From Candidatus Dormiibacterota bacterium (GTDB lineage: Bacteria > Chloroflexota > Dormibacteria > Aeolococcales > Aeolococcaceae), in NCBI GenBank assembly GCA_003153125.1, contig PLWW01000083.1, forward strand, positions 1 through 42,754: 42,754 nt of DNA. Reading direction: 5' to 3'. Below, piece after piece: positions 1 to 42,754 of the stretch (positions are counted from its first letter, which is position 1; the number at the start of each line of letters is the position of its first letter). A model generated the notes under the pieces. The model was not told where the DNA came from and made no database searches. It saw only the letters and a program-made list of their open reading frames with translations. A program made the position numbers and the translations under genes.

Positions 1-15
1 CCCTCTCGCTCCGCG
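1..15 (+). repeat. tRNA-Ser-type 3' end (partial, window edge); left copy of a 15-bp direct repeat
   Basis: The first bases read CCCTC (3' side of a T-stem), TCGCTCC (acceptor 3' strand) and G (discriminator). The same 15 bases recur at 17469-17483, where the complete T-arm is present. The body of this tRNA would lie left of the window. I infer either a real tRNA-Ser 3' end or an attachment-site copy. The window cut prevents a decision. Confidence 0.4.
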
Positions 16-178
16 TTACCCTTAGTTCCTTCGGCCCCCCTTGCGTCTGATGGGGAGCGAGCTACGCGATGGTCATCAACGTTGCCGAGCACGGCCTCCA
101 TCCCAGCCGTTGCGTGGACAGAATCCCTGAGCCCCTACACGGGGCCGTCGACCTCCAGGTCTACCGCCGATTGGGCCC

Positions 179-601
179 TCAGGCGACGGCGGTCAGCGCC
201 GCCTGGGCCACCTCCATGTCCTGGCGGTAATGGCCACCGCTCACGCCCACCCCACCGACCACGTGCCTGTCGATCACGATGGGGTAGCCGCCGCCGAAGA
301 CCACTAGGCGGTCGATGCCGGCCGCCGCCCCGGCGGCCAGGGGCGGGTCGTCCTTGATGAAGTCGTACCAACCGTCGGTCGACATGCCGAAGCCCGCGGC
401 GGTGTAGGCCTTGTCCTGGGCCACCTGCACGCTGAGGAGGGCGGCGCCGTCCATGCGGCTGAAGGCCTTCAGGACCCCACTCTCGTCGACCACCGCGATG
501 ACGAAGGGGTGGCCCATCTCCTCTGCCTTCCGCTCGCCGGCGACGAGCATGCGCCGCGCCAGCTCGGTGTTCACGCTCGCCTTCTCGAACAGCTGCGCCA
601 T
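179..601 (-). CDS. GlcG/HbpS-family protein (heme-degrading/cofactor-binding-like)
   Basis: A 140-residue protein that fills a single GlcG/HbpS (DUF336) domain, with the typical N-terminal helix of the form ARRMLVAGERKAEEMG and the strand VIAVVDESGVLKAFSRMDGA. The later segment FGGGYPIVIDRHVVGGVGVSGG is the glycine-rich core of the family. Members bind heme or corrinoids or sit in operons for small-acid catabolism, so the exact role is not set by sequence. The ATG is preceded by GAGGAGG, and that Shine-Dalgarno overlaps the stop codon of the upstream lyase gene 13 bp away. The two are therefore almost certainly one operon. No signal peptide is seen, so it is probably cytoplasmic. Confidence 0.85.
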   Translation of the reverse strand: MAQLFEKASVNTELARRMLVAGERKAEEMGHPFVIAVVDESGVLKAFSRMDGAALLSVQVAQDKAYTAAGFGMSTDGWYDFIKDDPPLAAGAAAGIDRLVVFGGGYPIVIDRHVVGGVGVSGGHYRQDMEVAQAALTAVA

Positions 602-613
602 GTCAGATCCTCC

Positions 614-1540
614 TCAGGTGTGTGGTGCGGGGGTCCCCGCACCGGTTGTCAGACCGCTGAACCGTCGCTCGAGATCCCGGATCTCGGGGAGGCCGATGAA
701 GTCCAAGAACTCGTCGAAGGGCACCAACCGGTCCATGACCGCGGCCGGGGTCCCGCCGCTGCGGATGCCAGCCAAGACCTCCCGGATGGCCCGTGTCGCC
801 GCCAGCAGCGTGCTGATTGGGAACAGGACCAGACGGTAGCCGAGCCGCTCGAGGTCCGCCAGTGGCAGCGGCGGGGTCTTGCCGCCCTCGGCCCAGTTGA
901 ACAGCAGGGGGGTGTCGGGAAACGCGGTGGCCACCGCAGCGATCTCGTCGGTGGACTGGGGCGCCTCCACGAACAGGACGTCCGCCCCTGCCTCCCGATA
1001 GCGACGGGCTCGATCCAGCGCGGCGTCCAGGCCCTCCACGGCGCGCGCGTCGGTGCGGGCGATGAGGACCAGGTCGGGGTCCGTCCGGGCCGCGACCGCG
1101 GCCCGGATCTTCTCGACCATCTCGGCGGCGGGGATCACCTGCTTCCCCTCCAGGTGGCCACACTTCTTGGGGGCGACCTGGTCCTCAAGGTGGATCGCGG
1201 CCACCCCGGCGTTTTCGTACGCCCGCACCGTGCGCACCACGTTGATCGGGTTGCCGTAGCCGGTGTCGGCGTCCGCGATGACGGGGGTACTGACGGCCTG
1301 CACGATGCGCCGGGCGTTGTCGACCATCTCGGACATGGTCACCAAGCCCACGTCGGGACGGCCCAGGTAGGCGGCTGAGGTGCCGAAGCCCGTCATGTAG
1401 ACGGCGGGGAACCCAGCCTCCTCCACCAGCCGCGCGCTCAGCGCGTCGTAGGCCCCGGGCGCCAGAACCGGCGCCGGCCGCGCCAGCAGTTCGCGCAGGC
1501 GGCGCGCCCCGCCGCTCCGTTGTCCCAGAAGCTCGGCCAT
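614..1540 (-). CDS. Isocitrate lyase/PEP mutase superfamily enzyme (2-methylisocitrate lyase-like)
   Basis: A 308-residue TIM-barrel enzyme of the isocitrate lyase/phosphoenolpyruvate mutase superfamily. It has the Mg-binding stretch DADTGYGN (about residues 90-97), the acidic pair EDQ (about 119-121) and the active-site loop KKCGH (125-129), whose cysteine is the general acid in C-C lyases. KKCGH plus the length of about 300 fits PrpB-like methylisocitrate lyases, oxaloacetate decarboxylases or carboxyphosphonoenolpyruvate mutases. Substrate choice is not readable from sequence. The start is supported by GAGGAGG just upstream of the ATG. The next gene is the HbpS-like protein 13 bp downstream. 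A propionyl/acetyl-CoA synthetase at 14.3 kb would suit C3-acid metabolism, but the distance makes that link speculative. Confidence 0.85.
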   Translation of the reverse strand: MAELLGQRSGGARRLRELLARPAPVLAPGAYDALSARLVEEAGFPAVYMTGFGTSAAYLGRPDVGLVTMSEMVDNARRIVQAVSTPVIADADTGYGNPINVVRTVRAYENAGVAAIHLEDQVAPKKCGHLEGKQVIPAAEMVEKIRAAVAARTDPDLVLIARTDARAVEGLDAALDRARRYREAGADVLFVEAPQSTDEIAAVATAFPDTPLLFNWAEGGKTPPLPLADLERLGYRLVLFPISTLLAATRAIREVLAGIRSGGTPAAVMDRLVPFDEFLDFIGLPEIRDLERRFSGLTTGAGTPAPHT

Positions 1541-1604
1541 CTGGCCTCCTCACCGCCGCACGTGGCGCCCGCCTGTCTGCGCGCCTCCGCCGCCGGAACC
1601 GAGG

Positions 1605-1748
1605 TCACCCGCAATGGTATCGGTCCAGCGGGCCCAGGTTCACCTCGACCTGGCCGACCCGTTGCCCCGGGCACGTCAGCGTGGCGTCCGGCGCGTCGAG
1701 CACCGCGGCGGGGTCCTGGTTGTTGTAGGCCTCCGGGAGGGGGCGGGT
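1605..1748 (-). pseudogene. C-terminal remnant of an unidentified protein beside the IS
   Basis: On the minus strand about 47 codons stay open and end in TGA at 1605-1607. They give a protein-like tail (...LPEAYNNQDPAAVLDAP... to ...LGPLDRYHCG) unlike the arginine/proline-rich noise of the other frames. The frame closes upstream at TGA 1749-1751, right where the IS30 element begins. This looks like the 3' end of a gene cut off by the insertion. The family is not recognised. Confidence rests only on amino-acid composition and its position against the element. Confidence 0.35.
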
Positions 1749-1749
1749 T

Positions 1750-2977
1750 CAACCGGTCGTCGCAACACCTCGCGTTTTATCCTGAAGCCAAGAGTAGCGC
1801 GGCGAAAGCCTCAGCAGGCGTCTTCCAGTCGAGGGTTTTCCTAGGACGGCCATTGAGCGCAGTGGCTACGTGTACAAGGTCAGAGGGTCCGTGGACAGAG
1901 AGATCCGTGCCCTTCGGGAAGTACTGCCGCAGGAGACCGTTCGTGTTTTCGTTGGTCCCTCGCTGCCATGGGCTGTACGGATCACAGAAGTAGACGGCCA
2001 CGTCCGTGTCGAATGTGAGCTGTGCATGTTCCAGGAGCTAACGCCCCTGATCCCACGTCAACGAGCGTCGGAGCTGAGCAGGAAGGGTCAGGATCGTTCC
2101 GGCGATTGCATCCCGCACCGCCACCGCACCCCGGTCCTCAGGCAGGTGCAGCAGCATCGTGAACCGGGTGGTCCGCTCGACGAGAGTCCCGATTGCCGAG
2201 CCACTGTTCTTGCCAACGATGAGATCACCTTCCCAGTGTCCCGGAACAGCACGGTCGGCGACTTCAGCTGGTCGCTCGCTGATCATCACCATGTTCTTGA
2301 TCCGCATACGCCGATGGTCCACGCGGGCACGCGGCTTGCGCAACGCCCGCCCGGTCCGCAGGCAGGTTGTCAGCTCTCGCCGCAGTCCGCCACGGCCCTG
2401 TACGTAGAGCGCCTGGTATATGGCCTCGTGTGAGATTCGCATGCCTTCATCGTCGGCGAAGTCCACCCTGATGCGGCGCGCAATCTGTTCAGGACTCCAG
2501 CGTTCCGCTCCGCCGAGTTTGTCCTGCACGTACTGTCGCAGCGCTTGGCAGTCGGCCAACTTGGTGGGCTTCGGCCGTTGAGACCGGTGATCAGCGCGCG
2601 CTTGCGCAAGTCCAGCTCGATAATCATCGCCTTGGCGAGATCCATTGCGTTTCAACTCGTGAGTGATCGTTGACGGTGAGCGGTTCAACCTCCGAGCGAT
2701 TTCTCGCGCGCTGACATGACCACGCAGAACGGCTATCTCTTCGCGATCGGTTATCGACAGATATCGCCCAGATGGTTCGGAGAGTCCGAGCGGTGTCATC
2801 CCGCCAGCCTGATTGAACCACCGACTGCCGACAGTCCTCGACATACCCACTGCCCGCGCGGCAGCATCCGACTGGGATCCAGTGGCGCATCAGACCTGGC
2901 CACGCAGGAGGGCTGCCTGCTCACTATTGATCGTCGCGAACTGTCTCACCGGCGTTGACAGGTACCGGATGTCCGGG
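1750..2977 (-). mobile_element. IS30-family insertion sequence (approximate ends)
   Basis: The element is defined by its decayed IS30-family transposase. The ends are approximate. Reading outward on both sides gives a weak imperfect inverted repeat: GGTGTTGCGACGACCGGTTG on the left (about 1748-1768, complementary strand) and GGCGTTGACAGGTACCGGAT on the right (about 2950-2969). A target duplication could not be identified. The right-hand match overlaps the possible N-terminus of the transposase, so the true end could lie somewhat further right. Confidence 0.5.
1777..2949 (-). pseudogene. IS30-family transposase, interrupted by two in-frame stop codons
   Basis: In one continuous reading frame this encodes an IS30 transposase: an N-terminal HTH (SDAAARAVGMSRTVGSRWF), the second HTH (SAREIARRLNRSPSTITHEL) and the DDE catalytic core. 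The first Asp is in HWEGDLIVGK, the second in LTWDQG, and the Glu in [16 protein letters not shown] at 2038-2040 directly follows TWDQGR, where relatives usually have Glu, so the catalytic Glu is cut off. Downstream translation stays in frame to 1777 with normal IS30 sequence ([15 protein letters not shown]). A TGA at 2890-2892 also interrupts the N-terminal region. The longest uninterrupted piece begins at GTG 2850. The enzyme should be inactive unless stops are read through. Single-base substitutions rather than rearrangement explain both lesions. Confidence 0.85.
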
Positions 2978-3083
2978 TACGCCGTCAGGCGAGCGACCTG
3001 CTCGGGTGTCAGGCCATGAGTTTGGACCCAGCCCCGGGGGGCGCAGCGGCGCGACATCCTTTCGGACGCGTAGCATCGACGCG

Positions 3084-3953
3084 ATGCGCATTGGAGTTGT
3101 CTTCCCCCAAACGGAGATCGGCGCGGACGTCGGCGCGGTGCGGGCGTATGCGGAGCGCGTGGAGGAACTCGGCTTCACCCACGTGCTCGTCTATGACCAC
3201 GTCGTGGGCGCCGACGCGGCCGTTCACGCACCGTGGACGGGCCCCTACGACGTGCACACGGCCTTCCACGAGCCCATGGTCCTCTTCGGCTACCTAGCCG
3301 CGGTCACATCGCTCGAGCTCGTCACCGGGATCATCATCCTCCCGCAACGCCAGACGGTCCTCGCAGCCAAGCAGGCTGCGGAAGTGGACCTGCTCACTGG
3401 GGGCAGGTTCCGGTTCGGCGTCGGGCTCGGTTGGAACGCGGTCGAGTACGAGGCGCTTGGCAAGGACTTCTCGAAACGAGGCCGTCGCATGGAGGAGCAG
3501 ATCTCGCTGCTGCGCCGGTTGTGGACCGAGCAGACGGTCACCTTCGAAGGCACGTACGACCGGGTCATCGGCGCCGGTCTGGCGCCGCTGCCGGTGCAGC
3601 GCCCCATCCCGGTGTGGATCGGGGCGCAGTCGAAGCCGGCGTACGAGCGCGTCGGTCGGCTTGCTGACGGCTGGTTTCCGCAGGTTCCTCCCGGGCCACG
3701 GCTCGAGGAGGCACGCGCCATAGTGGAAGCCGCTGCGGCGGAGGCTGGCCGCGATCCTTCCACGCTCGGCATTGAGGGCCGCGTGAGCTGGGGTGACGAT
3801 GGCGACGGCAAACTGGTGGAGCAAGCGGGACGGTGGCGCGACGCGGGCGCGACCCACCTGTCAGTCAACACCATGGGCGCAGGCCTCGGCGGCGTCGGCG
3901 GCCACCTCGCCGCGCTTGCTGTGGCCGCAGAGGTCCTGCAGCTCGCGGGCTGA
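3084..3953 (+). CDS. LLM-class F420-dependent oxidoreductase
   Basis: A 289-residue luciferase-like monooxygenase fold protein beginning MRIGVVFPQTEIGAD, the usual first strand of the family. This places the start at ATG 3084 although the frame is open further upstream. The family stretches ITLP-like IIILPQRQTVLAAKQ (around residue 95) and FGVGLGWNAVEYEALG (around 120) are present, as is the C-terminal barrel part VPIWIG-like PIPVWIGAQSKPA. The length and motifs match the Rv2161c-type F420-dependent group better than FMN-dependent luciferases. The substrate is unknown. It lies just right of the IS element and converges on a transporter remnant on the other strand. No Shine-Dalgarno is obvious. 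Confidence 0.85.
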   Translation: MRIGVVFPQTEIGADVGAVRAYAERVEELGFTHVLVYDHVVGADAAVHAPWTGPYDVHTAFHEPMVLFGYLAAVTSLELVTGIIILPQRQTVLAAKQAAEVDLLTGGRFRFGVGLGWNAVEYEALGKDFSKRGRRMEEQISLLRRLWTEQTVTFEGTYDRVIGAGLAPLPVQRPIPVWIGAQSKPAYERVGRLADGWFPQVPPGPRLEEARAIVEAAAAEAGRDPSTLGIEGRVSWGDDGDGKLVEQAGRWRDAGATHLSVNTMGAGLGGVGGHLAALAVAAEVLQLAG

Positions 3954-4086
3954 GACTGGCCGTCGCGGACCTCGTGGCCAGCGGGGCAGGGCCCCGCTGC
4001 CAATGGAGGCGCCACACTAGCTGGCGTCCAGCAGCAGCACGGCGAGAAGCTGGCCTACGTCGCGTCTGGCGCGCCGCGGGGCGCGG

Positions 4087-4404
4087 AGCCCTGACCGGCA
4101 CCCAGTGGAGGAGGGCGATGGTGCCCCAGAGGACGAAGAAGCCGATCAGTTGCACCGCGTCGATGGTTGCCCCGAGCACGAGATAGTTGATGACCAGCGC
4201 ACTGGCTGGGAGCGCCAACTCGGCGAACGTCGCGATCGAGGCCGGGGTGCGGCGTAGGCCACGGTAGTACAGCATCATCCTGACCAGGCCTGAGATCACG
4301 GCGAGCAGCACCAGGCGTACCCAATCGGCCGCCGTCACCGCCGAGGGCACCAGCGCGAGCAGGGCGGCCCTTCCCTGCGCCCCGGCGAACGCGTGCTGCC
4401 CGCT
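4087..4404 (-). pseudogene. EamA/DMT-family transporter, C-terminal fragment
   Basis: About 105 residues read as the last membrane segments of a 10-TM drug/metabolite (EamA) transporter. They contain successive hydrophobic helices (DWVRLVLLAVISGLV, IATFAELALPASALVINYLV, AVQLIGFFVLWGTIALLH). The N-terminal two thirds are missing. The similarity stops abruptly near 4404, where coding sequence for an unrelated plus-strand protein begins. The natural stop codon also seems lost, since the frame runs on antisense to the oxidoreductase gene down to 3865. Both ends therefore look rearranged. Confidence 0.6.
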
Positions 4405-5471
4405 CCCTGATCTGTCGTGACACCCCAAAGGCCGAAGACCAGCTACTCGCGCCCCACCTGGCGGCGAAGGAGGATGAGCTGGCGCAGCGCGACCTCGGTC
4501 ACATCCTCCTCTGGGTCGCCGCCGACGCACGGCCCGCCCGCGTGGGAGGCGCGGTGCTTCCCGGTTACTGGATGCACCGGCGGGAGAACATCGCGGCCAA
4601 GGTGCGCGCGCTTGGGGAGCACGCTCCCATCGCCGACGAGCAGTTCGCGGCTGCGGCGCGCGCGGTCGGCCTCGGTCCCGAGCTCGTCCGCCTCGTCCTC
4701 TCTCGCCCGGGTTGCTCACTGATTCACGACGACCGCGCCCGGGGGTGGGTGCGACGGACGGCCCCCGTCCGTGATGCGTCCCAGCTTCTCCTGGCCAGGT
4801 GGGCACGACCAGCGCGCAACGCCGCGTTGGCTCGCGTGCTGGGACATCCTCCGGCCATCGTCGGAGCGCAGCTGACGCGAGACGCGCGGTTCCACCGCCT
4901 GACCGGCCACCGGGAGTGGGCGCTGAGCTCCTGGGGTGACCTCGGCGAGGGCACCAGATACCGCAGCACTCAGGACGCGATCCGGGCCGTCCATCCGGTG
5001 TCGGTCAGCGCCATCCGCAACTGGCTCCACCACGAGGAGTTCGGGCGCTGTGCCGATGGGCGGCGCGGGTTCAGCGCGGATGGCGCCACGCCGCACGACG
5101 ATGCCGAGCCGGCGGTCGGGCCCGACGTCGAGGTTCATGACCACCGCCACCTCGTCTTCACCGTCGCGGTCGATGGCCGCGTGTTGCGCGGCAGCTCCGT
5201 CATTGTCCCCCACTTCGTCGGCTGGTTCCTCGGGCTGCGTCGCTTGCCGCAGCGCAGGGTGTTCGCGCGAGCCGACGGCAACCAACTCGTCGTCACGCGC
5301 CGGCCGGGGCACTCGTCGGTGTCATCGCTGCAAGCCGACGTGCGGATGCTGGGCTTGGAGTCGGGCTGTCGACTGCGGATTGCGCTTGACCTGGTCGGGG
5401 AAGCAGCGCAGATCGGCGCGGCATGCCGATGCCACGTCATGGACCCGCCCCTGTCGCGCGACGGCGCATGA
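4405..5471 (+). pseudogene. Winged-helix DNA-binding protein, 5'-truncated (sigma-factor-like HTH type)
   Basis: The frame is open from the junction near 4405 to 5471. The first conventional start is GTG 4542 (309 residues), but protein-like sequence (LLAPHLAAKEDELAQRDLGH) already precedes it, so the true N-terminus has probably been lost. The middle holds a pattern seen in actinobacterial sigma-like HTH proteins: a short helix pair, then RDARFHRLTGHREWALSSWG, then RSTQDAIRAVHPVSVSAIRNWLHH, followed by an acidic linker and a beta-rich tail (PHFVGWFLGLRRLPQ, VSSLQADVRMLGLESGCRL). I infer a DNA-binding role. The protein may still be made from GTG 4542, and the family is named only tentatively. 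Confidence 0.5.
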
Positions 5472-5654
5472 GTGCGGTTGATGAGGGCTGTCGCAGCAGG
5501 CGTACGAGGCGGCTTCACTTCCACCGAGGTCGCGCTTCAATGGAGGAGCGGGAGAAGGGGGCCTCCCGCGGGAGTACCACCGCCTCAGCTGGGACTACTT
5601 TCTGTTATCGCTTCGCGTCGGCGGCCTGAGCTGGCGAATCAGAGCGGAACGAGC

Positions 5655-5707
5655 CAATGGGGTCGCTAACCGTAGGAGGTCGGGGAGTTCGAATCCTCTC
5701 TCCCCAG
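5655..5707 (+). pseudogene. tRNA-like 3' half (T-arm and acceptor)
   Basis: The sequence GGGGAGTTCGAATCCTCT reads as a T-arm with a canonical TTCGAAT loop, followed by CTCCCCA, an acceptor 3' strand, and a G. No matching 5' acceptor (TGGGGAG) or D-arm lies at the right distance upstream, and the anticodon arm cannot be folded with confidence. It is therefore a 3' half only. It directly abuts a headless protein fragment, as expected of an attachment-site scar. Confidence 0.45.
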
Positions 5708-5711
5708 TCGA

Positions 5712-5924
5712 TCCCGCCCGGCAGCGGTCACGCTGGACGAGGCCGCCGATTCCTGGAACACCGACACGGGTGGAAACCTCACGATCACCCTGACCGGCCA
5801 GACGGTGACGGGCAACGTCAGCGCCACCCTCACCGGGGCTCCCAACGGCACGGCCACGGGCACGGTGGCGAACCTTCAGGTCTCGGGATCGTGGACGTGC
5901 CCGGCGACCGGATCCGGCGGGTAG
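5712..5924 (+). pseudogene. C-terminal fragment of a secreted-type beta-rich protein
   Basis: Seventy codons after the tRNA-like sequence give a Gly/Thr/Asn-rich beta-type pattern (NLTITLTGQTVTGNVSATL, NGTATGTVANLQVSGSW) and stop with TAG at 5922-5924. There is no start codon or signal peptide. The composition resembles extracellular or lipoprotein beta domains, but no family is recognised. It probably lost its 5' part in the rearrangement that left the tRNA-like half. Confidence 0.4.
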
Positions 5925-6028
5925 CCGCGCCGCTGCCGCCGCCTCGCGAACCACTCGTGCATGCCGATCGAGAGACCCCCGAAAACGACGAACTCGGAGA
6001 CCGGTATGGTACGTATGCCGAGCACCAC
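5876..6028 (-). CDS. Short hypothetical membrane-type ORF (50 aa)
   Basis: From GTG 6028 this frame gives 50 residues with a hydrophobic stretch (VSEFVVFGGLSIGMHEWF) followed by a basic run (ARRRQRRG) and a hydrophilic tail. This is compatible with the end of a membrane protein. It overlaps the opposite-strand fragment ending at 5924 by about 49 bases, so only one of the two can be a natural end. No homology is recognised and it may be a remnant. Confidence 0.2.
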   Translation of the reverse strand: MVLGIRTIPVSEFVVFGGLSIGMHEWFARRRQRRGYPPDPVAGHVHDPET

Positions 6029-6105
6029 AAGCGCTTGATCCCGTTCGTCTGGTAGGGCGGCTTCACTGCACAGTGACCGGGCGCACGCACGACTCCTGCG
6101 ACCGC

Positions 6106-7143
6106 TCAGGACGTAGCCGGACCCCGCCACAAGTCGATCCCGCTTTCGACGGCGTATTGGTCGATAGCGGCGAGTTCTTCGGCAGTGAAGTCGAGGTGAC
6201 CGAGCGCCGCGACGTTCTGCTCCAGCTGGGCGACGCTGCTCGCGCCGACGAGCACCGACGTGACGCGCGGGTCGCGGAGCGCCCACGCGAGGGCCATCTG
6301 CGCGAGGCTCTGGCCGCGGCGTTCCGCAATGGCCGCCAGCGCCCGCACATGAGCGAGGTTGGCGTCGCTGAGCATGGCCTTGGTGAGCGTCCCGTTCTGC
6401 CGGGCGCGTGAGTCCTCGGGGATCCCGTGGAGGTAGCGGTCGGTCAGCATCCCCTGGGCGAGCGGTGAGAACGCGATGCACCCGACACCCTCGGCACCGA
6501 GGACGTCGAGCAGACCCTGTTCGATCCAACGGTTGAGCATCGAGTACGAAGGTTGGTGGATGAGCAGCGGGGTGCCGAGCCGGCGCAGGATGGAAACCGC
6601 TTCCGCCATCCGCTTGTCGGAGTACGAAGAGATCCCGACGTAGAGGGCTTTGCCCTGCTGGACGGCGGAGTGCAGGGCACCGAGCGTTTCCTCGAGCGGG
6701 GTGTTCGGATCGAAGCGGTGGTGGTAGAAGATGTCGACGTAATCGACGCCGAGGCGCTGCAGGCTCTGGTCCAGGCTCGCGAGGAGATACTTGCGGGATC
6801 CCAGGTCGCCGTAGGGGCCGGGCCACATATCCCATCCGGCTTTCGTCGAGATCACGAGCTCATCGCGGTGCCCGCGGAAGTCTGTTCCCAGGATGCGGCC
6901 GAAGTTCGACTCAGCGCTGCCGTATGGTGGGCCGTAGTTGTTCGCCAGGTCGAAGTGCGTGATGCCGAGGTCGAAAGCCCGGCGCAGGATGGCTCGCTGG
7001 CCGTCGATCGGCCGGCCGTCGCCGAAGTTCTGCCACAGGCCCAGGGACACCGCGGGCAGCAGCAGGCCGCTGCGCCCGCAGCGGCGATAGCTCATCGATT
7101 CGTAACGGTCGGCCACGGGCCGATAGTCGGTCACCTCAGTCAC
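6106..7143 (-). CDS. Aldo/keto reductase (YghZ/Gpr type)
   Basis: A 345-residue NADPH-dependent aldo/keto reductase of the YghZ (L-glyceraldehyde-3-phosphate reductase) and Kv-beta-like branch. It has the catalytic tetrad Asp and Tyr in FDLANNYGPPYG, Lys in VISTKAGWDMWPGPYG and His in DIFYHHRFD. It also has the subgroup-typical SRKYLLASLDQSLQRLGVDYVD and the C-terminal cofactor segment SVLVGASSVAQLEQNV. I chose GTG 7143 (VTEVTDYRPVADRYESMSYRRCG), because the 32 residues further upstream do not resemble the family. It likely detoxifies aldehydes in the cytoplasm. It is single, with no close operon partner. Confidence 0.85.
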   Translation of the reverse strand: MTEVTDYRPVADRYESMSYRRCGRSGLLLPAVSLGLWQNFGDGRPIDGQRAILRRAFDLGITHFDLANNYGPPYGSAESNFGRILGTDFRGHRDELVISTKAGWDMWPGPYGDLGSRKYLLASLDQSLQRLGVDYVDIFYHHRFDPNTPLEETLGALHSAVQQGKALYVGISSYSDKRMAEAVSILRRLGTPLLIHQPSYSMLNRWIEQGLLDVLGAEGVGCIAFSPLAQGMLTDRYLHGIPEDSRARQNGTLTKAMLSDANLAHVRALAAIAERRGQSLAQMALAWALRDPRVTSVLVGASSVAQLEQNVAALGHLDFTAEELAAIDQYAVESGIDLWRGPATS

Positions 7144-7481
7144 GCGCCGATTGTGGCGGATCGAGCGTCCTTCGCAGGCACCTGGTGTTCCTGGCAAGCG
7201 CGATGAGCAGACCGTGTCGCGCATGAGGCCGATATGCACGCCCTGTACGGCTCCAATCTGCGCGACGCCCGCCTATACCACATGGTGCTTGACACGACAC
7301 GGATTCCTCCCGAGCTCTGCGTCGACGCATTGCCAGCGCTGCGGTGGCCCCACTCCCGTTTCGCGAGCAGCGACGCCCCCTAGCCCTTCTGGCCCGGCGG
7401 CTCTGCTGAAGACACTGGTATTGCAACCCGGAGGCCTCCTCGGCTCAGGCGTCGTCGGAAGCCACGGATGCACATCGAATG

Positions 7482-9428
7482 TCAACCGGCCTCTGCCAGG
7501 GCCTCGGTGAACTGTGAGTTGTACAGCTGGTAATAGAAGCCGCGCCGGCGCAGGAGCTCTTCATGACTTCCCTGCTCCACGATGTGCCCATGATCCATGA
7601 CCACGATCGAGTCGGCGTTGCGGATGGTTGACAGCCGGTGGGCGATGACAAAGCTGGTCCTCCCCTGACGCAGCCGAGACATGGCCTCCTGGATGAGCAC
7701 CTCGGTTCGGGTGTCGACGTTGCTGGTGGCCTCGTCCAGGATGAGGATGCTCGGATCGGCGAGGAAGGCACGAGCGATCGTGAGGAGCTGCCGCTGGCCG
7801 GACGAGATGTTTGACGCCTCTTCATCGAGCACGGTCTTGTAGCCATCCGGTAGCGTGCGGACGAACTTGTCAACGTAGGCTGCCGTGGCAGCTGCAATAA
7901 TCTCGTCGTCGGAGGCGCCATCCCTGCCATACGCAATATTGTCGCGGATCGTGCCACCAAAGAGCCACGTGTCCTGCAGGACCATACCGAACGCACGTCG
8001 CAGCTGATCCCTGCTCAGGTCGCGCGAGTCGATACCGTCGAGGAGGATATGCCCGCCATCGATCTCATAGAAGCGCATGAGCAGATTGACCACTGTGGTC
8101 TTACCCGCGCCGGTGGGGCCCACGAAGGCAATCGTCTCACCAGGTCTCACCTCGAGGTTGAAGTCATCGATCAGCGGCTTGGACGGGTCGTAGCGGAACG
8201 ACACGTGTTCCAGAACCACGCCTCCTCGTGTCGGCGCCAGGTTGCCTGCGACGGCGACGTCGGGCTCCTCTTCGCCGGCATGAAGGAATTCGAAGACGCG
8301 CTCCGCCGAGGCAAGTCCAGATTGCAGCAGGTTCATCTGACTTGCGATCTGGGTGATCGGCATCGTGAACTGACGTGAATACATGATGAAGGCCTGCACA
8401 TCGCCCAGCGTCATTGCCCCCGAGGCCACCCGGTAGCCGCCAAAGGCCGCGATCACCACGTAGTTGAGGTTGGCGAGGAACTGCATGGCTGGCTGGATGA
8501 TGCCGGAGAGGAACTGCGCCCGATAGCTGGCATCGTACATTCGCTGGTTGTAGCGACGAAATCGCTCGACCTCGGGGCGACGCCGGCCATAGACTTGCAC
8601 GAGCGCGTGCCCAGTGTGCATCTCTTCGACGTGTCCGTTGAGAGTGCCAGTCCACTCCCACTGAGCCGCGAATTGCCGTTGTGAGCGCCTCGCGATGAGA
8701 ATGGTGACTACCACCGACGCGGGAACTGTGACCAACGATATCGCGGCGAGGATTGGGCTGATCAGGAGCATCATTGCCAGCACCCCGAGGATGGTGAGCA
8801 TCGAGGTGAGCAGTTGGCTCAATCCCTGCTGGATCGTGGTGGTGAGGTTATCGATGTCGTTGGTCACACGGCTGAGAGTGTCACCGTGCGGATGACTGTC
8901 GAAGTACTGCAGCGGCAGCCGTGCCAGTTTCTCCTCGACGTCGCGGCGCATGACATACATGGTCCGTTGTGCCACCCCGGCCATGAGGTACCCCTGCATC
9001 CAGCTGAACGCCGCGCCCAGCAAGTAGACGAGCGCCGCCTCGCCCAACGTCTGCCCAAGTGAGTTGAACACGATCCCCACGCCCGGGACCACACTCATCC
9101 CTGAGAGCATCGAAGCGAGTTGCCCCTGGCCATGTGCTTGCAGGTACGCGATCTCCTGCGCCTTGGTCATCGTCGCGGGAAGCGCCTTGCCGACCACGCC
9201 GTTGAAGATCACATTGGTCGCATTGCCGAGGATCCGTGGTCCGAGCACGGTGAAGGCGACGCCAGCTGATGCCAGCACCGCAGCAAGCACGATGCGGGCC
9301 CGCTCCGGCTTGAGGCGCGCGATGAGCTCTTTGAGCGTCTTACCCAGGTCCTTGGCCTGCGCGGGCGGTGCCATGGCGCCGAACCCCCCGCGCATCGGGC
9401 CGCCCCCGCCGGGGCCCCGCGCCATCAT
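7482..9428 (-). CDS. ABC exporter half-transporter, subunit B (canonical ATPase site)
   Basis: A 648-residue fused membrane/ATPase protein. A Gly-rich N-tail (MMARGPGGGGPM) is followed by a six-helix ABC-exporter membrane domain (to about residue 350) and a nucleotide-binding domain. That domain has Walker A GPTGAGKTT, signature ISSGQRQL, Walker B ILILDEATSNVD with catalytic Glu, and switch His in VIAHRLSTI. The first ATG overlaps the stop of the partner gene as ATGA, so the two are translationally coupled. The family (TM288/LmrD/YheH-like) forms heterodimers that export drugs or lipids. The signature is SSGQ instead of SGGQ, which faces the partner's degenerate site. A MarR regulator heads the operon. 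Confidence 0.92.
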   Translation of the reverse strand: MMARGPGGGGPMRGGFGAMAPPAQAKDLGKTLKELIARLKPERARIVLAAVLASAGVAFTVLGPRILGNATNVIFNGVVGKALPATMTKAQEIAYLQAHGQGQLASMLSGMSVVPGVGIVFNSLGQTLGEAALVYLLGAAFSWMQGYLMAGVAQRTMYVMRRDVEEKLARLPLQYFDSHPHGDTLSRVTNDIDNLTTTIQQGLSQLLTSMLTILGVLAMMLLISPILAAISLVTVPASVVVTILIARRSQRQFAAQWEWTGTLNGHVEEMHTGHALVQVYGRRRPEVERFRRYNQRMYDASYRAQFLSGIIQPAMQFLANLNYVVIAAFGGYRVASGAMTLGDVQAFIMYSRQFTMPITQIASQMNLLQSGLASAERVFEFLHAGEEEPDVAVAGNLAPTRGGVVLEHVSFRYDPSKPLIDDFNLEVRPGETIAFVGPTGAGKTTVVNLLMRFYEIDGGHILLDGIDSRDLSRDQLRRAFGMVLQDTWLFGGTIRDNIAYGRDGASDDEIIAAATAAYVDKFVRTLPDGYKTVLDEEASNISSGQRQLLTIARAFLADPSILILDEATSNVDTRTEVLIQEAMSRLRQGRTSFVIAHRLSTIRNADSIVVMDHGHIVEQGSHEELLRRRGFYYQLYNSQFTEALAEAG

Positions 9429-11161
9429 GCGACCGCCTCCGCTCCGAGCTGCGAAGCAACGATTTCGCGGTATTGAATGCACCCGGCGATGAGTTCGTCG
9501 TGCCTGCCGATGCCCACAACCTGGCCGTCTTCCAGAACGATGATCCGTTCTGCGTACATGATCGTGCTTACCCGCTGTGCGACGATGACCACCGTCGACG
9601 CCGTGGTCTCGGCTCTGAGCGCTCCGCGCAGCCGGTTGTCGGTGGCCGCGTCCAGCGCTGAGAAGCAATCGTCGAACAGGTACACTGCCGGACGCTTGAC
9701 GATGGCGCGAGCGATGGCCAGGCGCTGACGCTGACCGCCGGAGACGTTGCTCCCACCCTGATCGATGGCAGCGTCGAGCCTGCCCGGCATCGACTCGACG
9801 AAGTCCTGGGCCTGAGCCACCTCGAGCGCGTGCCACAGCTCGGTCTCCGTCGCCTCCTCCCGCCCGAAGCGAAGGTTGTCCGCGACCGTGCCATCGAACA
9901 GATAGGCACGCTGTGGCACCAGTCCGATGCGGTTCCAGAGTGCCTCCAAAGCCTGTTCGCGGACGTCCACGCCGTCGACCACCACAGCGCCGGATGTGAC
10001 GTCGAAGAAGCGCGGGATGAGGTTGAGCAGCGTGGTCTTTCCCGCTCCGGTGCCACCGATGATGGCGGTGGTCTGTCCCGGTTGCAGCACGAACGAGACA
10101 CCACGCAGCACGGGCCGCTCGCCTCCAGGGTAGCCGAACGTCGCGTCATGGAACTCGACAACTCCCCTCGAGAAGCGGGGCAGTATCGGATCAGCCGGGT
10201 CGCTGATCGACGGCTCGGTGCTCAGCACCTCCTGAATGCGCGCGGCGCTGGCCACCGCGCGGGGGACCAGGATAAAGACCATCACGCCCATCATCACAGC
10301 CAGCAGAATCTGGAGGATGTAGCTCAGAAATGCGGTGAGGTTGCCAATGGGCATAGCACCGCTGTCGATGAGATGGCCACCGAACCAGAGCACTGCGACA
10401 CTCGACAGATTCATGATCACCATGAGGGCGGGCATGGCGAACACGAAGATGCGGTTGACGCGCAGCGCAGTCGACGTGAGGTCGGCGTTGGCCATCTCGA
10501 AACGCTGCCGCTCCTGGCGCGTCCGAACGAACGCACGGATGACCCGGATCCCGGTGATCTGTTCGCGCAGCACCCGGTTGATGCGATCGATCTTGACCTG
10601 CATCGACTGGAAGAGCGGTACCGCCAAGGACAGCATGACGACAACAACGACGGCCATAAGGGGGACGACCACCACCAGCACAAGCGAGAGAGATACGTCC
10701 TCGTAGAGAGCCATGATGACGCCGCCGATGCCCATGATGGGGGCGATCACCAAGATCGTGAGCGCCATCTGCAAGAACAGTTGGAGCTGCTGGACATCGT
10801 TGGTATTGCGCGTGATCAGGGTTGCCGTGCCGAAGCGATTCATGTCCCGTGCCGAGAACAGCTGCACCTTCTCGAAGAGCGCACCGCGGAGGTCACGGCC
10901 CACTCCCATGGAGACGCGCGATGCCCAATACACGGCGACGATCGAGATAACCCCCAGCCCCACCGAGATGCCGAGCATGATGCCGCCGGTTCTCCAGATG
11001 TAGTTGATGTCGCCTTTGATGACTCCGTTGTTGATGATGTTGGCATTGAGATTGGGTAGGTACAGGTTCGCGACCGACTGGACGAGCAGCAGTACCGCGA
11101 CCAGCGTTACGGCACGCGCATACGGGCGCATGTAGCTCCGAAGTAGGCGGAGGATCAGCAT
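9425..11161 (-). CDS. ABC exporter half-transporter, subunit A (degenerate ATPase site)
   Basis: A 578-residue partner half-transporter. The start is ATG 11161 (MLILRLLRSYMRPYAR), which overlaps the marR stop by 7 bp. Further upstream sequence is antisense-like and non-homologous. Six membrane helices are followed by an ATPase domain with Walker A GGTGAGKTT and signature VSGGQRQR. Walker B is YLFDDCFSALD, where Asp replaces the catalytic Glu, and the switch position is VAQRVSTI with Gln instead of His. These are the marks of the TM287/LmrC-type subunit whose site binds but barely hydrolyses ATP. Together with the next gene it should form a heterodimeric multidrug-type exporter in the cytoplasmic membrane. 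Confidence 0.92.
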   Translation of the reverse strand: MLILRLLRSYMRPYARAVTLVAVLLLVQSVANLYLPNLNANIINNGVIKGDINYIWRTGGIMLGISVGLGVISIVAVYWASRVSMGVGRDLRGALFEKVQLFSARDMNRFGTATLITRNTNDVQQLQLFLQMALTILVIAPIMGIGGVIMALYEDVSLSLVLVVVVPLMAVVVVVMLSLAVPLFQSMQVKIDRINRVLREQITGIRVIRAFVRTRQERQRFEMANADLTSTALRVNRIFVFAMPALMVIMNLSSVAVLWFGGHLIDSGAMPIGNLTAFLSYILQILLAVMMGVMVFILVPRAVASAARIQEVLSTEPSISDPADPILPRFSRGVVEFHDATFGYPGGERPVLRGVSFVLQPGQTTAIIGGTGAGKTTLLNLIPRFFDVTSGAVVVDGVDVREQALEALWNRIGLVPQRAYLFDGTVADNLRFGREEATETELWHALEVAQAQDFVESMPGRLDAAIDQGGSNVSGGQRQRLAIARAIVKRPAVYLFDDCFSALDAATDNRLRGALRAETTASTVVIVAQRVSTIMYAERIIVLEDGQVVGIGRHDELIAGCIQYREIVASQLGAEAVA

Positions 11162-11724
11162 GCTGCTGACTGCTGGGCGCGGGGTTCGCGCGGTTGGGGC
11201 ACGGCGGCGTGCACGCCAAATGGATGCGGAGCGTTCGACTGGAGTGCGGAGAGGAGCGTCCGAAGCCCCTCCACGATCAAGGCGCGCTGGTCGTCGGAGA
11301 GCGGTTGGAGCGTCCGGAGAAACGTATGCCGGGTGGTTGCGCGCCATCGACGTGTCTGGCGGCGCCCCTCGGGTGTGATCGACACGTGAACCAGACGGGA
11401 ATCGCGTTCATCAGCGTCTTTACGAACGATCCCCAAACTGGCAAACCGTGCAATCAGGACTGACACCTGGCTCTTGGGCATGCAACTTGCCCGCGCGAGC
11501 TCGTTGACCGTGATACCGGGGTGTTCGGCAAGTTGGCGGAGCAGTGGGAGGTACACCCACATTTGTCGGAGCTCTGTATTCGCAGCCTGCCGTGCGTGCT
11601 CGCGAAGGGCTTTGAGCAGCAGCTGCAGCAGGAGGACGATGTCTTCTTTGGAGGCGTTCCCGTCGCCTGACGCCTGGCTCGGTGCCTCAGCTCTGTTGCG
11701 GACCGTTCGAAGTCGAACCTTCAT
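11155..11724 (-). CDS. MarR-family transcriptional regulator
   Basis: A 189-residue regulator with a MarR winged helix: a leading helix around LRQLAEHPGITVNELARASC, recognition helix MPKSQVSVLIARFASLGIV and wing RKDADERDSRLVHVSITPEG. The N-terminal 35 residues and the Gln/Pro-rich C-terminal 25 residues are outside the domain. It precedes and overlaps the ABC exporter pair, so it probably represses the operon in response to a transported compound, the usual arrangement for MarR plus efflux genes. Confidence 0.88.
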   Translation of the reverse strand: MKVRLRTVRNRAEAPSQASGDGNASKEDIVLLLQLLLKALREHARQAANTELRQMWVYLPLLRQLAEHPGITVNELARASCMPKSQVSVLIARFASLGIVRKDADERDSRLVHVSITPEGRRQTRRWRATTRHTFLRTLQPLSDDQRALIVEGLRTLLSALQSNAPHPFGVHAAVPQPREPRAQQSAAC

Positions 11725-11726
11725 GT

Positions 11727-11761
11727 CTACACGATGCCGCCGCTACGGCGCCGGCGTGTAG
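11727..11761. promoter_or_regulatory. Candidate operator: spaced inverted repeat upstream of marR
   Basis: Three bases upstream of the marR start codon, CTACACG (11727-11733) and CGTGTAG (11755-11761) form a perfect 7-base inverted repeat with a 21-base spacer. MarR proteins often bind palindromes overlapping their own promoter, but typical sites are more compact. This is a suggestion only. Confidence 0.25.
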
Positions 11762-11832
11762 GGTCAAGTGACCCGAATCACCCGGGACGTTGGTCAGGTT
11801 CTCGAGTCAAGTGTCCGAGCCAGCGAGGCGAC

Positions 11833-11913
11833 CGGGACACGAGGCTCGAACTCGCGAGCGTACTTTGGCAAGGTAATGCCTTAAGTCTGATTCGGGAGGG
11901 GTCGAAAATGACC
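11833..11913 (-). pseudogene. tRNA-Gly(GCC)-like repeat, copy A
   Basis: The complementary strand reads ACCTTGCCAAAGT, an anticodon arm with TTGCCAA loop (GCC, Gly). This is followed by GCGAGTTCGAGCCTCGT, a T-arm, and GTCCCGG, an acceptor 3' side. The D-arm and 5' acceptor are degraded (CCGAATCAGACTTAAGGC instead of a proper D-arm). It is therefore a non-functional tRNA copy. The similarity to copy B extends on the 5' side to TTTTCGA..CC. Confidence 0.6.
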
Positions 11914-12006
11914 TCTAAACCATGACAGTCTCCCCGCTGGGACGAGCGTTTGGCGGCGCTGCCGCGGCATATGAGTCATCGCGGAGCGGAGGCCACAGCG
12001 TGATGC

Positions 12007-12555
12007 CTACGCCGCCGTGGGTGACCCGCGGCGGCGTGCGACCTTCGTCATGCTCGGAGGGACGAGCTTCATCACCAGATGGGTGACGCCGTGGGCTGGT
12101 GTGGCTCGCTGAACCGTGACAACCTCTCTCGAGTGGTAGAAGACGCCGAGCATGGCCAGGTTGTCCGATTGGGTGTCGGCGACGAAGAAGCGAATGCCCT
12201 GGTTCCATGCGATCGGCGCCAGCATCGCCAGCAGCCGGCTGCCGAGACCGCGTCTCTGGTAGCGATCGTCGACGACAAACGCAACCTCTGCGGTGTCGCC
12301 GCCGGGGGCACGAATGTACCGACCAACCGCAACGATTTGTGGCTCGACGGTGGCGATTATCGCCGCCCGAGTGTTGGGGTCGAGTTCGCTGAAATAGCGC
12401 GCTTCCTTATCGGAGAGCAGGGGGTGAGGGGAAAAGTATCGACGCCGGACCGTCTCCGCCGAGAGGCGCCGGTGAAACGCCTGCAGGCTAGGTGCATCCG
12501 AGGGTAAGATCGGCCGCATGATCGGGAGGTTCAGGCTGTGGGATTGCTCCGGCAT
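12007..12555 (-). CDS. GNAT-family N-acetyltransferase
   Basis: A 182-residue GNAT domain protein. It opens with the family stretch MRPILPSDAPSLQAFHRRLS, also known from the acetyltransferase half of Pat/acyl-CoA-synthetase fusion enzymes. The acetyl-CoA-binding motif A is seen as VAFVVDDRYQRRGLGSRLL around residues 90-108. Substrate, either a protein lysine or a small molecule, is unknown. The start ATG has AAGAGG close upstream. It is the only intact gene between two tRNA-Gly-like repeats, and a tandem heptamer lies 50 bp upstream of its start. Confidence 0.8.
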   Translation of the reverse strand: MPEQSHSLNLPIMRPILPSDAPSLQAFHRRLSAETVRRRYFSPHPLLSDKEARYFSELDPNTRAAIIATVEPQIVAVGRYIRAPGGDTAEVAFVVDDRYQRRGLGSRLLAMLAPIAWNQGIRFFVADTQSDNLAMLGVFYHSREVVTVQRATPAHGVTHLVMKLVPPSMTKVARRRGSPTAA

Positions 12556-12604
12556 GTCGTCCTCTTGGTTAGCGCCCCGGGAATCGATCGACGTGGGGCC
12601 TGGA

Positions 12605-12632
12605 GGGCTGAGGGCTGAGGGCTGAGGGCTGA
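12605..12632 (+). repeat. Tandem heptamer repeat, four copies of GGGCTGA
   Basis: GGGCTGA occurs four times head to tail without error, 50 bp upstream of the GNAT start codon and so in its probable promoter or leader. Short perfect repeats like this can change copy number by slippage. Confidence 0.85.
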
Positions 12633-12810
12633 GGCGCTAAGTATACCAAGCAGACGGATGGCGGAGTATGCGCGAGCCGGGTTCTAGAGAATCGCTCGGC
12701 CGGAGGGTTAGCAGAGCGAACGGTTGTGGTGCGGTCTTCCTGGTGTCATTCGCGACACAGGGGAGGCTCCCACGCGAGGCTAGACGGTTCGGCAGGTGAC
12801 TCTGAGCTGG

Positions 12811-12959
12811 TCAGAGTTCTCGGGGCACGACGAAGTCGATGAGCTTGGCGTACCCGCGGGCGAGGTCGCGCCAGCTCGCGATGGGACTGCGCAGGACGGC
12901 GAGCGCTGAGGTCGGAAACCCCTCCCGGAGGCGCTCGAGCCGGGGCGCCGTGCGCTGTC
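12811..12959 (-). pseudogene. C-terminal remnant of an unidentified protein
   Basis: Between a TGA at 12960-12962 and the TGA at 12811-12813 one minus frame gives about 48 residues of natural-looking protein (LERLREGFPTSALAVLRSP, then ASWRDLARGYAKLIDFVVP). It has no start codon. The other frames here are low-complexity Arg/Pro/Ala. It looks like the tail of a deleted gene. The family is not recognised. Confidence 0.35.
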
Positions 12960-13071
12960 CTCACCATGCGCGTGCTAAGCCTCGCTCCCTGCTGGTGCCC
13001 TCCATCCCCGGTCTTCCGCGGTGGATTCCGGTCCACCGCGGCTGGTCTGGCGACGCTTCTACGTCAAAGTG

Positions 13072-13157
13072 ACGGGAGACGAGGCTCGAACTCGCGACCC
13101 GTACCTTGGCAAGGTAGTGCCTTAGATCTGTATTCGGGAGGTCTCGAAAAATGGCCT
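13072..13157 (-). pseudogene. tRNA-Gly(GCC)-like repeat, copy B
   Basis: The complementary strand holds CTACCTTGCCAAGGTAC (anticodon arm, GCC), the variable region GGGTC, the T-arm GCGAGTTCGAGCCTCGT and CTCCCGT, an acceptor 3' strand. The 5' acceptor and D-arm are shortened and altered (CCCGAATACAGATCTAAGGC). It lies in the same orientation as copy A, about 1.24 kb away, and shares the same D-arm damage. The two therefore derive from one already defective copy or from one mobile repeat. Confidence 0.6.
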
Positions 13158-13252
13158 CGCGGCGAATACTCCCTAACCCTGCATCCATTGCGCGAAGCTG
13201 CGCTGATACCGCGCCGAGCATGGGCGGCACCACCCGACGACGTCACAGCCCA

Positions 13253-13993
13253 CTAGCTCAGCCGGACCTCAGCGAAGTCACTGACGCATGGTCGCCCAGC
13301 AGCGTGCCGGTAGCTCACCGAATGCCCTGCCGACACAACCAGCGAGGCGGAAACCGTGCCATACGTGTCGCTGTGGATGCACACGGCGTCACGGGCATCG
13401 CCTCCGTCGATAGTGTGGTCACCGAGGAGAGCAGTCATGGCGTCGACACATTGGGTGGTTGAGCGGACGCCGCGCAGCGCCTGGCCCAGACACCTACGGA
13501 CTCGTATCTCCTTGGCGTGGACGGTGTCGTCGACGTCGTGAACGCAGAGGACATGCGCACCAGGCTCGAGCTCGACGATGTCGATGCTGTCGGCGCCGGC
13601 GCCATGCCCGACCAGCGCGTGGTCGGCATCGAGCACCAGCACATTGAATGCGTTGTAGTCAGCGGGCCGGATTCGCCGCATCGCTTCGGGCGCATCGCCG
13701 CCCGGGGCGCGGAGAAGCGCGACTGGCAACTCGCCTCGGGATCTCCGGCCTGGATCGCGCCCGACCTCGTCCCGGGTCTCGTCCCGGCGGTTGGTCACCG
13801 CGGCGACCCGGCCGTCAGGAGTGACCGCCAGCCAGGTGCCGCCGGCGAGAAGGTCCTGGCCGCCATAGACTGGTGGCGTCTCGCTCAGCCGTCGGGGAGG
13901 AGCCGTCGGTCTTGCAACCAACTCGTCTCTGTTGGCGGCGAGGACGAATTCCGCATCATCTAAGCAGCGCCACGCGAGGAGGATGGTGCACAC
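13253..13993 (-). CDS. NRDE/TANGO2-family protein
   Basis: A 246-residue protein starting MCTILLAW and carrying the family's name motif NRDE at AANRDELVARP (about residues 20-24). Further motifs are GGQDLLAGGTWLAVTPDGRVAAVTN and a C-terminal AVCIHSDTYGTVSASLV, which resembles the Ntn-hydrolase-like end of the family. TANGO2 relatives are linked to heme or acyl-lipid handling. The bacterial function is not established. The gene stands alone on the minus strand, divergent from the acyl-CoA synthetase, with about 330 bp between them. Confidence 0.85.
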   Translation of the reverse strand: MCTILLAWRCLDDAEFVLAANRDELVARPTAPPRRLSETPPVYGGQDLLAGGTWLAVTPDGRVAAVTNRRDETRDEVGRDPGRRSRGELPVALLRAPGGDAPEAMRRIRPADYNAFNVLVLDADHALVGHGAGADSIDIVELEPGAHVLCVHDVDDTVHAKEIRVRRCLGQALRGVRSTTQCVDAMTALLGDHTIDGGDARDAVCIHSDTYGTVSASLVVSAGHSVSYRHAAGRPCVSDFAEVRLS

Positions 13994-14327
13994 CAGCGGG
14001 CCAGACTATCACCTGTACTTGGGAAGATATCGGCCGCCCTAGGTGGCGTAGCCCTCATCAGCAGCAGGCCAAGTCGGAGGCAATGGGGTGGAGCGAAGAG
14101 ATTGGGGCTGGCTGCGAAGCCCGCCGGCACTACTCGCGGTCGACCAGAAGGCCGGACCAGGGCGGGCGTGGACGGCTGCGCGCTCCGTCCCCGATGGGGC
14201 AGCGGCTTCTCCGGCGATGAAGCTCGCCTGTGGCAGAGCGGGGCAACTCACGGCCGTGATCGACTGCCGGGACGGGGTGGCCCAGTTCTGTCACCAGGAC
14301 ACCACTTACTAAACGGGAGAAGCTGAC
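13994..14327. other. Intergenic region between divergent NRDE and acyl-CoA synthetase genes
   Basis: About 330 bp without a convincing gene. It must hold the promoters of both divergent genes. The only clear element is a Shine-Dalgarno-like GGGAGAAG starting about 15 bases before the GTG at 14328. No hairpin, operator or protein-like frame was recognised. Confidence 0.5.
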
Positions 14328-16217
14328 GTGGGAAGCTATGAACAGACGTACCGGCGCAGCATCGACGACCCGGAGGGATTCTGGGGTGAGGCGGCCCGGC
14401 TCATCGACTGGACTCGCAAACCGACCCAGGTGCTCGACATCTCGGAGCTCCCTTTCGTTCACTGGTTCCCAGACGGCGAGCTCAACACTTGCTATAACGC
14501 CCTGGATCGGCACGTCGAGGCGGGCCGCGGCGAGACAATGGCCCTGATCTACGACAGCCCGGTGACACAGACTATCCGGCGCTATATGTACGTCGAGCTC
14601 CGTGACGAGACCGCTCGACTTGCGGGCGCGCTGCGAGCTCTCGGGGTCGAGAAGGGCGACACCGTCATCATCTACATGCCGATGGTCCCCGAGGCGGCGA
14701 TGGCGATGTTGGCGTGCGCCCGTATCGGCGCGGTCCACTCGGTCGTCTTCGGCGGCTTTGCCGCTCCGGAGCTGGCGGCGCGGATCGACGACGCCAAGCC
14801 CAAGGTGGTGCTCAGCGCCTCCTGCGGCATCGAGTCCACTCGCATCGTCGCCTACAAGCCACTGCTCGACGAGGCCATCCGGCTAGCGGCGCACAAGCCC
14901 CGGCACAGCATCATCTTGCAGCGCCCGCAGGCGACCGCGGTGCTGCACGGCACAGACCAGGACTGGGAGGAGACGGTAGCGGCCGCCAGCCCGGTCGACT
15001 GCCTGCCGGTCAAGGCCACCGACCCCCTGTACATCCTTTACACGTCGGGAACCACAGCCGGGCCCAAGGGCGTCGTCCGCGACAACGGCGGACACGCGGT
15101 GGCGCTGGCGTGGAGCATGCCAAACATTTACGACGTCCGAGCGGGTGACGTCTACTGGGCGGCCTCGGACGTCGGCTGGGTGGTGGGACATTCGTACATC
15201 GTCTACGCGCCGCTGCTTGCCGGTGTCACCAGCGTGCTCTACGAGGGCAAGCCGGTGGGCACTCCCGACCCCGGTGCGTTCTGGCGGGTGATCGCAGAGC
15301 ACAAGGTCAACACCCTGTTCTGTGCACCCACCGCCCTTCGGGTCATCAAGAAGGAGGACCCGAAGGGCAAGTACAAGCAGGGCCACGACACCAGTTGCCT
15401 CCGCGCCCTGTTCCTGGCCGGCGAGCGACTCGATCCAACGACATACGAATGGGCGCGGGATGTCCTGTCGGTACCGGTCATTGACCACTGGTGGCAGACG
15501 GAGACCGGCTGGCCCATCGCGGCTCTCAGCCTCGGGATCGAGGCCAAGGCGGTCAAGCCCGGCTCGCCGACCCACCCGGTGCCGGGATACGACGTGGTGG
15601 TCGTCGACGAGAGCAGCAATCCGGTGCCAGCCGGCGTGCAGGGCGAGATCGTCATTCGTCAGCCGCTACCGCCAGGCGCGTTGACCACGCTCTACAACGC
15701 CGACGAACGCTTTCGGGACTCGTACTTCACCTGCCATCCGGGCTTCTACCGCACGGGTGACGGCGGCTATTTCGACGAGGACGGCTACATCTGGGTCATG
15801 GGCCGGATCGACGACGTGATCAATGTCGCTGGCCACCGCCTGTCCACCGGCGCCATGGAGGAGATCCTGGCCCAACATCCCGCGGTCGCGGAATGCGCGG
15901 TGATTGGTGTCGTCAACTCCGTCAAGGGGCAGGTTCCCATGGGACTCGTGGTGCTCAAAGCCGGGGTCGAGGTCGACCCACAGCAGCTGCGCTCCGAGCT
16001 GATCCTCGGAGTACGCAAGAACATCGGGGCGATCGCCTCGTTCCACGACGTGGAGGTGGTCGCGAAGCTGCCGAAGACGCGGTCGGGCAAGATCCTCCGC
16101 GCTACCATGCGCGCGATCGCAGACGGACGCGAGTACACGGTACCCGGCACCATCGAGGACGCCACAGTGCTCGAGGGAATCACGGAGGTCATCGCTCCGA
16201 AGGCGCGGACGTCATAG
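14328..16217 (+). CDS. Acetyl/propionyl-CoA synthetase (PrpE/ACSS3-like)
   Basis: A 629-residue AMP-forming acyl-CoA synthetase. It has the phosphate loop YTSGTTAGPKG (about residues 238-248), the short-chain-specific WWQTETGWPI, the hinge region TGDGGYFDEDGYIWVMGR and the C-terminal acyl-adenylation Lys in KTRSGKILR. The N-terminal domain (YRRSIDDPEGFWGEAA) marks the acetyl/propionyl-CoA synthetase family. The form AGPKGVVRDNGGH resembles PrpE rather than classic Acs. It activates acetate or propionate in the cytosol. The terminal Lys is a known acetylation target in relatives, and a GNAT gene lies 2 kb away, but a link is speculative. GTG start with GGGAGAAG upstream. Confidence 0.9.
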   Translation: MGSYEQTYRRSIDDPEGFWGEAARLIDWTRKPTQVLDISELPFVHWFPDGELNTCYNALDRHVEAGRGETMALIYDSPVTQTIRRYMYVELRDETARLAGALRALGVEKGDTVIIYMPMVPEAAMAMLACARIGAVHSVVFGGFAAPELAARIDDAKPKVVLSASCGIESTRIVAYKPLLDEAIRLAAHKPRHSIILQRPQATAVLHGTDQDWEETVAAASPVDCLPVKATDPLYILYTSGTTAGPKGVVRDNGGHAVALAWSMPNIYDVRAGDVYWAASDVGWVVGHSYIVYAPLLAGVTSVLYEGKPVGTPDPGAFWRVIAEHKVNTLFCAPTALRVIKKEDPKGKYKQGHDTSCLRALFLAGERLDPTTYEWARDVLSVPVIDHWWQTETGWPIAALSLGIEAKAVKPGSPTHPVPGYDVVVVDESSNPVPAGVQGEIVIRQPLPPGALTTLYNADERFRDSYFTCHPGFYRTGDGGYFDEDGYIWVMGRIDDVINVAGHRLSTGAMEEILAQHPAVAECAVIGVVNSVKGQVPMGLVVLKAGVEVDPQQLRSELILGVRKNIGAIASFHDVEVVAKLPKTRSGKILRATMRAIADGREYTVPGTIEDATVLEGITEVIAPKARTS

Positions 16218-16407
16218 GGGCGTCGTTTCGGTCCCCCAGCCTGTCGACGGCCACGCAAGCGAGCAGTCAGCGGTCTCCTCAAGCCCGGCCGAGCTGCGGC
16301 TATGTGCTCGACGACCGGCCCGCCGGCGCTACGACGAGCTTCGCCCCTATGTGGCCAGCCTTCTGCCTCGTGGCCGGGCCAGCACCTGATCCGATCAGCC
16401 AGGCCTG

Positions 16408-17180
16408 TCATCGTGGTCGGGATGGGTCCCCACCGGAACGAAGATGGTCCAGCGATCCTGGCGCGCGGTGGCGCCGCGGGTTGTAGCGCAGGCTTTCCTC
16501 GGCGCGATCCAACGTCTCCCGTGCACCCACGATGTCGTCGCTCTGTTGCCGTGCCCTCGTCAGCCAACTCCGAGCATCGTCACTCTGCCACTTTCCGCAC
16601 AGACCGTCGCCGATCTCGGCCAGGAGGTGGGCGCATTCGCCGGCGAGCTCGGCAAGCTGGCGGTCGGCGGAACGCACATACACCGAGGGCACGAGGACGA
16701 AGTTGGTGGCCACGCCGATGGCAGCCCGATCAGGGTTTCGAGGATGCGGACGGCGGCGAACGGGGGCGCGGACCCGACCGCCAACACCAGAAGCGCGCTG
16801 ACTGCGATCTCGGCGGACTCCGACCTCAGCCGCAGCGCTGCTCCGATCAGGAGGGCCGCGGCCGTGATCAGGCCGACGCTCCAGGCGTGCAAACCCAGGC
16901 CGCGGGCGACAGCGAAGGCGAGCAGCACTCCGACGATCACTCCGGAGGCTCGCTGCAGCGCGGTTGTGGCGGACCGATAGACGGTGACCTGGACGCAGAG
17001 AATCGCTGTGAGGGGCGCGAGCACTGGCGTCGTGTCAGGGAGGAGCCGCTCCGAGATCAGCCACGAGAGCGCGGCAGCGATGGAGACCCTGCCCATTTGG
17101 AGACCGTCGTCGCGGTGGCGCATCAGCCAGTCGCGCGGGCTTCGTCTCAGTTGCTGGAGCGACCTGACGATGAAGCGCAT
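16408..17180 (-). pseudogene. FUSC/aromatic-acid-exporter-type membrane protein, frameshifted
   Basis: The start is probably ATG 17180 (MRFIVRSLQQLRRSPRDWL). The first part gives four to five hydrophobic helices (VSIAAALSWLISERLL, LAPLTAILCVQVTVYRSA, ASGVIVGVLLAFAVARGLG, VSALLVLAVGSAPP) typical of the FUSC/ArAE N-terminal membrane domain. Near 16725-16727 the frame shifts. The product continues in another frame as IGVATNFVLVPSVYVRSADR plus a helical cytosolic region to RYNPRR, stopping at 16408. One extra G in the GGG run would restore one protein. A real frameshift and a sequencing error are equally possible. Intact relatives are usually longer at the C-terminus. Confidence 0.65.
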
Positions 17181-17417
17181 CGTCCGATTGCGGGTGAGGG
17201 GGTGGGCTCCGCCGGGTGGTCGGGTTGCCCTCGGCGGCGCCTCCATTTTCCGGTTTACGGTCGTGGTGCTGTGATTGCTGCCAACTCTGGCGTTTTCTAA
17301 CCCCCGCCACGACCCCCACCGGGCTGAACGCGGCCGGATTCCGGTGGACAGGAGCGCGTCAATCGGACTCCCAGTGAATTCAGGATGGACCATCACGGAC
17401 GTCCGTGGACAGCCCTA

Positions 17418-17483
17418 ACGCGAACTGGACATGCGGTATCCGGGGTAACTCGGATCGAGGGTTCGAATCCCTCTCGCTCCGCG
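17418..17483 (+). pseudogene. tRNA-Ser-like 3' part; right copy of the 15-bp direct repeat
   Basis: The sequence holds a long variable arm (ATCCG...CGGAT at 17438-17455), a perfect T-arm GAGGGTTCGAATCCCTC (17457-17473), acceptor 3' strand TCGCTCC and discriminator G. This is the layout of tRNA-Ser. A weak anticodon arm with GGA may precede it. No D-arm or 5' acceptor (GGAGCGA) is found upstream, so it is a 3' part, not a working gene. Its last 15 bases equal the first 15 bases of the window. Confidence 0.55.
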
Positions 17484-17568
17484 CCACGACGGTGACGTGA
17501 CCGCGACGATCGCGACAGTATCAACACGCCTCAACGAGCATCCCAACCGTGCGATTACCTTTGTCACC

Positions 17569-18987
17569 ATGACACCACCGTCCTGGCTGGAGCACGTGAC
17601 CCTCGTGGCGGAGCGGGGCCGGGCCATGCTCGGTCGCCCCCCCGGGGGCACCAACGGTACCGCGAACCTCGCTGCCACCTGCGACCGTCTGATCGCCAGG
17701 CGCGGTGAGGCGTCTGGCCTGGCATTGGCCACCGAGGTGGTGCACGCCCTGGAGCGCATGAACAGCTCCGACGCCGCCGCCTTCCTGGAGGTGCTCGCCG
17801 GCTCATTCTCAGCGCCGGCCGAGGAGGTCGCGACGGCAGTGGCGCGGTGGCAGGCGGACCCCACCGATGACGCCGTGATGGCGCTCGCTCGAGCCACTGA
17901 GGCGCCGCGGCAGGAGCTGTTCCGCCGCCTCAACATGGTCGGCGGCGGCGCCGCGGCGCTGGTGAAGTTGCGCGGCCGTCTGCTCGACCTGCTCCCAACA
18001 CGTCCTCACCTTCGTGGCGTGGATGCCGACCTGCGCCACCTGTTCTCATCCTGGTTCAACGGCGGCTTCCTACGTCTCGAGCAGATCAGCTGGGAAACGC
18101 CTGCAGCGACGCTGGAACGGCTAATCGCGTACGAGGCGGTGCACGAGATCCACGGGTGGGACGACCTCCGTCTGCGCCTTGCCGCCGACCGCCGTTGCTT
18201 CGCGTTCTTTCACCCGCTGATGCCCGGGGAGCCGCTGATCTTCGTGGAGATCGCGCTCACCCGCCACCTGCCGGCGGCGATCGCCCCGCTGATCGGCGTC
18301 GAGCGACCCATCGCTGAAGCCCGAGACGCCGATACCGCCGTCTTCTTTTCGATCAGCGACTGCCAGCCCGGCCTGCGCGGCATCTCATTTGGGAACTTCC
18401 TGATCAAGCAGGTGGTCCGCGAGCTCTCGGCGGAGCTGCCCGCGCTGCGGACCTTCGCAACCCTGTCGCCGCTGCCCAGTCTGGCCAAGGCGGTGGCTGA
18501 CCACAGCGACGCCGGCGCCTTCACGGTCGAGCGGCTGCGTGCCCTCACCGCCGCCCATCACGACGAGCTGCGCCGCCTCGCACACGTCGATGACGAGCTG
18601 GAGGCGTTGTCCCGGCTGCTCAACGCGCCCGGTCCACACGACCCGGTGGTGGCGCGGCTGGCGGGGCGGCTGGCGCTCGCTCACCTGCTCCACGTCAAGG
18701 TCCGTGGCCGCGTTGCCGACAGCGTGGGCCACTTCCACCTGTCCAACGGCGCCCGGCTCGAGCGCATCGACACTGACGCAGATCTTTCACCCAGGGGTGG
18801 GCAATCGCACGGGGTGATGGTCAACTACGTGTACGAGCCGCAGCGGTTAGAGGCCAACCATGAGCGCTACGTTAGCTCCGGTCACGTGGCTACGGCAGCG
18901 TCTCTGGGCGGCGAGATCAAGGCAATCGACGCGGCGTGGTCGGGCGCCGGGCGGCAGGAACGGCGATCGGCACGTGCCGCGCGCTGA
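17569..18987 (+). CDS. Malonyl-CoA decarboxylase
   Basis: The product decarboxylates malonyl-CoA to acetyl-CoA. About 472 residues match the family: an N-terminal helical oligomerisation region (to about residue 165), then a GNAT-like catalytic domain. That domain has HPLMPGEPLIFVEIALT, SISDCQPGLRGISFGNFLIK and FHLSNGARLERI, which holds the conserved catalytic His, and the closing GVMVNYVYEPQRLEANHE. I chose ATG 17569 (MTPPSWLEHVTLVAE). The frame is open to GTG 17497, but those 24 residues derive from the tRNA-like flank. Members allow growth on malonate or tune fatty-acid synthesis. It lies just outside the suspected island, 3.3 kb from the acyl-CoA synthetase. Confidence 0.88.
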   Translation: MTPPSWLEHVTLVAERGRAMLGRPPGGTNGTANLAATCDRLIARRGEASGLALATEVVHALERMNSSDAAAFLEVLAGSFSAPAEEVATAVARWQADPTDDAVMALARATEAPRQELFRRLNMVGGGAAALVKLRGRLLDLLPTRPHLRGVDADLRHLFSSWFNGGFLRLEQISWETPAATLERLIAYEAVHEIHGWDDLRLRLAADRRCFAFFHPLMPGEPLIFVEIALTRHLPAAIAPLIGVERPIAEARDADTAVFFSISDCQPGLRGISFGNFLIKQVVRELSAELPALRTFATLSPLPSLAKAVADHSDAGAFTVERLRALTAAHHDELRRLAHVDDELEALSRLLNAPGPHDPVVARLAGRLALAHLLHVKVRGRVADSVGHFHLSNGARLERIDTDADLSPRGGQSHGVMVNYVYEPQRLEANHERYVSSGHVATAASLGGEIKAIDAAWSGAGRQERRSARAAR

Positions 18988-19108
18988 AGCCGGTCACCAG
19001 CCTCTTCAGCTACAGCACCGCGCGCTGATCTTCGGCCCGGCGACCGTCTCGACGGGACAGATGTTCATCGCAGGAAGCAACGGGACGTTCTACGCCTTCG
19101 GTCTGTGA
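18971..19108 (+). pseudogene. C-terminal remnant of a PQQ-like/BamB-like beta-propeller protein
   Basis: After the decarboxylase, the plus strand encodes LKPVTSLFSYSTA in one frame and, one base shifted, LIFGPATVSTGQMFIAG and GSNGTFYAFGL to a TGA at 19106-19108. This is the last blade of a PQQ-type beta-propeller (compare the common ending SDGTLYAF). The frameshift and the missing remainder show a relic. It lies antisense to the 3' end of the GGDEF-EAL gene. Confidence 0.5.
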
Positions 19109-20881
19109 GAGTTGAACGCGCCGCCGCGTCATGAGGTAGGCGGTCATGGCCTCGGCATCCAATGGGCGCGAGTAGAGATGTCCCTGCACATACAGCTTTC
19201 CCATGCTCTGCACGACGAGCGCCTGCTCGCGCGTCTCCACACCCGCGGCGACCACGTCGAGCCCCAGCGATTCGCCAAGTTTCACCACCCCGCTGAGAAG
19301 GTCCCTGGCGACCTGGTCATGGCCGATAGTCTCCACGAATGACCTGTCCACCTTCAGGATGTGCACTGGGAAGCGGCGCAGTTGTCCGAGGGAGGATTGG
19401 CCGGTCCCGAAGTCGTCGATGGCAAGTCGAATGCCCAGAGCGCTGAGCTCCCCCAACCGGGTGGCGGCGGCGGCGACGTCGCGCATCATGGTGCTCTCAG
19501 TGATTTCCAGCACCAGCTTCTCGGGGCGCAGCCCCGACGTGGCGAGGGCCCGTCGCACGTCGTCGACGAAGGCCGGGTCCTCGAGTTGCCGTGGGGAGAT
19601 GTTGATTGCCGCGTTGATGTCGGCGAGGCCGTCGATCTCTCGTTGCCACGTGCGAACCTGCCCGCAGGCTTGCTCGAGAACCCACCGTCCCAGGGGAAGA
19701 ATGAGGCCGTTGGCCTCCGCCATGGGGATGAAATCTGCCGGCGGAATCGTCCCCCGAGCGGGGTGCTGCCAGCGCACCAACGCCTCGATGCCCACCACCC
19801 GCATGCCGGGCAGAGCGAGCACCGGCTGGTAGTGGACCCTGAGGCCGCCCTCGTCCAGGGCTCGACGAAGGTCCGACTCCATCGTCAGCCTCTGCGCCAC
19901 ACGCTCGTGCATGGCCGGCTCGTACGTCCGGAAGCACGCCTTACCATGTGCCTTGGCCCCGTACATGGCCCCGTCGGCGTTGCGCAACAACTCGGCGCTG
20001 GTCGATGCGTCGCCGCTGTAGGTGACGCCGATGCTGACCTGGACGGACACCAGCGTGCCCCGGATGTGGCACCCCGCGCGCAGCGCTGACGCGATGCGGT
20101 CACAGACCTGGGCCACCTGAGCCGCGTCCTTGATGTTCTCGAGCAGCACGGCGAATTCGTCGCCGCCAAATCGCGCCGCGGTGTCACGGGCCCTGAGTTC
20201 GCCGCTCAGTCTCTGGGCGACATTTCTCAGCAGTTCGTCGCCGGCACTGTGCCCCAGGCCGTCGTTGATGGTCTTGAAGTTGTCGAGATCCAGGAAGAGG
20301 ACGGCCAGCAGCCCACCGTCCCTCCGCCTGCGAGCCAGTGCGTGGTCCAGCCGGTCGGTGAAGAGGGCACGGTTGGGGAGGCGGGTGAGCACGTCGTGGA
20401 GCGCCTGGTACTCGAGTTCAGCCTGCAGACGCACCCGGCCGGTCACGTCGCTGACAACCACGATGGCCGCCGGTCGGCCCGCGAAGGCGAGGGGCTTGAT
20501 GTTGATCTCGACGTCGATGACCTCGCCCGTCCTGGTGCGGTGCTGCGTGTCGCGGAAGTGCAACTTGGTCCCGTGTGCCAGTGCAAGCCTGTCCTCGTGG
20601 AGCTGTGCGGCCTGCCCTAGAACACGCAGATCCGACTGCTCGAGAGCGAGGAACTCCTCGCGCGTGTACCCGTACAGCGAGAGCGCGGCGGCGTTGACGG
20701 AGAGATACCGAAAGGACTGGAGGTCGAGGACGAACATCGGTTGCGGGTTGTCGTCGAAGAGGGATCGGAACGTGCGCTCGCTCTCGACGAGCGACATCGG
20801 CGCGATCGCTGCGGGGTCTGTCGAGGTCACCTTCCCACGATGGGGTCTCGCGTGCCAGGGCGCGATGGTCATCAGTTCCAT
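19010..20881 (-). CDS. PAS-GGDEF-EAL cyclic-di-GMP signalling protein
   Basis: A 623-residue protein with PAS (about 35-150), GGDEF (about 155-320) and EAL (about 335-580) domains. The cyclase motif is intact (FGGDEF, 238-243), as is the product-inhibition site RARD (230-233). The phosphodiesterase has EALVRW (366-371), NISPRQL, EITES, IDDFGTG, LKVDRSF and VQGHLYSRP, so both activities could be present. No membrane helix is seen, so it is a cytosolic sensor of unknown ligand. The last 35 or so residues (from about LSQTEGVERP) are antisense to a beta-propeller relic, suggesting the original stop was lost and the tail extended. It lies 83 bp downstream of dedA in the same direction. Confidence 0.92.
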   Translation of the reverse strand: MELMTIAPWHARPHRGKVTSTDPAAIAPMSLVESERTFRSLFDDNPQPMFVLDLQSFRYLSVNAAALSLYGYTREEFLALEQSDLRVLGQAAQLHEDRLALAHGTKLHFRDTQHRTRTGEVIDVEINIKPLAFAGRPAAIVVVSDVTGRVRLQAELEYQALHDVLTRLPNRALFTDRLDHALARRRRDGGLLAVLFLDLDNFKTINDGLGHSAGDELLRNVAQRLSGELRARDTAARFGGDEFAVLLENIKDAAQVAQVCDRIASALRAGCHIRGTLVSVQVSIGVTYSGDASTSAELLRNADGAMYGAKAHGKACFRTYEPAMHERVAQRLTMESDLRRALDEGGLRVHYQPVLALPGMRVVGIEALVRWQHPARGTIPPADFIPMAEANGLILPLGRWVLEQACGQVRTWQREIDGLADINAAINISPRQLEDPAFVDDVRRALATSGLRPEKLVLEITESTMMRDVAAAATRLGELSALGIRLAIDDFGTGQSSLGQLRRFPVHILKVDRSFVETIGHDQVARDLLSGVVKLGESLGLDVVAAGVETREQALVVQSMGKLYVQGHLYSRPLDAEAMTAYLMTRRRVQLSQTEGVERPVASCDEHLSRRDGRRAEDQRAVL

Positions 20882-20963
20882 GTTCCGACGCCGCCGTGAC
20901 GAATGCGCGCCGTGATGTCCGACCTTGATCGAGTTCTTCAGACGGCGGCGTCGGCCGTCCCGT

Positions 20964-21608
20964 TCACGGCTCCTCGAGGGGACCGGGCAGTGCCACCTCC
21001 GCTTTCTCCGTCAGCGCGCGCTCCTGCCGTCGCAGCACGAGGACGATCGCCACGATCACAAGCACCGCCACAGCCCCCAGGGCGATGTCGACGGGACCAC
21101 TGAACTTGCTGATCTGGTTGCCGGCGGCGTACGCAGCCACCCCGTAGGCCGTCGCCCAGACGATGCCCCCTGAGGCGTTGAACACGAGGAAGCGAGGCCA
21201 TGGCATGCGCGCCGTGCCGGCCAGGAACGCCGCGTAGGTGCGAAGAACCGAGACGAAGCGACCGAAGAACACCACCTTGCCCCCATGGCGGAGGAACAGG
21301 TATCGCGCCAGCTTGACGCGACCCTGGTGAAGGCGGATGTAGGGTCCGTAGCGGAGGAGAAGCCGGTATCCGCCCCAGTGACCGATGCCGAAGCCGATGT
21401 TGTCGCCGATGATCGCCGCCGCAGCGGCCACCGCGATGATCGCCTCGATGCTGAGCAGGTGCGTGTGCCCCGCGTACAGCGCCGCGGCGATGAGCATGGT
21501 CTCTCCGGGGAGTGGGATCCCGATGCTCTCGATGGCCACGAATCCGAAGATGGCGGCGTAGCCGAACCGGCCGAGCAGGTCGTCGACGAGGCTGGTGGCG
21601 AGGAGCAT
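20964..21608 (-). CDS. DedA/SNARE-associated family membrane protein
   Basis: A 214-residue integral membrane protein of the DedA family. It has the N-terminal GYAAIFGFVAIESIGIPLPGE, in which the acidic residue and Pro-Gly are typical. It also carries HGGKVVFFGRFVSVLRTYAAFLAGTARMPWPRFLVFNASGGIVWA, which holds the essential Arg and Gly/Phe pattern. Four to five helices are visible and the C-tail is charged. DedA proteins include undecaprenyl-phosphate and phospholipid flippases or transporters needed for envelope integrity. It sits 43 bp after a phospholipase D-like gene, supporting a joint role at the membrane. Confidence 0.9.
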   Translation of the reverse strand: MLLATSLVDDLLGRFGYAAIFGFVAIESIGIPLPGETMLIAAALYAGHTHLLSIEAIIAVAAAAAIIGDNIGFGIGHWGGYRLLLRYGPYIRLHQGRVKLARYLFLRHGGKVVFFGRFVSVLRTYAAFLAGTARMPWPRFLVFNASGGIVWATAYGVAAYAAGNQISKFSGPVDIALGAVAVLVIVAIVLVLRRQERALTEKAEVALPGPLEEP

Positions 21609-21651
21609 TGGCCGTCGATGCTACGGGAGCTGATCTTCCGGCTGCGGGCGC

Positions 21652-22887
21652 TCAGCCGTCGACGACCAGCCCCGTCAGGGGTCCGAGAAGGCGAGCTGAG
21701 CGCCTCGACGCGCTCGGCAGGGCGCGCAGCGCAACCGCGCTGATGGCGCCCCCCTGGATCTGCGGCCTCCACCGCTCTTCGATGAGCGTGAGGGGGTCCT
21801 CGCCGGCGCATTCCATGCCGAGATGCTCGCTCCACAGGCGCTCGCGCACGGACCGGGCCAGTTCGACGTCGTCGCTGACGAGGTTCACCTCGGTGTCGTT
21901 GAAGAGCGAGTGCTCGTTGAGGTTGGCCGAGCCGATGGTCAGCCACGTGTCGTCGATGATCCCGATCTTGGCGTGCACATAGACCCGCGGCTGGGTCCGC
22001 CCCGGGGGACCGATGGTGCCCACGAGCAGGCGCCTGTGGTGGTCGGCCTTGATAAGCAGGGCGAGCTGGCCGCGCGTATCGTCATTGCCGTTGTTGGGCC
22101 GGCTGGGCAGCACGATGCAGAGGCGGAAGTCGGCTGTCGGCGGCCGCAGCAGCTTGTCGCACAGCACGGCCACCACCTCAGGGCTCCAGAGGAATTGGTT
22201 CTCCAGGTAGATGAGGCGTTGCGCGCCGCGCAGCGCGCCCAGGTACGCCGCGAGAATGGTGAAGTCGCCTCGTTCCAGCACCGAATAGGTGTGCTCCGGC
22301 ACTGTTCGCACCACCTGGACGCGGCTCCGTCCCGCCGCCGCGGGCACCGCAACCGCAGCCACGGGTTCGCCCGTCGTCGCCTCCCAGCGCAGCGCGAAAT
22401 GCGAGGCCACGTCCGCGACGGACGGCCCCGCGAGCGCCGCGGCGGCGTCATGCCAGCCGAGCGTGGCGCGGTGGTCATGCGGTCCCGAGTCGTAGCGGTC
22501 GCCGCTCACGTCGGTGAGGTCGATGCCTCCGACGAAGGCGATGATCCCGTCGATGATCACCAACTTCTCGTGATGGCAGTGCATCGGCCGGTTGCGCTTG
22601 TCGGTGGCACCACGGATGCGCGTCCCGGCGACCAGCGCGTCGAGATCACGGCGGGTCTCCGAGCGAGTGGGATGGAAGAGATTGGCGGGTGCTCCCGCCC
22701 ACACGAGCACGCGGACGTCGACACGCTCGGCGGCCTCGGCGAGGAGGTCGCGCAACGTGACCGGGATCGGGTCGTGCTCCATGAGGAATCCCGGGGTGAT
22801 GATCCAACCGGCGACGAACACGGAGGACCGGGCCGCGCGGATGGCGGCCGCGATGGCAGGCAGAGCCGAGGCGCCATCGATGTACAC
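21652..22887 (-). CDS. Phospholipase D-like / cardiolipin synthase-type enzyme
   Basis: The product has two HKD motifs: HCHHEKLVIIDGIIAFVGG (about residues 103-121 from the GTG 22887 start) and VHAKIGIIDDTWLTIGSAN (about 311-329). It is therefore a complete bilobal phospholipase D fold that transfers or hydrolyses phosphatidyl groups. From GTG 22887 it is 411 residues. Family-like sequence continues upstream in frame without any ATG, GTG or TTG (for example RHHVRRLRRVGWSGALRS) up to a CTG at 23073. That CTG would overlap the regulator stop as CTGA, so the natural protein is probably about 60 residues longer. It forms a tight row with the regulator, dedA and the GGDEF-EAL gene. Confidence 0.88.
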   Translation of the reverse strand: MYIDGASALPAIAAAIRAARSSVFVAGWIITPGFLMEHDPIPVTLRDLLAEAAERVDVRVLVWAGAPANLFHPTRSETRRDLDALVAGTRIRGATDKRNRPMHCHHEKLVIIDGIIAFVGGIDLTDVSGDRYDSGPHDHRATLGWHDAAAALAGPSVADVASHFALRWEATTGEPVAAVAVPAAAGRSRVQVVRTVPEHTYSVLERGDFTILAAYLGALRGAQRLIYLENQFLWSPEVVAVLCDKLLRPPTADFRLCIVLPSRPNNGNDDTRGQLALLIKADHHRRLLVGTIGPPGRTQPRVYVHAKIGIIDDTWLTIGSANLNEHSLFNDTEVNLVSDDVELARSVRERLWSEHLGMECAGEDPLTLIEERWRPQIQGGAISAVALRALPSASRRSARLLGPLTGLVVDG

Positions 22888-23069
22888 CTCGAGGTGGTTG
22901 CCGTCGCGGGGCGCTGCGCCGCCCTCGGCCCAGACGCCCCCTCGGCTGCGCAGCGCCCCGCTCCAGCCGACGCGTCGCAGGCGCCGGACGTGATGCCGGA
23001 CCGTGGCGCCCTCGATGACGGTGCCGACGCCGGCGTCGATCCCGCTGAGGAGATCGGCAGGGGATGCGG

Positions 23070-23837
23070 TCAGGCGCGCATGCCTCGAGGCGGTGGTTCA
23101 GAGCCGTTGGGCCGATCGCCGTTGGTGTGGGCGATGGCGGTCCTGTCGAAGGCGGCCTGGATCACGCCGTAGCACTCGCAGGACACTGCTTCCAACTCGT
23201 GGCGATCGAGGATGGTCACACGGCCGCGGTGGTAGCTGATCAACCCGGCGGCCTGGAGGACACCCATCGACAGCGTGACTGTGGCGCGGCGGGAGCCGAG
23301 CATCTGCCCCAGGAACTCGTGGGTGATGTCGAACACGTCGCGGCCCATGCGATCGTGGCTCATCAGCAGCCATCGACTGAGGCGCTCCTCATTGGAGTGC
23401 ATCCGGTTGCACGCCGCCGCCTGCGCGATCTGGCAGAACAGCGCCTCGGTGTAGTTCTGGACGATGTTGCGGAAGTACGAGTCGCCGGCCAGCTCGGTGA
23501 TGAACACCTCGGCGTTCATGCGTAGCGACACGCCCGCGACCTGGGAGATGGCTCGGACCGCCAGGGAACCGCCGCTGCGCAGCGGCACGCCCACGATCCC
23601 CTCGTTACCGATGGTGGCCACCTCGACGATGTTGCCGTCCTCCAACGGGGTCACGAGCGAGATCACGCCGCTGATGGGGAAGTAGACGTCGGTGATCACC
23701 TCGGCCGGCTCGAAGAGCACCTTCTTGATGGGCATCGTGACCGAGGTCAGCTGGGCGGCAAAGCGCCGCCTGGCCTCGATGGGTAGCGCTTGAAGCGGCG
23801 AATTGGTCACGTCTTCGGCAACCGGGTCGTCGAACAT
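23070..23837 (-). CDS. Crp/Fnr-family transcriptional regulator
   Basis: A 255-residue protein with a cNMP-binding-type beta-barrel (residues about 30-140; DVYFPISGVISLV, VEVATIGNEGIVGVPL) and a C-terminal winged helix (ITHEFLGQMLGSRRATVTLSMGVLQAAGLI). The classic cAMP-binding Arg-Ser pair is not evident and Fnr cysteines are absent. It belongs to the poorly studied Crp-like group with an unknown or no ligand. It heads the minus-strand row with the phospholipase D-like gene, whose coding sequence may overlap its stop. It may control that operon. Confidence 0.88.
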   Translation of the reverse strand: MFDDPVAEDVTNSPLQALPIEARRRFAAQLTSVTMPIKKVLFEPAEVITDVYFPISGVISLVTPLEDGNIVEVATIGNEGIVGVPLRSGGSLAVRAISQVAGVSLRMNAEVFITELAGDSYFRNIVQNYTEALFCQIAQAAACNRMHSNEERLSRWLLMSHDRMGRDVFDITHEFLGQMLGSRRATVTLSMGVLQAAGLISYHRGRVTILDRHELEAVSCECYGVIQAAFDRTAIAHTNGDRPNGSEPPPRGMRA

Positions 23838-24028
23838 CCGACCTGCTCTCTATGAGTTCATGGTGCTGCGCCGTGCCCTCCTCTCCCGCGCGGCGCCCCT
23901 GCGCGAATTATGCCGCGAATGTGCAGTTCGATGTGGAAAGCCAGGACACCCAACCGGGCTGTGCCTGCGGGAGCCATCCCTGCAAACGATTGTGTCCCGA
24001 CCGTGTCGCCCCGAGGCCTGGGACCCGG

Positions 24029-24439
24029 TCAGCCCCTCAGGCGGCGCCACCAGGGCAAGGCGCGGATGCGCTCCAGCTCGGCCGTGGCGGCGTCAGCCAC
24101 CTGCATCTGCTGGTGGAGCAGGCTGATGATCTCGCGCTCGCTGGCGCGTGCCTCTCCGGCTTCGCGACGACGCTCGGCCTGTTCCACGCCGGTGCGGTCG
24201 CGCCACGTGCGCAGCCCGATCGTGAGCGTGGCGATGCGGCGATCCCGGTCGGCCAGCTCGGTCCGGAGCCGGATCATCTCCACAAAGTTGTCGATCGCCT
24301 GCATCTGGAGGTCGAGCAGCGCCGATGTATCGCCCGTCGCGGCCGGAGCGCGGCGAACGCTCTGGCTTCTGCCGACCAGCTCCACGATGCCCTCGCGGGT
24401 GGCTTCGGCGGACGGCGTTGGGGTGACCTGCATGGCCAT
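24029..24439 (-). CDS. Hypothetical coiled-coil protein
   Basis: A 136-residue protein from ATG 24439, chosen because CAGGAG lies 6 bases upstream. The longer frame to 24505 lacks this. The N-terminal 30 residues are Thr/Ser/Pro-rich. The rest (from about LLDLQMQAIDNFVEMIRLRTELADRDRRIATL) is strongly heptad-like and charged, ending in an aromatic LPWWRRL tail. No known domain, signal or membrane segment is seen. The tail is common in proteins with short C-terminal interaction motifs. It diverges from the M20 peptidase gene by about 120 bp. Confidence 0.65.
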   Translation of the reverse strand: MAMQVTPTPSAEATREGIVELVGRSQSVRRAPAATGDTSALLDLQMQAIDNFVEMIRLRTELADRDRRIATLTIGLRTWRDRTGVEQAERRREAGEARASEREIISLLHQQMQVADAATAELERIRALPWWRRLRG

Positions 24440-24556
24440 GGGGATCTCCTGGAAGAGCGTGAAGTGGGATGGAGAGACCTCGGTGAGCCAGACCGTACAC
24501 CCCAACCGGCCTCAGTGCACGGCGGGCGCAGTCGCTGATCCGGCTACGCTGCCCCG

Positions 24557-25969
24557 ATGCCCCTCGACCTCGACGCCTACTGCGCGGCCAACCAGCCCCG
24601 TTTCCTCGCCGAATTGGTTGAGCTGCTGCGCATTCCCAGCATCTCGGCAGACCCGGCGTACGCGGCCGACGTGCGCCGCAACGCCGGGCACGTCGCGGGC
24701 GCGGCCCGAGCAGCCGGCTTCTCGGTGGTCGAGATCGTGGAGACAGAGGGTCACCCGGCCGTCTACGCGGAGGCGATCACCGACCCGGCCCTGCCGACGG
24801 TGCTCGTGTACGGCCACCACGACGTCCAGCCCGTCGACCCCCTCGACGAGTGGGTCTCCCCGCCGTTCGAGCCACAGGTCCGCGACGGGCGTCTCTACGC
24901 ACGCGGCGCGGTCGACGACAAGGGCCAGGTGTTCATGCACCTCAAGGCGGTCGAGGCCCACATGCGCACCCGCGGCCGCCTCCCCGTCAACCTGCGCCTC
25001 CTGGTCGAGGGCGAGGAGGAGATCGGCTCGGTGCACTTCGAACAGCTGGTCGAGACGATGGGAGAGCGACTGAGCGCCGACGTGGCGGTCATCTCCGACA
25101 CGGGCATCTTCGCCCGCGATGTGCCGTCGCTGACGGTGGGCTTGCGCGGGCTCGCCGGCGTGGAGGTGGAGGTGCGCGGCCCGAGCCTCGACCTCCATTC
25201 GGGGGTCTTCGGTGGCGCGGTACAGAACCCGGTCGACGCGCTGGCGCGGATGCTCGCGTCCCTGCGTGACCCTGTGACCGGGAGGGTGACCGTCGCGGGC
25301 TTCTACGACGACGTCGTCGAGCCGACCGAGGCTGAGCGCGCCGCCTACCGCTCGCTGCCCTTCGACGAGTCAGCCTTTCGCAAGGTCGCCGGAGGCATCG
25401 GCGCGACGGTGGGGGAGGAGGGATGGTCGGTGCTCGAGCGCCGCTGGGTGCGCCCGACGCTGGAGATCAACGGTATCTGGGGCGGCTACCAGGGACCGGG
25501 CGCCAAGACGATCATCCCCGCCCACGCGGGCGCCAAGATCAGCTGCAGGCTGGTGCCCAACCAGCGTCCCGACGTGATCGGCAGGCTGGTGGCCGAGGCG
25601 TTGCGTGCCGCCACACCGCCCGGGGTCACGTGCGAGGTGGAGGTGCGCCATGGCGGCAACCCGGTGATCACGCCGGCCGACCACCCCGCCGTGCGCGCGG
25701 CGTCGCGTGCCATGGGCAGCGTGTTCGGCAGGGAGCCGGTGATCATCCGCGAGGGCGGATCGATCCCGCCGGTGGAGGTCTTCCAGCGAGTGCTCGGCAT
25801 CCAGTCGGTGCTTGTGGGCGTCGGCCTGCCCGACGACTGCATCCACGCCCCCAACGAGAAGTTCGACCTCGACCACTACGCCATGGGAATCCGCATCCTC
25901 GCGCGGCTGTGGGACGAGGTCGCCGCGGAGATGGGTGACCAGCGCCGGGTACCATCGGCGGACAAATAG
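24557..25969 (+). CDS. M20-family dipeptidase (zinc-dependent)
   Basis: A 470-residue dinuclear zinc peptidase. Metal ligands are seen in YGHHDVQP (His about 88), ARGAVDDKGQ (Asp about 120), EGEEEIGS (catalytic Glu and ligand, about 153), ISDTGIF (Asp) and CIHAPNEKF (His near the C-terminus). The lid domain with LDLHSGVFGG and the large catalytic domain match the CNDP/PepV-like cytosolic dipeptidases that cut small peptides or acyl-amino acids. ATG at 24557 follows a short leader without a Shine-Dalgarno. The gene ends 21 bp before enolase, so they may be cotranscribed. Confidence 0.9.
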   Translation: MPLDLDAYCAANQPRFLAELVELLRIPSISADPAYAADVRRNAGHVAGAARAAGFSVVEIVETEGHPAVYAEAITDPALPTVLVYGHHDVQPVDPLDEWVSPPFEPQVRDGRLYARGAVDDKGQVFMHLKAVEAHMRTRGRLPVNLRLLVEGEEEIGSVHFEQLVETMGERLSADVAVISDTGIFARDVPSLTVGLRGLAGVEVEVRGPSLDLHSGVFGGAVQNPVDALARMLASLRDPVTGRVTVAGFYDDVVEPTEAERAAYRSLPFDESAFRKVAGGIGATVGEEGWSVLERRWVRPTLEINGIWGGYQGPGAKTIIPAHAGAKISCRLVPNQRPDVIGRLVAEALRAATPPGVTCEVEVRHGGNPVITPADHPAVRAASRAMGSVFGREPVIIREGGSIPPVEVFQRVLGIQSVLVGVGLPDDCIHAPNEKFDLDHYAMGIRILARLWDEVAAEMGDQRRVPSADK

Positions 25970-28542
<2,573 letters not shown>

Positions 28543-28594
28543 CGCCGCGTCTACCATTGGCCCAGCAGCAACCACCCGCGGAGGGCACCCTCAC

Positions 28595-28819
28595 ATGGCC
28601 GTGATCCGACTCGCCAACGGGTCCGACCTCGCCGTGAAGCTGACCGTCGCGGAGACGATCGCAGCCATCCAGGTGGCCGTCGGCGGCCCGGACTTCGTCG
28701 AGCTGCCCGGCGAGGACGGTCCGATTCACCTGCGCCCCGCAGGGGTCATCGCAGTCATCGAGGACTCGCGACGGGGCACCGCAGGGTTCCGTTTCGGAGC
28801 GGCCCGCGCCGCCGAGTAG
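28595..28819 (+). CDS. Conserved-looking 74-aa hypothetical protein
   Basis: A 74-residue protein starting MAVIRLANGSDLAVKLTV with GGAGGG upstream of the ATG. Strand-like segments (VIRLANG, FVELPGEDGP, GVIAVIED) suggest a small beta-rich fold such as FlbD-like domains. It is not ThiS/MoaD-like and lacks the C-terminal Gly-Gly needed for a CysO sulfur carrier. It lies between the PLP enzyme and the cysteine synthase, all on one strand. The role is unknown. Confidence 0.7.
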   Translation: MAVIRLANGSDLAVKLTVAETIAAIQVAVGGPDFVELPGEDGPIHLRPAGVIAVIEDSRRGTAGFRFGAARAAE

Positions 28820-28863
28820 GTTCCCGGGACGGCCGCGACGGGGTTGCAGCCGATAATGGCGGC

Positions 28864-29823
28864 ATGCCCGAGACCACGCGTGGCGCGGCGGCGGAGCGCG
28901 TGGCGCCGCTGACGCGCGGCACATCGATCCTTGGCAGCATCGGCAACACGCCGCTGTTGCGCATCCGTCTGTTCGAGAGAGAGCTTCCCGGCGTTGCAGT
29001 GTTCGGCAAGGCCGAGTTCCTCAACGCCGGCGGCTCCGTGAAGGACCGAGCCGCGCTGCGCATGATCCGCGACGGTGAGGCCAGCGGCGAGCTGACGCCG
29101 GACCGCATCATCCTCGACAGCACCAGCGGCAACACCGGCATCGCCTACGCGATGGTGGGGGCGGCGCTCGGCTACAGGGTGCGCCTGGTCATGCCGACCA
29201 ACGTCAGCGCCGAGCGCAAGTCGCTCATCGCCGCGTACGGCGCGGAGATCGTGTACAGCGACGCGCAGGAGGGAAGCGACGGCGCCATCCTGCTTGCCCA
29301 GAAGATGCGCGCGGACAACCCTGGCACCTATTACATGCCCGACCAGTACAACAACCCGTCCAACTGGCGCGCGCACTACGACGGCACCGGCGCTGAGATC
29401 TGGGAGCAGACCGACGGCGCCGTCACCCATTTCGTGGCCACCCTGGGCACCAGCGGCACCTTCATGGGCGTCAGCCGCCGGTTGCGTGACGAGCGTCCCG
29501 CAATGGTGTGCGTGTCGGTGCAGCCCGAGGATCCCTGGCACGGCCTCGAGGGGATGAAACACATGCCCAGCGCAATCGTCCCCGGCATCTACGACCGATC
29601 CCTGGCCGATGACAACCTCTGGGCTCCCACCGAACCCGCGTACGACCTCGCCCGCGAGCTCGCTCATCACGAGGGCATCCTTGTCGGACACTCCAGTGGC
29701 GCCGCCCTGTGGGGTGTTCGCGAGGTGGCCCGTCGGGTCGAGAGCGGTGTGATCGTCACCGTGCTGTGCGACGGCGGCAACCGCTACCTGAGCAGCGGCC
29801 TGTACGGGAGACAGTGGCAGTGA
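28864..29823 (+). CDS. cysM: Cysteine synthase, CysM-like (PLP)
   Basis: A 319-residue fold-type II PLP enzyme. Schiff-base Lys in LNAGGSVKDRAALRM, SGNTG phosphate/substrate loop (LDSTSGNTGIAYAM), GLGTSGT-type PLP-phosphate loop (THFVATLGTSGTFMG) and the end GGNRYLSSGLY. The central part (RLRDERPAMVCVSVQPEDPWHGLEGMKHM) has the layout of mycobacterial CysM, which uses O-phosphoserine and protein-bound thiocarboxylate. The selectivity residues cannot be judged reliably by eye, so the O-acetylserine alternative remains. Its stop overlaps the JAMM gene as GTGA, mirroring the mec/cysM neighbourhood in mycobacteria. Confidence 0.85.
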   Translation: MPETTRGAAAERVAPLTRGTSILGSIGNTPLLRIRLFERELPGVAVFGKAEFLNAGGSVKDRAALRMIRDGEASGELTPDRIILDSTSGNTGIAYAMVGAALGYRVRLVMPTNVSAERKSLIAAYGAEIVYSDAQEGSDGAILLAQKMRADNPGTYYMPDQYNNPSNWRAHYDGTGAEIWEQTDGAVTHFVATLGTSGTFMGVSRRLRDERPAMVCVSVQPEDPWHGLEGMKHMPSAIVPGIYDRSLADDNLWAPTEPAYDLARELAHHEGILVGHSSGAALWGVREVARRVESGVIVTVLCDGGNRYLSSGLYGRQWQ

Positions 29824-30272
29824 GCCTGGGTGACATCAACCTGGTGGTGACCGCGGATGCGCTCATCCGCGAGTACGCAACCGCCGCCTACGTCAACGAG
29901 GGATGCGGCGTGTTGCTTGGCCGCTTCCAGGGAGGCCGGGTCGAGGTCGTTGACGCCACCTCCGGCAACAACCTCAACATCGAGCGCGCCCGCGACAGGT
30001 ACATTCTCGACCCCGCCGACATCGTCCGCGCCGACCGTGAGGCACGGGCGCGGTACCTCGACATCGTGGGGTTCTGGCACAGCCATCCCGACCACCCGGC
30101 GCGGCCATCCGACTTCGACACCGACCACGCCTGGGTCGACTACGTCTACATCATTGTCAACACGACCGCCGACGGCGCCGGCGACCTCAACGGCTTCACG
30201 CTTGCCGAGGAGGGTGGCCCGTTCCGGCAGCTGCCGTTGATGGTCACGCCGGGCCCCGGGCCGGCACGGTGA
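29820..30272 (+). CDS. JAMM/JAB1 metalloprotease (Mec-like)
   Basis: A 150-residue zinc protease with a complete JAMM signature: Glu about 27 (VNEGCGVLLG) and HSHPDHPARPSDFD (His 87, His 89, Ser 97, Asp 100). Mycobacterial Mec removes newly made cysteine from the sulfur carrier CysO. The gene overlaps cysM by GTGA, which supports the same role. Its GTG 29820 is preferred over GTG 29814 because of this overlap. Its stop overlaps the GTG of der, again by four bases. The sequence around the active site is the standard prokaryotic JAB form. Confidence 0.85.
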   Translation: MSLGDINLVVTADALIREYATAAYVNEGCGVLLGRFQGGRVEVVDATSGNNLNIERARDRYILDPADIVRADREARARYLDIVGFWHSHPDHPARPSDFDTDHAWVDYVYIIVNTTADGAGDLNGFTLAEEGGPFRQLPLMVTPGPGPAR

Positions 30273-31687
30273 GCCGCGTCGTGGCAGCACGGACACGCCC
30301 ACGGCGGCGCCGCGGCGGCGCCGACTCGGACCTCGGACCGCCGTCGGGGATCGTCGCCATCGTGGGGCGTCCCAACGTCGGCAAGTCGACGCTGTTCAAC
30401 CGCTTCACGGGACAGCGCCATGCCATCGTCGACGAGCTCGCCGGGCTGACCCGCGACCGGCTCTACGGGGTGACGGAGTGGGGCGGGCGGCGGTTCACCG
30501 TGGTGGACACGGCAGGCCTGGATCCTGCCCTGGTTCGCGACAACCCCGGCATGGCGGTGCTCACCGCCGGCACGCAGCAGCAGGCGCGCCTGGCCATCGC
30601 CGAGGCGGACGTCTGCGTGCAGCTGGTCGACGTGCGCGCCGGGGTGACCGCGCTCGACGAGGACGTCGCCACCATCCTGCGCAGCGGCGGCAAGCCGGTC
30701 ATCCTGGTCGGCAACAAGGCCGACAGCCCGAGCAATCCTCACTACGCCCACGAGCTGTACCGCCTCGGTCTCGGCGAGCCGGTGCTGGTCTCGGCCCTGG
30801 TCGGCACCGACACCGGCGACCTGCTCGACCGTATCGTCGACGAGCTGCCACCGGCAGGTGACGCCATCGCCGTGGACGAGCCGATGGAGCTGCGCCTGGC
30901 CATCATCGGCAAGCCCAACGTGGGCAAGTCGTCGCTGCTCAACGCGATCGTGGGGGAGGAGCGGGCGCTGGTCTCGCCGCTGGCCGGGACCACCCGCGAT
31001 GCCGTCGACACGCTGGTGATGCACGGCGAGCGGACGGTGCGCCTGGTCGACACCGCAGGCATCCGCCGGCGTGGTGTCATCGACACCAACGTCGAGCACT
31101 ACAGCCTGCTGCGTGCGCTGCGTGCGCTGGAACGCAGCGACGTCGCGCTCCTGGTCGTGGACGCCAGCGACGGCATCGTCGCGCAGGACCGTCATGTCGC
31201 CGGCTACGCGGTGGATGCGGGCAAGGGCCTGGTCGTCATCGCCAACAAGTGGGACCTGATCGACCAGGAGAAGCGCGCCGACCCGGCGTTTCTCGCATCG
31301 ATTCGTGAGGCATTCGACTTCGTTCCCGGCGTGCCCATCCTCACGGTGTCGGCGACCGAGGGTCGCAACGTCGCGCGTGTCCTGGACGCCGCCACGACGG
31401 TCGCCGCAGCGCGCGCGACGCGCATTCCCACCGCGGCACTGAACACGCTGCTGCGCGATGCATTCCTTGCCCACCCTCCCAGGCACGACAAGGGACGGCA
31501 GCTCAAGCTGCTGTACGCGACCCAGGCGAGCACCCCGGCGCCGACCATCGTGCTGTTCGTGAACGACCCCGACCTCATGCACTTCGCCTACGGCAGATAC
31601 CTGGAGAACCGAATCCGCGCCGTCTTCGGGTTTGCGGGCACGAGGATGCGGATCGTGCCCCGGGCGCGGGCCGAGCGGGAGCGTTAG
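30269..31687 (+). CDS. der: GTPase Der (EngA)
   Basis: A 472-residue double GTPase. The first G domain has GRPNVGKST (about 33-41), DTAG and NKAD. The second has GKPNVGKSS, DTAG and NKWD. It is followed by a KH-like C-terminal domain (QLKLLYATQASTPAPTIVLFVNDP, FAYGRYLENRIRAVFGFAGT). It acts in 50S ribosome assembly. An Arg-rich N-terminal extension of about 28 residues precedes the first domain. GTG start overlaps the protease stop (GTGA), so der is coupled to the cysteine genes. No U-run terminator follows. Confidence 0.95.
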   Translation: MSRVVAARTRPRRRRGGADSDLGPPSGIVAIVGRPNVGKSTLFNRFTGQRHAIVDELAGLTRDRLYGVTEWGGRRFTVVDTAGLDPALVRDNPGMAVLTAGTQQQARLAIAEADVCVQLVDVRAGVTALDEDVATILRSGGKPVILVGNKADSPSNPHYAHELYRLGLGEPVLVSALVGTDTGDLLDRIVDELPPAGDAIAVDEPMELRLAIIGKPNVGKSSLLNAIVGEERALVSPLAGTTRDAVDTLVMHGERTVRLVDTAGIRRRGVIDTNVEHYSLLRALRALERSDVALLVVDASDGIVAQDRHVAGYAVDAGKGLVVIANKWDLIDQEKRADPAFLASIREAFDFVPGVPILTVSATEGRNVARVLDAATTVAAARATRIPTAALNTLLRDAFLAHPPRHDKGRQLKLLYATQASTPAPTIVLFVNDPDLMHFAYGRYLENRIRAVFGFAGTRMRIVPRARAERER

Positions 31688-31742
31688 GCACTCTTCGCGA
31701 TCGGGTGGGCGGCCCTGAGCGGTACAGTTACCCAGCGTACCC

Positions 31743-31768
31743 GGGTGTGGTGAGTGCCACTCACACCC
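31743..31768 (+). terminator. GC-rich hairpin between der and tRNA-Pro
   Basis: GGGTGTG (31743-31749) pairs with CACACCC (31762-31768), with an extra G-U pair and a 10-base loop. It is 56 bp after the der stop and 5 bp before the tRNA. There is no T-run, so it may be a weak terminator or a tRNA leader element. Confidence 0.3.
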
Positions 31769-31773
31769 GCTCT

Positions 31774-31850
31774 CGGGGAGTAGCTCAGGTGGTTAGAGTA
31801 CTGGTCTGGGGGACCAGGGGTCGCAGGTTCGAGTCCTGTCTCCCCGACCA
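31774..31850 (+). tRNA. tRNA-Pro(GGG)
   Basis: A complete cloverleaf: acceptor CGGGGAG with CTCCCCG, D-arm GCTCAGGTGGTTAGAGT, anticodon arm CTGGT-CTGGGGG-ACCAG (anticodon GGG), T-arm GCAGGTTCGAGTCCTGT, discriminator A and encoded CCA. The C1-G72 start is typical of tRNA-Pro. It is the only intact tRNA in the window and lies downstream of der. Confidence 0.97.
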
Positions 31851-32042
31851 TTGCGTCGAAATGGTTACAGCGTAAGGGATTTGGCTACTTAGGTTCCTGC
31901 CAGTTCCGACACGATGGTGGTGACCGCCACTACTCTACTGCGTATAGCGTGGAGTTTCAGACAACGGCGCCTATGCGATTGGTCACCCCATGCGACGAGT
32001 CTCGCCGTGGCCGTTGTTGGTCAGTGCTTCGGCTTCGGGGCG

Positions 32043-33008
32043 TCAGGTGCGCGTCGGCAGGTCGCGGAGAAAGCCGATAAGGCCGGCGAAGTAGGTCTCT
32101 TGATCGTCGTAGAGGGCGAGGTGGCTGCCTCTGGGGCAGTAAAGATAGCGACCGCGAGGAAGGAGTCCGGCCATCATCTCCATGTGGGCGGGGTCCATGG
32201 TGTCGTAACGGGCGCCGATGACCAGCGTCGGCACCTCTATACGCTGGAGGTCGGCGACTCGGTCCCAGTTGGCCAGCTTGGCGTCAGCGCTCATCCCGAG
32301 CTCGCTGGGACCCTGCATCTGCACGTAGATCTTCTGATTGATGTGGGCGAAGGCGCGCTGCACCGGGTCTGGCCAGTTGTCGGCAGGCATGCGCAGAGTG
32401 TGATGCTCGTAGTAAGAGGGCATCAGCAGTTCCATGTAGCGCGGGTTCTCGATGTCGCCGGCCGCCTCGAGGGCCTTGATCTCGGCTAACACGTCTTGGT
32501 CCATCGCCGGCATGAGCACCTGCTCGGCATAGGTCGTGTACGCGGGCGCGCTGGCCATCATGTTCGAGATCACCAGCCCCCGGAGGTGCTCCTGGTATGC
32601 CAGGGCGTACTCAATGGCGAGTATCCCGCCCCACGACTGGCCATAGAGAACGAAGTCGCCCCGACCGAGGCCGAGGGCTCGGCGGACCTGCTCGACCTCG
32701 TCGACAAACCGGTCCAACTCCCAGAGCGACGGGTCGTCGGGTTGGTCGCTGAAGCCCGAGCCGAGCTGGTCATAGTAGTAGTACTCGATCCCGGCGGCCG
32801 GAAGGTAGCTATCGCAGGCCTCCAAGTACTCGTGGGTGCACCCGGGACCGCCGTGGAGCAGCAACACCTTCAGCTCAGGGTTGTTACCGACCCGCCGGGT
32901 CCAGACATCGAAGCGCCCGACAGGCGTGTTGACGGGAATTCGGCGAGCTCCGCCGCTCAGTCGGTCTTCGCGACCGGAGTAGTCAAGATATCGTTCGGCG
33001 GTACCCAT
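32043..33008 (-). CDS. pip: Proline iminopeptidase-type alpha/beta hydrolase
   Basis: A 321-residue hydrolase of the prolyl aminopeptidase (S33) family. It has the oxyanion motif LLLHGGPGCTHEYLE, YYDQLGSGFSDQP and the nucleophile GQSWGG (Ser). The Asp is in GARYDTMDP and the His in CPRGSHLALYDD. A helical cap is also present. ATG 33008 (MGTAERYLDYSG) fits the family start; the longer frame upstream is antisense to another gene. It would remove N-terminal Pro from peptides in the cytosol. It stands alone, divergent from an amine-oxidase remnant that begins within 50 bp. Confidence 0.85.
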   Translation of the reverse strand: MGTAERYLDYSGREDRLSGGARRIPVNTPVGRFDVWTRRVGNNPELKVLLLHGGPGCTHEYLEACDSYLPAAGIEYYYYDQLGSGFSDQPDDPSLWELDRFVDEVEQVRRALGLGRGDFVLYGQSWGGILAIEYALAYQEHLRGLVISNMMASAPAYTTYAEQVLMPAMDQDVLAEIKALEAAGDIENPRYMELLMPSYYEHHTLRMPADNWPDPVQRAFAHINQKIYVQMQGPSELGMSADAKLANWDRVADLQRIEVPTLVIGARYDTMDPAHMEMMAGLLPRGRYLYCPRGSHLALYDDQETYFAGLIGFLRDLPTRT

Positions 33009-33054
33009 TCGAAGGAGAGTACAAAAGGGGGTACAAGCTGAGTACGAAAGCTGG

Positions 33055-33792
33055 ATGGCCGCGCAGTTGCCTGAACCGGCCATCCAGCTCGGCCATCGCC
33101 TCGTGGCACTTCGCGAGAACGGCGATCGCTCGCATACGCTGACCTTCGAGGTCGGCGGCCTGACCACCGACGTTGTGGCCGACCACGTTGTTCTCGCCCT
33201 GCCGTTCAGCACCCTGCGTGAGGTCGACCTCAGTCGCGCCGGGTTCGGCGCCGAGAAACGCCGCGTCATCGACACGCTCGGTATGGGGTTCAACCCGAAG
33301 ATCCACGTCGAGGTGGGGGAGAAGACGTGGGTCCGCAGCGGCTTCAACGGCGTGGCGTACACCGATTGGCACGGCTTCGACGTCTGCTGGGACGACTCTG
33401 TCCCCTTGGGTCCCCGGGGCGCGCCGGCCCTGCTCAACGCGTTCCCTGGCGCGAGCACCGGCCGCGCAGTCCTCACGGGTGCCGACCATGGGCCGTCGCC
33501 GTCCGGGGATGTCGACTGGTTCCTCGACCAGGTCGACCCCATCTTCCCGGGGACACGCAAGGCGTACACGGGGCTGGCATATGAGGACCACTGGGCGCGG
33601 GATCCCTGGGTGAAAGGGGCCTACTCGTACATGCGTGTCGGACAGGCCGCAGCCTATGGTCCCATCGCTGCCGCCCCTGAGGGGCGGGTCCACTTCGCCG
33701 GCGAGCACACATCCATCAACAACCAGGGTTTTCTGGACGGGGCGGTCGAGACAGGTGAGCGCGCCGCGCGCCAGATCTTCCGACAGATCTGA
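33055..33792 (+). pseudogene. Flavin amine oxidase, C-terminal half only
   Basis: About 245 residues match the C-terminal half of a FAD-dependent monoamine-type oxidase. Seen are VVADHVVLALPFSTLREVDL, the substrate-domain strand KTWVRSGFNGVAYTDW, and the closing FAD site GRVHFAGEHTSINNQGFLDGAVETGERAA. The N-terminal Rossmann dinucleotide fold (GxGxxG) that starts such enzymes is missing. The frame is open back to about 33007 but reads non-homologous sequence there. Loss of the FAD-binding half makes it non-functional. Its left edge abuts the iminopeptidase start, suggesting a deletion junction. Confidence 0.75.
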
Positions 33793-33819
33793 CCTGCGGG
33801 CCGCGCTGACGAAGCGCCG

Positions 33820-33966
33820 GGTCTGACCAAGCGAGAGGTGGCATCGTTCCTGCACGTCTCGCACATCTACGACAAGATCGGAGTGCGCAGCCGCGCCGCA
33901 CTGGCGCTCTTCGGGATGAAACACGGGCTGCTCAGCGTCGATCGGATCGATAGCCAGCGTCCTTGA
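33820..33966 (+). pseudogene. LuxR-type HTH regulator remnant with internal deletion
   Basis: The frame gives GLTKREVASF, then HVSHIYDKIGVRSRAALALF and GMKHGLLS to TGA 33964-33966. The first and last parts are the usual LuxR/GerE HTH ends, but the central helices (normally about 25 residues with the recognition helix) are missing. There is also no sensor domain or start. It is therefore a relic, directly after the amine-oxidase relic. Confidence 0.5.
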
Positions 33967-34184
33967 CAGCCTCGACGTGCAGCCAGGGTCAAAGGACATG
34001 CCAACCAGTTACGAACGGCTCTGGGCCGCCGGTCGGGGGTCGTTCACGGTTGACGTGATAGCCGATCACATGGAGGTGAGAGCGGTGAGTGTGAACCCGA
34101 TGAGCTGCGCGAGATGGCTGTGAAGCGGTCCGCGAGCGGCAGCTCGAAGAGATCACCGGACTGGAACGCACCGGCCACAATGAA

Positions 34185-34691
34185 ATGACTATCAAGCGAA
34201 TCCTCGCCGCAACCGACGGGTCGGCGCCAGCGCAGGCAGCCATCGCGTGGGCAGCCGAAGTCGCAGCGCCCCTCGGCGCCGAGGTCGTACTGCTCTCGGT
34301 TGTCGATTTCGCCAATGGGTTCCCCGGCATCCTGTACATGTCCGGTGACCAAGCCAGGATGCGCGAACGCTTGGCCAACGACTTGAACGGGGCCTGGTCA
34401 GCGAGCCTGCGCGAGGCTCGAGTCAGCTATCGGGCATTGGTGCGCGATGGCAGACCAGCTGCAGTCATCGTGGAGACCGCGGCCGCCGAGGAGGCCGACC
34501 TCATCGCCATGGGCTCGCGCGGCCAGGCTGGTGTCGCCGAGCTTGTGCTGGGCAGCGTCGCCCGCAACGTGCTCCATCACGCCCGGACCCCGGTTGTGAT
34601 CATGCCGCCCAGCGCCGTAACAGCGATAGGGCGGATCCAGCCGTCTTCTATGGCTGTCGGCGGAGCCTCCTATGATGCACAGGCGACTTGA
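34185..34691 (+). CDS. Universal stress protein (UspA family)
   Basis: A 168-residue single-domain Usp. It begins MTIKRILAATDGSAPAQAAI, with the first strand and ATP-ribose Asp, and ends with the ATP-phosphate motif GSRGQAGVAELVLGSVARNVL followed by strand PVVIMP. The pattern G-2x-G-9x-G-S suggests an ATP-binding type. The C-terminal 28 residues are an extra tail. It is cytosolic and probably stress-induced. A frame upstream reads protein-like (VRERQLEEITGLERTGHNE) in phase, so an earlier start is possible, but no start codon is near it. Downstream lies the ATPase cluster on the other strand. Confidence 0.85.
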   Translation: MTIKRILAATDGSAPAQAAIAWAAEVAAPLGAEVVLLSVVDFANGFPGILYMSGDQARMRERLANDLNGAWSASLREARVSYRALVRDGRPAAVIVETAAAEEADLIAMGSRGQAGVAELVLGSVARNVLHHARTPVVIMPPSAVTAIGRIQPSSMAVGGASYDAQAT

Positions 34692-34733
34692 GTTCGGTCT
34701 CATCGCTTCGTTGATCGCCGCCATCGCGATCGC

Positions 34734-34886
34734 ATGGTCGAATGGAGCGTCATCGGCTTCAACCCGCTGCAGGCCTTGGATCTCCTTGTGGCCGTTGTGA
34801 TGCTGGGGCTGGTTGCTTGCCTGGAACTACGACAAGGCGGCGCGCTACGGACGCACTGGCCAGTGCGGCCAGTCCGATCTCGCTGA
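34734..34886 (+). CDS. Possible small membrane protein (50 aa)
   Basis: ATG 34734 gives 50 residues with one strong membrane helix (LQALDLLVAVVMLGLVACLEL) and a basic tail to TGA 34884-34886. Just upstream, in a different frame from ATG 34674/34677, MHRRLEFGLIASLIAAIAIAW is another helix. One base shift would join them into a two-helix protein of about 70 residues. It may be a frameshifted gene or chance. No family is recognised. Confidence 0.3.
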   Translation: MVEWSVIGFNPLQALDLLVAVVMLGLVACLELRQGGALRTHWPVRPVRSR

Positions 34887-35002
34887 CCGCGCCGATACGG
34901 CGCGCGCGTCATCTTCGCTAGGCCCACGGGCTCCACATCCGGTCATCGGCGCGTGCCCCGTCGCAGTGCCACCAGTTCGGAGGCGGACAACTCACCTCGG
35001 CG
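34887..35002. other. Short non-coding stretch after the universal stress region
   Basis: No convincing gene. Two convergent units (stress-protein side and the P-type ATPase operon) meet here, but no hairpin plus T-run was found. Confidence 0.4.
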
Positions 35003-37393
35003 TCAGGCGATATGTCGCGCGACCCAAGGCGAGGTCAACCGACTGACCCGCAGCGCCGCCTCCAGGACCGCGATGGCGATGGCGGTGATGACCCCGCACT
35101 CCAGCCAGGCGTGCCCGTCGAGCAGTTGCAGGCCATACACGACACGGCCCGCCTCAAGCGTGAACGCCAACACCGCGCCAGCGGCCAGGGCCATGATGAG
35201 CCCTAGCTTCCACGGCTCGAGTGGTTGGGCCACGTGTCCCACGACCCAGAGACCGATGCCGAGCAGGACCACGGTTGCGACAGTCCGCGAATCGTCGATG
35301 CCGGTGCCCGCGGCGACCGCAATCTCGTAAGCGACGTATGAGGCGGCACCGGCGACCACCCCGGCGGGGAGGGCGAAGGTCAGTGTTCGCAACACGAACC
35401 CCGGGCGAGCCCGCTCGGCGCTTGGCGCAAAGGAGAGGGCGAAGGCAGGGAGGCCGATCGCCAGCAGCCCGATGAGCGAGAGCTGCCGCGGCAGCAGGGG
35501 AAATGGCATCGCCCGCAGCGCCACCGCAGCGGCGAGAACCATGGCGTACACCGTCTTGGTGAGGAAGAACGTGGCGACTCGTTCCAGGTTGGCGATGACA
35601 CGACGGCCTTCGCGGATAGCGAAGGGAACACCAGCGAACGAGTCGTCGAGAAGGGTGAGACGCGCGACGGCCCTAGCGGCCGCGCTCCCTGAGCCCATGG
35701 CGACGCCGACGTCGGCCGCCTTGAGCGCGAGCACGTCGTTGACCCCGTCACCGGTCATGGCGACGACATGTCCGCGCGCCTGCAGCGCTCGCACGAGGTC
35801 ACGCTTCTGTTGCGGACTCACCCGGCCGAAGACGGACGACGCCTCGGCGACGGTGCCGAGTGGCGTGGCGTCAGTCGGCAGATCCGCTCCGGCCACCGGG
35901 TGAGCGGCGCCCGGCACCCCGACCGCCACAGCCAGCGCGGCGACGGTTGCCGGGTGATCGCCCGAGATCACCTTGACGGTAATGCCCTGCTCTCGGTAGT
36001 ACGCGATGATCCGGGTCGCGTCAGGGCGGAGGCGCTCGCGGAGCACGACCAGCGCAACCGGTTCCACCACCAGCATGGTTTCCTCGGCCTCGGGCAGTGA
36101 GTGGACGCGTCCGACCATGACGACCCTGGCTCCCTCGGCAGCCAGAGCGCCGGCTCTGCGATGCGCGGCTCGTGAGCCGGCGGTCGGCGCAAACACCTCG
36201 GGCGCGCCCATCACCCACGACCCCCGACCGACGAAGCTGGCGCCACTCCACTTGCGCGAGGACGCGAACGGCACGATGCTCGTCGGCATCCAGTCCGCTG
36301 GAGCCGGCAGCGCCTCGGCCACGGCGGCGAGCGTCGCGTTCGGGTGAGGATCGGCGGCGGCGAGCGCACCAACCACGGCGGCAACGCTGGAGTCGTCACC
36401 GGCCAGCCGGATCACCTGCGCGACTGTCATATGGCCGTCGGTCAGGGTCCCCGTCTTATCGAGGCAGACCACGTCGGCCCGAGCCAGCATCTCCACACTG
36501 GCCAGCTCCTGCGCGACCACGCCGCGCCGCGCGAAGCGCACCGCGGCAATGGCGAACACAACACTGGTGAGGAGCACGAGTCCTTCGGGAATCATCGTCA
36601 CCAGCCCGGCAACGGACGCCCGCACCGCCTCGACGGGCGCGTCGTTGGCATGTACCTGGCTGATGACCAGTGCCGAGCCAAACGGGACCATGAGGATGGC
36701 GATGATGAGGAGAAACCGGTCGACGCCTCGTCGCACCTCTGAGCGGACCGGAGCGAAGCGGCGCGCCTCCGCCGTCAGGGCGTTGCCGTAGGCAGCCGGC
36801 CCCACCCTGGCGCTGCGCACCAGCCCGCCTCCCGCGACCACGAAGCTTCCCGACAGCACTTCGTCAGCCGGGTTCTTCTCAGCCGGCGCCGACTCCCCAG
36901 TGACAAGCGACTCGTCGATCTCGAGCCCTGACGCGCGGATGACCGTGCCGTCGACGGGTACCTGGTCACCGATATGCAGCTCAAGAACATCTCCCACGAC
37001 CAGCTCTGCCACGGGTATCTGCTGTTCCACACCGTTGCGAATGACACGAGCAGTTGGCGCGGTGAGCACCGCGAGACGATCGAGCGCTCGCTTGCCGCGG
37101 AGCTCCTGTACGATGCCGATCGGCGTGTTGACAATCAGGACCAGCCCAAAGAGCGCGTCTTGGATCGGGCCGATGACCAGGATCGCAACCAGCAACAGGC
37201 CGATCAGGATATTGAAGCGGGTGAAGACGTTGGTCACCAGGATCGACGCCACGGACCGGCTGTTGACGGACGGAACCGTGTTCACCTCGCCGCGTCGCCG
37301 AAGAGCCTCGACCTGCTCGGATCTCAGCCCGGTCGGCCACGGCTCCTCACGATTCGCTGCGCCCGCGGCCGTCGTCAGCGACCGCGCCGTCAT
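35003..37393 (-). CDS. CtpE-like cation-transporting P-type ATPase
   Basis: A 796-residue P-type ATPase, the same length class as mycobacterial CtpE. It has an actuator TGES at LVTGESAPAEKN (about 165-168), PEGL in TM4 (MIPEGLVLLTS, 269-272) and phosphorylated Asp 312 in LDKTGTLTDG. The hinge is MTGDGVNDVLALKAADVGVAMG. It has ten hydrophobic segments with no N-terminal metal-binding domain. PEGL instead of the metal CPC motif suggests calcium or another hard cation, as reported for CtpE. The ion is not proven here. Its ATG overlaps the stop of the upstream P1B ATPase gene (ATGA), so the two are made together. Confidence 0.88.
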   Translation of the reverse strand: MTARSLTTAAGAANREEPWPTGLRSEQVEALRRRGEVNTVPSVNSRSVASILVTNVFTRFNILIGLLLVAILVIGPIQDALFGLVLIVNTPIGIVQELRGKRALDRLAVLTAPTARVIRNGVEQQIPVAELVVGDVLELHIGDQVPVDGTVIRASGLEIDESLVTGESAPAEKNPADEVLSGSFVVAGGGLVRSARVGPAAYGNALTAEARRFAPVRSEVRRGVDRFLLIIAILMVPFGSALVISQVHANDAPVEAVRASVAGLVTMIPEGLVLLTSVVFAIAAVRFARRGVVAQELASVEMLARADVVCLDKTGTLTDGHMTVAQVIRLAGDDSSVAAVVGALAAADPHPNATLAAVAEALPAPADWMPTSIVPFASSRKWSGASFVGRGSWVMGAPEVFAPTAGSRAAHRRAGALAAEGARVVMVGRVHSLPEAEETMLVVEPVALVVLRERLRPDATRIIAYYREQGITVKVISGDHPATVAALAVAVGVPGAAHPVAGADLPTDATPLGTVAEASSVFGRVSPQQKRDLVRALQARGHVVAMTGDGVNDVLALKAADVGVAMGSGSAAARAVARLTLLDDSFAGVPFAIREGRRVIANLERVATFFLTKTVYAMVLAAAVALRAMPFPLLPRQLSLIGLLAIGLPAFALSFAPSAERARPGFVLRTLTFALPAGVVAGAASYVAYEIAVAAGTGIDDSRTVATVVLLGIGLWVVGHVAQPLEPWKLGLIMALAAGAVLAFTLEAGRVVYGLQLLDGHAWLECGVITAIAIAVLEAALRVSRLTSPWVARHIA

Positions 37394-39732
37394 CCCGTCT
37401 TGCGCCTGGGCGTTTCATCGCGCTCAACCACCACCCGGCTGAGGCGCTCCTCCTCCCCGGCGCGGTGCAGGCTCAGGACGGCGTACAGGCTATACAGAAT
37501 CCGGCGCAGCCCCACCACCTCATCGTCGCTGGGTCCGCCGGGTTCCAGCGCATCGATCATGCCGCCTAGCACGCGAGCGAGGTGCGACACCTCGGCATGC
37601 TCGCGGCGTGCGACCACAACCGCGTCCTCGCCCCCGATGTAGGGGCCGATAGCGGGATAAAGGTGTTGCTCCTCTTCCACCTCATGCGGCAGCAGCTCGT
37701 CGACAATGAAGCGCCGCGCATCGTCGAGGTACTCGCGAGCGGTCGCAGCGGGCACGCGGCCAAGCTGGTCGGCGAGGCGTCTGAGCTCAGCCGTCCCGCG
37801 CTGCAGCGACGGATGCGCGTCGAGGACCCGGCGCCCCGCGATGACAGCGGCGTCAGACGGTTGGGGCTGGTGGCGGCCGCCGTGGGCGCGCAGCGCGTTG
37901 ACGATGACGGCAACATCGATCGCCTCCTGCACCACGGCTCCGACCACCGGTACCAGGCCGCCCAACGCAGCGACGGACATCGCGACCAGCGACAGCCCCA
38001 TGCCAACAGCGATGCTCTGGAGCGCGATGCGACGGGAGCGACGGGCGATCTGTACTCCTTCGGCGAGTCGATCAATTTGATCCACCATCAACACCACATC
38101 TGCCGCCTCGGAGGCGGCGGTCGCGCCGCGCACCCCCATCGCCACACCGACATCAGCCGAGGCGAGCGCCGGCGCATCGTTGATGCCGTCACCGACCATG
38201 ACGACGGTGCCTCTCTGGCGCTCCAGGCGGACCACCTCGACCTTCTCTGCTGGGCTGCGCTCGGCGTAGACGGCGTCGACGCCGATGGCCGAGGCAATGG
38301 ACTGCGCCACATCTGGATGGTCCCCGGTGACCATCACGAGCCGGTTAATCCCCGCCTTGCGCAAGCGTGCAACCGCCCGTCTGGCGTCGGGCCGGATCGG
38401 GTCCTCGAGCACCATGGCACCAACGACGTTGCCGTCGACACTGACGAACACATTGGCCAGACCCTCGTTGGCGGTACGTCTGCGCACGCGCTGGGCCCAG
38501 GCTGGCACCAGCCCGGCCCCGGCCACGTACGAGGCGCGTCCGATCATCACGCGGCGGTCGTCCACCACACCACGCACGCCCCTTCCGGCGTCCTCGTGCA
38601 CGTCATCAGGCAGCGTCAGCTGGAGTCCCTGTTCGCGGGCCGCCTGCACGATCGGACGAGCGAGCGCGTGGGTCGAGATCTGATCCAGCGACGCCCCGAG
38701 GCGCAGAACCTCGTTCGTGTCCACGCTCCCATCTGTCTCGACATCGGCAAGGCGCGCCCGACCCTCGGTGAGGGTTCCCGTCTTGTCGAAGAGCAGCACG
38801 TCGGCCCGTCCCAGCGTCTCGAGCGCCCCGCCGCCCTTGACCACGACGCCGCGCCGTGCGGCGCGCGACATGCCTCCGACCAGCGCCACCGGCGCCGCAA
38901 GGATGAGCGGACAGGGCGTGGCCACGACGAGGACGGCCACCGCGCGGATCGGATCGCGGGCCAAGATGCCAGCCAGCGCCGCCAGCCCAACGGTGAGCGG
39001 CACGAACCAGAGAGCGACACGGTCCGCCACACGCACCAGCGGAGCGCGTGAGTCCTGCGCCAGGCGCACGAGCCGGACGATGCCGGCGTAGGTGCTCTCG
39101 TCCGCGGCCGCGGTCGCACGCAGACGGAACGCAGCACCGGCATTGACGCCGCCGCTGAGCACGGCATCGCCGGACGAGCGTTCCACCAGGGCTGCCTCCC
39201 CGGTGAGCGCCGATTCGTCGAGGTCAGCAGTGTCACTTGCCAGCTGCCCGTCCACCGGCACCACTTCACCTGGAGCGACCAGGAGCACGTCACCGGGTCG
39301 CACGGCCTCGATGGGGGGCGTCGTGAGCGTGTCACCCTCGACGCGGTGGACGAAGGTCGGCGCCCGATCGAGCAGTGCCGTCAGCTCCCGACGAGCCCGC
39401 GCCGATGCCCGGGCCTCGAGCTCGCGGCCGGTGGCGAGCATGAGGGCGATGACCGCTCCAGCGAGGTACTCGCCGACGACGAGGCTGCCAAGCAGCGCCA
39501 GCACCGCGACGATGTCAACCCCCGCGCGGCGCCGGAGGAGGTCGCGTGCCATCGAGATCGTCGCCGGCAACAGCGCCGCTGCACCGGTGATCGCCCACAG
39601 CACGTTGGCAGGGCCAGCAGAGCCAAGAAGGCGGCACCCACCACCGGCCGCGAGTCCGCCAACAGCGACCACCAGCTGCACGGTCCCGGATCGGGGTAAG
39701 CGCATGCCGCTTGTGACCCGGGCGGTGTTCAT
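37390..39732 (-). CDS. P1B-type heavy-metal ATPase with C-terminal hemerythrin-like domain (P1B-5-like)
   Basis: A 780-residue pump. ATG 39732 is chosen because AGGAG lies 9 bases upstream. It has early membrane helices, actuator TGEA (LTGEAALVE), the ion motif TPCPLIL in the transport helix (272-278) and phosphorylated Asp 316 in DKTGTLTEG. Then follow HP-type nucleotide domain residues (STHALARP) and GDGINDAPALASADVG. After the last helices, about 640-780 folds as a hemerythrin-like four-helix bundle: LLPHEVEEEQHLYP, REHAEVSHL and LSLHRAGEEERL supply five His and acidic ligands. TPC plus a hemerythrin tail is the mark of P1B-5 pumps (Nia, Acidothermus), linked to Fe/Ni efflux. No N-terminal metal domain is seen. 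Ion identity is inferred. Confidence 0.88.
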   Translation of the reverse strand: MNTARVTSGMRLPRSGTVQLVVAVGGLAAGGGCRLLGSAGPANVLWAITGAAALLPATISMARDLLRRRAGVDIVAVLALLGSLVVGEYLAGAVIALMLATGRELEARASARARRELTALLDRAPTFVHRVEGDTLTTPPIEAVRPGDVLLVAPGEVVPVDGQLASDTADLDESALTGEAALVERSSGDAVLSGGVNAGAAFRLRATAAADESTYAGIVRLVRLAQDSRAPLVRVADRVALWFVPLTVGLAALAGILARDPIRAVAVLVVATPCPLILAAPVALVGGMSRAARRGVVVKGGGALETLGRADVLLFDKTGTLTEGRARLADVETDGSVDTNEVLRLGASLDQISTHALARPIVQAAREQGLQLTLPDDVHEDAGRGVRGVVDDRRVMIGRASYVAGAGLVPAWAQRVRRRTANEGLANVFVSVDGNVVGAMVLEDPIRPDARRAVARLRKAGINRLVMVTGDHPDVAQSIASAIGVDAVYAERSPAEKVEVVRLERQRGTVVMVGDGINDAPALASADVGVAMGVRGATAASEAADVVLMVDQIDRLAEGVQIARRSRRIALQSIAVGMGLSLVAMSVAALGGLVPVVGAVVQEAIDVAVIVNALRAHGGRHQPQPSDAAVIAGRRVLDAHPSLQRGTAELRRLADQLGRVPAATAREYLDDARRFIVDELLPHEVEEEQHLYPAIGPYIGGEDAVVVARREHAEVSHLARVLGGMIDALEPGGPSDDEVVGLRRILYSLYAVLSLHRAGEEERLSRVVVERDETPRRKTG

Positions 39733-39918
39733 GTTGGTTACTCCTGACCGCATCGCCGGTCGGCCGACGTTGGTACCCAGTAGAAGGCCTGTGAGGGCCA
39801 TCGACGAGGGCTGGACGTAACAAGCATCTTGGGCCCTACGGCCCTGTTGGCTCCGCATCTCCCGAGACCAGCATGAGGCGTGCGAGACCGGCATCAGCGT
39901 TTCAACAAGGAGGACGAC
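39733..39918. promoter_or_regulatory. Divergent promoter region of the P1B ATPase and a 94-aa gene
   Basis: 186 bp between divergent starts. It holds the Shine-Dalgarno AGGAG for the ATPase and AAGGAGG (39907-39913) for the small gene. No operator with clear dyad symmetry was identified, although metal-regulated control would be expected. Confidence 0.4.
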
Positions 39919-40203
39919 GTGGTTGAACATGCCCTTGGCGTGGATTCAGCGGGCGCCGAACGAGAGCCCCGCGGAGCCGTCGAGTACCTGGGTCGGCGCG
40001 AGACCGTTCGCGCTACCGGCGCGGCAGTAGCGTTCGCGACCAGCCTCTATGCGGTCACTCGCTCAGTACGTGCCAGTGGAGCTCGCAAGCGGGCCGCGTG
40101 GATGGCCCTCGCTACCCTCACCGCCGGGCAGGGTATGGCACTCCTGTGGACACTTCCGCTGCTGGAGCCCGCGACGGTCACCGAAGCGGGGATTGCCGCA
40201 TGA
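39919..40203 (+). CDS. Small hypothetical membrane protein (94 aa)
   Basis: GTG 39919 is preceded by a strong AAGGAGG at five bases, which decides the start. Earlier in-frame ATG 39880 lacks one. The 94 residues begin VVEHALGVDSAGAEREPRG and hold two hydrophobic segments (ATGAAVAFATSLYAVTRSV and AAWMALATLTAGQGMALLWTLPLL). The linker RASGARKRA suggests a positive inside loop. No domain is recognised. It is divergent from the P1B ATPase gene and convergent with the MgtA-like gene, so a role in the ion cluster is possible. Confidence 0.6.
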   Translation: MVEHALGVDSAGAEREPRGAVEYLGRRETVRATGAAVAFATSLYAVTRSVRASGARKRAAWMALATLTAGQGMALLWTLPLLEPATVTEAGIAA

Positions 40204-40237
40204 GCACACTCATGTCGATCAGCTGTTCAGAAGAGCG

Positions 40238-42754
40238 TTAGGAGGCGGGGCGCCCGGCGAAGCGACTGGCGCGGCGGCGCAGCCGCCGCCGATGTTGGTC
40301 CTGGTGGCTCGCCAGCGCTCGCACAGGACGAGCGCGCTCGTGGGCGTAGAAGCGAGCCTTGGCCAGTTCGATCAGGGCCAGGTACACCACCACCATCGCC
40401 ACCAGGATCAGAAAGAACGCGAGCGGCAGGGCGGTGAATCCAAGCACGTGGGCGACCGGCGTGAAAGGGAGGAGCGCGCCGACAGCGGCCATCGCCAAGG
40501 GGATGATCAACATCGCCCGGCTCGGACGGCTGCGAAAGAAGGGCACGCGCCGGGTACGGATGAGAAAGACCACCAGCGTCTGGGTGGCCAGTGACTCGAC
40601 GAACCACCCGGTTCGGAATTCGGCGTGGCCGGCGTGGAGGATGCCGAGCATCACAAAGAAGGTGAGAAAGTCGAAGATGGAACTGACCGGTCCGAAGACG
40701 ATCATGAAGCGGCGCACGAAGCCGATGTCCCAGGTGGCGGGCCTGGCCACCACCTCGGCGTCGACCTCGTCCGTGGGGATCGCCAGCTGGCCGACGTCGT
40801 AGAGCAGGTTGTTGAGCAGGATCTGCGACGGCAGCATGGGTAGGAACGACAGGAACAACGACGCTCCGGCTGCGCTGAACATGTTGCCGAAATTGGACGA
40901 CGTCGCCATCAGCACGTATTTCAGGGTGTTGGTGAAGATGCGCCGTCCTTCCACAACGCCATCAGCGAGCACACCGAGATCCTTGTCGAGGAGGACGATG
41001 TCGGCCGCGTCCTTGGCGACGTCCGTCGCGGAGTCGACGGAGATGCCCACATCGGCGGCGTGCAGGGCCACCGCGTCGTTGACCCCATCGCCGAGGAAGG
41101 CGACATCGTCGCCATGCCGTCGTGCCACCGCGATGATGCGCGATTTCTGTTCGGGGCTCACCCGGGCGAAGATGGTCGTGCTCGGGATGGCGGTGGCCAG
41201 GGCGTCATCGTCGAGCTCATCGAGCTGGCGTCCCGTGAGCACACCGCGGACATCCAGGCCGATGTCGTGGCACACCTTGGCGGCGACGGCTCCGTTGTCG
41301 CCTGTGATGATCTTCACCTCGATGCCCAGGAAGTTGAGCTTGGCGATGGACGCGGCCGCGTCGGGCTTGGGCGGGTCGCTGAACGTCAGAAAGCCGGCGA
41401 GGCTGAGACCGTGCTCCTCGTCCCGCGTCGGGGCGCGCGCGTCGACGTCAGATCGGGTGGCGACGGCGACGACCCGGACGCCGTCAGCAAACAGCCGGTC
41501 GAGCACCGCCGCCGAACCGGCGGGCGGCGCCACGCAGCGGCCGAGGACCGCCTCGGGGGCTCCCTTGGTGACCAGCATCGCCGACCCGGAGGGCGTCCGC
41601 GCCACCACCGAGACCAGCTGGCGCTCGTGGTCGAAGGGGAGTGTGCCCACTCGTTCGTAGGCGCCGAGGCCGGTGCTGGCAGTGAGCAGCGCGGCGCTCG
41701 CCGGTGCGGCCCAGAGCGCCTCGTCGAGCGGATTGCCGCCGGTCGCAACTCCGGCGACCAGGGTTGCCTCGTTGCACAGGAGCCCGAGGACCAGGAGGTC
41801 GGGCGCCGCCACTCCGAGTGGATCGAGCGCCGCGGTGAAGCTGATCGAGCCGGCGGTCAGGGTACCCGTCTTGTCTGTGAAGAGAACCCGAACGTTGCCG
41901 AGATCCTCAATGGTGACCAGTCGCTTGACCAGAACCTTGCGTCGCGCCAGCTCCCGCGAACCGGTGGCCAGGCTGACGCTGACGATGGCGGGCAGCAGCT
42001 GGGGTGTGATGCCGATGGCGATAGCGAGCGAGAAGAGGAGGGCGTCGATGATCGGTCGGGAGAACGCCACGTTGATGATGAAGATGGACACGGTGAGCAC
42101 CCCGGCGACCCATACCAGCAGCTTGGAGAAGTCCCTCAGCCCCGCCTGGAAAGAGGTGTATGCGGGAGCTGTGTCGAGCCCCACCGCGATCCTCCCGAAC
42201 GCCGTCGCGGAGCCGGTTGCTACCACCACGGCGCGGGCCGATCCCTGGTGGACGACCGTCCCCATGAAGGCACAGGAGGGCAGATTGAGGGCTGACTCCG
42301 GACCATCAAGGGGGGTGACGGACTTCGCGCACGGCATCGATTCGCCGGTCAGCACCGCTTCGTCGCACTCCACCTCCACGGTTTCGAGGAGACGCACGTC
42401 GGCGGGGACGATGTCACCGACCCGAAGTCGGACGACGTCGCCGGGGACGACGTCGCGCACGTCCGCCTGACGCTCGACCTGGTCACGCTGAACCAGGGTT
42501 CGGTGGTGGATCTGGGCGTGCAGAGCGGCGACGGCACGTTCGGAGCGGTACTCGTTGACGAAGCCCAGGCCAACGCTGAGGAAGACGATGGCACCGATGA
42601 TCAGCGCGTCGGTCGGGTCACCGGTGACGCCGGAGACGGCGGCGGCGGCGAGCAAGAGAATGAGGAGCGGGTTGCGCAGCTGCCGACGGAGCACACCGAA
42701 CGCGGTCACCCGGTGTTGCGCAAGAACATTGTCACCGTAGATCCCCCGTCGTGT
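40238..42754 (-). CDS. Magnesium-transporting P-type ATPase (MgtA/MgtB-like), 5' end beyond the window
   Basis: At least 838 residues, open to the right edge. The in-frame sequence at the edge (IYGDNVLAQHRVTAFGV) is already the N-terminal MgtA region, so GTG 42709 is not the true start. Actuator TGES (VLTGESMPCAKS), TM4 AIGITPQLLPAIV, phosphorylated Asp in FTDKTGTLTAG, GDGVNDAVALHAADVGISVD, and the family mark LMATSSNFGNMFSAAGASLFL followed by LPSQILLNNLLYDVGQ. MgtA-type pumps import Mg2+. The basic C-tail (HQDQHRRRLRRRASRFAG) is unusual. It converges on the 94-residue gene with 34 bp between. Confidence 0.9.
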   Translation of the reverse strand, partial: TRRGIYGDNVLAQHRVTAFGVLRRQLRNPLLILLLAAAAVSGVTGDPTDALIIGAIVFLSVGLGFVNEYRSERAVAALHAQIHHRTLVQRDQVERQADVRDVVPGDVVRLRVGDIVPADVRLLETVEVECDEAVLTGESMPCAKSVTPLDGPESALNLPSCAFMGTVVHQGSARAVVVATGSATAFGRIAVGLDTAPAYTSFQAGLRDFSKLLVWVAGVLTVSIFIINVAFSRPIIDALLFSLAIAIGITPQLLPAIVSVSLATGSRELARRKVLVKRLVTIEDLGNVRVLFTDKTGTLTAGSISFTAALDPLGVAAPDLLVLGLLCNEATLVAGVATGGNPLDEALWAAPASAALLTASTGLGAYERVGTLPFDHERQLVSVVARTPSGSAMLVTKGAPEAVLGRCVAPPAGSAAVLDRLFADGVRVVAVATRSDVDARAPTRDEEHGLSLAGFLTFSDPPKPDAAASIAKLNFLGIEVKIITGDNGAVAAKVCHDIGLDVRGVLTGRQLDELDDDALATAIPSTTIFARVSPEQKSRIIAVARRHGDDVAFLGDGVNDAVALHAADVGISVDSATDVAKDAADIVLLDKDLGVLADGVVEGRRIFTNTLKYVLMATSSNFGNMFSAAGASLFLSFLPMLPSQILLNNLLYDVGQLAIPTDEVDAEVVARPATWDIGFVRRFMIVFGPVSSIFDFLTFFVMLGILHAGHAEFRTGWFVESLATQTLVVFLIRTRRVPFFRSRPSRAMLIIPLAMAAVGALLPFTPVAHVLGFTALPLAFFLILVAMVVVYLALIELAKARFYAHERARPVRALASHQDQHRRRLRRRASRFAGRPAS

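Follow-up and report, generated by a model that had tools for sequence, protein, structure and literature searches.

Paired tRNA-Gly half repeats in a Dormibacteria genome are probably scars of integrative elements that target tRNA-Gly genes

Two short direct repeats in a genome of Candidatus Dormiibacterota are most probably attachment-site scars of integrative elements that target tRNA-Gly genes. We put the probability of this reading at about 0.85, both for the two copies and for the wider repeat family to which they belong, which would consist of decayed scars of tyrosine-integrase elements inserting into tRNA-Gly genes. The evidence comes from the anatomy and orientation of the copies, two insertion polymorphisms in relatives, the adjacency of an integrase and the pattern of conservation. 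The window, the whole stretch of DNA analysed here, comprises positions 1-42754 (42,754 nucleotides) of contig C39 in a 3.0 Mb draft genome of 130 contigs (G000). The roughly 1.24 kb segment between its repeats, which carries a GNAT gene, is most plausibly a unit that has decayed, has no integrase and lies stranded at a distance from any tRNA-Gly.

Results

Anatomy of the window repeats

The direct repeats are found at 11830-11916 (copy 1) and 13073-13170 (copy 2), spaced by 1243 bp. Both are tRNA-like on the minus strand and they are 86% identical over 86 bp. Against the native tRNA-Gly(GCC), copy 2 aligns over positions 23-70 (46/48 identical) and copy 1 over positions 23-73 (about 88% identical). 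Neither looks like a functional tRNA, because ARAGORN called no tRNA at either repeat in the window and Rfam returned zero matches for both copies at E<=1. Judged by alignment, each copy comprises the tRNA-Gly(GCC) sequence from the anticodon arm onward (this 3' half, which reaches the tRNA 3' end, is here termed t), fused to a conserved non-tRNA sequence (termed U). The features of the locus are as follows.

11830-11885, minus strand: t of copy 1, tRNA-Gly(GCC) 3' half, about positions 23-73 (88% identity)
11886-11893, minus strand: arm motif of copy 1, decayed to GAATCAGA (from the sequence)
11886-11920, minus strand: U remnant joined to copy 1 (alignment with other copies)
11830-13072, minus strand: putative decayed mobile unit between the t copies, about 1.24 kb, ending in U-t (presumed to be a single unit)
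12007-12555, minus strand: GNAT acetyltransferase gene, 182 aa, cargo (Pfam PF00583)
12804-12956, minus strand: histidine-phosphatase (His_Phos_1) gene, 3' remnant (similarity to the complete gene on C87)
13073-13120, minus strand: t of copy 2, tRNA-Gly(GCC) 3' half, tRNA positions 23-70 (46/48 identity)
13121-13170, minus strand: U remnant joined to copy 2 (alignment with other copies)
13127-13135, minus strand: putative arm motif GAATACAGA in the U of copy 2 (presumed arm-site role)

The original prediction described a direct-repeat pair of decayed whole tRNA-Gly(GCC) genes. The pair is real, but each member is a 3' half plus U, and what had been taken for a shared damaged D-arm and 5' acceptor is U itself, common to about ten other copies in the same genome. 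The GNAT gene predicted between the copies was confirmed by Pfam, and the predicted gene remnant derives from a histidine-phosphatase gene, of which it keeps the 3' end. The complete version of that gene (C87:5130-5684) likewise lies just downstream of a U-t copy.

The similarity between the window copies stops at U-t, and their flanks differ. The proposed small mobile segment survives in that a partial tRNA marks its ends, but not as a duplicated segment. Alternatively, a decayed tRNA could have been copied by plain segmental duplication, without any mobile element at the window site. This would explain why both copies have U and t in common and why both are decayed; we consider it very improbable given where the similarity ends and given that the identical U-t joint recurs at many other sites with unrelated flanks.

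A family of repeats built from U, t and D

Repeat counts given here come from searches and selected stretches rather than from entire genomes. Used as a query against the own genome, copy 2 hit 17 places, one of them being copy 2 itself. Another is an intact tRNA-Gly(GCC) (C40:7803-7877), a few are weak, and one, on C26, is a tRNA-Gly(TCC) fragment. The own genome has about a dozen of the further copies that had been proposed for a search. When aligned in the same direction, most of them have U and t, and some also have a third part, D. U is about 150 bp long and contains direct repeats resembling TGTGRTCAGCGTGGA, followed by GTGGAAATTGGGGGTAAGTAG...GAATACAGAATNAGA. In the aligned copies t spans tRNA positions 27-75 with a core of 46-49 nt, and D, about 230 bp long, starts near TGAATACGGAATGGCCC and contains the palindrome TCTAGGAATTCCTAGA. 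The repeat family is present throughout this genome and its relatives, and the suggestion that an already partial tRNA had been propagated holds up. In DNA chosen for holding copies, places with only the 3' half number 67 and places with only the 5' half number 2; these numbers, like the strand counts below, describe arrays rather than a random sample.

In a comparison of five U-t-D copies drawn from three congeneric genomes, t shows 100% identity, against means of 76% for U and 80% for D. The tRNA-Gly of G002 has its own variant T-arm, with pairing kept as judged by eye, and the same variant occurs in three partial copies of that genome. Together, these patterns fit an exchange of 3' halves between the elements and the working tRNA-Gly.

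In 471 kb of DNA from the own genome and its congeners there are 34 occurrences of the motif GAATAC[AG][AG]A, where we estimate about 5 from base composition. By our count, 31 of the 34 lie in U or D beside t at a constant spacing: the motif precedes t by about 19 nt, or follows the tRNA end, usually by 12 nt. Many copies derived from tRNA-Gly(TCC) have a similar motif ahead of t. We infer that it is a putative arm-type integrase site.

Several loci depart from the common layout. At G000:C14 8005-8194, U runs directly into two pieces of D, the first inverted and the second forward, and t is missing; by this arrangement the locus is a rearranged remnant. At G021:C153 13836-13872, a 5' half of tRNA-Gly (positions 1-37) stands by itself. 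An intact copy with a separate upstream region is found about 2.7 kb away, as though the tRNA had been split by an element that brought a whole one. The intact tRNA-Pro(GGG) of the window (31774-31850, plus strand) was rejected as a control for partial copies, since it has 3'-half copies itself, on C19, C51 (three, on one strand), C58 and C32. It extends the pattern instead, and tRNA-Pro may be a further anchor.

Arrays behind tRNA genes and the adjacent integrase

In the congener G001, D follows directly behind an intact tRNA-Gly. On C40 of the own genome, tRNA-Gly is succeeded within about 160 bp by a D-like stretch and a gene for a tyrosine integrase (347 aa, PF00589). G000, G001 and G002 are collinear upstream of tRNA-Gly, and downstream the collinearity stops within the D-like stretch. 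The integrase was assigned at the level of the general PF00589 family match, and profile comparison matched it to tyrosine recombinases of solved structure, among them XerA and a transposon Int protein. The C40 element runs off its contig at the far end, and a U end for it is presumed.

Scanning for the C40 integrase returned five loci, every one titled Candidatus Dormiibacterota, of which two appear to be relatives G004 and G005. An intact tRNA-Gly with anticodon GCC or CCC lies just upstream of the integrase at 6/6 loci (the five plus the own genome). Overall, a tyrosine integrase adjoins a tRNA on C40, G003:C194 and G017:C11 and at the five named MAG loci. In plasmid and phage collections, matches of about 45-57 nt were confined to the tRNA part and no relative of the integrase was found; in viral contigs, U-t had no exact match and the integrases found were all distant ones.

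U-t or U-t-D copies lie further along from the intact tRNA-Gly, on the strand of their neighbours. All 41 of 41 neighbouring pairs from the same isoacceptor share a strand, and the three opposite-strand pairs are all between different isoacceptors. Same-strand intervals have a median of 2.9 kb and a minimum of 0.73 kb. An intact tRNA with a displaced 3' fragment in the same orientation is seen, for example, on G017:C11, G008:C1 and G031:C203; the window contig holds fragments only. A further anchor is tRNA-Gly(TCC), with runs of 43-47 nt copies starting from position 30/31, many of them 100% identical (G031:C149, G019:C4, G029:C112 and G029:C160).

Cargo, as had been proposed, is found between same-strand pairs in the genome. 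The units are mostly 0.7-6 kb in size and hold one or few ordinary genes, often a single one, and most have no integrase match (PF00589). Examples are a LuxR-type regulator (C52), VKOR with DUF929 (C58), an aldehyde dehydrogenase alone, a GNAT protein alone, a mycothiol-S-transferase, and Fic and PIN proteins. A heliorhodopsin gene is the cargo of one interval in a tRNA-Gly(TCC) array (G031:C149 8910-9860).

One contig of the own genome, C85, ends about 5 bp past an intact tRNA-Gly(TCC) (5494-5569), which suggests that the assembly broke at the repeated 3' half. The repeats described here may explain contig breaks of this kind.

Insertion polymorphisms in a related genus

Two comparisons, both within one related genus other than that of the window, capture sites with and without inserted units. 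In G023 the tRNA is followed by flank Y, and in G031 by 4.1 kb, t and then Y. At the second site, the tRNA of G019 and G031 is followed by flank X, and that of G029 by about 0.7 kb, t, another stretch of about 0.7 kb, a partial t and then X. Both comparisons place the junctions at the 3' end of the tRNA and show a duplicated t, which is direct evidence for site-specific insertion and stacking at this position in the related genus.

These insertions bear on two other explanations. In the first, the copies would be a MITE- or SINE-like tRNA-derived dispersed repeat that transposes by itself and carries half a tRNA by chance. Several copies in the own genome, including those of the window, do lie on different contigs far from tRNA-Gly. 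However, the inserted units of the relatives sit exactly behind the tRNA 3' end, D follows directly behind an intact tRNA, neighbouring copies share one strand, and t is conserved far better than U and D, so we give a self-transposing repeat little credence. The free tRNA-derived repeat family of the original prediction most probably gives way to a site-specific attachment core, the tRNA 3' half, left by integration at tRNA-Gly.

In the second, U and D would be the ends of an IS21-family insertion sequence with a captured part of a tRNA. U presumably has some likeness to IS21 ends, and istB genes are present in these genomes, some of them near U or D fragments (C94, G002:C54 and G002:C25). No istB match was found near most U-t-D copies, however, and the units at the polymorphic tRNA sites carry genes other than istB, which makes an IS21 origin highly unlikely.

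Proposed mechanism

With site-specific integration at tRNA-Gly as the preferred reading, a circular molecule with the arrangement U-t-D would recombine with the chromosomal tRNA-Gly, its t serving as the site of exchange and the crossover falling in or near the anticodon arm. Recombination would restore an intact tRNA with the D end behind it, and the displaced 3' half would end up behind U at the far side. Repeated insertion could then build tandem arrays of the form tRNA-D...U-t-D...U-t, in which every interval is a small unit. Because most units have no integrase of their own, they are presumably mobilised by an integrase encoded elsewhere. In the window, two old U-t scars would flank the GNAT unit. 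We infer the circular intermediate, the crossover position, mobilisation in trans and the route by which the window copies ended up at a distance from tRNA-Gly.

A bolder and rather doubtful extension is that Dormibacteria have an integron-like system, in which one tRNA-adjacent tyrosine integrase moves tiny integrase-free cassettes (0.7-5 kb, with shared U and D) in trans. The cassettes would exchange the 3' half of the working tRNA-Gly, and its T-arms would evolve through them.

History of the window locus

The window copies are more diverged than most array copies, and neither a D end nor a PF00589 integrase was found in the window unit. Searches found no intact tRNA-Gly on the window contig (124 kb), and placed the intact copies on C40 and C85. 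An empty version of the site was not found by synteny, only an ABC-transporter pair being kept, in two relatives of another genus. The GNAT interval was probably once a single mobile unit. We hold this less firmly than the scar reading, because no empty version was found and the possible histories of the copies look alike. They may be what is left of an old array relocated by rearrangement; they may also stem from insertion at a secondary site or mark the far end of a large array. Draft assemblies can misjoin at repeats.

Read as scars, the pseudo-tRNA pair becomes a legible record of how genes were captured in an uncultured soil lineage, in which the 3' half of the host tRNA-Gly appears to be exchanged with mobile elements. 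U, t, D and GAATACRGA provide short search marks for single-gene cassettes in fragmented genomes.

Comparison with known systems

Dehalococcoides belongs to the same broad phylum (Chloroflexota) as this bacterium. Its tandem ssrA islands are the nearest precedent, being repeat-bounded, with 15/31 lacking integration modules, and inserted at tmRNA by a serine recombinase (PMC3146451). As in Dormibacteria, tandem units bounded by the 3' ends of a tRNA-like gene all lie downstream of that gene (PMC3146451). The ssrA islands differ in their tmRNA target, 20 bp repeat, serine recombinase and longer, rdhA-rich units (PMC3146451), whereas the Dormibacteria units have tRNA-Gly, a 46-49 nt core, a tyrosine integrase and often a single gene.

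Islander recognises a tRNA island by the tRNA and its displaced fragment, and its list includes no more than 4 tandems of three or more (PMC4383910). The arrays described here share the intact tRNA, the displaced 3' fragment in the same orientation and the tyrosine integrase beside the tRNA, but Islander demands an integrase per island (PMC4383910), and most units here have none. CIMEs, defined as decayed ICEs or IMEs, occur in accretion; each unit is bordered by attachment sites and has no recombination genes (PMC7563491). Most units here similarly keep attachment sites without a PF00589 match, that of the window carrying GNAT only. Unlike in the CIME definition, the conserved ends U and D point to repeated mobility and not just to decay.

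In the additive flexible genomic island fGI-2 of Methylophilaceae, tRNA-Lys 3' ends recur with variable cargo; the repeat is 20 bp of tRNA-Lys, and the portion of the account used here does not describe element ends or an integrase (PMC10872708). Tycheposons, as outlined in the same account, are 4-200 kb long with a XerD-type recombinase, and have in common with the units here a tRNA at one border, a tyrosine recombinase and cargo genes (PMC10872708). Set against that outline of 4-200 kb and an own tyrosine recombinase, the intervals here have a median of 2.9 kb and are mostly integrase-free. Compared with integron gene cassettes, the recombination core here is a tRNA half. The kind of element is known from tandem tRNA and ssrA islands and from CIMEs; what is unusual is the tiny, mostly integrase-free units of 0.7-5 kb with conserved ends.
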